Of a stretch of DNA of 64,000 nucleotides, positions 1-64,000 are shown in pieces (positions within the stretch are counted from its first letter, which is position 1; every line of letters starts with the position of its first letter). The notes below the pieces were generated by a model. It did not search any database, had not been told where the DNA came from, and saw only the letters and a program-made list of their open reading frames with translations. Position numbers and translations under genes: made by a program. Source of the stretch: Sulfolobus acidocaldarius SUSAZ (GTDB taxonomy: Archaea > Thermoproteota > Thermoprotei_A > Sulfolobales > Sulfolobaceae); the NCBI GenBank assembly GCA_000508305.1, contig CP006977.1:1210621-1274620 (forward strand). The letters are read 5' to 3'.

Positions 1-1
1 A

Positions 2-481
2 GTTAGGCTTGATACTCCATCAAGTAGAAGGGGAAACTTCAGGAAGATTATCCAAGAGATTAGATGGACTCTGAATATACATGGATATGGTCATATTAAG
101 ATCTTCGTAAGTGGTGGGATAGATGAAGATGATGTGGTTAAATTAAGGGATATAGTGGACGGTTTTGGTGTGGGGACCAGCATATCTTTTCCACAGAGCG
201 TTGATTTTAGTGCTGATATCGTTGAAAAGTACGTGAATGGACAATGGATTCCGTTTACCAAGAGAGGTAAATGGCCTGGAGCTAAACAGGTATATAGGTG
301 TGGTGATTCACCAGATAGTGATATTATTACTCTATTAGACGACTATCCACCGGCTAATTTGAATTGTAAGCCCTTACTGGTAAAGTATATCGAGAATGGT
401 AAAATAATAAGGGATATACCTACAGCTAAGGAGATAAGGGAGTATGTTATATCGCAGCTTAAAAAGCTACCTAATCTATAA
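2..481 (+). CDS. Nicotinate phosphoribosyltransferase, C-terminal part (5' truncated by window edge)
   Basis: The reading frame is open from base 2 and ends at TAA 479-481, so the N-terminal part lies outside the window. The visible ~159 residues contain [11 protein letters not shown], then IFVSGGID and FGVGTSIS. These match the phosphate-binding end of the type II phosphoribosyltransferase barrel in archaeal nicotinate phosphoribosyltransferases, which join nicotinate and PRPP to make nicotinate mononucleotide for NAD salvage. The C-terminal [13 protein letters not shown] stretch is also usual for this family. An internal ATG at 134 is not the start, because family homology continues upstream of it. 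The 3' end overlaps the convergent PhoU-like gene by 11 nt. Confidence 0.85.
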
Positions 482-1523
482 GAATCTCCTTTATATTTTC
501 TAGGCTTCTATTGAACGCAATTTCTACTATTGGTTCCATTCTTCTTATAGCATTATATAACCTTAGATGAAGTGATCTAACAACTATTGAAACTCTGTAA
601 TTCTTAGTATTTTTACTATTTGTTGTTTCAAAATTGGTTGACTCTGTTATTAGGACTCTCCTTAATGTTCTTAGTTCCTCCATTGTCTCATTTATTATCT
701 TCATATCTTCTTTGCTTAACGCTCTTGTTGCATGGTCAATCAGAACTATTGCTTGTTCTATTAAATCATATGTTTTATTCCAGTTATCCTTCACTTCTTC
801 AAGTTCTTGTGGAGTTAGAGAAAGTAGATCGTTTACAGCTTCACTTACCTCATCTGCAGCCTCTTCTATAGCTTTTATCAAAATTCTATTTCCGATAAGT
901 TGTATTCTCTTGACACCTATCATATAAGCCAAGCTTCTGTTAGTTTGAGATAGTAAAAGTTGTCTTAACGCAAGGTAATATAATCTATCTATTTCTTTCT
1001 CTAATTCTACTGTTTCCTGCAGAAAAGTTCTACTTGCCTCTTTTATTCCTAAATTAAGGTAATGTAGCATTTGCTTTAAATTGGTTGCTAATCTATTGAG
1101 AAGACTTGTCATGGTATATTTGGTTGGGTCAAGGAATGACTGTATTTGAACGTAATCTATGGTTTGGGTTGTTATTTCATATCCTATTAAACTTCTAACA
1201 GCTTCCTTTATTTTTCTTAGTAAATCTTCACTAAATGCCTTCTCTTTACTTTCTATGTCGATCTTGTCAAAACCTAATATATATAAGCCATAGATAATTC
1301 TAGTAATAATTTCAGGCATTACTGTGTTAGATATGGAAACTTTCATTTCTCTACTTACGTTTTGTACTTTCATATTTGGTGGATATACTTTCAAGCTTCC
1401 ATCTTCATCCACTTCAAGATATACGCTTTCACCTGAGGATAAACCTACTTCTTTAACCCATTCTGCTGGAAGAGATATCATTAGTGTAGATTTTCCAAAT
1501 TTTTGAACTCTTCTAACTTCCAT
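471..1523 (-). CDS. AbrB-PhoU domain regulator (phosphate uptake regulator-like)
   Basis: The first ~48 residues form a swapped-hairpin AbrB/SpoVT-type DNA-binding domain ([20 protein letters not shown]...L..G..V.L.V). A long all-helical region follows, with two PhoU-like helical bundles at roughly residues 110-330. Archaeal proteins with this architecture are annotated as PhoU-related phosphate uptake regulators. No Pst transporter is next to it here, so the phosphate link is family knowledge only. I place the start at ATG 1523. An in-frame GTG three codons upstream (1532) is possible. A TATA-like tatataa on the minus strand lies about 22-25 nt before the ATG, suggesting a leaderless mRNA. 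Confidence 0.75.
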
Positions 1524-1584
1524 GTTAACCACTTTTACATGTTATATACACTTCAATATCTTATAAAAGTAGTTTAAATATGTT

Positions 1585-2574
1585 TCAGAGTGTTTTAATC
1601 TCTGGTATTCTACCATAATCTTTCAGGTAAACATAACCACTATCTGTTGATGGTATAAGCCTAACTCCATAGGGTCTTCTTTTAACAATCTGTAAAACCA
1701 TTGAATCCTTTAGAATTTTTCTTATTAAATCATAATCTTTCTTTATGACCACCATATCTATACCTGCAACACACACAGATGTAAGAAGAAAAAGTCCTTG
1801 CAACGTTAAAGTTCCCTCATTAACTCTTTCTATTAGAACGTTGTCTTCAGCAACTGGTAACATTACTTCTGAAAATCCTATGGGAGTAATTTTCAATTTC
1901 CATGCCATTTCAAAAATTTCCTTATTTATTTCAGCCACAGTAGACATATTTCCGAAGGAAAATAATTTTCCGCTCCTCTTCTCTATTATTTCAGCAACAC
2001 TCTCTTCCTTCCAAGGTGATAGAGAGACATCGATACCTAGATATTTTAGCTTAAGCTGGGAAGAAATTTTTTTAGCATATTCATCAGCAACAGAAAGCGC
2101 TTTTTGTGCATTACCATCTAAGAATTCCCTTGGATAGATTAATGAGATAGCCATGGAGTCTATCAATGTGTTTGCACTACCTACAGGAAAATACGGAGTG
2201 GTAAGAAAGTCATCGTAAATTAAAACAGCTACTCTTGTAGCAAGCTGAGGTTCTAGGTCATAAATAAATTTTGAGACATTATCTATGTAAGAAGGGTTAT
2301 TAAGTAGAATTGATCCGTAAAAGTTCTCATTTACGGATAATATATCTTTTATTAATGACAGATTATCTTTTTGAGACAAGTGAATAATAGAATATATTAT
2401 GTCGTTGTTTTCTGGTATTTTTCCTATAATTTTTTCATTTAAGGATTTAGGCGGAAACGCAATTCGCTTAGACCAAATCAAACTATCATTTATACTAGAT
2501 AACTGGTTAGCATAGTTTTCTATTTTATCTTTATCTATATTTGAAGCAAATATAGTTAATGCTCTTATTTTCAT
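1585..2574 (-). CDS. DUF711 / UPF0210 family protein
   Basis: A 329-residue protein with hallmarks of the DUF711 (UPF0210) family: the LGIDVSLSPW segment around residue 180, the SVAEIIE segment, and GFSEVMLPVAED around residue 235. The family has a glycyl-radical-enzyme-like (PFL-like) fold, but its biochemical role is unknown. It has no signal peptide or membrane segment and should be cytosolic. It starts at ATG 2574 and is divergent from the DsrE-like gene, with only 53 bp between the start codons, so the two promoters must overlap. Family assignment is from remembered motifs. Confidence 0.72.
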   Translation of the reverse strand: MKIRALTIFASNIDKDKIENYANQLSSINDSLIWSKRIAFPPKSLNEKIIGKIPENNDIIYSIIHLSQKDNLSLIKDILSVNENFYGSILLNNPSYIDNVSKFIYDLEPQLATRVAVLIYDDFLTTPYFPVGSANTLIDSMAISLIYPREFLDGNAQKALSVADEYAKKISSQLKLKYLGIDVSLSPWKEESVAEIIEKRSGKLFSFGNMSTVAEINKEIFEMAWKLKITPIGFSEVMLPVAEDNVLIERVNEGTLTLQGLFLLTSVCVAGIDMVVIKKDYDLIRKILKDSMVLQIVKRRPYGVRLIPSTDSGYVYLKDYGRIPEIKTL

Positions 2575-2627
2575 TGTTAATCTTAGACTGACTAAAGTAT
2601 TTTAGTTTTAATGAGGATTTAGATAAC

Positions 2628-3023
2628 GTGGCAAAATTAACGATATTAGTTTCGAACAATAGCCTTGACTCACTTTATCATGCATTAGCATTGGCATTAT
2701 CAGCAAGAGCTCTGAGCTGGGAAGTAAAGGTTTTTGTAGTGTCACAAGCGGTCACGTTATTTTTAAAATCAAGTAAGAAGTCTTTTTCGTTACCCTTTTT
2801 TGCAAGATTTTTTGTAAGAAGGCAAATGAAAAGGCTTAATTTACCTGAGATAGAGAAAATGATTAATGAAGCGATTAAAGAGGGAGTAGAATTTTATGTG
2901 GATGAGATAGGTATTAAAATGTTAAATGCTAGTCCCGACGACTTATATGATGGTGTAAAATTATCTGGAAGTATTTCCTTCCTAAAAGATGCTAAGGAAT
3001 CAGAGGTGGTGATTTCGCTTTGA
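2628..3023 (+). CDS. DsrE/DsrF-like family protein
   Basis: A 131-residue protein starting at GTG 2628. The N-terminus (KLTILVSNNSLDSLYHALALALSARALSWEVKVFVV) has the strand-helix-strand start of the DsrE/DsrF/TusD-like fold, where small proteins handle sulfane sulfur or act as scaffolds. No cysteine is visible, so a direct persulfide-carrying role is unlikely; it may be a structural partner. The next gene, a TusA-like sulfur carrier, overlaps it by 4 nt (TTGA), which strongly suggests translational coupling and joint function in sulfur transfer. It was likely transcribed from the divergent promoter shared with the DUF711 gene. Confidence 0.7.
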   Translation: MAKLTILVSNNSLDSLYHALALALSARALSWEVKVFVVSQAVTLFLKSSKKSFSLPFFARFFVRRQMKRLNLPEIEKMINEAIKEGVEFYVDEIGIKMLNASPDDLYDGVKLSGSISFLKDAKESEVVISL

Positions 3024-3244
3024 TTACAATAGATTCAGATGATATATGCCCGGTTATTTTACTCAAAGTCTTAAGAGTATTTAAAGAGGCTAAGGATAAG
3101 GACGAAATTATAGTTAAAAGTAAATGGCAGGCTGTGGTTCAGGAACTAGATAAATGGTGTAGGGAGACTGGAAACGAGTATCTGGGATGGAATAAGGATG
3201 GAGAAAAATATGTGGTAAGAATCAGGGTCAATAAAGGAGAGTAA
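3020..3244 (+). CDS. TusA/SirA-like sulfur carrier protein
   Basis: A 74-residue protein with a TTG start overlapping the upstream DsrE-like stop codon. The N-terminal DDICPVILLKVL contains the CP-x2-L type motif of TusA/SirA proteins, whose single conserved cysteine (C10) carries persulfide sulfur. A second cysteine (C47, DKWCRE) is not part of the standard motif. In thermoacidophilic archaea DsrE-TusA pairs take part in sulfur oxidation or in thiolation of tRNA and molybdopterin. No heterodisulfide-reductase-like genes are present here, and moaA is only 2 kb away, so either role is possible. Confidence 0.72.
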   Translation: MITIDSDDICPVILLKVLRVFKEAKDKDEIIVKSKWQAVVQELDKWCRETGNEYLGWNKDGEKYVVRIRVNKGE

Positions 3245-3291
3245 TTTTTAAAACCAATAGCAAGCATAGTGTATAAAGGCGATCAATATTT

Positions 3292-4179
3292 GTGTCCCAA
3301 AAGGAGTTCCACATTTTTGAAAATACTATAGATTTAATGGAGGGAATGTGGCCCACTCCTCTGCTAAGGTTAAATATAGGAGAGAACGTATGGGGGAAAT
3401 TGGAATTTTATAATCCGTTCAGTAGAAGTATAAAAGATAGAACAGCGCTATTTTTGTTTAAGCAGGCATTAAGGGAAAAAACAGAGAATATCGTAGAGGC
3501 TACATCAGGGAATATGGGAATTGCTATGGCTGCTCTATCCTCTATATTTAACATTAAGTTTACAGTATTTGTCCCAACCACTTCACCTGAAGTTTTTAAG
3601 GTAATGATTAAGTTATTGGGTTCTGAAGTAATTACAGCAGGCACTTCAACGATTGAGATCTTGCCTTTAGTAAAAAAGATGAGTCAATTAGGAAATTATA
3701 AACATTTAGATCAATTTCATAATGAAGTAAATGTTATTGCTCATTATGAAACCACTGCCAAAGAACTTGATCTACAAGCTAATGCTGCAGGTATTAAAAT
3801 AAAGCGAATTATCGCAAGCATGGGTACAGCTGGTCATATAGTTGGTGTATCTAAATACTTTAAGGAAAAATACGGTGACGAAGTCGAAATTATAGGTGTA
3901 GAGCCAAGTGAAGGAGAGAGAATACCAGGAATTAAAAGGGTTACGGAAGATAATAACTTCGTTAAAATTGCTAAAATAGACTCAGTAATTGATGTTGGTT
4001 TTAAAGACGCTTTAGAAGGTGTAAAAGAAGTTGCTAGGAAGTCAGGAATTTTAGTAGGGTTAAGCTCAGGGGCTACAGTGGCTGCTTATAAAAAATTGAG
4101 CGATACTAAAGGAGCTACTATACTTATATTCCCTGACGATGCTTTCAAATACGTAGAGGAACTAAAAGATGGTTTGTAA
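3292..4179 (+). CDS. PLP-dependent cysteine synthase-family enzyme
   Basis: A 295-residue fold-type II PLP enzyme starting at GTG 3292. SRSIKDRTA carries the Schiff-base lysine (K48), TSGNMG (71-76) contacts the substrate carboxylate, MGTAGH (177-182) forms the phosphate-binding loop, and LSSGAT near residue 255 is the conserved serine loop. It belongs to the O-acetyl- or O-phosphoserine sulfhydrylase / cystathionine beta-synthase group, which make cysteine from an activated serine and sulfide. The exact acceptor cannot be told from sequence alone. It is 47 nt downstream of the DsrE-TusA pair on the same strand, fitting a sulfur-assimilation neighbourhood. Length is close to the family norm. 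Confidence 0.82.
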   Translation: MSQKEFHIFENTIDLMEGMWPTPLLRLNIGENVWGKLEFYNPFSRSIKDRTALFLFKQALREKTENIVEATSGNMGIAMAALSSIFNIKFTVFVPTTSPEVFKVMIKLLGSEVITAGTSTIEILPLVKKMSQLGNYKHLDQFHNEVNVIAHYETTAKELDLQANAAGIKIKRIIASMGTAGHIVGVSKYFKEKYGDEVEIIGVEPSEGERIPGIKRVTEDNNFVKIAKIDSVIDVGFKDALEGVKEVARKSGILVGLSSGATVAAYKKLSDTKGATILIFPDDAFKYVEELKDGL

Positions 4180-4216
4180 ATAATTTTTTAAGGTATTACG
4201 ATACAACTATTATTTC

Positions 4217-4372
4217 GTGACTGAAGTTATATTAATTTTGAATAAAAAAGGAGATATATTGGATTTTTCTCCAAGAAATGTAGATGTAAGAAATATATTA
4301 AATGATATTAAACAAGAAGAAATATATGATGACGGTGAATTAATTAGGGTTAGAGGTATAGTTAATAAATAA
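4217..4372 (+). CDS. Small conserved-looking protein (51 aa), upstream of kinase-like gene
   Basis: A short open frame runs from GTG 4217 to TAA 4370-4372 and ends one base before the ATG of the kinase-like gene. It begins MTEVILILNKKGDILDF and ends ELIRVRGIVNK. A TATA-like run ttttttaagg lies about 26 nt before the GTG, the spacing of leaderless promoters elsewhere in this window. The codon composition and tight junction argue for a real gene in a two-gene operon. I do not recognise the family; the N-terminal beta-strand pattern is all that can be described. Confidence 0.55.
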   Translation: MTEVILILNKKGDILDFSPRNVDVRNILNDIKQEEIYDDGELIRVRGIVNK

Positions 4373-4373
4373 A

Positions 4374-5048
4374 ATGAAGATAGAGGATTTTTTCAGAAAT
4401 ATATACGTACAAACAAAAGTAGTGGATAGTGGAGATAGGAAAATAGTACTAAAATGTTACAATTCCTCTACTAGTTTCAAGTGGTATTTTATATCTCCTG
4501 CATTTAGGAGTTATCCGTATACTTCTAGTCCTTTAGAGAGAATGAGCAGAGAAATAAACTTTTTTACGTATAAGTGGACGAGTATAATAGTACCTAAAAT
4601 TATAGACTTTGACCTTGATTCTATGTGTTTATACAGGGAATATTTAGAAGGTAGAGAAGTTAGTGCAAGTGAAGATTATTTTGAATTAGGACATTCTTTA
4701 AAGTATATTCATTCAAAGGGATTTGCACTAGGAGATACAAAAGTTGAAAATTTTCTTATACCTCAAGACAATAAAATAATAACTGTAATAGATGCAGAAC
4801 AGTCAATAGAAACTGATTCTGTATCCCACTTTGCCTGGGATTTATTGGTCACAATTTTTTCAATATCTTACAAGTTCATTAAAAACCCTCAACTCTTTTA
4901 TGAAGTTGTAAATTCCTTTTTAGATGGTTATAACCCTATAAAAGAGGAGGCAAAGGAAATATTCGATATAAAATATATTTCACTAATTAGCCTTATTCCA
5001 TTATTTCATTATTCTTACCTTAGAAAAGCCATCGAGAGATTCTTATAA
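4374..5048 (+). CDS. Atypical small protein-kinase-like protein
   Basis: A 224-residue protein with the skeleton of a minimal eukaryote-like kinase (Bud32/RIO/ABC1-type size). IVLKCY provides the beta-3 lysine (K27), SREINFF a helix-C glutamate (E60), LGDTKVENF the catalytic loop with D121 and N126, and VIDAEQS the metal-binding aspartate (D140). The usual histidine before the catalytic Asp is replaced (GD in place of HGD), and DFG is DAE. It could be an active atypical kinase or aminoglycoside-phosphotransferase-like enzyme acting on a small molecule. Its start follows the 51-aa gene by one base, and its 3' end overlaps the convergent zinc-ribbon gene by 29 nt. Confidence 0.65.
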   Translation: MKIEDFFRNIYVQTKVVDSGDRKIVLKCYNSSTSFKWYFISPAFRSYPYTSSPLERMSREINFFTYKWTSIIVPKIIDFDLDSMCLYREYLEGREVSASEDYFELGHSLKYIHSKGFALGDTKVENFLIPQDNKIITVIDAEQSIETDSVSHFAWDLLVTIFSISYKFIKNPQLFYEVVNSFLDGYNPIKEEAKEIFDIKYISLISLIPLFHYSYLRKAIERFL

Positions 5049-5220
5049 GTAACTCGTTATTTTCTGACTTTGATACTGTTATCAGTTCATCATTAATTCT
5101 GGTTCCACATGCGGGACACCTGTAAAAGTATCTGATCAGTCTTTTTCCATCACTTGTATTCTCAGCTTCCACTATGAAATCCATTTTAATATTGCATCTT
5201 GGGCAGAGTAATTCTCTCAT
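5020..5220 (-). CDS. Small zinc-ribbon protein
   Basis: A 66-residue protein with two CxxC knuckles, ELLCPRCNIKM near the N-terminus and YRCPACGTRI around residue 35, spaced like a treble-clef or rubredoxin-like zinc ribbon. The tail ITVSKSENNELLIRISRWLF carries no further motif. It is probably a nucleic-acid- or protein-binding adaptor, but no specific family is recognised. I chose ATG 5220 over a TTG one codon upstream. It is divergent from moaA (37 nt between starts) and its 3' end overlaps the kinase-like gene on the opposite strand. Confidence 0.65.
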   Translation of the reverse strand: MRELLCPRCNIKMDFIVEAENTSDGKRLIRYFYRCPACGTRINDELITVSKSENNELLIRISRWLF

Positions 5221-5256
5221 CAATTTATTAGGGTCTAAAACGAAGTTAAAAATGTA

Positions 5257-6198
5257 ATGAAAGACGTTTATGGTAGGGAATTAGAAGATTTAAGAATTAC
5301 ACTTACCCATGCTTGCAATTTCACTTGCTTCTTTTGCCATATGGAAGGAGAAAATGATGGTGATAGTCTGTTAAGTGCAGATCAAATTAGCCTAGTTGCT
5401 CAGATAGGAATGGAATTCGGGATAAGGACTGTGAAACTCACAGGCGGAGAACCTACATTAAGAAGAGATTTACCCGAAATAATATCTAAGTTGAAAGAGG
5501 TTGGTATAAAAGAAGTCTCCATGACCACTAATGGATATTTGTTAAAAGAATTAGCTGGGAAATTAAAGGACGCAGGGTTAGATCGAGTTAATATTAGTCT
5601 GCATTCTATAGATCCAGTCATTTTTAAAGAGGTGACAGGAGTTAATGTTCTAAGTAAAGTTGTCGAAGGAATAGAAGAGGCTAAGAAAGTAGGATTAAGA
5701 CCATTAAAACTAAATTACGTTGTAACAAGAAAGAATGCTAAAGGTGTATTTGAGTTTATTAATTTTGCAAGTGGCAGTAATATAGACGAAATTCACCTAA
5801 TAGAGTTACATCCAGTAGGTTTAGGTAAAGAGGCTTTCTATACTCACGTTGATATGTTAGATATTGAAGGTCGCTTGAACGAGGATTGTACTTTGATAGA
5901 GATCAGAAATAAACACAAGAGACCAAGATATAAGTGTGGAAATCTTGTGGTTGAAGTTGTTAAACCTTACGCCAATCCTATATTTTGTAGTGGTTGTAAC
6001 AGAATAAGGCTCACAGTAGACGGAAAATTAAAAACATGCTTATACAGAGATGATAAGGTTATAGATATTAGCGACATCATTAAAAGTAGTTACAGCATAA
6101 TAGAAAAGGAAGAGTTATTAAGGGAGGCATATAGATTAGCAATTCTAATAAGGGAGCCAAACTTTAGATTTAAGTATGAGACTTCAAAAACTGGATAG
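5257..6198 (+). CDS. moaA: GTP 3',8-cyclase MoaA (molybdenum cofactor biosynthesis)
   Basis: A radical SAM enzyme of 313 residues that starts molybdopterin synthesis by converting GTP to 3',8-cyclo-GTP. The N-terminal cluster motif is CNFTCFFC (C20, C24, C27) and [11 protein letters not shown] follows at 61-71. The C-terminal substrate cluster motif [11 protein letters not shown]...KTC uses C244, C247 and C261, as in MoaA. The protein ends SKTG rather than the usual terminal Gly-Gly, so the C-terminal tail may differ. A TATA-like atttatta lies about 30 nt upstream of ATG 5257. The last 23 nt overlap the prolidase gene. S. acidocaldarius-type organisms need the cofactor for molybdenum or tungsten oxidoreductases. 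Confidence 0.93.
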
Positions 6199-7273
6199 AA
6201 TTTTGGAGGAACGAGATGTAAAAAATGCTATTATTATTGGTGGAGCAAATATATTTTATTTAACTGGTTACGATTACATATCAACAGATTTTGCCAATAC
6301 TGTAGCCTTAATTTATAATGATAGTGTTCCCATTCTTGTAGTTCCGGTTCTAGAGAAAAATAGAGCACAATCTAAGGTAGGAGATAAGATAGAGATAGTT
6401 GCATACAGTTCTTATCAAGTTTCTGATGACGTAATTAGGGGTAGTTTAGTGGACGTCATTTCAAGATATATAGAGACTGATAGAAGGATTGCGATAGACA
6501 TGCTATATTCAGGTTCAATGTTTTATCTTTCCTTATCTAAGAAAATTAGTAGTGAAAATCTTGTGGATGTATCTAAAGATTTTTACATTATAAGAGCTAA
6601 GAAAGAGCCTGAAGAACTTGAACTTATAAAGAAAGCAGGGGATATTACGAGTTCGGCTATGAAAATCTCCTCTGAGAAAATTCATGAAGAATCCGTTTCA
6701 GAGAAACAGTTAGCAGGATTAATAGATATGACAATGAGGAATGAGGGAGCTGAAGAATATGCATTCTCCTCTATTGTTGCTTTTGCTGAGAATTCCGCTT
6801 TTCCACATCATATTCCAACAGATAGAACTATCAAAAATGGTGAAAATGCGGTAATAGATATTGGTGCAAGATATAATAATTATTGCTTTGATAGTACTAG
6901 AACTTTCGTTAAGAGTAACAATGATGAAGTAAAGAAAGTCTATGAAATAGTCCTTCAAGCCCAAGAAGAAGCAATAGACGCAGTGCGAGATGGAACAAGA
7001 GCATCAGAAATCGATAGGATAGCTAGAAATGTAATAGAGAAAGCGGGATACGGTAAATATTTCGTTCATTCGACTGGTCATGGTGTAGGAATAGAGATTC
7101 ATGAGTATCCTTCCATTTCATTGAGTTCTGATGCTATACTTGAAGAGAATATGGTAATTACAGTAGAGCCAGGTATTTACCTTAAAGGAAAGTTCGGAAT
7201 TAGAATTGAAGATACAATAATTCTCACAAAGAAGAAACCTATCGTACTTGAGACTATTTATAAGTATCTATAA
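6176..7273 (+). CDS. pepQ: M24-family aminopeptidase / Xaa-Pro dipeptidase
   Basis: A 365-residue M24 metallopeptidase. It has an N-terminal creatinase-like domain (about 1-130) and a C-terminal pita-bread domain with the metal ligands in order: [15 protein letters not shown] (two Asp), [13 protein letters not shown] (His), VEPGIYL (Glu) and GIRIEDT (Glu). This set is typical of Xaa-Pro dipeptidases and aminopeptidases P, which cleave bonds before proline during peptide recycling. Whether it takes dipeptides or longer peptides is not clear from sequence. It starts at ATG 6176 inside the end of moaA (23-nt overlap), so translation is probably coupled. Confidence 0.87.
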
Positions 7274-7339
7274 AAAGACCAATCAAAATTTTTAGCATTA
7301 ACATTTTAATAATGTCATCGCACAACTATATTACTTGGT

Positions 7340-7969
7340 ATGGAACAGGAAAGTTTAAATCAAGAAAGACTCGTTGAGGAAATTGCAAAGAGAGTCAAGG
7401 AGATTCTACAGCTTATTGGTGAAGATACTGAAAGAGAGGGACTTAAGGAAACACCAGAGAGAGTAGCAAAGGCTTTACTTGAAATGACGTCAGCTTTGAG
7501 ATCTCCTCAACCCTATATAAAGGTATTTTCCTTAGCAGAAAATGAAAATTCCAGTGTAGAAGATCAAATAGTTCTAGTAAAGGATATTTCGTTTTCGTCA
7601 TTATGTGAACATCATTTACTGCCAATAATAGGAAAGGTCCATGTTGCATATGTTGTTGGTAAGAGCGGAAAAGTAGCTGGCTTAAGTAAAATAATAAGGC
7701 TTGTAAATTATTATGCGTCAAGACCACAGATCCAGGAAAGACTAGTGGAACAAATTGCAGAAGCCATTATGAAGAGCGATATTCAACCGAAAGGAGTTAT
7801 GGTAATTGGAGATGCATTGCATATGTGTACTTATGTTAGAGGGGTAAAGGATAGGGAAGCTAGCTTAATATCATTATCCACTAGAGGAATATTCAGCACG
7901 AAACCTTCCTTGAAGAGTCAGGTATTTAGGCTGATTAACACGTCTAAGAAGTCATCAACTTTTTTATGA
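7340..7969 (+). CDS. folE: GTP cyclohydrolase I (FolE-type)
   Basis: A 209-residue FolE1-family enzyme that converts GTP to dihydroneopterin triphosphate. The motif LCEHHLLP contains zinc ligands C89 and H92, and HMCTYVRGV supplies the third ligand C163. [16 protein letters not shown] at about 34-49 and [20 protein letters not shown] are typical. In Sulfolobales the product may feed tetrahydropterin cofactors and 7-deazaguanine (archaeosine) tRNA modification. A beta-RFAP synthase homologue 4 kb away supports pterin use. It has its own TATA-like acattttaat upstream. The last ~18 residues look like a lineage-specific tail. Confidence 0.92.
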
Positions 7970-7992
7970 GCTAGTGCGATATATAATTTGAA

Positions 7993-8895
7993 TTGAGTGA
8001 TTCGAAAAATAAAATAATTAATATCCTAAAAAATTACGGTGAGTTATCACAATCAGATTTAGTGAAACTTAGTCAAATGTCTAAGAGTAGAGTATCGGAG
8101 ATATTATCAGAATTGGAGAAAGATGGTATAATTGAAAGAAGAAGACTAATAGGAAAGAACTTAGCAATCAGATTATCTTCTAGCAAATTTTTGAGTATTG
8201 GTATAATAAAGGCTGCTGAATATCCTTTTGTGGTTCCTTTCGTAAGGTCTTTAAGAGATAAGGGATTCATTGTTGATGTGAAAATTTACAATAATGGTTT
8301 AGATCTAACGAGAGACTTAGCTACAGGAAAAATAGATATGGGTTTCTCGCCCCTGGTTACTCAATTAATATTTCAAAAAATTTTCAATGATTTTAAGATA
8401 ATTGCAGGAGGAGCAAGGGGAGGAGGTGCAATAGTAGGAAATAGCCTGGACAGTTACATAGGCTCTACTGCATTATCTAGTATGGAATTATGGACAATGC
8501 TCTTTGACCCTCATCTAGATATTGTAGAGTATGAGAGTCCTGAACATTTAATTATGTCGTTAAATACCAAAAGAACTAATGCCATAAGTATATGGGAGCC
8601 CTATCCCACCATACTTACGAGAAATGGATATAAGATTCTTCATAGATTTGATGAGCATAATTGTTGTACATTAGCTGTTAATACTAAGTTAGATTCAGAA
8701 TTTTTATTAAAAATATACTACGATAGTTTTGAGAAGTTTCTATCACAAAAGGATAGATGGATACAGGATTATTCAAACCTTGTTGGAATAGAATATAATA
8801 TTTTAAAAGAAGCTACAAATAATTATATTTTTGATCCAATTATAGATTTAGAATATATTAAAAAGAATCTTAGAAGAAATAATGTTTTGGTGTAG
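7993..8895 (+). CDS. HTH regulator fused to a solute-binding-protein-like domain
   Basis: A 300-residue protein starting at TTG 7993. Residues 1-65 form a winged-helix domain (LSQSDLVKLSQMSKSRVSEILSELEKDGII) of the MarR/IclR-like kind. Residues ~70-290 resemble the NMT1/TauA-type periplasmic binding fold (RSLRDKGFIVDVKIYNNGLD, GKIDMGFSPLVTQ, NAISIWEPYP). There is no signal peptide, so the ligand domain is cytosolic and probably senses a small metabolite, in the way LysR or ModE-like sensors do. It follows folE by 23 nt on the same strand, so pterin- or cofactor-linked regulation is conceivable but unproven. It converges on glnA with only 3 nt between them. Confidence 0.7.
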   Translation: MSDSKNKIINILKNYGELSQSDLVKLSQMSKSRVSEILSELEKDGIIERRRLIGKNLAIRLSSSKFLSIGIIKAAEYPFVVPFVRSLRDKGFIVDVKIYNNGLDLTRDLATGKIDMGFSPLVTQLIFQKIFNDFKIIAGGARGGGAIVGNSLDSYIGSTALSSMELWTMLFDPHLDIVEYESPEHLIMSLNTKRTNAISIWEPYPTILTRNGYKILHRFDEHNCCTLAVNTKLDSEFLLKIYYDSFEKFLSQKDRWIQDYSNLVGIEYNILKEATNNYIFDPIIDLEYIKKNLRRNNVLV

Positions 8896-8898
8896 TTT

Positions 8899-10320
8899 TT
8901 AAGAATCTAGATATTGATATATTTCCATAGGATGTGGATATAGTTGCATCATTTTTGCTTCTTCTTTCTTTAGGTCTAGATATGCTTGTAATATTGAAGA
9001 GTTAAATACTGGCTTCAAGAATTCATTATCACTTTCTAACTCATTCAAAGCTTCGTCTAATGATCCTGGTAATTCTCTTATTTTCAGGCTCCTTTTCTTC
9101 TCTTCACTCATATGATATATATTTTCGTCCACTGGATCACCTGCGTCTAGTTTTCTTCTGATTCCATCTAAACCTGCCATAAGTATTGCAGAGAATACAA
9201 GGTAGGGATTAGATGAGGGGTCAGGTGGTCTGTATTCTAACCTTTTAGCTTTTTCCATTCCCTTATAATAGGCTGGAATTCTTATTGCAGCACTTCTGTT
9301 AGATTTACTCCAAACCAAGTATACAGGAGCTTCATACCCTGGCACTAAACGTCTATAACTATTAGTTGTCGGTGCAACTATTGCGCTTAATGCTCTGCCA
9401 TGTTCTAAGAGACCGCCTATAATATATCTACCTATTTGGCTTAATTCTGCATATTCATCATTAGGATCATACATTAGATTTTTCCCATCTTTTGTCCACA
9501 AACTAAAGTGAGTATGCATACCACTACCGTTGTCTCCGAAGAATGGTTTTGGCATAAATGTCGCTATCATACCACGTTTACTTGCAATGTTCTTTGTTAC
9601 ATATTTAAGAACCTGCACTTTATCCGCAGTATCAGCTAATGTGGAGAATCTGAAATCTATCTCACCCTGACCTGCTGTTGCTACTTCATGATGAGCTGCT
9701 TCTATTGTAAATCCAAAGTAGTCTACTAAAGTACTTATAATTTCCAAGCGTATATCCATTAGTTGATCAACTGGTGATGCAGGATAGTATCCTTCTTTAT
9801 ACCTTATTACATATCCACCGTTTTTAGACCACGGTGCTTCTCTAGAATGTATTTTATATCCTGTTCCGCTTTGAGGTAATGAGGCATCTACCTCTACTTT
9901 ATCAAACACGAAAAATTCTAATTCTGGTCCGAAATAACTTACATACCCTTGTTCACTCTGGTGTTTTTCTGCCTCTTCAGCTATCCCCCTTGGATCTCTC
10001 TCAAATCTACCTTTTCCACCTCCCCAGAATACCTTAGTCAAAACTCGTGCGACACCTTGCATCCAAGGTATTAGTGTCATTGTTTGAGGTATTGGTAATA
10101 ATACCATATCACTTTCATAAATACTGGTGAATCCCTTTATGCTGCTTCCGTCTAACTTACCAAATCCAACCTTAAACGAGCTTTCATCAAATTCGTTTGA
10201 TGGTATTGTTATATGTTGCAATTTACCTAGGAGATCTGTAAATTGTAAATCAACCCATTTTATATTATTGCTTTTCAAAAACTCTAGTGCTTCATGTTCA
10301 TTTTTTGGAAGTCCTGGCAT
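8899..10320 (-). CDS. glnA: Glutamine synthetase, type I
   Basis: A 473-residue GlnA that makes glutamine from glutamate, ammonia and ATP. Diagnostic segments are [11 protein letters not shown] (metal/ammonia site), the ATP-binding [10 protein letters not shown] loop, [13 protein letters not shown] (glutamate-binding) and the N-terminal [17 protein letters not shown] beta-grasp domain. Its size fits dodecameric type I enzymes. A tyrosine sits near the C-terminus in the [11 protein letters not shown] tail, not in a recognisable adenylylation loop. On the minus strand, a TATA-like ttatattttt precedes the ATG by about 40 nt. No GlnB or GlnK gene is adjacent. Confidence 0.95.
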
Positions 10321-10427
10321 ACGCTACTAATTATTGAAAGGCTATAAAAATATAACTGGGCTTAGTGTAAAAACTTTTCAAAAATATATACCTATTTTCT
10401 CATGATAGATTGTATAAATGTAAAATT

Positions 10428-11042
10428 TCATGATACTCTTTTTAAGATACCGTTCTCCATTATATACATGCACTCACTATATTTAGAGTCATCCAGATCT
10501 TGAGATACGAAAATAATTCTAATATCATGTTTTTTTGATAACGAGATGTAATTTTGAATGAAAAGATCCTTATTGTTAATGTTAGAAAAGGCTTCGTCTA
10601 TTAGTATGTATTTCGGGTTTGACAATAACGCAGTAACCAAGGAGACTTTCTCTCTCATTCCGAGACTTAAGTCCCTTAATTTTTTGTTTTCATCTATGTC
10701 TTTTATCAGTTCGATACTCTCATCTAGTATTTTTTCGCTTTTATTTCTTGATTTTCTTAGTCCATAATACAAATGCTTCATTACTGAGAGGTTCGGTATA
10801 TATGAGTCTGGTGTGACTAGGACTAAGCCTCTTTTCCAGGGGGGAAGTTTAGAAACTTCAGTACCATCAATTTTTATATATCCTTCATCTAAGTCAACTA
10901 GTCCTGCTAGAATTTTAAGTAATGTAGTTTTACCACTTCCATTTTTTCCATGAATAAAAATAATTTTCCTATCCTCATTTATTTCAGCATTTAATAAGAA
11001 ACTCCCTAGTTTTTTCTTTATTCTAGCCTCAATTAGTGACAT
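10428..11042 (-). CDS. ABC transporter ATP-binding protein, orphan
   Basis: A 204-residue ABC ATPase. It has Walker A GKNGSGKTT (32-40), signature LSLGMREKVS, Walker B YILIDEAFSN with the catalytic glutamate, and a switch region where the usual histidine is not obvious (FVSQDLDDS). The segment LPPWKRGLVLVTPDSYIPNLSVMKHLYYGL resembles oxyanion (molybdate/tungstate/sulfate-type) importer ATPases. No permease or binding protein is adjacent, so the substrate is unknown. Its start overlaps the thioredoxin gene by 14 nt, showing the two are co-transcribed. The family's C-terminal regulatory domain is absent. Confidence 0.8.
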   Translation of the reverse strand: MSLIEARIKKKLGSFLLNAEINEDRKIIFIHGKNGSGKTTLLKILAGLVDLDEGYIKIDGTEVSKLPPWKRGLVLVTPDSYIPNLSVMKHLYYGLRKSRNKSEKILDESIELIKDIDENKKLRDLSLGMREKVSLVTALLSNPKYILIDEAFSNINNKDLFIQNYISLSKKHDIRIIFVSQDLDDSKYSECMYIMENGILKRVS

Positions 11043-11454
11043 ATTTTTTCACATATTCCTCTAATATTTCTTCCTCTACTGCACCTACAACCTGGTCAAC
11101 TAGTTTTCCACCAACGAATATCAGTGTGGTAGGTATATTTAGTACTCCAAATTTATCTGCAGAATTAGCATTATCATCTACATTGAGTCTACCGAAAACA
11201 GCTTTTCCCTTATATTTTAATGCGACTCTTTTGAACACAGGTTCGTATAAATGACACGGACCACACCAAGGAGCCCAACAATCCACAAATACTACATTAT
11301 TTTTACTAATTATTTCATCTATATTCCCATCATTTATCTGAACTGTAGGATCCTCACTTTGAATCACATTTTTGGCTTTTTCTTCTAGTTTTCTTGATAT
11401 ATCATTAATTAATTGATTTAATTCATTCTCGTCCATTTTATTCACAATATACAT
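11029..11454 (-). CDS. trx: Thioredoxin
   Basis: A 141-residue thioredoxin with the active site WAPWCGPC (C64, C67), the cis-proline segment NIPTTLIFV and the FVDCW strand. Residues 1-50 form an extra N-terminal extension of charged helix (LNQLINDISRKLEEKAK), giving a protein longer than the usual ~105 residues. It reduces protein disulfides in the cytosol, presumably with a thioredoxin reductase encoded elsewhere. A TATA-like atttttatac lies about 25 nt before ATG 11454, supporting this start and a leaderless mRNA. An internal ATG at 11436 is the alternative. It heads an operon with the orphan ABC ATPase. Confidence 0.9.
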   Translation of the reverse strand: MYIVNKMDENELNQLINDISRKLEEKAKNVIQSEDPTVQINDGNIDEIISKNNVVFVDCWAPWCGPCHLYEPVFKRVALKYKGKAVFGRLNVDDNANSADKFGVLNIPTTLIFVGGKLVDQVVGAVEEEILEEYVKKYVTN

Positions 11455-11666
11455 TAACTTTTTCTTCGTATAAAAATTAATTCTATTGGTTCATAAATCT
11501 AAATATTAGCTGATCTAAGATCTAAAATTATTCCTGATTTTTATTTTTGAAAAAAGCAAATATCATCAGATCTTTAAACTCCTAAATAATTTTAATATAC
11601 AAGCATTTATCCCCTTTATCAACTACTTATAAACAGATGAAAGTACACTGATTATAGTTACTAATA

Positions 11667-12545
11667 GTGATTAGAATGATAAGGGTAGTAGGCTTATCAC
11701 GAATCCATATCACTCTGTTGGATTTAGAGGGTTTATATGGGCGTATAGATGGTGGAGTTGGAGTAGCCTTAAAATATCCCAGAATTGTTATGAGGAATGG
11801 AGACTGTACGACAGTCAATATATCGCTTCCCTTTAGAATGCCTTCCGTATGTGTAGAAGAGGATTATGAAGCTCATGTTGGACTTGGACATACCACACAG
11901 TTCTTTCTTTCAGCTGCCAAGTTAGCAGCTGAGTATAATCTAAAAAACATGGATGTAGTAGATCTGGCAAGGATTGTAAAAAGGGGCGGAACCTCAGGTG
12001 TTGGTGTTTATGCGTTTAAATATGGGGGATTCATAGTCGATGCAGGGCATTCTGTAAAGGTTAAGCGAAATATAGCCCCTTCAGATTTCTCGGATGCCCC
12101 ACCCCCTCCACTCATGACCAGATATTCGTTTCCTTGGTATGTCTATATAAATATACCTTCATATGGTAGACGAATTTTTGGTATAGAAGAACTAAATGCG
12201 TTTAAGAAGGAAGTTAAGGGTACTAGTGAGGTAATCAGAGTAACTTTTATGGAGTTAGTACCTGCTGTAATAGATCATGATATCTCATCTGCACTCGATG
12301 CTATAGCCAAGATACAAAATCTTGGATTTAAAAGAATCGAGGTTAACATGCAGACTGAACAGGTTAGGGATCTTATGAAATCCATGTACAATAAGGGATT
12401 TCCCGCAGGTATATCGTCTTTTGGACCTACGGTTTATACTTTCGTAAATACCAAGAGAGAAGGTGAAGAGTTAGTATCATATTTTGGTGGTCTTGTAACT
12501 GAACCTAATAATGAAGGGGCGAAGGTAATTTGGTCAAAAGACTAG
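11667..12545 (+). CDS. Beta-ribofuranosylaminobenzene 5'-phosphate synthase-like (GHMP-type)
   Basis: A 292-residue protein related to beta-RFAP synthase, the first committed enzyme of methanopterin-type one-carbon carrier synthesis, which joins PRPP and a p-aminobenzoate-type acceptor. Recognisable parts are SRIHITLLDLEGLYGRIDGG at the N-terminus, GLGHTTQFFLSAAKLA and KRGGTSGVGVYAFKYGGF, the latter resembling the GHMP phosphate loop. Sulfolobales use a modified pterin, so this fits. The start could be GTG 11667 or ATG 11676. A TATA-like cttataaa lies ~35 nt upstream. It opens a four-gene operon with overlapping genes. Confidence 0.82.
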   Translation: MIRMIRVVGLSRIHITLLDLEGLYGRIDGGVGVALKYPRIVMRNGDCTTVNISLPFRMPSVCVEEDYEAHVGLGHTTQFFLSAAKLAAEYNLKNMDVVDLARIVKRGGTSGVGVYAFKYGGFIVDAGHSVKVKRNIAPSDFSDAPPPPLMTRYSFPWYVYINIPSYGRRIFGIEELNAFKKEVKGTSEVIRVTFMELVPAVIDHDISSALDAIAKIQNLGFKRIEVNMQTEQVRDLMKSMYNKGFPAGISSFGPTVYTFVNTKREGEELVSYFGGLVTEPNNEGAKVIWSKD

Positions 12546-13579
12546 AATACGATGAATTTGTCCTGGATGAGCTGAGAAAGGTTTCAGGAACTAAACTTAA
12601 CTCTTTACTTGACTCTTTACTAGTACCAAATAGTAGACTCTACATCAGGGTCAATACATTAAAGAAGTCTCCTGCTACAATCAGAGAGCGTCTTCCTTTT
12701 TTACATGAGGATGAAGATTTCGACGAAGCCCTCTACATCGAGATAAGAGGACCCAGTAAGTTAGAAGAAAGAGAAAGCAAGGTCATAGTAGATAAAAGAA
12801 CTGCCGAAAGTGTAATGATGGGTGCAAATGTATACAGACCTGGTGTAAAGAGGGTAATTGGCAATAGTAGGTTTGTTAACGTGGTTAGTGAAAATGGTAT
12901 AATTATAGCTGAGGGCGAATTAGTTAATCAAGGTAACCTAATTGTAAAAATTACAAAAAGCATGTATTCCTCCTATCCCCTTTCAGATTTGGATGAGTTA
13001 AAAACAGGTGAAATATTAATTCAAGGAAAAGCGTCGATGTATGTTGCCCATCTGATAGATCCTAAACCAGGCGAAAAAATTATAGATATGACTGCACATC
13101 CCGGAGGCAAGTTAACTCATATTTATCAATTAGAGCCTGAAGCTAGAATTTTAGGATTTGACCATACTAAGAGAAAAGTTCAGGATCTAAGGCAATTAAC
13201 GCAAAGACTTGGCATGCATATAGAGACATATCTTGCAGATTCACGTTATCTTTATGAAGATTTTCGAATAAGCGACGTTGATAAGGTTCTTATAGATCCG
13301 CCATGTTCAGCTTTAGGTTTAAGACCTAAGATTTATGACAAGAAAAATAAAGAAGATTTAATAAATTTATCAAGTTATCAAAAACAATTTATAAACGCGG
13401 CGTATAAAATCCTTAAGAAGGATGGAACCTTAATCTATTCTACATGCACAATGACTGAAATAGAGAATGAGAGAATTGTTGAAGATGAGAGATTCGAACT
13501 GGAAGAGATAATAAGGTTCTACCCTATGGTGCACGATATAACAGGGTTTTTTATAGCCAAATTAAGAAAGAGAAAATAA
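12530..13579 (+). CDS. PUA-domain RNA (cytosine-5) methyltransferase, NSUN/NOL1 family
   Basis: A 349-residue SAM-dependent RNA m5C methyltransferase. It contains an N-terminal region, a PUA RNA-binding domain inserted at about 84-150, and a Rossmann domain with DMTAHPGGKLTHI (SAM loop). The motifs DPPCSALG (C259) and STCTMTEIENE (C306) hold the two cysteines used by this family; the second forms the covalent adduct with cytosine. Archaeal members with PUA modify tRNA or rRNA; the target is not predictable. A TTG start at 12530 overlaps the RFAP synthase gene by 16 nt. Confidence 0.88.
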   Translation: MVKRLEYDEFVLDELRKVSGTKLNSLLDSLLVPNSRLYIRVNTLKKSPATIRERLPFLHEDEDFDEALYIEIRGPSKLEERESKVIVDKRTAESVMMGANVYRPGVKRVIGNSRFVNVVSENGIIIAEGELVNQGNLIVKITKSMYSSYPLSDLDELKTGEILIQGKASMYVAHLIDPKPGEKIIDMTAHPGGKLTHIYQLEPEARILGFDHTKRKVQDLRQLTQRLGMHIETYLADSRYLYEDFRISDVDKVLIDPPCSALGLRPKIYDKKNKEDLINLSSYQKQFINAAYKILKKDGTLIYSTCTMTEIENERIVEDERFELEEIIRFYPMVHDITGFFIAKLRKRK

Positions 13580-14088
13580 TGCCTATTGAAGAGTATTTAG
13601 GTAAAAAACCTAAGGTATCAAATAAGGCATATATTCATCCTACAGCTTACATAATAGGAGATGTAGAAATAAAGGAACTAGCTAGTATATGGCACTACGT
13701 AGTGATAAGGGCGGATAATGATTCAATAGTAATAGGAAAGGAGACAAATATTCAAGAAAACACTACGGTGCATACAGATTATGGGTTTAAGACTATTATA
13801 GGAGATAGAGTTAGTATAGGGCATAATGCAGTAATTCATGGAGCCACAATTGCATCTAATGTAATAATTGGAATGGGTGCGATCCTATTGAACGGCTCTA
13901 AGGTAGGAGAGTATTCTATTGTAGGTGCAGGTTCTGTAGTTCCTCAAAATGTTGAAATACCTCCATACAGTATCGCTGTGGGTGTTCCTGCTAAAGTTAT
14001 AAGAAAAGTAGGTGAGGCGGAAAAGAAAATGATTGAGGAAAACGCAGAAGAATATTTAAAACATACAAGGAGGTTTCTTAAATTATGA
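13579..14088 (+). CDS. Gamma-carbonic anhydrase-like hexapeptide protein
   Basis: A 169-residue left-handed beta-helix protein with repeated hexapeptides (IGDVEI, IGKETN, IGDRVSIGHNAVIHG, IGMGAILLNG, VGAGSVV). The three histidines expected to bind zinc in a trimer, H65, H82 and H87, are present, as in gamma-class carbonic anhydrases and related YrdA/CaiE proteins. Hydration of CO2 is the plausible reaction, but many relatives lack demonstrated activity. The ATG overlaps the previous stop codon by one base (TAATG), and its own stop overlaps the radical SAM gene by 4 nt. Confidence 0.85.
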   Translation: MPIEEYLGKKPKVSNKAYIHPTAYIIGDVEIKELASIWHYVVIRADNDSIVIGKETNIQENTTVHTDYGFKTIIGDRVSIGHNAVIHGATIASNVIIGMGAILLNGSKVGEYSIVGAGSVVPQNVEIPPYSIAVGVPAKVIRKVGEAEKKMIEENAEEYLKHTRRFLKL

Positions 14089-15056
14089 ATAGAGATATTA
14101 AAGCGTTTAGATGGTTTATAAGAACACAAGTACTTAAAGACCCTTTTAATCCGGCTTATGCTACGTTTAAAGTTACATCAAGATGTAACTTGCACTGTTC
14201 ATTTTGTAACCCATCATATTATAATGGGGAGTTAGGAGAGAGTAGTACAGAAAAAGTTAAGAAAATGATTGATAATATGCGTGATTCTTCTATAGTTGTA
14301 CTATCTTTTGAAGGCGGAGAACCAACCATAAGAAAAGATATACTAGAGTTACTTGAATATGCCCATGATAGTTCTTTTTATGTGATGCTTACCACTAACG
14401 GATATAGACTTAATGACGAATCATTTCTATCAAAGTTGGCTGATAGAATTGACTTCTTACATTATTCAATCGACGAGTATCATTGGAACGCAAAAGCTAT
14501 TGATAATTTGCAGAAGTTTAGAGATTACGGTCTTAAGGTTAATGTTCAAACAGTCGTAACTCGATATAATTTACATAAGCTTGAAGAAAAAGTAAGAAAA
14601 GTTCACGAGTGTCAATATAAAATAGTTATCCTTCCGGCAATAGATTACCCTGGTTCCAAAGTAAAATTAGAACCAGATCCAAATGAATTATATAAAGTAC
14701 TTTCTGAATTGAAGAGAAAATATGGACCGACTATAAACAATACATGGGGATTTATAAATGCTTTAGTAGGTAAGAGTGCTCCTACGAGAGTGGTAAGTTA
14801 TGCTATTACTGTATATCCGAACGGCGAGATTCCTTACCCTGACGATATCAATGGAAAAATAGTAGGCAACTTAGTTGAAGAAAAACTTCAAGATATTTTG
14901 AAGAAGCAAATAGTGAAAGAATTACAAAAAGATATGCTAAATAATCAAGCAAAATTTGAGTATCTACATTTACAAACGTACTCGTTCAATAGTATAAAAG
15001 ACTTAGCAAGCTATGTAAATGAAATGTTGAAATGGAGATTTCTAGGTAGAGCCTAA
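14085..15056 (+). CDS. Radical SAM protein
   Basis: A 323-residue radical SAM enzyme with the cluster motif CNLHCSFC (C34, C38, C41) and SFEGGEPTIRKD, corresponding to the SAM-binding GGE segment. The middle (YSIDEYHWNAKAIDNLQ) resembles PqqE/MoaA-type substrate-tailoring enzymes. No second cysteine-rich SPASM cluster is visible, so it may act on a nucleotide or a small molecule. The product is unknown. It ends the RFAP-methyltransferase-carbonic anhydrase operon, overlapping its neighbour by 4 nt, and its own stop overlaps the convergent Xer gene by 4 nt. Confidence 0.8.
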   Translation: MNRDIKAFRWFIRTQVLKDPFNPAYATFKVTSRCNLHCSFCNPSYYNGELGESSTEKVKKMIDNMRDSSIVVLSFEGGEPTIRKDILELLEYAHDSSFYVMLTTNGYRLNDESFLSKLADRIDFLHYSIDEYHWNAKAIDNLQKFRDYGLKVNVQTVVTRYNLHKLEEKVRKVHECQYKIVILPAIDYPGSKVKLEPDPNELYKVLSELKRKYGPTINNTWGFINALVGKSAPTRVVSYAITVYPNGEIPYPDDINGKIVGNLVEEKLQDILKKQIVKELQKDMLNNQAKFEYLHLQTYSFNSIKDLASYVNEMLKWRFLGRA

Positions 15057-15916
15057 CCAAATGTATTTTTATAGGCCTTTTCCACATCCTCTATGACTAA
15101 ATGAGTATAAACTTGAGTTACTCTTATGTCTTTGTGTCCTAATATTTTTTGTAATACCGGTAATGGTATACCTTTCCTTATTGCTTCTGTCGCAAATGTG
15201 TGTCTTAATATGTGCGGTCTTAGATCTATTCCTATTTTCTTTCCTAGTCTTCTTAGTTTTCTATATAGAGCATGATACGTCATATTTATCAGTTTATCTT
15301 CGGGCTCCTTTTTATTTTTCTGAATATATTTTTTTAATAATTCACCAGTATGAGAGGTAAAGAAAACTATTCTTGATTCACCATTCTTTGTATTTCTTAT
15401 TATAATACGTCTTCTTTCAAGGTCTATATCTTCAACTTTAATAGATAATAGTTCCTTTGCTCGGATCCCAGTGTCAATCAGCAGGTTCAATATTACCGCA
15501 TCACGAAGTTTCTTTGCACTCGCTTTTAATTTCTCTAGCTCTTCGTACGTAAGTGCTCTTATTTCATTTTTCCGTGCTTTAGGTACTGTTGGCTTTACAT
15601 CTTTACCCAGCCATTTAAGAAATCTAAGTACTGCAGTTAAGTAAATCTTAGCGGTAGTTAGTTTCATTCTTCTTTTTTCGTTTTCCTCTCTAACTCTCTT
15701 ACTCCTAGTGCTACTCCTAAGGATTTTTAGTAACCATGCGTTTACGTCTGAATTAGTTACTTGGCGTGGATCTTTCTTCACAAAATCTAGGAAATCCTTT
15801 ATTGCGATGGAATAGAGTCGTATTGTATTTTCACTTGCGCCTGCCAGATTAAGTGTAAGAATAAATTTATTATAAGGATCGTCTGAGTTAGTGTCTCCTT
15901 CTAATTGTAACCTCAT
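15053..15916 (-). CDS. xerA: Tyrosine recombinase XerA/XerC-like
   Basis: A 287-residue tyrosine recombinase with an N-terminal SAM-like core-binding domain (about 10-100) and a catalytic domain. The pentad is intact: R152 (DTGIRAKELL), K177, H235 and R238 (HILRHTF), H261 (LGHKD) and nucleophile Y270 (VYTHL). In archaea the single XerA protein resolves chromosome dimers at a dif site. No viral or plasmid genes surround it and it is not tRNA-linked, which favours the housekeeping role over a prophage integrase. A 13-bp perfect inverted repeat lies about 140 bp upstream of its start (see 16052-16111). Confidence 0.88.
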   Translation of the reverse strand: MRLQLEGDTNSDDPYNKFILTLNLAGASENTIRLYSIAIKDFLDFVKKDPRQVTNSDVNAWLLKILRSSTRSKRVREENEKRRMKLTTAKIYLTAVLRFLKWLGKDVKPTVPKARKNEIRALTYEELEKLKASAKKLRDAVILNLLIDTGIRAKELLSIKVEDIDLERRRIIIRNTKNGESRIVFFTSHTGELLKKYIQKNKKEPEDKLINMTYHALYRKLRRLGKKIGIDLRPHILRHTFATEAIRKGIPLPVLQKILGHKDIRVTQVYTHLVIEDVEKAYKNTFG

Positions 15917-16051
15917 GTTTTTATTCTTTGTTGATGTAACGCTTATTAAGAAATTAGAATATTATTCCTTGTTCCTCTATTTTTATTTTAGCGTTATAAC
16001 GTTATTTATAATACAAAACTACTTATACCCCGAGGAAAATGAAAATATAGG

Positions 16052-16111
16052 GTATCCAGGGACCCTTGAAAAGGAATGATGTTCCCCCTGACCCCCCAGG
16101 TCCCTGGATAC
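16052..16111. repeat. GC-rich perfect 13-bp inverted repeat, 34-nt spacer
   Basis: GTATCCAGGGACC at 16052-16064 and its exact reverse complement GGTCCCTGGATAC at 16099-16111 are separated by 34 nt that contain GGAA/TTCC and two C-runs. This stands out sharply from the surrounding AT-rich DNA. It lies 2 nt after the stop codon of the minus-strand flavoprotein gene and upstream of xerA. It could fold as a long RNA hairpin at the end of the flavoprotein mRNA, or be a site for a dimeric DNA-binding protein. It does not look like the U-tract terminators typical of Sulfolobus. Confidence 0.8.
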
Positions 16112-16113
16112 TT

Positions 16114-16989
16114 CTATACGTGGTATAAAAAGCCCATATTTCCTCTTCTAATGATATAATATCTTTCTATAAATCTCTTCATATATTGTCTAAGCTTAGA
16201 TATTTTAACAACCTCTTTATTTCCACCCCAAGGTCTATCACTTCTAATGTGGATTCCTTCACTTCCAGTATCTATAATAGTTACAAAAATGGGTGAAAAC
16301 TTTCCGACTCTGCGGTCATTAATAAACTTACCAACATAAATTCCGGTTCTCATGGCTAATTCACCTAACTTTGGCATATTTTCTATTAGATCTCCAATTA
16401 TGAATGAGTTCTGATACTGTAAATATTCATTAACCTTGAAGAATTGAAATGGACTTAAAGGCTTACAAGCAGGAAATACTAGATCAGCTTTTTCTGTATA
16501 TTGTATGTGTTTTTCGCTCATCTTATTTGTCAGCACCTGAGCTACTCTGTCACCCAGGAAAGATAAATAACTTCCATGGTAATATACTTGTTTTCCTAAT
16601 TTTTTAAGATAAAATGCTAACTGTATTACAAGATAACCATCATAAAATTCGTTTTCAGCTTCTATAGAAATTCTATCTAATCCCCGTAATTTTTTTATAA
16701 ATTGAACTTGTTCTTCTCTATTGCATCCTGTTGCTATAATTAAGTTATCTGCGTTGTATTCATGATTTTGGGTTTTTATCCATTTTCCCTTCAGGTCAAA
16801 TTCAACAACCTTATCCACGGTAACAAAAGGTATGTTTACAGTATCCCTTAAAGGTTTAAAAAGCAAACTTCTAGTCAGAGAAGTGTAAAATACAAATTTG
16901 TTATGCTGTGAAATTATGATTGGTTCTTCATTTAGATTATAATAAGCATTTAATCCCGCATACCCTGATCCTACTATAATTGTCTTCAT
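16114..16989 (-). CDS. FAD-dependent pyridine nucleotide-disulfide oxidoreductase-like protein
   Basis: A 291-residue flavoprotein. The N-terminal GSGYAG (7-12) is the FAD dinucleotide motif and LIIATG (~84-89) is the second flavin contact. IIGDLIENMPKLGELAMRTG in the last third is the GD motif that binds the FAD ribityl chain. This arrangement is seen in type II NADH dehydrogenases and sulfide:quinone oxidoreductases, but at 291 residues it is clearly shorter than most (~380-430). A second NAD(P)-binding Rossmann fold is not obvious. Substrate is unknown. No membrane segment is visible apart from a weakly hydrophobic C-terminus. Confidence 0.72.
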   Translation of the reverse strand: MKTIIVGSGYAGLNAYYNLNEEPIIISQHNKFVFYTSLTRSLLFKPLRDTVNIPFVTVDKVVEFDLKGKWIKTQNHEYNADNLIIATGCNREEQVQFIKKLRGLDRISIEAENEFYDGYLVIQLAFYLKKLGKQVYYHGSYLSFLGDRVAQVLTNKMSEKHIQYTEKADLVFPACKPLSPFQFFKVNEYLQYQNSFIIGDLIENMPKLGELAMRTGIYVGKFINDRRVGKFSPIFVTIIDTGSEGIHIRSDRPWGGNKEVVKISKLRQYMKRFIERYYIIRRGNMGFLYHV

Positions 16990-17046
16990 AATAATAGTTA
17001 AGAAATTAAGGGAAATATAAAATAAGGAGATATGGTAGTATAATAG

Positions 17047-17706
17047 ATGAGGATAAAAATCGTATATTCAAGGGATGAGGAGATTAAGATACTCCAGCCT
17101 GTACTTAATAATCAAGTAGATACTAAAGGTTTTTCATTTGACATTTTAAAATTGAAAGAAGATGATTTAAAATTTCATATAGATGAATACGAGTTACTTT
17201 ATCTTCCATTGCCCCTAATTACTTTTCTAGAAAATTTAAAAGTTTTGGCAAACGGCGCATATATAGTAAATGATGTTGGTATAAGATATAGAAAAAAGAC
17301 AGAAAATAAACTTAAAATTTTAGTTCCAGGTAGTAACTCTACCGAATATTATCTTGCTAGGATGATCTACGGTCATAATGTCGTCCCTATTACCTCTCAA
17401 GAGGAGTGGACAGCTGAATTAACATATGATGGTTCTTCGGAGTATAGCTTTAAAGATTTCTGGAATTCTAATTGCGGTAATTTACCGTTTGTAATTAAAC
17501 TTTTAGGTTCCAAGATCTTAGACGAAGAATCATTATCTAGAATTAAAATAGTTATTAGAGACTCTGCTAATTTAGCATATGAAAGAGGATATGTAAATAG
17601 CTTTTCTAAGGAGTTAGGCTTGAAAGGAAGAGAAGCTGTGGATTGCTTTTTCAAAATTTGCAGGCAAAAAAACCTATGCGGAAAATTTACTTCCTACCTC
17701 CTTTGA
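17047..17706 (+). CDS. Crenarchaeal protein of unknown function (DUF3834-like)
   Basis: A 219-residue soluble protein. Segments such as LKILVPGSNSTEYYLARMIYG and the mixed alpha/beta pattern resemble the lobes of periplasmic-binding-fold enzymes like MqnA/MqnD. I think it belongs to the Sulfolobales DUF3834 group, but this is from memory. The ATG at 17047 is divergent from the flavoprotein gene (57 nt between starts). Three cysteines cluster near the C-terminus (DCFFKICRQKNLCGK). Its 3' end overlaps a 51-codon open frame on the minus strand by 20 nt. Confidence 0.55.
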   Translation: MRIKIVYSRDEEIKILQPVLNNQVDTKGFSFDILKLKEDDLKFHIDEYELLYLPLPLITFLENLKVLANGAYIVNDVGIRYRKKTENKLKILVPGSNSTEYYLARMIYGHNVVPITSQEEWTAELTYDGSSEYSFKDFWNSNCGNLPFVIKLLGSKILDEESLSRIKIVIRDSANLAYERGYVNSFSKELGLKGREAVDCFFKICRQKNLCGKFTSYLL

Positions 17707-17842
17707 GTCTTTTTGATAGTCTTAACATTTCCAAAAGAATAGGTGGTGCTAAAATAGATTGAAATGGGTAAGGAATATCAAAACATATCATTAAAGCTGA
17801 TGATATGAGGAGTATGGATAATAGTAGTAAAATAGATTTCAT
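17687..17842 (-). CDS. Small hydrophobic (membrane) protein, 51 aa
   Basis: An open frame from ATG 17842 to TAA at 17689-17687. It begins MKSILLLLSILLISSALMIC, a strong single transmembrane or signal-anchor helix, followed by FDIPYPFQ, a second hydrophobic patch (ILAPPILLEML) and a basic tail (RLSKRLKGGRK). A TATA-like cataaaaaa on the minus strand sits ~25-30 nt upstream, fitting a leaderless transcript. Composition (one clean hydrophobic helix plus positive tail) argues against chance. It overlaps the 3' end of the DUF3834-like gene and is divergent from upsX. Function is unknown. Confidence 0.5.
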   Translation of the reverse strand: MKSILLLLSILLISSALMICFDIPYPFQSILAPPILLEMLRLSKRLKGGRK

Positions 17843-17920
17843 AATATATATAAATAACGGGATTTTTTATGGTAACCATACATAATCTCCCATATTACTA
17901 TTGCCTATCTCGTCAATAGT

Positions 17921-17950
17921 ATTTTCAAATCACACTCTCTGTATATTTTA
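17921..17950 (+). promoter_or_regulatory. upsX promoter: ANTTTC hexamer plus TATA box
   Basis: ATTTTC at 17921-17926 matches the ANTTTC hexamer reported for UV-inducible promoters in S. acidocaldarius. It is followed after exactly 15 nt by the TATA-like tatatttta (17942-17950). The ATG of upsX at 17968 is 26 nt from the TATA start, so the transcript is expected to be leaderless or nearly so. The same layout precedes upsE and upsA. Confidence 0.72.
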
Positions 17951-17967
17951 TAGCATCGAAGAAATAA

Positions 17968-19995
17968 ATGATAGCCAGCATAGAAAGCAAAGAGGATTTA
18001 ATATTCCCTGATTCTTGTACTGTATGGATTACCAAAATCAATGATAGGTTATTGGTAAATAGTGATGCGATATTATCTCCCCAGATCGAGATTTATCCAG
18101 ATATACGTCTAAATGGAAAATGGGTAGTGTATGATGACTATAAGGTAACTGAGATCGATGAGAACGGAAATAAAAAAATACTAAAAAATAGTATAGAGGA
18201 TAAGGTAGTAAGATATGTTTATGCTGAAGATAATTTGATTCCTATTTACAAGTCATTCCTTGGTTTTACTTTTGGAAACGAGAAATTTGAAGAATACAAA
18301 AGTAAGTACGGTTTTATTATGTTGCTTAATAGTAGAAGAGCGAGAGTGATTTTACCATATGGACAATTCGTAGACGTAGAACATCCTAAATTTTATAAAA
18401 TATTTAGAGATCATATAGATTTAATATATGATAATGAAACTTTGATAATATATAGAGATGGTAGAAGGGAGAGATATAAGGGAGAAAAATATCTAATAGC
18501 GCTCACAAGCATGGGTAAAGTATTTTTAAGCCCAAATGGCCGGATCTTACTTGATTCTTCTGCCTACGACTTGATGGGAATATGTACAGAGGACATGGAG
18601 TTCATAGGAGAAACTAGAAATGGAATCATAATTTCATGTGGTAACAAACTCAAGAGCTTTTACAGAGGTGGCTGGTCTTACATAGGATCCTTTTCTTACT
18701 TGCCTGCAATTGATGCTGATTATAACCATATAAGTATAAATGACGGAAATGTAGTGAATGTATACGAGTTAGATAGTGATAGATCTTCAAAACTCTTTAA
18801 TGTGAGAGCATTAAAGTTCAAGGATAGTAAGATTATATTAATATCTAAGAGTGGTACAGTATTTAAACTGAGTTTTTCTAAAGACACTGACTTTCTAAAG
18901 ATAATTAATGATAAAAATTCTGTGGAATCACCTTATATTATAAGGATAGATAAAAAAATAGCAAGTGATTTTAGTCTGAGTAAAAACTTAATTGATGTAG
19001 AAAAAGTTGCTGACGGAGATGGGTTTGTTCTTAAATTGGAACCTTTTAAGCTTTCAAATGAAACTGAAGGAAGTATAACATTTAAAGAGGAGATATTTGA
19101 ATACCAGTTTCCACTAAAAGTTTTTAGTGATTTACCAGATGTAGAAGTTGAAAGTGGAAATATAATTATAACAAAGAACGGTCATTTGAAAACAGATCCT
19201 TCTTCTAACGCTATTTTAAAACTTAAAATGAGATTCAAAATTCCGTCCCTACTAAGGAAGTCAATATTAATTGACGTTGGTAATAAAAAAACTAAAGTCG
19301 ATCTAGATAGATCAGTAGGGGAATTAGACTTATCTATTCCTTTCTTTAAACTAAGTTTAGACGAAGAAGTGGTGAAAATAAGTGTATTAAGGGATAATAG
19401 AGTAGAACTTAAAAAAGAATTCATAGTTAAAACTAATCTTAAAATGATAAGTAAAAACTCTAAGAAAACTTCATATACAGTGATTCAAGATATGTCTAAG
19501 AGAACTTATAAAGTGTATAATGACGACTTATTTAGCTGGGAAGAATTTAGTGAAGAGCCAAATATTTACGAGAACGTTTATTACGCTAAGGTTGGTGATA
19601 AGTTACAAATTGAAGGCAAAATTATTGAAGTCAAAGATGGTCTAAATCAAGTTAAGGTTGAAAGGCCTAATTATAGTAGAACCTATTTCATATATGGTGT
19701 TTCTAATCCTTTGAGAGATTTGAAAGTAACTTTGAAAGAAAGTGACATAATTTTTGATCTTGTAAAGGATGAAGATTCGGTCGTCACAGTTATATATGGA
19801 ACTAATTATGTAACCACTAAAAATAACAAAATTAAATTCAGCATAGACCCAGCTTATAATACTATTATAATAAGATCTTATAAAGAAGGAATAAGGTTTG
19901 AAACCAGTTATGCTTTGGTTGACTTCTTTAGAAATTGTACGTTGAAAGCAGTAGCAAATGCAAAGTACTTAGCACAGCAATTATTCCTTGAATAA
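17968..19995 (+). CDS. upsX: UpsX, protein of unknown function of the UV-inducible pilus locus
   Basis: A 675-residue protein with no recognised enzymatic motif. The sequence is dominated by short beta-strands with turn-rich repeats (for example VILPYGQFVDVEHP, GKVFLSPNGRILLD), suggesting a beta-propeller or stacked beta-domain in the N-terminal ~320 residues and immunoglobulin-like beta-domains after that. It has no signal peptide. It is identified as UpsX by position: it directly precedes upsE-upsF-upsA-upsB, the known order in Sulfolobus. The ups pili cause cell aggregation and DNA exchange after DNA damage; the specific job of UpsX is not established. It ends 8 nt into an open TTG frame of upsE, but the real upsE start is further on. 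Confidence 0.87.
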   Translation: MIASIESKEDLIFPDSCTVWITKINDRLLVNSDAILSPQIEIYPDIRLNGKWVVYDDYKVTEIDENGNKKILKNSIEDKVVRYVYAEDNLIPIYKSFLGFTFGNEKFEEYKSKYGFIMLLNSRRARVILPYGQFVDVEHPKFYKIFRDHIDLIYDNETLIIYRDGRRERYKGEKYLIALTSMGKVFLSPNGRILLDSSAYDLMGICTEDMEFIGETRNGIIISCGNKLKSFYRGGWSYIGSFSYLPAIDADYNHISINDGNVVNVYELDSDRSSKLFNVRALKFKDSKIILISKSGTVFKLSFSKDTDFLKIINDKNSVESPYIIRIDKKIASDFSLSKNLIDVEKVADGDGFVLKLEPFKLSNETEGSITFKEEIFEYQFPLKVFSDLPDVEVESGNIIITKNGHLKTDPSSNAILKLKMRFKIPSLLRKSILIDVGNKKTKVDLDRSVGELDLSIPFFKLSLDEEVVKISVLRDNRVELKKEFIVKTNLKMISKNSKKTSYTVIQDMSKRTYKVYNDDLFSWEEFSEEPNIYENVYYAKVGDKLQIEGKIIEVKDGLNQVKVERPNYSRTYFIYGVSNPLRDLKVTLKESDIIFDLVKDEDSVVTVIYGTNYVTTKNNKIKFSIDPAYNTIIIRSYKEGIRFETSYALVDFFRNCTLKAVANAKYLAQQLFLE

Positions 19996-20024
19996 CTTTC
20001 ATTTTTCTGTCTGTCTTTTAATAT
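19995..20024 (+). promoter_or_regulatory. upsE promoter: ANTTTC hexamer plus TATA box
   Basis: ACTTTC at 19995-20000 overlaps the last base of upsX and is followed after exactly 15 nt by ttttaatat (20016-20024). ATG 20039 of upsE lies 23 nt from the TATA start. This supports both a separate UV-responsive promoter for upsE and the choice of ATG 20039 over the upstream TTG 19988, which would lie upstream of the TATA element. Confidence 0.65.
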
Positions 20025-20038
20025 TTCCTTTTTATGGC

Positions 20039-21448
20039 ATGGATCATGTATTAGCGGAGTATTTTGTAGGTCCAGTGAAGGTTAGATTAACAAGAAGTAA
20101 GGGAATCTGTAATTATGAAATAGAGGAACCGTCTTTTTCAGACTTTGAAGAGTCGTTAAAGGAAAAAGTGTTGTCTGAAATATATTATTCAAAATCCACT
20201 GATTTTGAGGATAAGGTTCTCCTTAGACTTAAGGAATTAGGAGTTAATGACGACAATGTGGAGAAAATTCTATATAGTATAAAGAAGCAAATTCTATATA
20301 ACGAAATTACTCCGTTATTATTAGATCCAGACATAGAAGAAATAGAATGTTTAGGATATGGAAGTCCTATTACGGTTGTACACAGGAAGTTTCCAGAGTG
20401 TATAAGATTTTACACAAATATCAAGCTTAATGATGAAGAAACTGTGGTAAGAATAATAGAAAAGTTAGCTAGCAAAGCCAATAAGAGTGTTAATATTGCT
20501 AGACCATATGTAGAGTTTTCATTGCCCGAGGGTCATAGGGTAGCAGCGACTATATCTAAAGAAATCTCTTTACCGGGATCAACTTTTGATATCCGTAAAT
20601 TTCCATTAAAACCTCTAAACATTTTGGAAGTTATCAATTCCTCTATGTTAAATGAGCTGATAACTGCATATTTATGGTTACTATTAGAGTATAGGCCTTT
20701 TATTATAATATTGGGTCCAACGGGGTCTGGGAAAACTACATTATTAAATGCTTTACTTAATTTGGTAAATCCACATTATAAGATTTTGACTATAGAAGAT
20801 ACTTCAGAGATTAGTCTTCTTAACAAAAATTGGGTTAGATTTATAGCAAGATCAACACTACTTTCTGAGTTTGAAATATCTATAAGTGATCTTGCAAAGC
20901 TCGCATTACGATATAGACCTGATTACATGATAATAGGTGAGGTGAGAGGAAAAGAAATAGAGGCTCTTGTACATGCAGCAGCGTCAGGTCACGGTTCCAT
21001 CACCACATTTCACGGTTCTAGACCTATAGATGCCGTTACAAGAATCATTGATTTATTATCAGGAGATTTAGGTAAGTTATTCCTGCAAACTATATGGAAC
21101 TTCATAATAGTCGGAAATAGGAAGGAGGGAAATAAAACAGTGAGATCAGTTCTAGATATCTACGAGATAATAAATAAAGGTTCTAAGAAAATTACGTTCA
21201 AAAAAATATTTGAATGGTCTTATCAGAACAATAACTTTACTCCTCAAAATATCAGTGAAATTATAAAGAGATCTTATAGATTGAAGAAAATTAAAGAAAT
21301 ATATAATGTAGATGTGGAGTCTGAACTAACTAGAAGGCTTGATTTTCTCAAAAGGTTAAAGGAGAACGGAATTCGAGACAGTGAATCAATACAGGGTAGC
21401 TTATATCAATTCTATTTTGGTGATCAGGTTGAAAATATTAGCATGTGA
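20039..21448 (+). CDS. upsE: UpsE, secretion ATPase of UV-inducible pili
   Basis: A type II/IV secretion-family hexameric ATPase of 469 residues that powers pilin assembly at the cytoplasmic face of the membrane. It contains Walker A GPTGSGKTTLL (lysine ~232), Asp-box residues after TIEDTSEI, Walker B MIIGEVRGKE, and the His-box segment AASGHGSITTFHGS. An open frame continues 17 codons upstream to TTG 19988, but a TATA box lies between, so I use ATG 20039. It is partner to the membrane protein UpsF encoded immediately downstream with an overlap. Confidence 0.92.
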   Translation: MDHVLAEYFVGPVKVRLTRSKGICNYEIEEPSFSDFEESLKEKVLSEIYYSKSTDFEDKVLLRLKELGVNDDNVEKILYSIKKQILYNEITPLLLDPDIEEIECLGYGSPITVVHRKFPECIRFYTNIKLNDEETVVRIIEKLASKANKSVNIARPYVEFSLPEGHRVAATISKEISLPGSTFDIRKFPLKPLNILEVINSSMLNELITAYLWLLLEYRPFIIILGPTGSGKTTLLNALLNLVNPHYKILTIEDTSEISLLNKNWVRFIARSTLLSEFEISISDLAKLALRYRPDYMIIGEVRGKEIEALVHAAASGHGSITTFHGSRPIDAVTRIIDLLSGDLGKLFLQTIWNFIIVGNRKEGNKTVRSVLDIYEIINKGSKKITFKKIFEWSYQNNNFTPQNISEIIKRSYRLKKIKEIYNVDVESELTRRLDFLKRLKENGIRDSESIQGSLYQFYFGDQVENISM

Positions 21449-22895
21449 TATATTCCAAGATAAAATAAAGTCTTATATAGAATATACAGGAGACGATTTT
21501 AACGATATACGTAAAAAGTACATTGAACTTCTTATGTTTTCACCCATAGGTGTTGCTTTAATATTGCTTATGTCTTTTACACTCTCTAGATTTTTGTTAT
21601 TCAGTCTGATAGGTTATGGTATAATTGTGTATTTCTTTCCTGTAATCTACTCGTGGTCAAAAAAGGAGGAGTATAGGAAGATTACTAACTTAGAATCTCC
21701 GCTTATAAGTTTGGTATGTTATGTCAACTCGCTTATTGATAAGAGTCTTATCACTACAATGGAAGACCTATCTAGATTAAAACACCTTAAGACACCATCT
21801 ATTGAATCTCAAATGTTAAAGAAAACTATCAATATATTAAACTATTCTTCGTATAAGTCAATTCAAAGGAGAGAAAGTTTGCATCGCGGAGATTTAATGG
21901 GTAAGATATATTCTGCTTATATGCTATCGATGGATATGGGCGTTTCGCTTAAGGACAGATTAAGAGAAGCAATGAAGGAGATTTTATCTCTTTATAAAGA
22001 AGATTATAGAAATTACGTGAATAAAGCCACTGAATTATCAGAGGTTATATTTTCAATATTTCTCTTATTACCTATAGTCCTTATAGGCTTCCAGTTTACC
22101 TTCAAAGTTAGTTTATTTGAACTACTACTTCCATTGTCATTTGCTCCACTCATAGTATTTCTAATTTCCATTATGCAGCCTAATTCAGACTATGATATTA
22201 ATATGAGCTGGAAACAGTTCATACCAGTTATATTATCTTTCGCAGTCGCTCTTTTCCTAAATGTTAATCTAAGTATTAGATTCCTAATAATAGTGTTAGG
22301 TATACTGATCTCAGTGTATTTAATATATAGGCAAGTGAGAATTGCTAATCAGTTAGTTAAGCTTTTACCAGATTTATTAAGAGAAGTTGCAGACTATATG
22401 AAAATCGGATATAGCATAACTGGTTCATTATCAAAGATTCGTATCAGGGATAAATTTGGTGTGGTCGAAAATATAGTTAAGAAAGCTGTTTTAGTAGGGG
22501 AGGTAGGGGAAGTTAAAACACCATCAAAATTATTTAATAATATTACAGAGCTATTTAAGATATTTAATAAATCTGGTACCTCTTATAACGTTCTAGAGGA
22601 GCTAGCAGGAACACTAAATGAAATTATGTTAGTTCAAGATAGTATGACCAAGCAATTAAGACTCTTCGATGCAATGGTTATTCTGACTCCGATCATGTTG
22701 TGGATCACATTTTCTATCTTGGGTAACATTTCCAGTAATGGTGCAACTCTAAGTGGAATAGTAGTGTTACTTTACTCAGTAACCACATCATTTATATTTT
22801 CTAAATTATCTCGATTTACACTATTCTATTTCCCAACAATTCTAATGGGAACTTTAATACCATTAGTACTTTCGTTTATCCCTCACGTATTTTAA
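21429..22895 (+). CDS. upsF: UpsF, polytopic membrane platform protein of UV-inducible pili
   Basis: A 488-residue TadC/FlaJ/GspF-type membrane protein. It has two sets of transmembrane helices, about 2 around residues 35-75, then around 215-300, and a C-terminal group from ~410 on. These frame cytoplasmic helical loops typical of the T2SF domain. It anchors the UpsE ATPase and pilin assembly. I choose TTG 21429 because a perfect GGTGAT Shine-Dalgarno (21419-21424) lies 4 nt before it; GTG 21381 or 21420 are alternatives. It overlaps the end of upsE by 20 nt, implying translational coupling. Confidence 0.88.
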   Translation: MKILACDIFQDKIKSYIEYTGDDFNDIRKKYIELLMFSPIGVALILLMSFTLSRFLLFSLIGYGIIVYFFPVIYSWSKKEEYRKITNLESPLISLVCYVNSLIDKSLITTMEDLSRLKHLKTPSIESQMLKKTINILNYSSYKSIQRRESLHRGDLMGKIYSAYMLSMDMGVSLKDRLREAMKEILSLYKEDYRNYVNKATELSEVIFSIFLLLPIVLIGFQFTFKVSLFELLLPLSFAPLIVFLISIMQPNSDYDINMSWKQFIPVILSFAVALFLNVNLSIRFLIIVLGILISVYLIYRQVRIANQLVKLLPDLLREVADYMKIGYSITGSLSKIRIRDKFGVVENIVKKAVLVGEVGEVKTPSKLFNNITELFKIFNKSGTSYNVLEELAGTLNEIMLVQDSMTKQLRLFDAMVILTPIMLWITFSILGNISSNGATLSGIVVLLYSVTTSFIFSKLSRFTLFYFPTILMGTLIPLVLSFIPHVF

Positions 22896-22898
22896 AAG
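22868..22898 (+). promoter_or_regulatory. upsA promoter: ANTTTC hexamer plus TATA box
   Basis: ACTTTC at 22868-22873, inside the end of upsF, is followed after 15 nt by the TATA-like attttaaaag (22889-22898). The TTG start of upsA at 22920 is about 30 nt from the TATA start. A T-rich run (tttttttt, 22901-22908) between the two could also end upsF transcripts. This would let the pilins be transcribed separately at high level. Confidence 0.62.
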
Positions 22899-22919
22899 AT
22901 TTTTTTTGTTTGAGGAAAG

Positions 22920-23351
22920 TTGGTTAAAAAATCCGTAAGAAATAAAGCAATATCTTCAGTTCTTGGTACTGTAATTGTATTAGCCATAACAATAGCCTTA
23001 GGTGGTCTTCTATATGCCTATAGTCAGGGGATGTTCAGTAATCTAACCCAAAACACTAACATTAACGTACAAGCAAAAATAATAGTAAACCCATCTACCA
23101 ACGATTCTTATCTTCAACTTACCTTAGTCAATAACGGGAACTTAGGTATAAATATAACGAAAGTAACTATAGATTCTAATGGGATATCGATCCCAATAAA
23201 TGTGTATTTACCTCCTGGTCAGCAATATTCAAATACTTTTCCTTTAACCGCAAAGATGATTGCAGGAGAGACATATACTGTTACAGTATATGGAAATTCC
23301 AACAATAGGCCTGTAGTAGAGACCATGAATGTACTAGCTTCTACGGTGTAA
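22920..23351 (+). CDS. upsA: UpsA, pilin subunit of UV-inducible pili
   Basis: A 143-residue archaeal type IV pilin. The class III signal peptide MVKKSVRNKA is expected to be cut by PibD between A10 and I11, leaving ISSVLGTVIVLAITIALGG as the hydrophobic assembly helix. The rest is a beta-rich, Ser/Thr/Asn-rich head with several N-x-S/T sequons (for example NLT, NDS, NIT) that could be N-glycosylated. The start is TTG 22920, supported by the TATA box spacing. Secreted pilins with species-specific glycosylation mediate recognition among mating cells. Confidence 0.9.
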   Translation: MVKKSVRNKAISSVLGTVIVLAITIALGGLLYAYSQGMFSNLTQNTNINVQAKIIVNPSTNDSYLQLTLVNNGNLGINITKVTIDSNGISIPINVYLPPGQQYSNTFPLTAKMIAGETYTVTVYGNSNNRPVVETMNVLASTV

Positions 23352-23356
23352 TTAGG

Positions 23357-23746
23357 ATGAAAGGGATCTCCTCAATTTTTTCTTCTCTTATAGTTACTAT
23401 GATAGTAGTTTCCATGTCTATTCCGCTTTTTATGTATTTTAATTCCCTATATAATATATCAACCAATTCACTATCCAACTCTTACGAATACCTGCAAAAT
23501 TCAACTGACACAAGAGTTACTATTATAGGTTTTGATCATGACATATATATTTACAATGCAGGAAATGAGTTAGTTGTAATAAACCAAGTTATGGTAGGAA
23601 ATCAGACGTGCAGTATCAGTTCATACACTCTAAATCCAGGAGCTTTGCTAAAACTCAATCAGATTGTTCACAATTGCTCTTTCAATAAAAACGAGACTGT
23701 TGTACTTAAAATTAATAATGTGTACTATTACTACGATTATAATTGA
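23357..23746 (+). CDS. upsB: UpsB, second pilin subunit of UV-inducible pili
   Basis: A 129-residue pilin-like protein whose class III signal peptide is very short: MKG followed by ISSIFSSLIVTMIVVSM, with predicted PibD cleavage after G3. Five or more N-x-S/T sequons (NIS, NST, NQT, NCS, NET) and two cysteines (CSISS and NCSF), possibly a disulfide, are in the head. It starts 5 nt after upsA and so shares its transcript. It is similar in size to UpsA but diverged in sequence, consistent with two different pilins in the filament. Confidence 0.88.
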   Translation: MKGISSIFSSLIVTMIVVSMSIPLFMYFNSLYNISTNSLSNSYEYLQNSTDTRVTIIGFDHDIYIYNAGNELVVINQVMVGNQTCSISSYTLNPGALLKLNQIVHNCSFNKNETVVLKINNVYYYYDYN

Positions 23747-23798
23747 ACTATTCTATTCTTTTTTAGTAATTTTTTTGAACTCTGGAGAGCTAGTCTAA

Positions 23799-24476
23799 AT
23801 GGAAATGGATATTGCTAATCAACTATATACGAAACTGCGTGAGGAATATAAAATAGATCAGAAGGAATTTATCTCATCGTATATATGTGGAAAAACTCGA
23901 AATGTTTTTGCAACTATATTAGCAACTATATTGTCGCAAAACTCTACAGACAAGTCGGCTTTGATTGCATTTAGTAAACTTAATGAAACTGTGGGGAAGA
24001 TAACTCCTGACAGGATTAAACATGTAGATATAAATACGATAATAGATGCGATAAGGGTAGCAGGACTAGGAAATTCTAAGGCGAGATACATAAAAAACGT
24101 GGCTGAGGCAATTAACGATCTAGATCTTAAGGCAGAGATAGATTGTCAAAAGTTGCGTGATTTTCTTACTGCGATAGAGGGAATAGGTGATAAGACAGCT
24201 GATGTGGTTTTACTTACATGTTTCAGATGTAGAGAATTCCCTATTGATACTCATATTAGAAGAGTTATTTCAAGGCTAGGATTCCTTGGATCTTCACCTA
24301 AATATAAGGACATCTCAGAATATTTCAAAACCCGTTTCAGCTCTGAAGATCTTCTCAATCTTCATCATTTACTGATTGCGCATGGTAGAAAAACTTGTAA
24401 ATCAAGAAAACCTCTATGTGACAAGTGTGTCATAAGAGATTATTGTAAATATTATTTGCATAATATTAAAAATTAA
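23799..24476 (+). CDS. nth: Endonuclease III-like DNA glycosylase/AP lyase
   Basis: A 225-residue HhH-GPD base-excision repair enzyme. The helix-hairpin-helix EGIGDKTADVVLL holds catalytic lysine K132, and PIDTHIRRV has the catalytic aspartate D150. The C-terminal cysteines C200, C207, C210 and C216 form the C-x6-C-x2-C-x5-C motif for a [4Fe-4S] cluster. It removes oxidised pyrimidines. It is 52 nt downstream of upsB, and this gene order (ups then nth) is conserved in Sulfolobales, tying repair to pilus-mediated DNA exchange. No ANTTTC hexamer is obvious in its upstream region. Confidence 0.92.
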   Translation: MEMDIANQLYTKLREEYKIDQKEFISSYICGKTRNVFATILATILSQNSTDKSALIAFSKLNETVGKITPDRIKHVDINTIIDAIRVAGLGNSKARYIKNVAEAINDLDLKAEIDCQKLRDFLTAIEGIGDKTADVVLLTCFRCREFPIDTHIRRVISRLGFLGSSPKYKDISEYFKTRFSSEDLLNLHHLLIAHGRKTCKSRKPLCDKCVIRDYCKYYLHNIKN

Positions 24477-24551
24477 CTATTTTGTCAGTTTAATAAAGTA
24501 TATATGAGCTAAAAATAAACAGTTATTTATTGTCATCAGAAATATAACCTA

Positions 24552-25151
24552 ATGTCTAATTACCAGCTAGAATGGGTTAGCCCTAAACAGCTTAGACCTC
24601 ATGAAGATGTTATTTCAAGTATAGTTAACGAGAATATAGAAATGCTTCGAAAAGATAATACAATGGCTCCAATAATAGTTGATAAGAACTCTATGGTCAT
24701 ATTGGATGGTCATCATAGATATTATGCTAGTTTATCATTAGGCTTACCTAAGATTCCAGCAATAATGATAGATTATAACTCTGAACAAGTAGAAGTGAGG
24801 GAGTGGAATAGAATTATAGCCCCAGATAATAGTATAAGGGACTTCCTTAGAGTTTTTAGATTTAGTCTTGATGGAAAATATTGTGTAAGTTACAAATCTG
24901 ACGTTGTTTTTTGTGACGATAATATTTATTCACTGTATTGGAAGGAGGAAGCAATAGAACAACTCTTATTTAGAATGGGTTATAATGTGATAAAAACTGC
25001 TGATCAGGAAGCTACAATTTCCATCCCACCAGTACCCAAAAACGTAGTAATAGATTTTTCCTATAAAGGCTTGAGATTTCCGCCAAAATCTACTAGACAT
25101 ATATATCACTTTTATATACCTAAACAAAGAATAATTTTGCAATGGGATTAA
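24552..25151 (+). CDS. ParB/sulfiredoxin-like nuclease-domain protein
   Basis: A 199-residue protein with a ParB/Srx-type domain: the N-terminal VSPKQLRPHE and the ILDGHHRYYASLSLGLPKIPAI core, where DGHHR (52-56) corresponds to the nucleotide- or catalysis-related GxHR motif of ParB N-terminal domains. The C-terminal half (about 95-199) matches nothing I know. Without a ParA partner, a role in plasmid partition is unlikely. Location after nth in the ups region suggests work on exchanged DNA or on nucleotides. It overlaps the glycosyltransferase gene by 10 nt. Confidence 0.75.
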   Translation: MSNYQLEWVSPKQLRPHEDVISSIVNENIEMLRKDNTMAPIIVDKNSMVILDGHHRYYASLSLGLPKIPAIMIDYNSEQVEVREWNRIIAPDNSIRDFLRVFRFSLDGKYCVSYKSDVVFCDDNIYSLYWKEEAIEQLLFRMGYNVIKTADQEATISIPPVPKNVVIDFSYKGLRFPPKSTRHIYHFYIPKQRIILQWD

Positions 25152-26536
25152 CTGATATATTTTTGAATCTACTTCTATTCGTTTACCCAGCCGTATTTAT
25201 AATTTATCAAATTATTCTTTATGAAATTTCTGCAAGAAAACAAATTAATCAAGAATCTTTGAAATATTCTAATTTACCTGTTCTTTCCATAATAGTTCCC
25301 ATTAAAAACGAGGAAATATCTGTAATACAAGGCCTATTAGACAATCTAAGTAATCTAATCTGGGATAAGAAAAAACTGGAAATAATTATTGTATCGGACG
25401 ATAATGAGGACTACTTTACCAAAATAATTAATACAGTCAAGGTTCCAAAGGATCTAACTGTACATTTCTATAGGAGAGAAAAAAAGCTTGGATATAAGAG
25501 TGGGGCTCTCCAATATGGTTTTGAGAAAGCTACTGGAGATTTAATACTTACTATAGACGTAGACTCCAGATTACCACCAAATGCCTTAATTAACGCTTAT
25601 GAAAAAATGCAGTCTAATACATGTGACGCTATAGTATTTCAGTGGAACGGATATTCTAGTAATCAATATTCAACATTAGCAAAAGGGATGGTAGTATCAA
25701 CTCTGTTTGCCAGCAAAGCTTTGTTTGAAGGCAAAGAGAAACTAAAGCTAAAGATATATCCTGTTGGGAGCGGGACGATGTTTAGTAGAGAAGCACTCCA
25801 TGTTGTTAATGGATGGGACTACAGATTAGTTCAAGATGACCTAGAAATAGGAACTAGATTAATTTATAACGGTAAAAATGTTTGTTCTAGTGGAATTCCT
25901 ATATATGTTGAGGTTCCTGATAACTTTTACTCATTTTATGTACAGCAAACAAGATGGGCTATGGGTAGTGCAGAAGTTCTCAGAAATAGGTTGAAGTATA
26001 TTATTAAATCTAAAATTAGCTTCACCCAGAGAATGGATCTAATCATATACTTGCTTCAATATACACCTGTTATAGTTACATTCTTTATATCTACTCTATT
26101 ATCTTTAATGCTACCCTTCCGCATAGGTCATGATCCATTAAATTCTCCAGCCTTATTATTTTGGCTGGTATCCTTAGGCTTGTATGCCTCACTATTACTT
26201 TCATTAGCTTTGAAATTGGGTCTTAACCTTAAGGATAGTCTTATGGGAATTGGTAGGCTAACTGCATTCACAGTTTCTATATCACCCTTTATAGTTTTTA
26301 ACTTCTTTAAAGGTCTCTTAAAGTCAAGGAATACATATGTGATAACTCCTAAGGGTACCGCTAAAAAAACCAACAAGCTTTTACGAATAATTGCTATAAT
26401 AGGTGTTTCTGGTCTCTTTTACTTAGTCTCATCGATATTATATATATATGAGGGATATTATGTAACCGGAATCTGGTTACTCTACTACTCTAGTGCTTAC
26501 TTATACACTATGTTACTTTACTACAAAGAATTATAA
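25142..26536 (+). CDS. Membrane-bound family 2 glycosyltransferase
   Basis: A 464-residue processive-type GT2 enzyme. It has an N-terminal transmembrane helix (5-28) and a GT-A domain with SIIVPIKNEE. DVDSR is the DxD metal site (139-141), QDDLEIGTRL holds the catalytic acid and QQTRW (268-272) is the QxxRW motif of cellulose/hyaluronan-synthase-like enzymes. About four further membrane helices follow after residue 305. It probably adds sugars to a lipid carrier or surface polymer. In this locus it may help build glycans on S-layer or pili that control which cells aggregate; that is inference from position. Confidence 0.85.
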   Translation: MGLTDIFLNLLLFVYPAVFIIYQIILYEISARKQINQESLKYSNLPVLSIIVPIKNEEISVIQGLLDNLSNLIWDKKKLEIIIVSDDNEDYFTKIINTVKVPKDLTVHFYRREKKLGYKSGALQYGFEKATGDLILTIDVDSRLPPNALINAYEKMQSNTCDAIVFQWNGYSSNQYSTLAKGMVVSTLFASKALFEGKEKLKLKIYPVGSGTMFSREALHVVNGWDYRLVQDDLEIGTRLIYNGKNVCSSGIPIYVEVPDNFYSFYVQQTRWAMGSAEVLRNRLKYIIKSKISFTQRMDLIIYLLQYTPVIVTFFISTLLSLMLPFRIGHDPLNSPALLFWLVSLGLYASLLLSLALKLGLNLKDSLMGIGRLTAFTVSISPFIVFNFFKGLLKSRNTYVITPKGTAKKTNKLLRIIAIIGVSGLFYLVSSILYIYEGYYVTGIWLLYYSSAYLYTMLLYYKEL

Positions 26537-26576
26537 CAAGTTCTTATAAGCTAAATGAATGCTATAATTCATTTGG

Positions 26577-29207
26577 ATGGATATTAATACCTTACTCAAC
26601 ACTCCTGACGAAGACGTATTATCCCTTTTTACTCCACAAGTAGCAAGGTGGTTTAAAGATAAATATAAAGTATTCACTCCTCCTCAAAAAGGAGCTATAC
26701 CTTTAATTAAGAAAGGAAAAAATGTCTTAGTTTCTAGCCCAACAGGTAGCGGTAAAACCCTAGCAGCATTTCTTGGAATCTTAGACACTCTAATAGACTT
26801 AGGCTACAAGAACCAGCTAAACAAACAGATATACGCAATCTATATATCTCCTTTGAGAGCACTAAACAACGATATGAGAAGGAACTTAATAGAGCCACTT
26901 TCGGAGTTGAGAAACTTATACCCAGATTTACCAGAGATTAGTATAGGAGTAAGAACTAGCGATACCTCATCCTATGAGAAACAAAAAATGCTCAAAAAAC
27001 CACCACACATCCTTATTACAACACCAGAGTCATTTGGAATATCGTTAGTTTCCCCTAAGTTTAGGGAGAAATTGTCAGATGTTAAATGGGTTATTGTGGA
27101 CGAAATACATGAACTAGCGAATAGTAAGAGAGGAGCATATTTAGCGGGTTTGTTAGAGCTCTATAAGTCATTCATAGCAAAAAATAATTTCGTTAGAATT
27201 GGTTTAAGTGCTACAATATCCCCTTTAGAGGAAGTAGCCAAATTTTTAGTTGGTGGAAATGGCGATTACGAGATTATTGACGCCAGATTCGTAAAGCCTA
27301 CTGATATTCAAGTAGTATCCCCTGTAAAAGATTTAGTGCATGCTACAGAGGAAGAGGTTAACATTGGGATATATAGTTATTTGGTAGATGAGATAAAGAA
27401 ACATAAAACCACTCTTATCTTCACTAATACTAGGCATGCAGCTGAACGTGTAGCTTATAAGCTCAGAAAAATGTTTGAAGATCAAAACATATTTGACAGT
27501 GATCTAGTGGCTGCTCATCACAGTAGTTTAAGTAGAGATGTGAGGTTAGAAGTTGAGGAGAAATTGAAAAGAGGGGAATTGAAAGTTGTTGTTTCATCTA
27601 CTAGTTTAGAGCTAGGAATAGACATTGGATATATAGACCTAGTGACTCTTTTAAGTAGTCCAAAGAGTGTAAGTAGATTGTTGCAGAGAGTAGGGAGGGC
27701 AGGACATCACATTAGGGAAGTTAGTAAGGGAAGAGTTGTTGTTGTGGATAGGGATGATTTAGTGGAGTGTACAGTTTTAGCCAAGCTTGCTATAGATAGG
27801 AAGATCGATAATATACATGTTCCTGAAAATCCATTAGATGTTTTAACTCAGTTAATAGTTGCGGCAAGTTTAATAACGCCAATAGAAAAAGATAAATTAT
27901 ACGAGATTATAAAGAATGTTTATAATTTCAGATCTCTAAGTTATGATGAATATAATAATGTTGTGGAATACCTGGCAGGGAACTACGGCCTTGATTCTAA
28001 TAAAGTGTATGCAAAGATTAGGATTAAGGATGGTATGATCAGTCCAAAAAGAGGTACTAGGATGATTTTCTTCTTAAATAGTGGTACCATACCAGACGAA
28101 GCAATGATACCTGTAAAAATGGAAAATGGAGGATATGTAGGAAATTTAGAAGAAGAGTTTGTAGAGATTCTCGCTCCTGGGGATATATTCGTCTTAGCTG
28201 GTAAGACGTATGAGTTCATAAGAAGTGAAGGAAACTCAGTAATTGTTAAAAAATCTGAGGGTCAAAGACCTACTGTTCCCAGCTGGTTTTCTGAAATGTT
28301 ACCACTTGCTTTTGATTCGGCTATTGAAATAGGTAAATTTAGGGGCAAAATCGCTGAGGCAATAATGAATGAGGTGCCTAAGGACGAGGTTATCTCGAGC
28401 ATCATGTCTGAATATAATCTTTCACGATTTGCTGCTCTTTCAATTTATAACTATGTGAAGGAAGAACTATTATTCACTGGTGGTATAGTTCCCACTGATA
28501 AATTACTCTTAATAGAGGTATATGACGATGATGAACAGAATAGGAATTTCATATTTCATGGTTTATATGGTCGTAGAACTGTCGATGCTCTGTCTAGAGC
28601 TATAGCTTATATAATAAGTAAAGATCTTAATATGGACGTCAGAATAGCGATAACAGATAACGGATTTGCCATAACCGTACCCGGTAAACAAGAATACGAA
28701 ATTAGCAAAGTTTTTGATAAATTAGAACCGGATAAGATGTATGAGATTCTGAGTAACGTGATTCTAAGAACTGAAATGATCAAAAGGAGATTTAGACACT
28801 GTGCCGAGAGATCGTTTATGCTTCTAAAGAGGTATAAGGGTAGGGAGACCAGTATTGACAGAAGGCAAATAAATTCAGAGGTTCTACTGGGAGTAGTTAG
28901 GCAAATTGAACATTTCCCTGTATTGAAAGAGACAGTTAGGGAAATTTTAGAGGACTATATGGATATAAAAAGAGCTATTGAAATAGTAGAAAAAATCAGA
29001 AACGGTGACATAAAAGTAGCAACTATAGGTCCTAATCAAGTTCCAAGTCCATTTGCTCATAACATATTAGTAAAGCAATACACTGATGTGGTTTTAGCCG
29101 AAGATAAAAGAGAGCTCTTAAAAGAGCTTCATAATAAGGTCATAGAGTTCCTTAGGAATAAGGGAATCAATATTGATCTCGAGTACACCGAAGCTGGGAT
29201 CAAATAG
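26577..29207 (+). CDS. lhr: Lhr-type superfamily 2 DNA helicase
   Basis: An 876-residue SF2 helicase of the Lhr (large helicase-related) core type. It has a Q-motif region FTPPQKGAI, Walker A SSPTGSGKT (53-61), DEIHEL (motif II, DEIH) around residue 180, GLSATI (motif III), TSLELGID (motif V) and QRVGRAGH (motif VI). Winged-helix and Lhr-specific C-terminal domains follow. It unwinds branched DNA or DNA/RNA hybrids in repair. Its place at the end of the ups-nth-ParB-GT cluster matches other Sulfolobales. The last 90 nt overlap the JAMM gene on the opposite strand. Confidence 0.9.
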   Translation: MDINTLLNTPDEDVLSLFTPQVARWFKDKYKVFTPPQKGAIPLIKKGKNVLVSSPTGSGKTLAAFLGILDTLIDLGYKNQLNKQIYAIYISPLRALNNDMRRNLIEPLSELRNLYPDLPEISIGVRTSDTSSYEKQKMLKKPPHILITTPESFGISLVSPKFREKLSDVKWVIVDEIHELANSKRGAYLAGLLELYKSFIAKNNFVRIGLSATISPLEEVAKFLVGGNGDYEIIDARFVKPTDIQVVSPVKDLVHATEEEVNIGIYSYLVDEIKKHKTTLIFTNTRHAAERVAYKLRKMFEDQNIFDSDLVAAHHSSLSRDVRLEVEEKLKRGELKVVVSSTSLELGIDIGYIDLVTLLSSPKSVSRLLQRVGRAGHHIREVSKGRVVVVDRDDLVECTVLAKLAIDRKIDNIHVPENPLDVLTQLIVAASLITPIEKDKLYEIIKNVYNFRSLSYDEYNNVVEYLAGNYGLDSNKVYAKIRIKDGMISPKRGTRMIFFLNSGTIPDEAMIPVKMENGGYVGNLEEEFVEILAPGDIFVLAGKTYEFIRSEGNSVIVKKSEGQRPTVPSWFSEMLPLAFDSAIEIGKFRGKIAEAIMNEVPKDEVISSIMSEYNLSRFAALSIYNYVKEELLFTGGIVPTDKLLLIEVYDDDEQNRNFIFHGLYGRRTVDALSRAIAYIISKDLNMDVRIAITDNGFAITVPGKQEYEISKVFDKLEPDKMYEILSNVILRTEMIKRRFRHCAERSFMLLKRYKGRETSIDRRQINSEVLLGVVRQIEHFPVLKETVREILEDYMDIKRAIEIVEKIRNGDIKVATIGPNQVPSPFAHNILVKQYTDVVLAEDKRELLKELHNKVIEFLRNKGINIDLEYTEAGIK

Positions 29208-29450
29208 ATACCCTTCAATACAATATTTTCCTTTTATAATCCATGGGACTCTCCATAAATACATTCCTAATACATCAAGGTTACTGGGTTTACACTCCCC
29301 TTCATGGGTATGTAGTATAGATTTTACGTTTTCTGCAACCTTGTAAAATTCAGAAGGGTCAATTTCAAACATGAATTTACTTCTGGCGAGGTTATGCATT
29401 TCAATCAATTCATTATTCGTTGTAATTATTGCTATTCGTTCCATTTTCAT
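29118..29450 (-). CDS. JAMM/MPN-domain metalloprotease-like protein
   Basis: A 110-residue minimal JAB1/MPN domain. HTHEGECKPSNLD gives H47, H49, S56 and D59, matching the zinc-binding HxH...SxxD signature. The gap between the second His and the Ser is 6 residues, against the 7 I remember for AMSH-like enzymes. Archaeal JAMM proteins can remove ubiquitin-like SAMP modifiers; Sulfolobales have Urm1-type modifiers, so this is a candidate deconjugase. Its ATG overlaps the CBS gene stop by 4 nt (ATGA), and 90 nt of its 3' end are antisense to lhr. Confidence 0.75.
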   Translation of the reverse strand: MKMERIAIITTNNELIEMHNLARSKFMFEIDPSEFYKVAENVKSILHTHEGECKPSNLDVLGMYLWRVPWIIKGKYCIEGYLFDPSFGVLEINIDSLIPKELYDLIMKLF

Positions 29451-30349
29451 AATGTTATAATTTCCTCTAAACCTGCTATAGTTTTTAAGATATCTGTTCT
29501 TGTCACAATACCTATAACTCGTTGATTCTTATTTAAAACCAATAACCTACCTACATTGTATATTAACATCTTTTTTATTGCAGTAAGAACGTCATCATCT
29601 TCACTTATACTAATAACATTAGTCTTCATATAATCAGAAACTTTAGCATCATATCTCTGCTCGAAGAACGCCTTTATTATATCTGCAGTGGTAAGTATTC
29701 CAAGATTCTTACCTTCATTATCAAGTACGGGGGCTCCTCTTATTCCTTCCTTATATAGTATCTGTGAAGCGTCTCTAAGGGTATTTTCTGGCTTAAGGGC
29801 AACAAGTCTCTTGCCCATAATGTTTTTCACTTGTACTTTAGGAATACTTACCATTCTAGTAACATCTATAACCAGTTCTTTTCTCTCGTCGTCAGTATGT
29901 ATTATGACACCCTCTATTACGAGCCTGGTATATGGTATGGGTCCTATTTTAACAGTATCGCCAACCTTAATTTTTCTTAAGTCTCCACTAACCTTTAGCA
30001 GTACTTTATTTCCATTCGGATTAGTAATATCAAGGATTTCAATATTATTAATCCTTATATCTGTTTCCATTCCGTCCTTATATAATGTTAATTGACTCAG
30101 TAAAGGTGTGATTACAGGATTTTTTATAGCCTCATAAGCTTTAAGTGTGGGCACATATCCACCGCTGGGTCCAGGTTTTGATTCTATAAGTCCTAAAACT
30201 TTCAGGCTAAGTATAACGTTCCTAACTGTACCTTCGTCTTTACCAATCATATCAGCTATTTCCTTACTTTTAACCATTCTTTTGTTCTTGTTATATATAT
30301 CTATTAATGCTAGAAGAATTTCTCTTTGCGTTGATGATAGATTCTGCAT
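29447..30349 (-). CDS. HTH-CBS domain protein (putative transcriptional regulator)
   Basis: A 300-residue protein. Residues 1-75 make a winged-helix domain (IADMIGKDEGTVRNVILSLKVLGLIESK), 90-170 a beta-rich linker domain, and ~175-300 two CBS motifs (NTLRDASQILYKEGIRGAPVLD and DDVLTAIKKMLIYNVGRLLVLN) that normally bind adenosyl nucleotides. It probably senses energy or nucleotide state and controls transcription; targets are unknown. I use ATG 30349 rather than the adjacent TTG 30352. A TATA-like gtataaga on the minus strand is ~22 nt upstream. The JAMM gene follows in the same operon. Confidence 0.8.
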   Translation of the reverse strand: MQNLSSTQREILLALIDIYNKNKRMVKSKEIADMIGKDEGTVRNVILSLKVLGLIESKPGPSGGYVPTLKAYEAIKNPVITPLLSQLTLYKDGMETDIRINNIEILDITNPNGNKVLLKVSGDLRKIKVGDTVKIGPIPYTRLVIEGVIIHTDDERKELVIDVTRMVSIPKVQVKNIMGKRLVALKPENTLRDASQILYKEGIRGAPVLDNEGKNLGILTTADIIKAFFEQRYDAKVSDYMKTNVISISEDDDVLTAIKKMLIYNVGRLLVLNKNQRVIGIVTRTDILKTIAGLEEIITL

Positions 30350-30388
30350 CAATAATTATAATATCTTATACGTTTAAAAATTATTTGA

Positions 30389-31075
30389 TCAACCTAATAC
30401 CTTTTTAAGCAATTTCTGATCTATATTGAATACTTCCTTACCAATTAAAGTTATATACTCTGGTTTAGGTAGTGGATACTTAATCCCTATACTTATCGCC
30501 AAAGCTCTCTTAAAGGCTTCAGCGTTCATCTTATCTTTAATGGTCCTCTCTGCAATACCTTCAGCTATCTTAAATGCGGTATAGAATCTAGCAAAACTTA
30601 CAGCAGTATGTTTCATTTCATCTACATTAGTAAAATCTAAGTTTCTCATTGCAATGTATAAGTTTTCTTCTGGCTTAAATGAAAAAATACCCTGTATAAA
30701 AATTAATCTTAATACTTTTGCTAGACTCCCTTTATCTTTTTGAAGTAGTTCAAAAGCCTCCATTGGTTTATTTTCTATTAAAATTTCAGATGCTCTGTCT
30801 ATAACTATTTCAGGCATAAGTAACTTCTCAAAAACTTCCTTGTAATCATTAAATAGTCCTAAGCCTTCTTTTCCAACTACATATAAACTTATGAGCTCTT
30901 TCTCATATAGATCTTCTGCCTTAAATCCTCTTATCGGCTTTATGTCATTTGTCTCATAGTTTTCTTTCAATAAGTCGACTAATACCTCTCTTGTTAGATG
31001 TGTATATTTCTCTACTAGACTTCCCCATAGCTCAGTTAGGACTCGTACCCTTTCCCTATATATCTCTTTTACCAC
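30389..31075 (-). CDS. Conserved crenarchaeal protein (DUF2192-like)
   Basis: A 228-residue, highly charged, almost all-helical soluble protein starting at GTG 31075 (MVKEIYRERVRVLTELWGSL). It has no catalytic motif or membrane segment. I associate it with the crenarchaeal DUF2192 family by size and the N-terminal helix pattern, from memory. The stop codon is 37 nt upstream of the CBS-HTH regulator start on the same strand, but a TATA-like element between them suggests separate transcription. Function is unknown. Confidence 0.6.
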   Translation of the reverse strand: MVKEIYRERVRVLTELWGSLVEKYTHLTREVLVDLLKENYETNDIKPIRGFKAEDLYEKELISLYVVGKEGLGLFNDYKEVFEKLLMPEIVIDRASEILIENKPMEAFELLQKDKGSLAKVLRLIFIQGIFSFKPEENLYIAMRNLDFTNVDEMKHTAVSFARFYTAFKIAEGIAERTIKDKMNAEAFKRALAISIGIKYPLPKPEYITLIGKEVFNIDQKLLKKVLG

Positions 31076-31129
31076 AATTCTGAAATTAGCAATTCACCTT
31101 AAAAAGGTATTAAATATAATCATATAAGT

Positions 31130-31522
31130 ATGAGCACCGTAACAGAAGATGGTTTAAAACCTACAATAGTACTTGTCTCTGCATCAGAATTAGAGGAAGA
31201 GGTAAGGAAATTAAGTGACAAGGTTAATAATTTAGTTACAGACAGCAGGGCACAAAACGAGGAATTAAAGACAGAAATAAATAATATTAAAAGTCTTATA
31301 AGCTGGCTCTCTATAGCTCGATCCCAAGGTCTATGGAAAGCCAAGACATGTAAACACTCGGTAAACGAGAAATGTAATGCATGGAATATATCTGATCCTG
31401 AGAAGTTGGGAATTCCCCAAGAATATGTTTCTGAGGGTGAAAATGGTTCTAAAAAAGTTTTAGTAGGAAAATTCTCTGAAATATGCATAACTTGTCCATT
31501 ATATGATCCTAAGGGTAGGTAA
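31130..31522 (+). CDS. Small coiled-coil protein with C-terminal cysteine cluster
   Basis: A 130-residue protein. Residues ~18-60 form a coiled coil (ASELEEEVRKLSDKVNNLV...). The C-terminal half carries CKHSVNEKC and CITCPLY, four cysteines placed C-x7-C ... C-x2-C that could bind zinc or an iron-sulfur cluster. The coil suggests a dimer. I recognise no family beyond a Sulfolobales conserved hypothetical. ATG 31130 is divergent from the DUF2192-like gene (54 nt between starts), and its last 14 nt overlap the convergent HTH gene. Confidence 0.65.
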   Translation: MSTVTEDGLKPTIVLVSASELEEEVRKLSDKVNNLVTDSRAQNEELKTEINNIKSLISWLSIARSQGLWKAKTCKHSVNEKCNAWNISDPEKLGIPQEYVSEGENGSKKVLVGKFSEICITCPLYDPKGR

Positions 31523-31835
31523 TTGTATTAAGAATTTTTTTAATTTTCTCGACCTTTTTATCAACAAGTTTGTATTCATTAACTAACTCCTCAACACTAA
31601 TCATTATATCATCTATTATTATGTTTAGAATTTCCCTCTTTTCTTCATCATCTGCAATTTCTATAGCCTTTTCGATCGTATCGTCACTTGGATGTGTTAT
31701 ACCATTAACAAACTTTGTAACAGCTGCTGCGGATATCTCGAGTTCTTCAGCTAACTCCTTCTTCGACCTATTCTCCAACAATATCTCAATTATCTTTGCT
31801 CTTGCATCTTTACTTAGATTATGAATTATCCTCAA
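31509..31835 (-). CDS. HTH-domain DNA-binding protein
   Basis: A 108-residue protein with a TTG start at 31835. The N-terminal part contains a Cro/XRE-like helix-turn-helix, ENRSKKELAEELEISAAAVTKFVNG, at about residues 21-45. It is followed by an acidic helix and a lysine-rich C-terminal helix that could dimerise. It looks like a small transcription factor conserved in Sulfolobales; its target is unknown. It is divergent from the MDR-like gene at 31890 and its 3' end overlaps the coiled-coil gene by 14 nt. Confidence 0.72.
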   Translation of the reverse strand: MRIIHNLSKDARAKIIEILLENRSKKELAEELEISAAAVTKFVNGITHPSDDTIEKAIEIADDEEKREILNIIIDDIMISVEELVNEYKLVDKKVEKIKKILNTITYP

Positions 31836-31889
31836 ACCATATTAAATTATGCCTAAAATTTAATAAGATAAGTAGGCTATGACAACCTA

Positions 31890-32771
31890 ATGAAAGCAAT
31901 AGTATTCGATTTGGGTATTACGCGGAAAGACGTCGTTGAAAAGCCTATAAATAAGGATTATTTGATGGTAACACCTATTAAAGCATTGATTTCTGGTCTT
32001 GAAAACGCAATATATTCAGGATTCTTATGGGTAGAACCAAATAGAATCTTAGGAAGCTCTGGTATAGTAAAAATAAATAATGTAGGGATTGATGTGGACA
32101 AGAGTTTAGAAGGAAAAACCGCGGTTGTTCTTCCATACTCTAATAGATATGGCGGTATAGGGACAGAAATAGATGGTATATTAGCTGAAAAGGCAGTTAT
32201 ACCATTGGACTCCATAGTTACCATTCCAGAGGATTATAGTGTAAAATATGTGATATATCCTTATGTTTCCATAGGACTACAGCTTAGGAAAATCTTCAAG
32301 GGATATAACGTCCTAATTGCAGGTGGTGGAATTTCTTCATATATATCTGCTCTTGCATTAGTTGGTTATGCTAACAGGGTTGCAGTATATAATGAAGATG
32401 GGTATACCGATATCAGGTTATACGGAGTAGAAGAGATCAAAAAGGGAGAAAATTACCATTGGGAAGCATTATTTATAACCACCATGAGAGCCTGGATAAG
32501 GGTTGAATTAGGGTTATTGAATGACGAGAATAAGATTGTAGCTATACCCAGATTACTAAATTCATGGCCAACCGCAATACCAGCTAATCTAGAGATAAAA
32601 TTCGTTAAACCAGCTAAGATGGATGGAGTACTTAATTATATTGATGATGAGGTTTCAGAAAAGGTGTTTAATCAACTCATAATACTTTCTGATGATATAA
32701 TATCTTCTTTGCCAACACCAAGACCAGGAGTTATTGTGGATATGGAAAAAGAATTTAAGAAAAAGATTTGA
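31890..32771 (+). CDS. Medium-chain dehydrogenase-like protein, probably non-zinc
   Basis: A 293-residue protein resembling the medium-chain alcohol dehydrogenase/quinone reductase group: an N-terminal GroES-like part ([33 protein letters not shown]) and a Rossmann segment [20 protein letters not shown]. The catalytic zinc ligands (GHE-type motif) and the structural four-cysteine loop are missing, and it is shorter than typical family members (~340). It may be a zinc-independent reductase or a degenerate paralogue with another role. Its 3' end overlaps the convergent aminotransferase gene by 17 nt. Confidence 0.6.
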
Positions 32772-33954
32772 TAACGGAGGACAGGATTTGTATAGCTTTT
32801 TCTAACTCTGATTCTGTTGGGTAACTAAAGTTCAATCTCATGGTATTTCTTCCACTATAATCGTAGTAGAAACTCGCACCAGGGACGTATGCAACTCCTC
32901 TTTTTACAGCTTCCTCTAACATTTTAGTAGTATCAATCTTTTTGTCTAACCACGCAAAAACAAACATTCCACCAACAGGTTTACTCCATTTTGCATCCTT
33001 TGGGAAATATTTATTGATCGCATCAAGCAGTACATCTCTTTTATGTCTATATATCTGCCTAATTTTAGGTATCTGTCTCTCAATTACACCTCTTTTTATT
33101 GCCTCCATTGCTATCATTTGAGTAAAACTGGGTGTATGAAGATCCACGTTCTGCTTGTACATTTCTACATTTTTTATGAATTCCTCATTTGCTACTATCC
33201 AACCCAATCGGAATCCAGGTGCTAATATCTTACTAAATGTGGATGTATATATTACTCTTCCTGACTTATCTAACGCTTTAAGAGATGGTGGATTATCTCC
33301 ATCAAATACAAGAAATCCATACGCATCATCCTCCACTACTAAGATATCATAGTTTTCAGCAATTTCAAGTAGTCTTTTCCTATCGCTTAGATTCATAGTT
33401 GTTCCTGCGGGATTTTGAGCTGTAGGTATAACATACAAAAGCTTGGGTTTCTTTCCTTCACTTATACTTTTCTTTATCTTGGTCTCTAATTCATCTAGGT
33501 CTAGTCCGTTCTCTTTTACATTTACACCGATGAAATTCGGTTTCCTTGATCTAAGTATATTTAAAGCCGCAAGGTAGCTCGGCATTTCTACAATTACAAC
33601 ATCTCCTGGGTCTACCAGAAGATTAAATATCATGAATAATGCTTCTTGACTACCAACTGTAGCGAATACGTTTCTGTCATTGATCCCTGTAATTCCACGC
33701 TTATTCGAAAGATTAACTAGCTCTCTTCTAAATTCACTAATTCCCGCCGTAGCAGTGTATTGTAAACCTTTTTCAGGATCATTATCAAGTATATCCTGGG
33801 TTATTTTCTTTATCTCCTCAACAGGAAAAGTATCTGGAGCTGGCAGTCCTCCTGCTAAACTAATTACATTTTTTCCTTCTGTAATTTTTAGAATATCTCT
33901 TATTTCAGAACCTTTTAACAAAGCTGCGTCCTTCGATAGAAAACGTTCAAACAT
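32755..33954 (-). CDS. Class I/II aminotransferase, LysN / 2-aminoadipate aminotransferase-like
   Basis: A 399-residue PLP-dependent aminotransferase. The N-terminal [18 protein letters not shown], the [21 protein letters not shown] segment, the PLP-binding [10 protein letters not shown] and the Schiff-base [15 protein letters not shown] lysine place it in the MocR/LysN/2-aminoadipate aminotransferase group. Members act in lysine biosynthesis through aminoadipate or on aromatic and branched amino acids; the substrate range is often broad, so the role is not fixed. ATG 33954 is divergent from the CinA-like gene, with 46 nt between. Confidence 0.85.
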
Positions 33955-34000
33955 TGTTTGCCACGACTAAATATAAATCCAATCGTTTTTAATTGTTTCT

Positions 34001-34795
34001 ATGGAAAACTGGTATGCAGAGATTATTACGATAGGAAATGAGATTTTGAGTGGAAAGACAATAAACACGAATGCTTCCCATATTGCAAGGAGAATTCTCT
34101 CGTTAGGGTATGTAGTGAGAAGAATTACCACGGTGATGGACGACATAGAAGAAATATCACTAGTGTTTAAGGAAGCTATAAACAGGAAACCTAAACTCAT
34201 AATTTCCACAGGTGGATTAGGTCCCACTTACGATGATAAAACTAGCGAAGGACTTGCATTGGCATTAGGAGTCAGTTTTGAAATAAATAAAGATGCCTAC
34301 GAAATGATAGTGGAAAAGTACAAGAAACGTGGACTTCCTTTAACTGAAGAAAGAGTCAAGATGGCTAAAATGCCTGCTGGTGCCACTCCTGTAAGGAACG
34401 ATGAAGGAATAGCCCCAGGTATATATATTCTTCATAAAGATATAGAAATATTAGCTACACCTGGAGTTCCGAGAGAAATGGAAAATGTCCTAGAAAATTT
34501 TATTAGACATCATCTTAAAAACAGACCTAATATTTCTTATTACGAAAACTCATTTTTATTGTTAGGAGTAATGGAATCTACCATTGCGCCTTATGTAAAA
34601 GAACTTGTTAAAAAATATAATTTATACATAAAGACTCATCCAAGGAGTAAAGAGATGGATAAGCCCGAGTTAGAAGTCCAAGTAGCAGGTAGTAGTACTG
34701 ATAAAGAGGAAATTATAAGAATAGTGAATGAATGTATTAATGAATTAAAACAAATAGGAACTAGACTAGGTGGTAGAGTACAGGAAATTACGTAG
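34001..34795 (+). CDS. CinA/MoaB-like molybdopterin-binding domain protein
   Basis: A 264-residue protein whose first ~170 residues are the MoCF-binding (CinA N-terminal) domain: [23 protein letters not shown] and [19 protein letters not shown] are its signatures. CinA proteins hydrolyse NAD or ADP-ribose derivatives; the fold is shared with molybdopterin adenylyltransferases. The C-terminal deamidase domain of bacterial CinA is absent. A TATA-like tataaat (33972-33978) is ~29 nt from ATG 34001, so the mRNA is probably leaderless. Its end overlaps the hydrolase gene by 30 nt. Confidence 0.82.
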
Positions 34796-35542
34796 TTCAT
34801 TGTTTAAAAGTTCAGGAGCTTCAAAGTTTATAAAATGTCCAAATCCTTCAATAATAGTCAATTTTGATTTTTTTAGTCCTTTACTGAATATTGTAGCGTT
34901 TTGCGCATATTCGTCTTCGCTTCCGTAAATTATTAAGGTAGGTACGTCTATTTTATCTAGGTCCCTGGAATAGTCTCGCGCTTTTAACAATCCTTCCACT
35001 GAATACTTATAACCTACTGGATTGTTTTCCATATAAACACCTAGTATATCTCGCCATATCCTTTCATCCCTTTCAATAGTTTTAGGAAATTGATTTATTG
35101 ATCTTCTATATTCAGCTAGCCCTCTCATCCCAAAATTCAATGCAATTCTAACATATTTTTCGTATAAATCTGGTTTTGGTGCTTTATAAAGCGCTCCTAT
35201 CAGCACTAGTTTATCTATGTTATTTTTTGTGGAGTACTCCAGTGCAATTATACTTCCTAATGAATGTCCAACTAGAATAGGATCTTTTATGTTTTCTTCC
35301 TCCAATAACTCTCTTAGATCGTTAGCATGATCTTCTATATAGTACGTTGATACAGGAGACGACGATCTTCCATGTCCACGTAAGTCATAGACTATAGTTC
35401 TACTCTTTAAGGCTGGACTTACGTATTTCCAACTATTTATAGAACCGGCTAAATGATGTATTAAAACTATTGCTGAGCCTACGTTTTCAGGATTCTTTAT
35501 TTCATAGTATAATCGTATCCCATTACTTAAAGTCCTTAAAAT
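34766..35542 (-). CDS. Alpha/beta hydrolase; apparent ATT start behind a Shine-Dalgarno in the pheT stop
   Basis: The frame directly after the pheT stop codon encodes a complete alpha/beta hydrolase. It reads [21 protein letters not shown] (oxyanion loop), [11 protein letters not shown], the nucleophile elbow VGHSLGS, an acid in YGSEDEYA and the catalytic His in GFGHFINFE. No ATG, GTG or TTG occurs in this frame before TTG 35305, which would delete the first ~80 residues of the fold. The best start is ATT 35542, placed 5 nt after GGTGAT (minus strand, 35553-35548). Either a rare AUU start or a start-codon mutation is implied. The substrate is unknown. Confidence 0.7.
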
Positions 35543-35548
35543 ACTATA

Positions 35549-37177
35549 TCACCGTTTTACTAAGCTATCTAGGTAAATCTCACTTATTACAACTGGAAAT
35601 TCTATTTCAAGTTCCTCTAACAGGACCGGATTTATCTCGCCAATTACTCCTATTTCAACACTTTTACTTGTATCAATGATCTTTGCCCCTCTTCCAGGTA
35701 TAAACATATAGTCTAAGTACGTCTTGTAGGTTGGTTCTATCCTAAGGCTCATTAATATTTGATGTACTCGGGACTGCAAGTCCTCATAGTTTACTTTACT
35801 ATTCATTATTCCATATACCGCTCTGAGAGAGTTCTTGTAACCAGTGTCGGTTTGCTTATCTTTTATCACCACATCCCCTATTTCAAAAACATAAACAGGC
35901 ATTATTGCATGCTGGTTATATTTTAGAAAGTTAAGTAAAGTGGGTATCAATGAATTTCTCACAGCATTGTACTCTACTGTTACTGGATTAACTATACTTA
36001 CATATTCGTTTCTTAGCCTCTTATCATTAGACAAAATAAATGTAAATATTTCACTGAATCCTGCTCCTATACTTAAATCCCTAAGTGTTCTTATTAGCTC
36101 AGTTTCCCCCGATAATTTACCTGTAGCTTTTATGGCATAATCCTTTGGTGACAATTTATCATAACCTATGGTCATTGCTATTTCTTCTACTAAATCTATC
36201 TGGGAGAGAATATCTACTCTATAAGGCGGAATTGTGACCTCTACAACGTTATTTAAGACCTTAGTATCAAATCTAGCCATTCTGAGATACTTTTCTATTT
36301 CATTTGGACTCAAATTCATTCCTAGATTTTTGGAAATATAATCTGCTGATACACTTACTGTGTACCTTCTTAGTAGGGGTGAAAACTCAAACTTGAATGG
36401 TGAAATAAAATTCAGCAGTTCTATTTTACCACCCATTTCAGCGAGATCTGTTACCAGTATATCAAGAGTTGAAGATACCGCCTCAAATGACGTTCCAGTA
36501 ACATCTATGAATATATTTCTAGTTTTTTCATCTATACGGGTCTTATCACTATTTATTATTGGTGGTATACTTAGCACATCACCATTTTCTTCCACTATTG
36601 CTGGGCTTAATCCGTCGTAAATTGAGATGTCCCCATACTCTCTACCTTGGGGAGTTTGTTCTATCACTTCTTTTATTGTCATAAGTTTAGACTGATTTAG
36701 GGGTACGAATTTATAGTCAAGTGGTAGTGGTTTATAATATATCTTAGTGGACGTAATTTTTTCTAGATCATGTATTCCTATTGCAACCTTTTTTCTCTTT
36801 CTACCTACTGTAATATGTAACTTTTCCTGAAACTGAATAAGCTCTCGTAAGCTCTCATCATCCAACTTTATGTCCTTCACTATTCCAGCTACTGCATAAG
36901 GTCTACTTTTTACCTCCTTTACCTCGAAAGAGTATATACTTTGTTTTATGTTATATTTAGGCTCTCCTAATTCTTTACCTAAGATGCCCTTTGCCGCTCT
37001 TATAATACCGTAAGGGAAAAATAAATCAGGTCTATCATTGTTTACTTCTATTTCCACGTGGTCAGCATCTATCGGCTTAACTTCAGACTTAAGTTTAAAC
37101 AGTAGTTCTTCTAACTCATGATCATCTATTTTTAAGTTATTTATTAAGGTCCATTTATAAGAGATTATGGTTGGCAT
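35549..37177 (-). CDS. pheT: Phenylalanyl-tRNA synthetase beta subunit
   Basis: A 542-residue archaeal-type PheRS beta chain. It has the B1 domain at the N-terminus, B3/B4 (about 85-260), the B5 domain (RYTVSVSADYISKNLGMNL, metal-binding DLVEEIAMTIGYD) and a catalytic-like B6/B7 domain near residues 350-540. It lacks the N-terminal extensions of bacterial subunits, as usual in archaea. It forms an alpha2-beta2 enzyme with the upstream pheS. Its ATG follows pheS by 2 nt, with a GGTGAGG ribosome site inside the pheS end. Its own stop is embedded in GGTGAT, the ribosome site for the hydrolase gene. Confidence 0.93.
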   Translation of the reverse strand: MPTIISYKWTLINNLKIDDHELEELLFKLKSEVKPIDADHVEIEVNNDRPDLFFPYGIIRAAKGILGKELGEPKYNIKQSIYSFEVKEVKSRPYAVAGIVKDIKLDDESLRELIQFQEKLHITVGRKRKKVAIGIHDLEKITSTKIYYKPLPLDYKFVPLNQSKLMTIKEVIEQTPQGREYGDISIYDGLSPAIVEENGDVLSIPPIINSDKTRIDEKTRNIFIDVTGTSFEAVSSTLDILVTDLAEMGGKIELLNFISPFKFEFSPLLRRYTVSVSADYISKNLGMNLSPNEIEKYLRMARFDTKVLNNVVEVTIPPYRVDILSQIDLVEEIAMTIGYDKLSPKDYAIKATGKLSGETELIRTLRDLSIGAGFSEIFTFILSNDKRLRNEYVSIVNPVTVEYNAVRNSLIPTLLNFLKYNQHAIMPVYVFEIGDVVIKDKQTDTGYKNSLRAVYGIMNSKVNYEDLQSRVHQILMSLRIEPTYKTYLDYMFIPGRGAKIIDTSKSVEIGVIGEINPVLLEELEIEFPVVISEIYLDSLVKR

Positions 37178-37179
37178 AT

Positions 37180-38577
37180 CTACAACCTCACCTTCATTTT
37201 TCTTAAGAAATCTATATCATTTGCATATAATAACCGTATATCTTTCAAACCAAATAATAGCATAGCTAATCTATCAATTCCAATTCCCCAGGCTCCTGCA
37301 TTTGCATCTATGTCCATTGCTTTTAGTATTTCTGGTCTTAATAATCCTGCTCCACTCATTTCCACCCATCCTAAGCCTTCAATTTTACCGTAGACTTCAA
37401 CACTTGGCTCTGTGAAGGGGAAATAACCAGGTTTGAATTTAATCTCTTTTATGCCTATTTTATAGAATATTTCCCTTAATATTCCTAATAAATCTGTGAA
37501 ACTGAATTCCTTTTGGATTATAACTCCATCTAACTGATGGAATTCGATAAGGTGTGTGGCGTCTATCGAATCGGGTCTAAACACTTTGCCTAATGAAAAT
37601 CCCTTAAAAGGTACGCTAGGTCTACTACTTAATATTCTCGCTGTAACTGCAGTAGTCTGGCTCCTTAACACTAGTCTTTTAGCTATTTGTGGATCCCAAG
37701 AATATTTCCATCCCTTCTCATGCATTTCCTTTATTTCCTTCAGTAACCTCTCGTCATCGATCTTTCCCAACCCATCTACTCTAAAACTATCATGAATTTC
37801 TCTAGCCGGATGATCCTGGGCTTGAAATAATAGATCAAAGTTATAGAGTTCCATTTCTATATAACCTCCGTTTACTTCAGTAAAACCTAACTCTTTCATA
37901 ACATCTTTTAACTTCTCTATGAAATCTCTGAAGAAGTGTTTCTTTGCTAGAGGAAAATATGGTGGAAGAGCTTCTACGTTGTATTCTCTTATCTTATACT
38001 TTTTCCAGTCTTTACTTCTCAACAATTCTGAGGTAAGTTGGGTAATATAATTCTGCTCCTCAAACTCTTCCTTGAGTAATGTTATTTCGAGTTTGGACTC
38101 TTCTTTTCTCGTTATTAACTTTCTAGATAATAATTCTTGCAAGACTTTTTCATCTGCGGACTCTGGTTTCAGTAGTGCCTCTTTCTCAGTCGAAAATGTG
38201 TAGTTTGAAGTATTCGGTATAACTCTGTTCTGGTCTATTTTTACAAGATTTTTCTTCCTTGCCCAAGAAATCGCTATCTCTAAATCTTTTCCCAACTTAT
38301 TTTTTAGTTCTTCAACTAGAGACGGTTGCCCGTTTAATTCTTTTAATAGAATTTCTTCAGGGAAACCTTCCTTAAGCCTCTTCTTACCCTCTTCTGTAAG
38401 TTCAAACCTTATAATTTTCCTCTCTCCTACTTTAACATAACCCTTTTCCTCAAGTAGCTTAGCTAAACTAAAAATTGAGGAAAGTGGTAAACCTAATTCT
38501 TTGCTGATTTCCTCTGCATTTGCTTTTTTCTTAAGCTTTAGGTAAGAAAGTATTTTTATTTCATTCTCGCTTAGCAT
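37180..38577 (-). CDS. pheS: Phenylalanyl-tRNA synthetase alpha subunit
   Basis: A 465-residue class II synthetase subunit that activates phenylalanine. N-terminal winged-helix tRNA-binding domains (SENEIKILSYLKLKKKANAEEISKELGL and another around 50-160) precede the catalytic core. Motif 2 is the FSLGKVFRPDSIDATHLIEFHQLDG region, and the C-terminal GAWGIGIDRLAMLLFGL is motif 3. I use ATG 38577 rather than GTG 38592, since the ATG is 1 nt after the upstream hydrolase stop. It is part of a four-gene operon with the metallo-beta-lactamase-fold gene, pheT and the alpha/beta hydrolase. Confidence 0.93.
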   Translation of the reverse strand: MLSENEIKILSYLKLKKKANAEEISKELGLPLSSIFSLAKLLEEKGYVKVGERKIIRFELTEEGKKRLKEGFPEEILLKELNGQPSLVEELKNKLGKDLEIAISWARKKNLVKIDQNRVIPNTSNYTFSTEKEALLKPESADEKVLQELLSRKLITRKEESKLEITLLKEEFEEQNYITQLTSELLRSKDWKKYKIREYNVEALPPYFPLAKKHFFRDFIEKLKDVMKELGFTEVNGGYIEMELYNFDLLFQAQDHPAREIHDSFRVDGLGKIDDERLLKEIKEMHEKGWKYSWDPQIAKRLVLRSQTTAVTARILSSRPSVPFKGFSLGKVFRPDSIDATHLIEFHQLDGVIIQKEFSFTDLLGILREIFYKIGIKEIKFKPGYFPFTEPSVEVYGKIEGLGWVEMSGAGLLRPEILKAMDIDANAGAWGIGIDRLAMLLFGLKDIRLLYANDIDFLRKMKVRL

Positions 38578-38578
38578 C

Positions 38579-39262
38579 TTATAACTCCACACTCTGACCT
38601 GGCTTCAACACTAATGCCCTATACCCTCTTTTACTAACTTCCTTCACGAAGTCATCAGGGTTAACTTTGATTAGGTCCCATGTATTGAAATGTATTGGTA
38701 TAGCGTATTTCTTAGGTTTAATCATATCTACCGCAAGGGAAGCCTGATACGGATCCATAGTGAATCTTCCACCAATAGGAAGTAATGCATAATCAGGCTT
38801 GAAAACTTCTCCTATAAGTTTCATGTCCTCAAATAACCCAGTATCTCCTGCATGATAAACCGTTACATTCTCTCCACTTATAATAGCTCCTGAAGGATCA
38901 CTGTGTTCACTAGAGTGAACAGCTTTAGTTAAAGCTAGTTTTAGTCCATCAAAATCTATAAACCCACCAACATTAGCTGGTATGAATCTACCCATATCGA
39001 TTTTGTATTCGTTTGATAAATACACTTCAAGATCGAATGTGGCAAATAATGAGGCTTTAGGATTCATTTTAAGTAATTCTACTGCATCTCCTAAGTGGTC
39101 GTAATGGTCATGTGTCACCACAATTAAATCTACGTTGTTATTAAAAGAATCAAGTTTTACTGGACTTAATGGATTGTCTTTTATCATGGGATCGATCAAA
39201 ACGCGTTTTTTATTTATCAAAAGTTCAACTGCTGCATGTCCTAACCATCTTAGTTGTGGCAT
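38579..39262 (-). CDS. UPF0173 metal-dependent hydrolase (UlaG-like metallo-beta-lactamase fold)
   Basis: A 227-residue metallo-beta-lactamase-superfamily protein. It begins [11 protein letters not shown], then [10 protein letters not shown] (the HxHxDH zinc site), [10 protein letters not shown] and a C-terminal PIHFNTW histidine. This set is typical of UPF0173/UlaG-type hydrolases, which act on cyclic or phosphorylated small molecules; the archaeal substrate is unknown. It heads the pheS-pheT operon. It is divergent from map (52 nt between starts), so regulation may be shared with translation and protein-maturation genes. Confidence 0.83.
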
Positions 39263-39314
39263 AAGAAATTATTAGAAGAACAAAAATTAAAGTTTCGTTT
39301 TCTTAAGTCTACTC

Positions 39315-40214
39315 ATGGAAATTGATGAAATAGAGCTTCTTAGAAGAGCCGGTAAAATTGCCTCAAAGGCCAGAGACTTTGGCGCAAAAATGATTAAGCC
39401 CGGTGTTAAGGTTATTGATGTCTGCAATGCAGTAGAGAAGATAATTGAGGAGGAAGGAGCAAAACCTGCATTTCCTTGCAACCTTTCAATTAACGTTGAG
39501 GCTGCCCATTATAGTCCCATCATAAATGATACTAAAATTATTCCAGAGAATGCTGTGGTTAAGCTTGATATAGGAGCCCATATAAACGGTTACATTACAG
39601 ATACTGCTGTTACAGTATCATTGGACCCTAAATATGATAAATTAGTTGAAGCCTCTAGAGAGGCTCTACAAGCTGCAATAAGAACCATAAGGAATGGTGT
39701 AGATATCGGAGAAATTGGTAGACATATTGAAAGAACGATTAAAAGTTATGGCTTCAAGCCCATAAGAAATTTAGGAGGACATTTAATCAGACGATATGAA
39801 TTGCACGCAGGTATCTTCATTCCGAATGTTTATGGTAGGGGTTTAGGGAAAATTATGGAAGGTAATACATACGCTATCGAACCTTTCGCAACCGATGGAG
39901 AAGGGTATGTGATTGAAGGCAAAGAAGTAACTATTTATTCTATAAAGAATTTGAATACTAAAAGTCTTACTGAAGAAGAGAAGAAATTCTTAACCTCAAT
40001 ATATGAAAAGGTGAATATGGTTCCTTTCAGTGAAAGATGGTTATCTAACATGGATGGCAATCCTGATAAAGTTAGGGAAATGCTGAAAATTTTGACCAGG
40101 AAAGGCGCCCTTAGGTCATATCCTGTCCTCCTAGAGGCTAAAAAGGGTACTGTAGCTCAATTTGAGCACACAGTATTAGTGTTGAAAGATAGAGTGGAAG
40201 TAATTACCGAATAA
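39315..40214 (+). CDS. map: Methionine aminopeptidase, type II
   Basis: A 299-residue archaeal/eukaryal-type MetAP that removes N-terminal methionine co-translationally. Metal-ligand segments appear in order: [18 protein letters not shown] (two Asp), [13 protein letters not shown] (His), IEPFATDG (Glu) and QFEHTV (Glu). The insertion between His and the third ligand group (about 195-255) marks type II enzymes. ATG 39315 is supported by a TATA-like attaaag about 28-30 nt upstream. It precedes the DUF1512 gene by 45 nt on the same strand. Confidence 0.94.
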
Positions 40215-40259
40215 AAGTTAATTAAGAACCCAATAGATATAATAGCAAGTGGAAATAAG

Positions 40260-41396
40260 ATGTATGCTATAGTTTTGGCTCAACAATCTTCATCCACATC
40301 TGAATTTGGGAGTGCATACTATTTTATAACCTATATACTGTTCTTTGCAGTTATAATACTGACTGCCTTACCAGGAGTACAGATTAGACTTCAAATGTAT
40401 TGGGCTTCTATGGACATTGAAAGAGGTCTGACTAGGGTAAAGAGAGTCTTAGATAGTACTGTATCTAAAACTAAACAAATTCTTGAGAAGAATGGAGCCT
40501 CTAACTCTGATGAGATTACTAGAAAATTTTCAGACATGTTTACAATAGACCCTGTTAATGTAGAACCTACTGATATCATAAGCAGGATGAGATTACTTTT
40601 GAGAAGTACTGAGGATAAAATTAAACAAGTGATTAACGTTTCTATACCTACTATAGATCCTATGAACAGAAGTAAAATACAGGTTTCAGCAGAAATTGTT
40701 AACACAGTCAATATAATTTACAAAGTAATAAGGCATTATCTTCTGTTAGGAAGGAAGTTACAAAACTATTACCTATTACTTCAGTTACAAATGATTGTTC
40801 CTATGTTGGTTAGGATGGCTGAGACCTATGAGAAGGCTCTTGATGTCTTCCTTCAAGGCGTTCCTGTGGGAGACTCACTTGGACCACTAGTTGCTTCAAG
40901 ATTTCTTATGAATATATCCGAGAAATGGTCTCCAAGTAGAGAAATGATTGCCGGTACCACCGTTTATGAGGGGAGAAGACTAGTGATATTGAAAGCAGAA
41001 GGACCAATGGCAACCGTAGGGACGCCTGGTGAAGCCGTAGAGAATGTTATAGGCAAATTAAATGGCAGTGTATCAAGGATAATAACTGTTGACGCTGCAG
41101 CTAAGTTAGAAGGTGAAGAGACAGGTGAAATAGCAGAAGGTACTGGAGTGGCTATGGGAGACCCAGGTCCTGAAAAGATAGCTATAGAAAGAGTAGCTGT
41201 TAAGTATAATATACCAATAGACGCAGTGATAGTAAAAATGAGCATGGAAGAGGCAATAACTGCAATGCCTCAGAAAGTTTATGAAGCAGCAGATAAAGTG
41301 GTGGAAATGATAAAGAGAATGATAATGGAAAGGACTAAACCAGGGGATACGATAATACTTGTAGGAGTAGGAAATACAGTAGGTGTAGCACAGTGA
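40260..41396 (+). CDS. Membrane-anchored DUF1512 protein
   Basis: A 378-residue protein with one N-terminal transmembrane helix (about 18-40, YFITYILFFAVIILTALPG). Long helices and a globular C-terminal domain follow, with glycine-rich segments (GTPGEAVENVIGKLNG, GVAMGDPGPEKIAIE, IILVGVGNTVGVAQ). I believe this is the crenarchaeal DUF1512 family; its function is unknown. The C-terminal domain is presumably cytoplasmic. Its last 4 nt overlap the small zinc-finger-like gene (GTGA), so the two are translationally coupled. Confidence 0.72.
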   Translation: MYAIVLAQQSSSTSEFGSAYYFITYILFFAVIILTALPGVQIRLQMYWASMDIERGLTRVKRVLDSTVSKTKQILEKNGASNSDEITRKFSDMFTIDPVNVEPTDIISRMRLLLRSTEDKIKQVINVSIPTIDPMNRSKIQVSAEIVNTVNIIYKVIRHYLLLGRKLQNYYLLLQLQMIVPMLVRMAETYEKALDVFLQGVPVGDSLGPLVASRFLMNISEKWSPSREMIAGTTVYEGRRLVILKAEGPMATVGTPGEAVENVIGKLNGSVSRIITVDAAAKLEGEETGEIAEGTGVAMGDPGPEKIAIERVAVKYNIPIDAVIVKMSMEEAITAMPQKVYEAADKVVEMIKRMIMERTKPGDTIILVGVGNTVGVAQ

Positions 41397-41602
41397 GTCA
41401 GCAAGTGCAGTCTCCTCAGATTATAACTATCTTAAAATGTCTCAAGTGTAATTATTCCACGGAGAGACAATTCAGAGATGGAGATTTCGTTACCAAAGTT
41501 GAGGGAGCTTGTCCTACAGATGGAGCTCCTTTATACATTTGGGGGATATATGCCAAAAACGTAGAGCAAAAAAATACTAATCAACAGAAGAGTATTAAAT
41601 AA
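41393..41602 (+). CDS. Small zinc-binding-like protein (69 aa)
   Basis: A 69-residue protein starting with GTG 41393 inside the stop of the DUF1512 gene. It contains ILKCLKCNY (CxxC), a beta-hairpin-like segment, and GACPTDGAPLYIWG with a further single cysteine, so at least three potential metal ligands. The hydrophilic tail (NVEQKNTNQQKSIK) looks disordered. It probably works with the DUF1512 protein, but I recognise no function. Confidence 0.62.
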   Translation: MSQQVQSPQIITILKCLKCNYSTERQFRDGDFVTKVEGACPTDGAPLYIWGIYAKNVEQKNTNQQKSIK

Positions 41603-41638
41603 GATACTTTTTTAAGCAACTGTATCCTATAATATATT

Positions 41639-41763
41639 GCCTACCCGGTCATAGTGAGCGGGTAACACCCGGACTCGTTTCGAACCCGGAAGTTAAGCCG
41701 CTCACGTCAGAGGGGCCGTGGGATCCGAGAGGGCCCGCAGCCTCTCTGAGCTGGGATGGGCGT
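41639..41763 (+). rRNA. rrf: 5S ribosomal RNA
   Basis: The block starting GCCTACCCGGTC and running through CGAACCCGGAAGTTAAGC to CTGGGATGGGC has the conserved helix I/III/IV/V elements of archaeal 5S rRNA. The near-complementary ends (GCCTACC/GGATGGGC) close helix I. It is GC-rich within AT-rich flanks. The 3' end is approximate (41761-41766). A box A-like ctttttta lies ~30 nt upstream (41607-41614). The gene is unlinked from 16S/23S, as usual in Crenarchaeota. Confidence 0.95.
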
Positions 41764-41805
41764 TCTATTTGATTTATAATCTATTATTAAGATAAAGTAT
41801 TTCAA

Positions 41806-43008
41806 ATGAAAAAAGTATTTGACGAGATTCACGGCTACATAGAACTTAACGATATGGAAACAAAAATAATGGATTCACCTGTTTTTCAGAGACTCAGAAG
41901 GATAAGACAAACCAGCCTAGCTTTTTTAGTCTATCCTGGTGCAATGCATACTAGATTTAGCCATTCTTTAGGTACATTCCACCTTGCTACTAGAGTAGGT
42001 AATAGGCTTATAAATGAAGGCCATATAAACCATGATGAGGCTCTACTTCTTAGACTAGCATCACTTCTTCATGATATAGGACAATTTCCATTTAGTCATT
42101 CTCTTGAGCCTATATACATATCTAGGGACAAGGTGAGTAGTTCCGTCATAAGAGACTTTATCATTTATTCGGATAAGGAGATTGAGGACGCATTGGGGGA
42201 ATATTCTATGGACAAGAAACAGATAATAGACATATATAATACCTCATCTATGTTAGGCTGTATAATAGATAGTGATGTAGACATAGATAGAATGGATTAT
42301 TTACTTAGGGATTCTAGGCACACAGGGGTTCAGCTAGGTAATCTGGATTTAGAGAGATTAATTGACACAGTCTCCTATAATGAAAATAAAATCATTAGTA
42401 TAATAGAAAAAGGTCTAAATACATTAGAGAATTTTTACATTGCTAGACTTCATATGTATCAGGCAGTATATTATCATAAAACAATTTTAGGTTATGAATT
42501 ATATATGCGTGAACTCTACAGGCAAGTTATGGAGTACTGTTGCCCAGAAGTTTTGACATGGAGTTTTCTTAGAGAGAGTATACAAACTGATTCGTTTTCA
42601 TGTTGGGATGACGAATGGGTCTACTCTAAGTTATATTCAGTGTTATCAGATGAGAACGCACCTGATCAATTGAAGTTTAAGATAAAGAATTTTCTTGATA
42701 GAAAAGGTCCTAAAATGGTTTATGAAAATGTTTCCTTTAATGATTTTCAGCGTTCAAGTATGGAGATGAGCGAGATTGTGAGTAAACTTCAAAAGTATGG
42801 TATACCAGAGGACTCTGTGTATCCCTTTGAAGAAGTTATAAGAATAATAGATAAGAGTAAGCTCAGAGTAAATTCTAAAAAAGGACAAGTGAAGAGTATA
42901 GTTGAATTACAAAACACACTTTTAAATAGTATACCAAATTCAATAACCATAAGACGTATATACGTAGACTATACTTATGCTAAGAGAGCGAGGGAATTAA
43001 TTCCTTGA
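41806..43008 (+). CDS. HD-domain phosphohydrolase (dNTPase/SAMHD1-like)
   Basis: A 400-residue HD-superfamily hydrolase. HTRFSHSLG (H53), LLHDIGQFPFSH (H89, D90) and the later DSDVDIDRMDYLLRDS provide the metal ligands. This pattern is shared with dGTP triphosphohydrolases and SAMHD1-like proteins, so hydrolysis of a nucleotide is likely, but the substrate is not defined. No membrane segments. It starts 40 nt after the 5S gene and its stop overlaps the phosphoglycolate phosphatase gene by 4 nt. Confidence 0.85.
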   Translation: MKKVFDEIHGYIELNDMETKIMDSPVFQRLRRIRQTSLAFLVYPGAMHTRFSHSLGTFHLATRVGNRLINEGHINHDEALLLRLASLLHDIGQFPFSHSLEPIYISRDKVSSSVIRDFIIYSDKEIEDALGEYSMDKKQIIDIYNTSSMLGCIIDSDVDIDRMDYLLRDSRHTGVQLGNLDLERLIDTVSYNENKIISIIEKGLNTLENFYIARLHMYQAVYYHKTILGYELYMRELYRQVMEYCCPEVLTWSFLRESIQTDSFSCWDDEWVYSKLYSVLSDENAPDQLKFKIKNFLDRKGPKMVYENVSFNDFQRSSMEMSEIVSKLQKYGIPEDSVYPFEEVIRIIDKSKLRVNSKKGQVKSIVELQNTLLNSIPNSITIRRIYVDYTYAKRARELIP

Positions 43009-43688
43009 TAAGGTTAATTTTAACAGATGTAGATGGAACTCTGACCTTTGATAGGGATACATACAATATAGATCTTGACGCCGTAGACCTACTGAGGAAA
43101 GTTGAAAAGAAGGGCATTAAAGTGGGTCTTGTTAGTGGTAACTCTTATCCTGTCTTAAGGGCGCTATACACTTATTTTGGATTTAATGGTGGGATTGTTG
43201 CGGAAAATGGGTGTATAGTTTATTTTCATAACCAATTGAAAGAAGTTTGTGAAAGAGTTGACAGGAATTTAATATCGGAATTTGAAAATAAGTTTGGGGT
43301 TAAGGGAAGCTGGCAAAATCGATTCAAAGTATGCGATTTCAGCTTTTACCCGCCTATACTTAAAGACGAAATGGTAAGATGGGCATTAGATAAAGGTTTA
43401 TACATAAAGACCAGTGGATATGCGGTACACATTTCAAAATCAAAACGTGGTAAGGCTGAGGGAGTTAGGGAATTAATTAAAATGCATGGTTTAGATAAGG
43501 CTGAAGTGGTAGGGATAGGGGATTCTAGCACTGATATAGAATTTCTTGAAGAAGTAGGTATTAGGGTTGTCGTGGGGAATGCAGATGAAAGTCTCAAAAG
43601 TATAGGGGATTTTGTAATGCGTGAAAAGAGTGGAAAAGCTGTAGTAGAATTTATTAAAAAAGTTATTACAGGTGAAATTAATGAGTAA
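43005..43688 (+). CDS. Phosphoglycolate phosphatase, archaeal HAD type
   Basis: A 227-residue HAD-superfamily phosphatase (Cof/IIB cap type). It starts at TTG 43005 with [12 protein letters not shown] (nucleophile D8, acid D10), then [14 protein letters not shown] (motif II), a cap with FYPPILKD, and [14 protein letters not shown] (motif IV). It closely follows archaeal phosphoglycolate phosphatases, which clear 2-phosphoglycolate formed during DNA repair or metabolism. It overlaps the HD hydrolase by 4 nt and the first bases of gltX by 8 nt, forming a compact operon. Confidence 0.85.
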
Positions 43689-45384
43689 TGACATAAGAAA
43701 TCTGGTTTACAAATACGCTCTCCATAATGCATATACACATAATGGTAAAGCTAACGTAAATGCTGTTGTAAGCAAGATATTTGCAGAGAGACCAGAGTTA
43801 AGGAGTAAGGCAAAGGATATAGTGGAAATTGCTAAAGAGTTAGTAAACTATGTTAATTCACTAGATGTGGAGAGTCAGAAAAAGGAGTTAGAGTCAAAGT
43901 TCCCTGAAATGCTGGAAGAAAAGAAGAGAGAAAAAGAGTCTAAGAAAGAACTTCCTGATATACCTGTATCTGGAGTGCTTGTGACTCGTTTTGCTCCTAA
44001 TCCCGATGGTCCTCTTCACCTTGGAAACGCTAGAGCAGCTATAATATCTCATGAATACGCTAGAATATATAATGGTAAATTTATACTTCGATTTGATGAC
44101 ACTGATCCAAAAACGAAGAAACCTATTCCTGAGGCTTATGATTGGATAAAAGAAGACCTGAAATGGCTAGGTATAAAGTGGGACTTAGAAGTAAGAGCCT
44201 CAGCAAGATTAGAGACCTATTATAACTTTGCTAGGATATTGTTAAGTAAAGGGTACGCATATATTGATTTATGTAAGGAAGCTGAGTTTAAAGAGAGAAG
44301 GAGTAAGAGGGAAGCATGCCCTCATAGGGAGACTTCACCTGAGAGTAACTTAGAACTGTTTGAGAAAATGATTCATGGTGAATTTGAAGAAGGCAAAGCT
44401 GTTGTTAGACTCAAAACAGATCTAAAACTTCCAGATCCTTCACAGAGAGACTGGGTGCTCTTAAGAGTTATAAATGTTAAGAAAAGTCCACATCCTATTG
44501 AAGGAGATAAGTATTGGGTATGGCCCACATATAATTTTGCAAGCGCTATTGATGATTACGATTTGGGTGTGACACACATTTTCAGAGGAAAGGAGCATGC
44601 TGTTAATGCAGGAAAACAGAAATGGATCTATAACTATATGGGCTGGAAATATCCTTACGTTAGGGAATTTGGTAGACTAAAGCTTGAAGGATTTATGATG
44701 AGTAAATCAAAGATAAGGACTGTAGTTGAAAAAGGTGTTAGTATAGACGACCCTAGGTTACCAACACTGGCTGGGTTAAGGAGAAGAGGTATTCTTTCAG
44801 ATACCATCAAAGAGATCATAATTACAGTTGGTCTAAAGGAGACCGATGCAACGATCAGTTTTGACAATTTAGCCTCTACAAATAGGAAGAAATTAGACAA
44901 AATAGCAAAGAGACTAATGTTTGTAGAATCTCCAATGGAGTTTACTATAGACATTCCACAGCCTATGTTGGCTAGAATTCCATATCATCCATCCAATCCT
45001 AATGAATACAGGGAGATTGGTGTAAATCCCGGAGACATTATCCTGATAAATAAGGACGACGCTAAGGATAAGGTATTGAGACTAATGGAATTATGTAATG
45101 TTACGGTAAATGAGGACAAGTTAGTCTACAATAGTAAAGGCATAGAAGATGCTAAGAAATTAGGTATGAAGATAATACAATGGGTAAAGAAGGATGAAAG
45201 TGTTCCGGTTGTAATATTGCGTCCTGATCCAGAAAAAGGTATTGAAACCATAAATGGAGTGGGAGAAAGTGTGATTCGAAGTTTGAATAAAGGCGAGATA
45301 GTTCAGTTCATTAGATATGGCTTTGTAAAGGTCGATGAGATAAGTACTGATGGGCAAGTAACAGTCATATTCTCCCATGAATAA
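43681..45384 (+). CDS. gltX: Glutamyl-tRNA synthetase, archaeal type
   Basis: A 567-residue class I synthetase of the archaeal GluRS/eukaryal GlnRS branch. [13 protein letters not shown] is the HIGH motif and [10 protein letters not shown] the KMSKS motif. The C-terminal half is a beta-barrel anticodon-binding domain rather than the helical bacterial type. Being non-discriminating, such enzymes can also load tRNA-Gln with glutamate for later amidation. I use ATG 43681, preceded 5 nt upstream by GGTGA (43671-43675), over GTG 43672. It overlaps the phosphatase stop region by 8 nt. Confidence 0.94.
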
Positions 45385-45410
45385 CTTTTTAATGGATAGA
45401 GACAATCTAT

Positions 45411-45444
45411 TTTCGCGTGACGAAAAAGAAGGAGGATGAACGCT
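45411..45444 (+). promoter_or_regulatory. rpl7ae leader with kink-turn/k-loop-like fold
   Basis: A TATA-like ctttttaat (45385-45393) predicts a transcript start near 45411 and hence a ~34-nt 5' leader. In it, GCGT (45415-45418) pairs with ACGC (45440-45443). The flanking GA (45419-45420) and GA (45438-45439) can form tandem sheared G-A pairs, as in a k-turn or k-loop bound by L7Ae. The ribosome site GGAGG (45431-45435) lies in the loop. L7Ae autoregulation through such a leader has been reported in archaea including S. acidocaldarius, to my knowledge. Confidence 0.6.
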
Positions 45445-45825
45445 ATGTCTAAACCCTCATATGTAAAATTTGAAGTTCCACAAGAATTAGCAGATAAAGT
45501 ATTAGAAGCTGTAAAGAAAGCAAAAGATTCAGGAAAGATAAAGAAAGGTACAAATGAGACTACAAAAGCTGTCGAAAGGAGCCAAGCCAAATTAGTGGTA
45601 ATAGCTGAAGATGTTCAACCTGAAGAAATTGTAGCGCATTTACCGTTATTATGTGAGGAAAAGAAAATACCATATGTCTATGTACCATCAAAGAAATCTC
45701 TAGGAGAAGCCTGTGGATTACAAGTTGCAGCAGCTTCCGTAGCATTAATGGATCCTGGTGAAGCTAAAGACCTAGTGGATGAGATAGTTAAGAGAGTTAA
45801 TGAGATAAAAGGTAAAAGTAGTTGA
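45445..45825 (+). CDS. rpl7ae: Ribosomal protein L7Ae / box C/D and H/ACA RNP protein
   Basis: A 126-residue L7Ae protein that binds kink-turns in 23S rRNA, box C/D and H/ACA guide RNPs and RNase [27 protein letters not shown] is the signature RNA-binding helix and loop, and [10 protein letters not shown] is also conserved. I start at ATG 45445, since the in-frame ATG 45436 overlaps the GGAGG ribosome site. It stands alone with its own promoter and a structured leader that could allow feedback control. Confidence 0.93.
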
Positions 45826-46273
45826 AATATTTTTGTTGTTAGCCAATATTTTTAATCCTCTTCGTCTCATACACATAAATGATTTTTTTGAAAGAGTAGA
45901 GAAATAGATTCTGGAATAATATACACCCATTATTTTTAGTATCTATAGAACACTCCTCTATTCTTAGGGATTTGGAAAAATTAGGTATTAATATTCGTCC
46001 TTCAGTTTAATATATACTATAAATCTCTTATCTAAGGTTGTTTAAACCTACATTAATTTTTAATTATTTATGAAAAATTTCAGAAATTTTGACCTATTAC
46101 ATATAAATTATAAACGATCTTAAGCCAAATTTAATCTGGAATGTTTTATACTTTATAGTACAAAACGATAGGTATTTACTTAATGTAATCACCATAATCA
46201 AAGTTAGTTTAAGAAGCGTATATTTAAATCAAAACCTATATTAAATCTTGCAATAAAGGATATGTTAGTTTAT
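45826..46273. other. AT-rich gene-free stretch
   Basis: About 450 bp with no credible open frame on either strand. I see only low-complexity A/T runs, a 17-bp palindrome (AAAATTT-CAG-AAATTTT, 46074-46090) and, at its right end, TATA-like tattaaat (~46239-46246) serving the tRNA-Arg gene. Nothing here resembles a box C/D RNA, a tRNA intron or an origin-binding site with confidence. Confidence 0.6.
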
Positions 46274-46528
<255 letters not shown>

Positions 46529-46844
46529 TCTGACGCCCCGTATTATGGTTGCCAATTCTCGTTTATAGGTATTGGTAACTCGTTAAAAGTTACGAGATTT
46601 TACGTAGAGTTCAAACTTTGCAGTAAGAACTTCTGTACTACGCAGAAAATTGAATAAACTCCCTGGCTTTAAAAATCTCGTTAAATGCGTATAAACTTTA
46701 ACAAGTCAACATTTCGCTATAATGTTCATCGAAGCGGTCAAAACTCTTGTTCTTAATCCTAAAGCACCTTATTGGAATTCTAGGCATTTGTCGCCTGAGT
46801 ATAGAGTCAACGTAGTTATACTACTTTAAAATAGAACTTACTAG
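46529..46844. other. Intergenic debris next to integrase remnant; possible transposase-like fragment
   Basis: Beyond the integrase fragment there is no full gene. A 34-codon plus-strand frame at 46722-46826 reads FIEAVKTLVLNPKAPYWNSR and ends YRVNVVILL. This has the flavour of the N-terminus of a Sulfolobus IS transposase, but I cannot confirm it. A short CTCGT/ACGAG inverted repeat lies at 46579-46596. The stretch looks like decayed accessory DNA between the tRNA and the ABC transporter genes. Confidence 0.35.
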
Positions 46845-48227
46845 TTACACATAGCCATTATTTACAAGTCTTTCTACAACACCAATCCAAATCTCTGGTT
46901 TAAAGTACATTAAGACCATACAGCATACTAAATTTATCACGGCTAGTACTATGCTCCCTAAAATGGATATAAGTCCTATTACAGTCTCAATTACAGCTAA
47001 TGCTATAATTGACAATAATGATATGCTTGTTCTCACGCCTATCCTAGCAGGAGACGACTCTACGTTAGTCTCTCTTGCCTGTGGTAATTTAGAATAAGAT
47101 GCCGATATCCAACCTAGGGGACATATTAAGAGCGGAATAGATAATATGACAATGTCAATTGAAATCTGAGAAGATATCAACAGAGCTATAGACGGCGGTA
47201 ACAATGTTATCCATGATAATAATAACCTAACGTACATCCTATTTCTTATGTAAGTAACATAGTCAACATTTACGAAGTTTATCCAAAGCCTTTCAGACTG
47301 TATGGTTGTACTCGAGTATATCGAATACATAATTATAACGTATAAGGGAATGACGTGTATGACAGAAGAAGAATTCCGAAATGCGACTAAAACTGCTGTA
47401 ACTATGAATGAAAGAGGTAATAGAATCAATAAGACATTTCTCCTAACATAAGCATAGGTTGAAGTTCCTCCCCAATTATATCTCATTACAAATCCTCCAT
47501 ACACTGAGGTATAGAACAAAAGGCCCAGTATATTTTTAGGTAATTCTCTACTACTCTCAATCCTCTCTTTTTTGCCTAAACGTGTAATACTATAATTTAC
47601 TGATAAGCCGTAAGCATTATTATAAATCCTCATCGATGATTTAGGTATAGTCGCTAAGACTGCACCAAGAAGTATACATAAACCTACAGTGTAGTATATT
47701 GAGGAATTGGTTATAGCTTGTATTGGGCTTATTAATGGGTATAGGAAAGAGGTTATTATTGTATAACCTACAATAAGGAATCCTATAAGGTAACGTAGAC
47801 TGTTCTCATAGGTAAGTAATAAGGTGGATAAGTAAGATAGAAATAAGCATAGTAGAGCGGTATTTAAAAGGTCTATTATACTTCTTACAAAGAAAATTGA
47901 AGAATATAATAGAAGAAATATTAGAAAGAGAGAATCTGCGAACCCCTTCAGAAAAAGTATATAGTCTGCCCTTTCCTGGCTTGTTAATATAAAATTTATT
48001 TCACTTATGGTCATCCTTAATCCAAATATTACATAAAATAGCAGGAGAAAAGATAGGTAGTAGACGTAAAAATAATTAGATAAAGCGAAGGACTTTGATG
48101 AATACGTATTTATATGAAGTTCTAGGTTTACAAATAAGGCAAAAAGGACTAGAATCAGAACTAAAAATATAAACCCCTTGGTGTATCTCTGCTTTAAATA
48201 ATAATATAGAAGTTTTAAACTTCTCAT
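46845..48227 (-). CDS. Polytopic membrane protein, probable ABC transporter permease
   Basis: A 460-residue protein with about ten to twelve hydrophobic helices throughout (for example FLVLILVLFALFVNLEL, YLIGFLIVGYTIITSFLYPL) and short polar loops. No recognised catalytic motif. The ATP-binding gene directly upstream overlaps it by 4 nt (ATGA), so it is almost certainly the membrane half of the same ABC system, similar in layout to ABC-2/multidrug-type exporters. Substrate unknown. Its position just downstream of an integrase scar raises the possibility that the pair arrived with a mobile element, but the codon usage looks ordinary. Confidence 0.72.
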   Translation of the reverse strand: MRSLKLLYYYLKQRYTKGFIFLVLILVLFALFVNLELHINTYSSKSFALSNYFYVYYLSFLLLFYVIFGLRMTISEINFILTSQERADYILFLKGFADSLFLIFLLLYSSIFFVRSIIDLLNTALLCLFLSYLSTLLLTYENSLRYLIGFLIVGYTIITSFLYPLISPIQAITNSSIYYTVGLCILLGAVLATIPKSSMRIYNNAYGLSVNYSITRLGKKERIESSRELPKNILGLLFYTSVYGGFVMRYNWGGTSTYAYVRRNVLLILLPLSFIVTAVLVAFRNSSSVIHVIPLYVIIMYSIYSSTTIQSERLWINFVNVDYVTYIRNRMYVRLLLSWITLLPPSIALLISSQISIDIVILSIPLLICPLGWISASYSKLPQARETNVESSPARIGVRTSISLLSIIALAVIETVIGLISILGSIVLAVINLVCCMVLMYFKPEIWIGVVERLVNNGYV

Positions 48228-48943
48228 AAACTATCGCCGATTAATCTAGCTACTACTTGTTCAATTCTTTCGTTCTCGCCAGCTAACTTTTTGAGTTCAG
48301 TCATTCCGCCCTGCCAAATTACTTTACCCTTTGTTATCAGTATAATTTTGTTCGTTAGTCTTTCCGCTATACTCATGATATGAGTTGAGACCAGCATTGT
48401 AGAGTTCATCGAGTTTAGAAGATTTATCACTCTTTCTTGTGTTGGTATATCAAGGTAGTTTAAAGGTTCGTCAAGTAGTAGTATAGCTGGTTCATGTATT
48501 ATAGCCATTGCTAGGGCAACTTTTTGTCTGTTTCCTCTAGATAAGGAGGAAACCGTTTTTCTCTCGTACTCCCATAGCTCTAATACATCAAGTAAATGGT
48601 TTATTCTCTCTTTCAGGTTATTTATATTTCTAAGTATTCCGACGTACTCTAGGTTTTCCCTTACTGTAAGATTTAAAAATGGGACAGCGTCCTCGGGAAG
48701 AAAACCGATATTGCTCTTAGCTTCTCTTGGATTTTTTGATATATTAAAACCTTTTATCTTAACTATGCCCTCATTAGGTCTGAGAAGACCTGCCAGTATT
48801 CTTAGAGTTGTAGTTTTTCCTGCACCATTTGGACCTAGAAGGGCAACTTTTTCTCCACATCTAATAGAAAATGTCAGACCATCTAGAGCCTTAAAGGAAC
48901 CATAAAATTTAATCAGTCCATCAACTTCTATACAGTCTAACAC
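48224..48943 (-). CDS. ABC transporter ATP-binding protein
   Basis: A 239-residue ABC ATPase. Walker A GPNGAGKTT (~36-44), a Q-loop region (FLPEDAVPF), signature LSRGNRQKVA, Walker B ILLLDEPLNYLD and switch histidine in VSTHIMS are all intact. The subfamily resembles CcmA/NatA-type exporters that pair with a separate polytopic permease, here the gene at 46845-48227, overlapped by 4 nt. Possible cargo includes drugs, lipids or peptides. About 210 bp of AT-rich DNA separates it from the divergently transcribed DNA polymerase gene. Confidence 0.85.
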   Translation of the reverse strand: MLDCIEVDGLIKFYGSFKALDGLTFSIRCGEKVALLGPNGAGKTTTLRILAGLLRPNEGIVKIKGFNISKNPREAKSNIGFLPEDAVPFLNLTVRENLEYVGILRNINNLKERINHLLDVLELWEYERKTVSSLSRGNRQKVALAMAIIHEPAILLLDEPLNYLDIPTQERVINLLNSMNSTMLVSTHIMSIAERLTNKIILITKGKVIWQGGMTELKKLAGENERIEQVVARLIGDSL

Positions 48944-49156
48944 AATTACTTATTCACATAGTCAATATTTAAGTTTGTGGAAGGAAAATAAGAGAAACCA
49001 GTAATTCAAGTAATCTAGCCATTTATATCAAGTCAAAGTTATTAAATAGAAATTTTATCATTATTTTGAAGAAATTTCCTAAAAATACGCCTACTTTGTC
49101 TCCGAGCAGAGCCCTTCAAGTTTATATCGTAATTCTACCTAATTTATATATTGTAT

Positions 49157-51787
49157 ATGTCCAAACAAGCAACACTCTTTGATTTTTCGATAAAGAAGAA
49201 TGAGAGTAAAGAGCAGGCTAATCAAGAGAATGTAGAGGTACCTAAACAAACCGCTAATAGGACGAGGATAGAGTGGATAAAGGAAGCTGAGGACGGAAAA
49301 GTATATTTCTTATTACAAGTTGATTATGATGGTAAAAAGTCACGTGCAGTTTGTAAGCTTTATGATAAAGAGGGTAAGAAAATTTACATTATGCAAGATG
49401 AATCAGGTCACAAACCCTACTTTCTCACTGATATTGATCCAGATAAGGTTAACAAAATAACTAAGGTTGTAAGAGATCCTTCATTTGATCATCTCGAGCT
49501 CGTAAACAAAGTTGATCCTTATACAGGAAAGAAGATTAGACTTACTAAAATTGTTGTTAAAGACCCATTAGCTGTAAGAAGAATGAGGAGCTCCTTACCT
49601 AAGGCATATGAAGCTCACATAAAATACTATAATAATTACGTATACGATAATGGCTTAATTCCAGGACTAATATATAAAGTTAATAAGGGAAAGCTTACAC
49701 AGCTTAATCCTGAACTTAAAGGAGAGGAAATCAATGAAATCAAGAAAGCTTTCTCTGACGCTGATGAGATGACAAAAGAGACGGTTAATGATTGGATACC
49801 TATCCTAGAGACTGAGGTACCTGATATAAAGAGAGTATCGTTAGATATAGAGGTTTATACTCCAAATAGGGGAAGAATACCCGATCCTGAAAGGGCTGAA
49901 TTCCCTATAATTAGTGTTGCATTAGCTGGTAATGATGGTAGCAAGATCGTTTTAGCGTTAAAAAGAGAGGACGTAAATTCTGATTTTAGTAAGAAAGATG
50001 GCGTCCAAGTGGAGATTTTCAATTCTGAAAAGAAACTTCTAGCTAGATTATTCGAGATAATCCGAGAATATCCCATGCTACTAACCTTTAATGGTGATGA
50101 TTTTGACATACCATACATATATTTTAGAGCCTTGAGACTTAATTTCACTCCTGAGGAGGTTCCACTGGATGTTGTAAGTGGTGAGGGTAAGTTTTTAGCA
50201 GGTATTCATATAGACCTCTACAAATTTTTCTTTAACAGGGCAGTGAGAATATATGCTTTTGAAGGTAAGTATAGTGAATACAGCCTAGATGCAGTTGCTA
50301 CCGCCTTGCTGGGCATTTCTAAGGTTAAGCTTGATACGTTCATTAGCTTTCTGGACATAGATAAGTTAATCGAGTATAACCTCAGAGATGCTGAGATCAC
50401 ACTTAAACTTACTACTTTCAATAACAATTTAGTACTAAAATTAATGGTATTATTAGCTAGAATATCAAAACTAGGATTAGAAGAATTAACTAGAACCGAA
50501 GTTTCGACATGGATTAAGAATCTGTATTATTGGGAGCATAGAAAGAGAAATTGGCTTATCCCACTTAAAGAAGAGATCCTTGTAAGATCAAGCCAAGTTA
50601 AAACGGCTGCTGTTATAAAGGGTAAAAAGTATAAGGGAGCTGTTGTCATAGATCCTCCTGCAGGAGTATACTTTAATGTGGTAGTATTAGATTTTGCATC
50701 GCTGTATCCATCAATAATAAAGAATTGGAACATTAGTTATGAAACTATAGATATTGATGAGTGTACGAAAAAGGTATGGGTTGAAGACGAAACTGGGGAG
50801 AAGCTACATTATGTGTGTATGGATAAACCTGGAATAACAGCAGTGATTACAGGACTAATAAGGGATTTTAGAGTTAAAGTTTACAAGAAGAAGGCAAAGT
50901 ACAGTAATATATCTGAGGAGCAAAGATCATTATACGATGTTGTCCAGAGAGCTATGAAGGTATTCATTAATGCCACTTATGGTGTATTTGGAGCAGAGAA
51001 CTTCCCGCTATATGCTCCTGCAGTGGCAGAGAGTGTGACTGCCATCGGAAGATATATAATAACCACAACCTATAAACAGGCTGAAAAGCTCAATCTCAAG
51101 GTAATTTATGGAGATACAGATTCGCTCTTCTTGTACAATCCAACTAAAGACAAGTTGGAGGAGTTAATAAAATTCGTGAAACAGAATTTCAATTTAGATC
51201 TAGAGGTCGATAAGTCATATAAGTACGTAGCATTTTCAGGATTGAAGAAAAATTACTTTGGTGTATATCCTGATGGTAAGACTGAAATTAAAGGAATGTT
51301 AGCTAAAAAAAGAAATACACCGGAATTCATAAAGAAGGAGTTCGCAGAAATAAAGAATATGTTAGCGTCCTTAAATTCGCCAAATGACATTCCTGAGGTA
51401 AAGAATAAGCTGGAAATTAAGATAAAGGATATATATAATAAACTTAGAAATAAGGGATATAATCTTGATGACTTAGCATTTAGAATAATGCTATCAAAAC
51501 CTTTAGATTCATACACTAAAAATACACCTCAGCATGTTAAGGCTGGTTTACAACTTAAAGCATTTGGTGTGAATGTCTTACCAAGAGACGTTATAATGTT
51601 TGTTAAGGTTAAAAGTAAGGATGGCGTAAAGCCTATTCAGCTTGCTAAAATTTCAGAAATAGACATAGAAAAATATGTGGAAACGCTAAGAACTACGTTC
51701 GAACAAATACTTAAAGCATTCGGAATTAGCTGGGATGAAATAGTATCTACAATATCAATTGACTCCTTCTTTGGGAGTAAGAAATGA
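49157..51787 (+). CDS. dpo1: DNA polymerase B1 (replicative family B polymerase)
   Basis: An 876-residue family B polymerase, recognisable as S. acidocaldarius-type Dpo1. The exonuclease motifs are [22 protein letters not shown] and [10 protein letters not shown]. Polymerase motif A is [16 protein letters not shown], motif B is in the [12 protein letters not shown] region, and motif C is YGDTDSLF. The N-terminal domain includes the uracil-sensing pocket region. It synthesises both strands with high fidelity and works with PCNA; a PCNA-interacting tail is suggested by SFFGSKK at the C-terminus. I use ATG 49157 over TTG 49151; a TATA-like gtttatat is ~35 nt upstream. Confidence 0.96.
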
Positions 51788-51833
51788 ATGATGGAAGGGA
51801 GAGTATTAAATTAAAATATAATAATAATTATTT

Positions 51834-52274
51834 TTATTCTTCTTCATCATCCATATCTTCTTGTTCTGTTGGTTCTGGTCGTTCTAATGATGTTACTTGT
51901 TTTGCATAATCTTCTAATTCCTTCTCTGCATTTTCATCTATATATGGAGACACTATATAGACTTTTTTATCGCGATAATCAGATTCAACCCATTGATTAT
52001 CGAAACTTATTATATAAACTGGTATCTCAGCTATTGCTTCAGTTTTAGTTCTAGATTTTAGAAAGTCCTTTATTATTTCGTATAACTGTGGCTTAAGTGG
52101 AAGTGGTATTTTAACCTCTTGTGTGTCCTTTATTATAGTGAAGTCTGAGCTTCTTTCATCCCATTCTCCTAAAGCATCGTTAGCTATTTTTACAAGTATG
52201 TTTCTAAGTCCTCCATCAACTACCTCTTTTTTAGAGATATTTCCTTCTTCACTTCTTAACACTAAGATCTTCAC
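51834..52274 (-). CDS. Conserved crenarchaeal protein (DUF2286-like)
   Basis: A 146-residue acidic protein starting at GTG 52274. It begins KILVLRSEEGNISKKEVVDGG, continues as an alpha/beta domain (VYIISFDNQWVESDYRDKKVYIVSPYID) and ends in a very acidic tail (EPTEQEDMDDEEE). I associate it with DUF2286, found in Crenarchaeota near replication and translation genes; its role is unknown. The GTGA start overlaps the stop codon of the methyltransferase gene, so the two are translationally coupled. Confidence 0.68.
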   Translation of the reverse strand: MKILVLRSEEGNISKKEVVDGGLRNILVKIANDALGEWDERSSDFTIIKDTQEVKIPLPLKPQLYEIIKDFLKSRTKTEAIAEIPVYIISFDNQWVESDYRDKKVYIVSPYIDENAEKELEDYAKQVTSLERPEPTEQEDMDDEEE

Positions 52275-52756
52275 TTATGTTCACCAACTATGTATAAATA
52301 TACTAGATGTGTCATATTACCGTCTTCTACTTTTATCACTTCTTTTGGAATCCATCCTCTTATTTCAAATTCATGAGATACTATTCTGGTTCCAGGCTTC
52401 AATTCTTTTTCTAGTTTTGGCTTTAGCATTTCATTAACATTTGTCAACAAGAACATTGTTAGTACAGTTGCCTCGGAGAGATCAGCTTCAAAAAAGTTAC
52501 CTTTCACAGCAAAAGCTCTCCCGACTACGTTACTCTTGTTTATATTTTCGAGTGTCTCTTTTAATCTTTCATCGTTAATTTCTATGCAGACTGACTTCTT
52601 TACTTCAAAATCTTTAGCTGCTGTAATTACTACTCTACCATCTCCGCATCCAAGATCATAAACTGTGTCTTCTTTTCCTGCTTTTGCGATCTCTAACATT
52701 CTTTTTACTACTTTATCTGGTGTTGGAACGTAAGGGACATGTGGTACGTAACTCAC
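52271..52756 (-). CDS. Protein-lysine methyltransferase aKMT
   Basis: A 161-residue SAM-dependent methyltransferase. It begins SYVPHVPYVPTPDKVVKRML, followed by the SAM-binding motif VYDLGCGDGRVV, the acidic CIEINDERL and the SHEFEIRGW segment. This matches the crenarchaeal broad-specificity lysine methyltransferase aKMT, which methylates surface lysines of Cren7 and many other proteins. I use GTG 52756 (a second GTG at 52765 would add three residues) by comparison with remembered homologues. It is in the same run of minus-strand genes as DUF2286 and the 107-aa protein upstream. Confidence 0.85.
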   Translation of the reverse strand: MSYVPHVPYVPTPDKVVKRMLEIAKAGKEDTVYDLGCGDGRVVITAAKDFEVKKSVCIEINDERLKETLENINKSNVVGRAFAVKGNFFEADLSEATVLTMFLLTNVNEMLKPKLEKELKPGTRIVSHEFEIRGWIPKEVIKVEDGNMTHLVYLYIVGEHK

Positions 52757-52775
52757 GTTAGTCACTTATTGTATG

Positions 52776-53096
52776 TTATTGAGAGCTAATATTTTTAATT
52801 TTGTCAATTACTTCCTGTTTGCCTTTATCTATATCTGGCTGGAAAGTCGTAGGATTGAAAGGCATCTGTGTAAGTACTGGCTGTACTTTACCGTCAGTAG
52901 TCTCAATGAATAATTGAGGTAAGAATGGCATTCCAAAGTCGTCCTTCTCGCCAAAGTCTGTAACGAACACGTAATCTTCTACTTTGACTTCCTTTTCAAT
53001 TCCAAGTTCTTTACTCACATCTTCTAATATCTTTGTAAATGCCTTATGCATAGGATGGTTTTCTGACGTAACTAAAATCAATTTTTTAGCTTTCAT
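52776..53096 (-). CDS. Conserved hypothetical protein (106 aa)
   Basis: A 106-residue soluble protein starting at ATG 53096 (MKAKKLILVTSENHPMHKAF). It has an alpha/beta pattern with FVTDFGEKDDFGMPFLPQLFIETTDGKVQPVLTQMPFNP; the strand-turn pattern could be thioredoxin-like, but no active-site cysteine is present. It is 19 nt upstream of the lysine methyltransferase gene on the same strand, and divergent from the CDP-alcohol phosphatidyltransferase gene. Function is unknown. Confidence 0.6.
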   Translation of the reverse strand: MKAKKLILVTSENHPMHKAFTKILEDVSKELGIEKEVKVEDYVFVTDFGEKDDFGMPFLPQLFIETTDGKVQPVLTQMPFNPTTFQPDIDKGKQEVIDKIKNISSQ

Positions 53097-53143
53097 GTTC
53101 CCAGTAAAAATCAATTGATTTGCTTATAATGGTGTTGGTTATG

Positions 53144-53719
53144 CTTACAAGAATACGAAAACAATCCAAGAAAATTCTATTGCCTATTGCTAAAGCACTA
53201 ATTAAGATTAAAATTAATGCTAATACTATAACTTTTATTGGTCTGGTTTTATCTTTAATTTACTTGATAGTTCTAGTTTTCTTTAAAAATCCTATCTTAG
53301 GGTTAGTCCTATTATTGCTGTCTGGATTCATGGATGCTATAGATGGAGAGGTAGCTAGATTATCAGGTTCAGCTGGAAGCAAGGGCAGTTTTCTCGACAG
53401 TAGTTTAGACAGAATTGAGGATATGAATTATATTTTAGGTCTCTTAGGCTTAGGTTTTCCATCATTATTGGTTGGCTTATTGGTAGGTATATCTATTACT
53501 ATTTCTTATCTTCGAGCCAAGGCTGAATCGTTGGGGCTTAAAAAAATAGAAGGCAGAGGTTTGATTGAAAGGGGAGAGCGTATAATAATACTGTTTGTAA
53601 TATTACTAGTTTCAATATTCTCAGTACTTATTTCATTATATATAGCATATATTTTCCTTATACTCTCGATAGTTACAGTAATTCAGAGGTTCATTTACAT
53701 TTACTTTAATCTTAGCTAA
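53144..53719 (+). CDS. CDP-alcohol phosphatidyltransferase (archaetidylinositol phosphate synthase-like)
   Basis: A 191-residue integral membrane enzyme with about six helices. It carries the full family signature D-x2-D-G-x2-A-R-x8-G-x3-D-x3-D starting near DAIDGEVARL. These enzymes transfer a polar head group onto CDP-archaeol; inositol 1-phosphate is the likely acceptor in Sulfolobales, giving archaetidylinositol phosphate. I start at ATG 53144, about 25 nt after a TATA-like gcttataat; ATG 53129 is possible. Its last 8 nt overlap the priL stop on the opposite strand. Confidence 0.85.
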   Translation, partial: LTRIRKQSKKILLPIAKALIKIKINANTITFIGLVLSLIYLIVLVFFKNPILGLVLLLLSGFMDAIDGEVARLSGSAGSKGSFLDSSLDRIEDMNYILGLLGLGFPSLLVGLLVGISITISYLRAKAESLGLKKIEGRGLIERGERIIILFVILLVSIFSVLISLYIAYIFLILSIVTVIQRFIYIYFNLS

Positions 53720-54644
53720 GAAGACGTCCGTAATATAATTCGAGAGGATTTTTAACTCCGCATTCAGCAATGCATAAATTGAGTTTTTTCATTATTTCGC
53801 ATGAATAAACGATATATCTCTCCCTTCTGTTTCCCCTAAATTTTGCTACTAACTCTTTATCTAATTCATCCGTTACTTCATTAACGTTTACTGAATACAC
53901 AACTAGAATCCTTTTCTCTTCATCTGTCAACTCTTTTTTCTTTCTTAGTTCTACGATACAAGGGGGTGTTTTTCTTCCTCTTAATTCATCTGCAATCTTT
54001 TTAAGATTATCAGGAATTGTAGGTAATTTGATGGAGCTAATAAGATCTATTATTTTAAGCCTAATCTTTTCTCTGAGTAATCTAGTTAGATCCGCCTTGT
54101 TAATGTAGACCTTTCCATTAGTCACTATACGCTTGTTTAATTTAAAGTTCTCGTTGATTCTCTTTATTTCTCTAATGTGAAATAAATAGTCTGTTAAGGG
54201 AATGCTGAAAGGTAGTATTATATTTCTTTCTTTACTCTTATCTTTTATTGAAAATTTCAACTCATCTTTACTTACATTAACTCCTAAAAGTTTCCCTATT
54301 TCTAGAATATTATCAGGATTCTCTTTAATTAAGTCACCTTCGATAAGTTTACTCTCTTTTTCAGCTATATTTTCCGTAATACTTCTATTATTCAATAAAG
54401 CAACTATCAATATGAGTGAGTAAAATACCAGTACGGAGTTTCTAACATTAGAAAAGCTCTCAACTTTTTCATCTTTTATAATCTTTTCAAGTCTCTCTTT
54501 TGCTACCTCGAGGTATTTGCTTTCTAAAATGTCCTTTAAGGTCACTCCTCCACCGAATTTTTTCAGCTCTTCTCCGATATCTTTGAGAAAAGGATATTTG
54601 GAAAAGTCTATTGTAGGCACTTCATTAACTATTATAAAATACAT
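53712..54644 (-). CDS. priL: DNA primase large subunit PriL
   Basis: A 310-residue archaeal-eukaryal primase large subunit. The C-terminal iron-sulfur domain has its cysteines in TPPCIVEL, VYSCEIM and NLCIAECGVKNPLELYYGRLL. The N-terminal helical domain starts at FSKYPFLKDIGEEL. PriL helps PriS start and regulate primers at replication and repair sites. I use ATG 54644; the TTG at 54650 is less likely. It is divergent from metG, with 38 bp between the starts, where tttttataag looks like the TATA box mainly of metG. Being near dpo1, it lies in a replication-gene neighbourhood. Confidence 0.93.
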   Translation of the reverse strand: MYFIIVNEVPTIDFSKYPFLKDIGEELKKFGGGVTLKDILESKYLEVAKERLEKIIKDEKVESFSNVRNSVLVFYSLILIVALLNNRSITENIAEKESKLIEGDLIKENPDNILEIGKLLGVNVSKDELKFSIKDKSKERNIILPFSIPLTDYLFHIREIKRINENFKLNKRIVTNGKVYINKADLTRLLREKIRLKIIDLISSIKLPTIPDNLKKIADELRGRKTPPCIVELRKKKELTDEEKRILVVYSVNVNEVTDELDKELVAKFRGNRRERYIVYSCEIMKKLNLCIAECGVKNPLELYYGRLLS

Positions 54645-54682
54645 CAGCAATTTTTATAAGCTTACTATCCGCGACAGAAATT

Positions 54683-56398
54683 ATGAAGGTTTTAGTAACA
54701 TCTGCATGGCCTTATGTTAATGCTGTTCCACATCTAGGAAATTTAATAGGCTCTATATTATCAGCAGATGTATTTGCAAGATATGCCAGGTTAAAATATG
54801 GAAAGGAAAATGTAGTTTTTGTAAGTGGTAGTGATGAACATGGTACGCCTATTGAAATTGAGGCAAGGAAGAGAAACATAGAACCCAGGAAATTAACCGA
54901 TCAAGCACATGCCTATGATAAGAAATTATTTATTGACACATGGAAGATAAGTTTTGATAATTATAGCAGGACTGAGTCTGAAGTACACAAGGAGTTCGTT
55001 AGAAATTTTCTAATAAAACTCGAGAAATACATAAAGGTAGAAGAGGACGAGATTCCATATTGCGAAAAAGACAAGTTATTTCTTCCGGATAGATTCGTAA
55101 AGGGAGTATGTCCTTACTGTGGCTTTGAAGACGCCAGAGGCGATCAGTGTGATAATTGCGGTAGATTGTTGACGCCAAGATCATTAATAAATGCTAAATG
55201 TGCACTATGTGGTAATCCACCTGTATTTAAAGTTACCAAGCATTGGTTTTTCGATTTATCTGAATTTGGAGATAAAATAAGGGACTGGATATCCAGTTCT
55301 AGTACGATGCCTGATAATGTAAAATCTGTTGCATTAAGCTGGGTTAAGGAAGGTCTTAGACCAAGAAGTATAACAAGAGACAACATGTGGGGTATACCTG
55401 CACCATTTAAAGGTGCAGAGAACAAAACAATATATGTCTGGTTTGAAGCTCTTCTAGGTTATCTATCTGCAACAGTAGAGTACTTCAAAAATTTAGGAAA
55501 AGAGGAAATGTGGAAGGAATTTTGGCTATACAACGATACTAAAACCTATTATTTCATAGGAAAGGATAACATTCCTTTCCACGCTGTTATATTACCTGCA
55601 ATGTTAATGGCAAGTAACGAAAAATATAATTTACCTAGCGTTATAGCTGCTACTGAATATCTTCTCTATGAAGGTCAGAAGTTTAGCAAGAGTAGGAAAA
55701 TAGGTGTGTGGATTGATGAAGCTGATAAATTGATGGATGTCGAGTATTGGAGGTTTATATTAATTAGGTTAAGACCAGAGGAGAAAGACACAAACTTCAC
55801 GTGGAGAGAAGCTCTTAGAATAGTTAATACAGAGCTAAATGACGACATCGGGAATTACGCTAATAGGGTACTCTCCATGGTAAAGCGATACTGTGATGGT
55901 GTTATCCCATCTCCTAAGGAGGCAATATTGAACGACGAGGACAAGAATTTGATTACATTAATTACGGAATCTCCTAAAAGGATGGGAGAGCTGTTTGAGC
56001 TAGGAAAGATAAAGGCGGGAAGCGAAGAAATCTTAAAACTTGCCAGGTCAGGAAATCTTTATCTGAATAATAGAGCCCCCTGGTCATTAGTAAAGACCAA
56101 TAGAGATGAAGCCAATAATGTATTATATATCTCTGTGAACTCTCTGAGAACCCTTGCTATAATGCTATATCCAATCATGCCAACTTATTCATCTAACTTA
56201 TATCAGCAATTAGGACTCTCTGATCTGGAGAGTGAGACGTGGGACTCAGCAGGCTCCTTGAAAGTAATGCCTGGTCATAAAATAGGTGAAATAAGGAGTT
56301 TATTTAAGAAGATAGACATGTCACCAGAAGAGTTAATGAAAAAATTGGATGAAATAAGAAGGGAAGTGGAAAAAGAAAGACCTGATCTTTTAAGGTAA
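54683..56398 (+). CDS. metG: Methionyl-tRNA synthetase
   Basis: A 571-residue class I synthetase. HLGN in AVPHLGNLIG is the HIGH motif, FSKSRKIG the KMSKS motif, and the connective peptide has two zinc knuckles (CPYCGFEDARGDQCDNCG and CALC...). There is no C-terminal tRNA-binding (EMAPII-like) domain; in many archaea that part is a separate protein. TATA-like tttttataag at 54652-54661 is ~30 nt before ATG 54683. The last 9 nt overlap the stop of the ATP synthase subunit I gene on the other strand. Confidence 0.95.
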   Translation: MKVLVTSAWPYVNAVPHLGNLIGSILSADVFARYARLKYGKENVVFVSGSDEHGTPIEIEARKRNIEPRKLTDQAHAYDKKLFIDTWKISFDNYSRTESEVHKEFVRNFLIKLEKYIKVEEDEIPYCEKDKLFLPDRFVKGVCPYCGFEDARGDQCDNCGRLLTPRSLINAKCALCGNPPVFKVTKHWFFDLSEFGDKIRDWISSSSTMPDNVKSVALSWVKEGLRPRSITRDNMWGIPAPFKGAENKTIYVWFEALLGYLSATVEYFKNLGKEEMWKEFWLYNDTKTYYFIGKDNIPFHAVILPAMLMASNEKYNLPSVIAATEYLLYEGQKFSKSRKIGVWIDEADKLMDVEYWRFILIRLRPEEKDTNFTWREALRIVNTELNDDIGNYANRVLSMVKRYCDGVIPSPKEAILNDEDKNLITLITESPKRMGELFELGKIKAGSEEILKLARSGNLYLNNRAPWSLVKTNRDEANNVLYISVNSLRTLAIMLYPIMPTYSSNLYQQLGLSDLESETWDSAGSLKVMPGHKIGEIRSLFKKIDMSPEELMKKLDEIRREVEKERPDLLR

Positions 56399-58495
56399 TT
56401 CAACATACGCTTTTACTGGATTGAATTTTCTTCCTCTTCCCTCATAGAATTTGCTGAACATTTCGTAGAAGTGCAATCTCATATCCTGTATGAAAACTAC
56501 TAGTCCTTCTAGTGCTATAGCCAGCAAATTACCTACTATTATAATTGCTATTGATGCTGGATTTATGAATACTGCGAATAATGAATTTGGAGAACCTGCC
56601 GCAAGATAACCCATGAACGAAAACGCAAATAGTATGTAGTAGTGAGCAATTGCAAATATTAAGATTCTTATGAAGGAAATCACATTTGATAGTAATAATA
56701 TTCCAGCTTCAAACGCACCTTCTATGAATCCAGTAACTATAGCATTTCCTATGCTAACCTTCTCATGCCTTCTAAGTATAATTATTTTTCCTATCCAATT
56801 AAATATTAGGGCAAGCTCTACCCAAATAACTAATGACGTTGCTAATATTTGTGTTGCACCAGGGGCTGGCGAACCTGAATGGAATATGAAGTATTCAATA
56901 CCTCCCAGTAATTGCTGTATTTGTAACGTATAGTTTGATATGTTTGTAAATCCATAAGAGAATACGATCAGTGGTGGAGTATAGATTAGAAGTAAAGGTA
57001 ACCTATCTAGGACAAGGTATTCGTAATCCTTCTTCTTTATTGTATTTATGACGCCTAATATTGAACTTACAAATAGTAGTATTGAACCTAGTAGCAGTGA
57101 TATGATTATAGTATTAACTATACCTGTTTCTCCAGAGGTTGGCAGTATTGGAGCTATCTTCTCATACACAGATTCGGAAATAGGCCAGATGTTATACAAT
57201 GGCCCTACTGGATAGGACGGGTTATTTAACAATTCACGTAGACCGCCCACCGCTAAAGGTCCAAAGAACTCCCTAGCTAATATACCCGTTATCGCTGCAA
57301 TTATACTACTATAAATCAACACTAGAGATAGGTATCTAATACTCTCACTATTTCTCTTTTTGCCGTAATTGTGGAACCAAATTGCGAATATGAGTAAAAT
57401 TATTGCGTTTCCCAAATCCGGAAACATAAGTCCGAAGATTAGAGGGAAAGTAATTATGAGAAATAGTGTGGGTGATATCTCCCAATATGAAGGAGTACCG
57501 TATAACTCTATTATGCTCTCTAATGGTCTTATTGACTTAGGTAAATTAACGTAAGTAGGTGGTTCTTCTTGTTCACCGAATCTCTTTGGATATTCATACA
57601 CTACTACAGCTGAATCTTTTAAGGAATTTGTTAATTGTTTAGTGAATTTTTCTAACACATATCCCTCGATTTGAATAAAGTAGTCTGAAATTTTGGCTTT
57701 AGATAGAACCAACATACTGTCTCTAAGTGTTAGAAGTTTTCCGTATGTAGACTGTATCCAATCTTTATCTTCATTAGCTTTCTCTCTTAATTCCTTTCTT
57801 TTTGCACCAAGAACACCATCTATGTAGTTAATTCTGTCCATAATGGTCTTATATTGCTGGCTAGGCGACACCAAATCCTGCGTCTCTAATCTTTTAATTC
57901 CCAATTTTTTTAACGTCTCATTAAGTTCAGTCCCCTTTAGACCTATGATCAGGGATGGATAGAAATTATTTGACTGATACGAGATAACTTCAAAACCTCT
58001 TTTCTTCAACTCCTCAATTTGTTGACGACTTAATATAGCCAATGCTACGTCAAAATAAGTGTTTGTATACATTTTCTTCAGGTCAATATCTACATCCTTG
58101 AATGGTTCTAATTCATCAAGTTTGAGTTTTAATGAATCTCTCTCTGATTTCAATTTTTGTATTTCTTCAAGCAATACTCTATATTTCTCCTCTATTTTAG
58201 AAGCTTCAGAAGTATAAATACGTGCTGTTTCAATCCAATCCTGTTTATCCTGTTTTAGGTTTCCTTTTGGCTCAACAGCTATTTCAGACGCTTCCATGAG
58301 AAGTATTAGTCTTGCTATTTTATCGTTGATTTCTCCTAATATCCTTCTTGCATCTTCAAGCCTGTTCTGTGAAATTGGTACTTTAGGATCATCGGGCTCA
58401 AAAGTCCCCAACTTAAGAAGTTTACTAACGACTTCATTCACGTTATCCTTTGTCGTTATTATTTCAGCTCTTACCACTGTTTCCGGCAGAATCAA
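56390..58495 (-). CDS. atpI: A-type ATP synthase subunit I (a)
   Basis: A 701-residue protein. The N-terminal ~330 residues are soluble with long helices (a coiled-coil of about 95-140) and the rest has ~8 membrane helices (from SPTLFLIITFPLIFGLMFPDLG). This is the V/A-type subunit a/I, whose half-channels carry protons against the c ring; the RILIFAIAHYYIL helix holds the conserved arginine region. It begins at TTG 58495 and is divergent from the other subunits, so it is transcribed separately. The 69 bp between starts hold both promoters. Confidence 0.9.
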   Translation of the reverse strand: MILPETVVRAEIITTKDNVNEVVSKLLKLGTFEPDDPKVPISQNRLEDARRILGEINDKIARLILLMEASEIAVEPKGNLKQDKQDWIETARIYTSEASKIEEKYRVLLEEIQKLKSERDSLKLKLDELEPFKDVDIDLKKMYTNTYFDVALAILSRQQIEELKKRGFEVISYQSNNFYPSLIIGLKGTELNETLKKLGIKRLETQDLVSPSQQYKTIMDRINYIDGVLGAKRKELREKANEDKDWIQSTYGKLLTLRDSMLVLSKAKISDYFIQIEGYVLEKFTKQLTNSLKDSAVVVYEYPKRFGEQEEPPTYVNLPKSIRPLESIIELYGTPSYWEISPTLFLIITFPLIFGLMFPDLGNAIILLIFAIWFHNYGKKRNSESIRYLSLVLIYSSIIAAITGILAREFFGPLAVGGLRELLNNPSYPVGPLYNIWPISESVYEKIAPILPTSGETGIVNTIIISLLLGSILLFVSSILGVINTIKKKDYEYLVLDRLPLLLIYTPPLIVFSYGFTNISNYTLQIQQLLGGIEYFIFHSGSPAPGATQILATSLVIWVELALIFNWIGKIIILRRHEKVSIGNAIVTGFIEGAFEAGILLLSNVISFIRILIFAIAHYYILFAFSFMGYLAAGSPNSLFAVFINPASIAIIIVGNLLAIALEGLVVFIQDMRLHFYEMFSKFYEGRGRKFNPVKAYVELP

Positions 58496-58564
58496 AACTA
58501 TTCAATATGGAAAAACCGTTTTACCTTAAAATATTTATTCTCGAGCTTAAGTTATCTACTCTTG

Positions 58565-58867
58565 ATGGGTAAAGTTATTGTTATCGGCGATAAGTACACT
58601 GTTAATTTGTTTAAGCTTATAGGTACGGAGGGTATTGTATTAGAGGATCCTCTAGAACTAGAGAACACACTTCTAAAGATTAGAAAAAGAGAAGATGTAG
58701 ACTTAGTGTTAGTGACTAATGACACATATACTCCAGTAAAGGAAAAAGTGGATAACCTTATATTAGAGCAGAAAAAACCACTGATAACAGTTATTCCAAG
58801 CCCATTCAGTGAAGCTAAACCTGTTGATGTAAAAGGTTTAATACTTAAATCACTTGGTTTTGGGTGA
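58565..58867 (+). CDS. atpF: A-type ATP synthase subunit F
   Basis: A 100-residue subunit F, the small Rossmann-like protein that sits on the central stalk (KVIVIGDKYTVNLFKLIG...IRKREDVDLVLVTNDTY). ATG 58565 is preferred over TTG 58562. It opens the operon F-E-A-B-D-epsilon-c. The stop codon is inside the GGTGAG ribosome site for subunit E. Confidence 0.88.
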   Translation: MGKVIVIGDKYTVNLFKLIGTEGIVLEDPLELENTLLKIRKREDVDLVLVTNDTYTPVKEKVDNLILEQKKPLITVIPSPFSEAKPVDVKGLILKSLGFG

Positions 58868-58872
58868 GTAAA

Positions 58873-59451
58873 ATGGTTGATTTTGAAGAACTATTATCCA
58901 AGACTCAGGAGGTCGAGAAAAAGAAGATAGACGAAGAGTTAAAGAAAGCTTTCACCGAGGCAAATCTGATTGTAGATGAGGCTTATAATGAACTATTATC
59001 TGAATACTCAAAGAGAATCCAGGAGATTATATCAAAAAACATTGAGGCTTTGAGAGGAGAGGAAGCTAAGCTTGAAGTAGAAACTAAAAGAGCCGTGAAT
59101 AGGGAGAAGGATTATTGGGTTCAGCAAGTATTTCAGAAGACTTTAGATGAGTTGGAAAAGATAGCAAATACAAAGGATTACAAAAACAGAATAGAAAGTA
59201 TTTTATCTAGGGAGTTAACTGAGGGAGCTATTGTTTATTGCTCTAATAACGATAAGAAGTTCATTGAGGGATTATTGGCATCGAAGCGAGTCAATAATGT
59301 ATCAGTAGAGGTGGATAATTCTATTAAGGGTGGAGTAAAGATATACTATCCAGATAAGAAGTTGACACGAGATTTTACCCTTAAAACAATTTTAAATCAG
59401 ATTTTTGAAGATTTAAGAAATGATGTTGCAAGAATTTTATTTGGTGAGTAA
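58873..59451 (+). CDS. atpE: A-type ATP synthase subunit E (delta in older Sulfolobus naming)
   Basis: A 192-residue peripheral-stalk subunit. The N-terminal ~100 residues are a long charged coiled coil ([18 protein letters not shown]...), followed by a small alpha/beta C-terminal domain that contacts the catalytic head ([27 protein letters not shown]). ATG 58873, 4 nt after GGTGAG (58863-58868), is preferred over GTG 58864. It couples stator to head and is translationally linked to subunits F and A. Confidence 0.88.
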
Positions 59452-59453
59452 AA

Positions 59454-61232
59454 ATGGCAGGAGAAGGTAGAGTAGTTAGGGTAAATGGTCCACTAGTTGT
59501 AGCAGACGGTATGAGAAATGCTCAAATGTTCGAAGTTGTTGAAGTTGGTGAATTAAGACTAGTTGGAGAGATTACTAGAATAGAAGGAGATAGGGCATAC
59601 ATTCAAGTCTACGAAGCCACAGACGGAATCAAGCCAGGAGAGAAGGCATATAGAACTGGTTCATTATTATCAGTAGAATTAGGACCAGGTTTAATGGGAG
59701 GTATTTTCGATGGTCTACAGAGACCTTTAGACAGAATTGCAGAATCTGTGAAATCTCCCTTTGTTACCAGAGGAGTTAAAGTACCTGCGTTGGACAGAAA
59801 TAAGAAATGGCACGTTATTCCTGTTGCTAAGAAAGGTGATAAAGTATCACCAGGTGATATAATAGCTAAGGTTAATGAAACGGATCTAATAGAACACAGA
59901 ATTATAGTACCACCAAACGTTCATGGGACACTAAAGGAAATTTCTCCTGAGGGTGATTATACAGTAGAAGATGTAATTGCAAGAGTTGATATGGAAGGCG
60001 ATGTTAAAGATTTAAAATTATATCAAAGATGGCCTGTTAGAATTCCTAGACCTTTCAAGGAAAAACTAGAGCCAACAGAACCACTCCTAACTGGAACCAG
60101 AGTTGTTGATACCATATTCCCTATAGCTAAAGGCGGAACTGCAGCAATACCTGGTCCATTTGGAAGTGGTAAAACAGTAACTTTACAAAGTTTGGCAAAG
60201 TGGTCTGAAGCTAAAGTTGTAATATATGTTGGTTGTGGAGAGAGAGGTAATGAAATGACTGATGAGTTGAGACAATTCCCGAAGCTTAAGGATCCATGGA
60301 CAGGGAAGCCTTTGTTACAGAGGACTATATTGGTAGCTAATACCAGTAATATGCCAGTAGCCGCAAGGGAATCTAGTATATATGTTGGTGTGACTATGGC
60401 TGAGTACTTCAGAGATCAGGGTTATGACGTGTTACTGGTTGCTGATTCCACATCAAGATGGGCTGAGGCACTTAGAGAGTTAGGTGGACGAATGGAAGAG
60501 ATGCCGGCAGAGGAAGGATTCCCAAGTTATCTGCCATCAAGATTAGCTGAATATTATGAGAGAGCTGGAAGAGTAATTGCGTTAGGCAATCCTGAGAGGT
60601 TTGGTTCTGTAAGTATAGCATCAGCAGTTTCACCACCAGGCGGTGATTTCACAGAGCCAGTAACAAGCAACACATTGAGATTTGTAAGAGTCTTTTGGCC
60701 CCTTGATGTGGCTTTAGCACAAGCAAGGCATTATCCTGCAATTAACTGGATTCAAGGATTCTCAGCATATGTTGATTTAGTAGCCAGTTGGTGGCATAAG
60801 AACGTTGATCCTACTTGGTTTGAAATGAGGAGTGTACTAGTGAAGATCCTTCTGAGGGAGGACGAGTTAAGACAAATAGTTAGGCTAGTAGGACCAGAAT
60901 CACTCTCAGATAAGGATAAGTTGATTTTAGAGGCTTCAAAGTTGATTAGAGACGCTTTCCTGAAGCAGAACGCATTTGATGATATAGATGCCTTCTCATC
61001 TCCTCAAAAACAAGCTAAGATCATGAGATTAATTTATGACTTTTACACTAACGCATCCCAGTTGTTAGATAAAGGTCTCACATTAAAGAAGATATTGGAG
61101 AAAGTAGGCTCATTCGAACCAGACATTGTAAGAGTTAAGTATACTGTGAAAAATGATGAGCTAAATAAGATAGACGAACTTGACAATAAATTAAAAGAGG
61201 CTTTTGATAGCTTATTAAAGGAGGTGGCATAA
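59454..61232 (+). CDS. atpA: A-type ATP synthase catalytic subunit A (alpha)
   Basis: A 592-residue catalytic subunit with an N-terminal beta-barrel, the large non-homologous insertion typical of V/A-type A subunits (~120-190), and a nucleotide domain with Walker [11 protein letters not shown]. The [15 protein letters not shown] and [23 protein letters not shown] segments surround the active site. It hydrolyses or makes ATP in the A3B3 head on the cytoplasmic side. ATG 59454 follows subunit E by 2 nt and is preceded by GGTGAG. Confidence 0.95.
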
Positions 61233-61234
61233 TT

Positions 61235-62635
61235 TTGTCCACATTGATGAACATCAGGGAGTATAATAGCATTTCTATGATCAAAGGGCCCTTAATGGCT
61301 ATTGAGGGAGTTACAGATGCTGCATATAACGAATTAATTGAAGTAGAAATGCCTGATGGGAGTAAAAGGAGAGGTATAGTTGTTGATTCTCAGTCAGGTG
61401 TTGCAATAGTTCAAGTTTTCGAAGGAACCACAGGTGTTTCCCCCACACAGTCCAAAGTTAGATTCTTAGGAAGAGGATTGGAAGTAAAGATTTCTGAAGA
61501 AATGTTAGGAAGAATATTTACTCCATTAGGAGAACCATTAGATAATGGTCCTCAAGTTTTAAGCGGTGAGAAAAGAGATATTAACGGTAACCCCCTTAAT
61601 CCCTCCGTAAGAGAGTATCCTGAAGAGTTCATCCAGACTGGTGTTTCTGCTATAGATGGTTTAACATCATTGCTAAGAGGTCAGAAGCTTCCCATATTTA
61701 GCGGTAGCGGTTTACCAGCAAACCAATTAGCTGCACAGATAGCTAAGCAAGCTACAGTAAGAGGAGAAGAGAGTAATTTCGCAGTTGTATTTGCAGCAAT
61801 TGGAATTAGATACGACGAGGCGTTATTCTTTAGGAGATTCTTTGAGGAGACTGGAGCAATAAATAGAGTTGCAATGTTCGTAACACTGGCAAATGATCCT
61901 CCATCACTTAAGATACTTACGCCAAAGACAGCATTGACCCTAGCTGAGTACTTAGCTTATGAGAAAGATATGCACATATTGGCAATTCTCATTGATATGA
62001 CAAACTATTGTGAGGCACTAAGAGAATTAAGCGCATCTAAAGAGGAAGTTCCTGGAAGAGGTGGATATCCAGGTTATATGTACACTGACCTAGCAGTAAC
62101 CTATGAAAGAGCAGGAAAAGTCAGAGGTAAAAAGGGATCCATAACCCAGATGCCAATTTTGACTATGCCAAACGATGATATTACTCACCCTATACCTGAC
62201 TTGACTGGCTATATAACTGAGGGTCAGATAGTTCTAGATAGGTCTTTGTTTAACAAGGGAATATACCCACCAATTAATGTATTAGCTAGTTTGTCAAGAT
62301 TAATGAGAGACGGAATCGGAGAAGGTAAGACCAGAGATGATCATAAGGATCTTTCAAATCAGTTATTTGCAGCTTACGCAAGAGCACAGGATATAAGAGG
62401 TTTAGCCGCAATAATTGGTGAGGACAGCTTATCTGATGTTGATAGGAAATACTTACTATTTGCTGAACAGTTCGAGAGGAAATTTATAAATCAGGGAATA
62501 AATGAGAATAGAGATATAGAGACTACATTGGATATAGGTTGGGAAGTAATATCTATGTTACCAGAGTCAGAAATAAGCTTGATTAGAACTGAGTACATAA
62601 AGAAGTATCATCCTAACTACAGGGTAAAGAAATGA
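61235..62635 (+). CDS. atpB: A-type ATP synthase regulatory subunit B (beta)
   Basis: A 466-residue non-catalytic B subunit. The position of Walker A reads [11 protein letters not shown], with the P-loop lysine lost, as expected for B subunits. The [18 protein letters not shown] and [18 protein letters not shown]-like segments are typical. TTG 61235 is favoured because GAGGTG (61221-61226) lies 8 nt before it; ATG 61247 would leave 20 nt. Sequence is otherwise ordinary. Confidence 0.94.
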
Positions 62636-63261
62636 GCTCAAGGAAAGTCTTACCTACAAAGATTAACCTTATTAATTTACGAAGGCAAATAAGGTTAATT
62701 AGGACTATTAAGAGGCTTTTGGAAAATAAGCGAGAAGTCTTGTTACTATACCTTAGGCAATATGCTGATGAGTATGAGAAAGTGTATAATGAAGTTAGTA
62801 AGGTTCTAAGTGATGTTTATTCCACTTACTTGCAAGGTGTTGCCTCTGAGGGTTTGTCTACAATCCAGACCTATGCAGATTCTATTCCATCCTCATTAAA
62901 TGTAAATATTAGTATTAAAGTTCTATTTGGTGTAAAGATACCTGTAGTGGATTTGGATGAGTCTACAATTCAGCAACAGCCTTTTGGTAATCTAGAGATC
63001 TCTCCATATATATTAAAGTCTAGAGAGCAAATGTCCTATGCATTCAAGAAGATATTAACACTAATAGAAATAGAGTCCAGTATTAGGGCTCTCAGCGGTG
63101 AATTAAGAAAAACACAGCGTTTAATTAATGCAATAGACACATCTATCTTGCCTTTCTATCAGTCTTCTTCAAAATACATAAAGTCTGTTCTAGATGATAG
63201 AACAAGAGAGGAGTTCACAAGACTTAAAATGGTTAGAAAATTACTTCAAAGAAGGAGGTAA
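62632..63261 (+). CDS. atpD: A-type ATP synthase subunit D (gamma in older Sulfolobus naming)
   Basis: A 209-residue rotor-stalk subunit, almost entirely helical. The long N-terminal helix ([20 protein letters not shown]) and the C-terminal helix ([20 protein letters not shown] and [18 protein letters not shown]) make the coiled coil inserted into the A3B3 head. Its ATG overlaps the subunit B stop by 4 nt. It transmits rotation from the c ring to the catalytic sites. Confidence 0.9.
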
Positions 63262-63265
63262 TAAA

Positions 63266-63427
63266 ATGGCTGAAGCTTACATTAATGAACTTAAGTCAAA
63301 ATTGGATGCCAGAAAGAAAGAGATTTTATCTCAATTGAATGAAGAATATAATAAAATTCTAAAGTCTCGATTCGAAGACCTTGAAAGTGTAAAGAGAAAT
63401 ATTTTAAAGGAAGTCCAAAACATATAA
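63266..63427 (+). CDS. Small ATP synthase epsilon-type subunit (53 aa)
   Basis: A 53-residue fully helical protein ([21 protein letters not shown]...), basic and acidic residues alternating in a coiled-coil pattern. ATG 63266 has a strong GGAGGT ribosome site (63255-63260) 5 nt upstream; the open frame extends further upstream to 63194 but that start has no such site and lies within atpD. By position between D and the proteolipid gene it corresponds to the ~7-kDa epsilon subunit described in Sulfolobus ATP synthase, with no clear counterpart in other A-ATPases. Confidence 0.78.
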
Positions 63428-63440
63428 TGATGAGATTAGA

Positions 63441-63746
63441 ATGAAGAAGGCATTACTAATATCTTTAATACTTCCTATTTTAATAGGAGGTATAGTAGCA
63501 GCTGCTCAAGCTCCACAAGATACTCCACAAGGTTTTATGGGAATTAACATTGGTGCTGGGCTTGCGGTTGGATTAGCGGCAATTGGAGCTGGTGTAGCAG
63601 TAGGTACAGCTGCGGCAGCAGGTATCGGTGTCCTTACCGAGAAAAGAGAGATGTTCGGTACTGTTCTAATTTTCGTGGCAATCGGTGAAGGAATAGCTGT
63701 ATACGGTATAATATTTGCAGTATTAATGTTATTCGCAGGCATATAA
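63441..63746 (+). CDS. atpK: A-type ATP synthase proteolipid subunit c (K)
   Basis: A 101-residue proteolipid with a hydrophobic N-terminal signal-like segment ([22 protein letters not shown]), then two membrane helices forming one hairpin. The proton-binding glutamate is in [11 protein letters not shown] of the second helix, and [18 protein letters not shown] is the glycine-rich first helix. The N-terminal segment is probably cleaved. Many copies form the membrane rotor ring. It closes the operon. Confidence 0.92.
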
Positions 63747-63807
63747 ATGAGTCACAAAGATAATAATGTTTTTTAACTGCTCATCTTTTTGATTCAGTAG
63801 TTTAGCT

Positions 63808-64000
63808 ATGAAGTTAACGAGAGAGAAGTGGGAAAATAATTTCTCAGAGTGGTTTGATTGGGTAATAAGAGAGGCAGAGATCTACGATTATGGCAGATAT
63901 CCTGTAAAAGGAATGGGTGTATGGCTTCCATATGGTTTTAAGATAAGGCAAGCTGCTGTAGACCTTATCAGAAAATTGTTAGACGCTAAGGGGCATGAAG
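63808..64000 (+). CDS. proS: Prolyl-tRNA synthetase, N-terminal part (3' truncated by window edge)
   Basis: The frame from ATG 63808 is open to the last base. Its ~64 residues, including [39 protein letters not shown] and a following helix, match the N-terminus of archaeal/eukaryal-type prolyl-tRNA synthetases. The catalytic motifs lie outside the window. It starts 61 nt after the proteolipid gene; TATA-like ttttttaact (63770-63779) suggests its own promoter and a short leader. Confidence 0.9.

Follow-up and report, generated by a model that had tools for sequence, protein, structure and literature searches.

The alpha/beta-hydrolase gene that lies behind pheT in Sulfolobus acidocaldarius SUSAZ is very probably translated from an AUU codon (35542-35540), which lies behind a GGUGAU Shine-Dalgarno (SD) sequence and would have arisen separately in two clades of Sulfolobaceae. 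The gene was found in a window of 64,000 nucleotides, the whole stretch of DNA analysed here, which comes from a genome of 2,061,920 bases (G000). We compared it with other Sulfolobaceae genomes, including a second Sulfolobus genome of 2,225,959 bases (G001), presumably that of S. acidocaldarius DSM 639. The features discussed below are as follows.

34001..34795, plus strand: molybdopterin-binding/CinA-like ORF, convergent, named by inspection only
34766..35542, minus strand: alpha/beta hydrolase (PF00561, E 3.8e-26; model pLDDT 95.6)
34837-34835, minus strand: His236 of the predicted triad, invariant in 25 orthologs, role taken from the family
34915-34913, minus strand: Asp210 of the predicted triad, invariant in 25 orthologs, role taken from the family
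35261..35263, minus strand: Ser94 of GHSLG, predicted nucleophile, invariant in 25 orthologs, role taken from the family
35303..35305, minus strand: TTG, first canonical in-frame codon, codon 80, internal
35540..35542, minus strand: ATT, putative initiation codon, aligned with TTG (G009), ATG (G017) and ATT (G001)
35548..35553, minus strand: GGTGAT, SD-type, overlapping the pheT stop, with a spacer typical for the genome
35549..37177, minus strand: pheT (phenylalanyl-tRNA synthetase beta subunit), an identity given by the original prediction that fits the pheS-like ORF upstream
37180-38592: pheS-like ORF upstream of pheT

The hydrolase frame contains 258 codons from ATT to a TAG stop (34768-34766), and the CinA-like ORF overlaps its 3' end by 30 bases. 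On the minus strand, the pheT TGA (35551-35549) is followed by TAT AGT and then by ATT, which is in the same frame as pheT with this single TGA between them. The original prediction stated that the hydrolase frame follows the pheT TGA in phase and has no ATG, GTG or TTG until the TTG at 35305. The sequence agrees: from the ATT on, no such codon was found in frame before this TTG. It was also correct that the TGA is part of GGTGAT (35553-35548), and the spacings used for comparison hold as well (GGTGAT, 4 nt and TTG at 21419 in upsF; GGTGA, 5 nt and ATG at 43671 in gltX). Measured from GGTGA, the spacer before the ATT is 6 nt. Canonical starts of the genome most often have spacers of 5-6 nt as well (20 of 30); the hydrolase ATT is spaced from its SD as in canonical genes. 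On the other hand, the SD motif alone carries no weight since it occurs at chance frequency in the window, both for GGTGAT (24 observed vs 22 expected) and for GGTGA-N6-ATT (2 observed vs 2.45 expected); the weight lies in the comparison with relatives.

Orthologs of the hydrolase were detected in 25 of 31 Sulfolobaceae species, and start columns were numbered in codons back from an invariant HHLAG motif. At codon -28, both Sulfolobus genomes (G000 and G001) have ATT, G017 has ATG and G009 has TTG (sister-like genus). In genus g6, which we take to be Saccharolobus, the corresponding codon is -25: two species have ATG CCN TTY (G030 and G026), three have ATT CCN TTY (G021, G015 and G024) and one has ATC CCA TTT (G028). 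A TAA stands immediately 5' of the ATT in G021, so no upstream start can serve in this species. G024 and G028 have an in-frame GTG three codons upstream of the ATT or ATC, a possible alternative start. In the remaining genera, the start column or its vicinity holds ATG, GTG or TTG. Initiation at AUU is best supported by this exact alignment of the canonical starts of relatives with the ATT/ATC codons. As in AUU genes of the infC type, AUU or AUC occupies the orthologous start column where no canonical codon is available.

On a maximum-likelihood tree, the start codon must have switched twice between the canonical type and AUH (AUU, AUC or AUA). Because both switches are forced by well-supported branches, the simplest explanation is that ATG or TTG gave way to AUH once in Sulfolobus and once in a single Saccharolobus-like clade. 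The AUU start, which was one of the options in the original prediction, is favored because some orthologs carry ATG or TTG in this very column and because those of another genus have AUU or AUC there. It is based on sequence, conservation, position and recurrence, from which we infer initiation in vivo.

Another option was that an ATG had been lost by recent mutation or that the sequence contains an error, in which case the gene might be poorly expressed or dead. ATT differs from ATG in the third base only, as such an event would require. However, ATT is common to two species, AUH occurs again, independently, in four species of another genus, and the hydrolase frame and catalytic residues are intact. 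With the change present in six genomes, a sequencing error is very unlikely; ATG in related strains together with evidence of an error was not found, the nearest relative likewise having ATT. We consider the loss of a start improbable.

The properties of the protein bear on the position of its N-terminus. Its PF00561 score of 92.7 bits (E 3.8e-26) far exceeds the Pfam cut-off of 25.8, which assigns it to the alpha/beta hydrolase fold, and the expected Ser, Asp and His (Ser94, Asp210 and His236) are invariant among the 25 orthologs. The best PDB matches of the predicted structure (pLDDT 95.6) are 5a62 from Nitrososphaera gargensis, the esterase 4uhh and the enol-lactonase 2xua, which have the same fold (TM-score about 0.9) and the same GHSxG nucleophile motif, Asp and His. 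However, identity to them is 23-25%, and the score for the PcaD equivalog TIGR02427 (3-oxoadipate enol-lactonase) is far below its cut-off (102.4 vs 255.85 bits).

The first strand of the model is predicted to begin at residue 2. Before codon 80 lie 19 of the 44 residues that are invariant among the 25 orthologs. In those g6 species that lack a start ATG, dN/dS over codons 2-41 is 0.05-0.16 where estimable, and the N-terminal hydrolase codons in g6 are under purifying selection. Between the two Sulfolobus genomes, codons 1-79 differ by one synonymous and three non-synonymous changes, too few for an estimate of N-terminal selection. Synonymous changes between these genomes number 1 in 53 sites in the first 79 codons (35303-35542) and 14 in 116 in the rest, which might reflect extra constraint on start-proximal codons or chance.

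It is very doubtful that the TTG at 35305 is the true start, with the upstream part untranslated or a decaying pseudogene. Although it is the first canonical codon in frame, a start there would cost the protein its HHLAG and DLRGHG motifs, those 19 invariant residues and the first strands, and according to the model the product would be without the first part of the fold. Moreover, the frame has remained intact in two Sulfolobus species and also in four species of g6, where it is under purifying selection.

Equally little credence can be given to readthrough of the pheT UGA, which would make the hydrolase a C-terminal extension of PheT. The two frames are in phase across a single TGA in both Sulfolobus genomes. 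In other genera, however, the end of pheT lies in another frame or reaches into the start of the hydrolase, or several stops separate the two, and readthrough is contradicted since this relation is not conserved; a conserved in-phase stop, as expected for programmed readthrough, was not found among the genera. Most hydrolase orthologs have their own ATG or TTG. An in-frame TGA recurs before leuS and homoserine dehydrogenase, and it results from the spacing of 6 nt after GGTGA.

Finally, a start at an out-of-frame canonical codon, with the ribosome shifting at once as the ftsY pattern described below suggests, is hardly credible for the hydrolase, as no ATG, GTG or TTG occurs in any frame 3-11 nt past GGTGA and the canonical codon of orthologs falls exactly on the ATT codon.

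The ftsY gene, which runs on the minus strand of G000 from 1207119, about 3.5 kb before the window, is a separate puzzle. In 30 species, no canonical in-frame codon was found at its conserved start site, except in five species of g10, which we take to be Metallosphaera; four of these five have a GTG two codons upstream, adjoining the SD. The SD-spaced codon is TGT, followed by TTY and then GAY or GAG, in 29 of the 30 species. One base upstream of the TGT is a TTG or CTG, and G002 has CGT with ACG upstream. The pattern suggests either that translation begins at UUG/CUG and shifts by +1 straight away at UUU UGA or UUU CGA, which would yield MFD[KR]LKKAF, or that it begins at UGU.

For the hydrolase, we propose that the GGUGAU overlapping the end of pheT would place the 30S subunit and that initiator Met-tRNA would accept AUU with a third-position mismatch. 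The efficiency of AUU would probably be below that of AUG, with a lower yield. Ribosomes terminating pheT a few bases upstream, through coupling, and the SD may offset the weak codon. The hydrolase gene would be one of a wider set of Sulfolobaceae genes that appear to start with AUU, AUA or AUC, and some with CUG or ACG, behind a well-spaced GGTGA.

The start of leuS (leucyl-tRNA synthetase) was read in 30 Sulfolobaceae species. At 6 nt past GGTGA, Sulfolobus and g4 (presumably Sulfurisphaera) have ATT, the seven g6 species all have ATA, three species of g3 have ATC, and g5 and g8 have ATG. ATT is also the likely start in g2, g11 and g10, and the g10 genes have an in-frame TTG or GTG inside the SD. 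All changes of the putative leuS start codon are in the third base only.

Similar cases were observed in other genes. In fen1 (flap endonuclease), ATA is present where the MGVD N-terminus needs Met in four g6 species (L120:10862-11917 and orthologs in G021, G026 and G030), and the deposited S. solfataricus FEN1 chain 2izo_A matches the frame from residue 8 only. CTG occupies the start column of an adenylyltransferase-like gene (329430 region of G026, plus strand; orthologs in G030 and G015) and of a gene for a 145-aa protein on the minus strand of G015, and ACG that of a gatB-like gene (G015, plus strand, 201552). These CTG and ACG columns have ATG or TTG in a relative and a well-spaced GGTGA. 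A 600-residue initiation-factor-like protein with a GHVDHGK motif, probably aIF5B, has ATT 6 nt past GGTGA in all four sampled g6 genomes (G030 from 122899, plus strand; orthologs in G015, G021 and G026). An ATG or GTG abuts the SD in three of them, and none is nearby in G030. If an initiation factor did start with AUU, this would be reminiscent of infC in bacteria.

To search for further non-canonical starts, we sampled 400 kb each from G000, G001, G015, G021, G026 and G030 and looked for conserved proteins with an N-terminal part encoded upstream of every canonical start. Among 206 testable ORFs of G000, the hydrolase, leuS and homoserine dehydrogenase each have ATT exactly 6 nt past GGTGA. 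A PDCD5-like gene of this genome has ATA at the same distance, and a protein with a GGGIAGL motif begins with ATC ATC in G000, G001 and G030. About 2% of testable G000 genes are affected, a value that covers only cases with the next canonical codon far downstream. Where a conserved ORF of G000 has GGTGA at its 5' end, the start codon is canonical in 28 cases, AUH in 4 and neither in 5; taken apart from comparative support, one or two of the 4 AUH codons could be due to chance. In homoserine dehydrogenase, the ATG of orthologs aligns with an ATA two codons downstream of the ATT, suggesting ATT or ATA as the start, neither of which is canonical. Start columns supported by an SD and without a nearby canonical codon numbered 16, led by the near-cognates CTG, ACG and ATA (three each), a sample too small to carry much statistical weight. 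In comparisons of close relatives, many initial hits of the screen were rejected, being conserved DNA upstream of a gene, truncated genes or probable small RNAs.

Among canonical genes, the SD-led start of Sulfolobus alba (AGGTGG-TTTAA-ATG, PMC11627041) has the same type of SD and a spacer of 5-6 nt as in the hydrolase, which differs in its AUU start codon. The closest bacterial parallels are infC, which encodes IF3 and starts with AUU or AUC, and sigR, which starts with GUC (PMC5472188). Both have a non-canonical codon at a conserved start that is overlooked by gene callers, and both starts are sensitive to IF3. The infC start, like that of the hydrolase, differs from AUG in the third base only. 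On the other hand, the hydrolase is archaeal, with aIF1 in place of IF3, and is known here from sequence; its type of start recurs over unrelated genes. As its product is an enzyme, the hydrolase gene cannot be autoregulated in the manner of infC. The AUH starts described here would be infC-like, yet they occur in archaea and recur in housekeeping genes that are unrelated to one another. Against initiation at AUU, S. solfataricus aIF1 is reported, as cited in PMC6237735, to disfavor non-canonical starts. If so, AUH genes should be sensitive to initiation fidelity, as infC and sigR are to IF3.

Two archaeal reviews give only AUG, GUG and UUG as start codons or report no non-canonical initiation. 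A study of 36 prokaryotic groups found one AUG-to-AUU switch among 61,358 ancestral AUG starts, a count limited by annotation since AUU is rarely allowed by gene callers (PMC5622118), and another comparative study accepted annotated AUA, AUU and AUC starts (PMC5397173). In the open-access literature, to which our search was mostly confined, no description of AUU, AUA or AUC starts in Sulfolobus or other Sulfolobaceae was found.

Several essential Sulfolobaceae genes seem to start like the hydrolase gene, and standard gene finders probably misplace protein starts in this family. That AUH is kept family-wide in leuS, as against the rarity of such switches in PMC5622118, gives rise to a testable hypothesis, namely that weak starts are selected for. 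A tentative and rather speculative extension is that near-cognate starts (AUU, AUA, AUC, CUG and ACG; in leuS, fen1 and possibly aIF5B) form a class maintained across Sulfolobaceae for translational control set by aIF1, an archaeal counterpart of IF3/infC. If these starts are real, incorrect start annotations would affect roughly a few percent of the genes of model archaea, essential ones included, and archaeal start-codon selection would be looser than reviews state.
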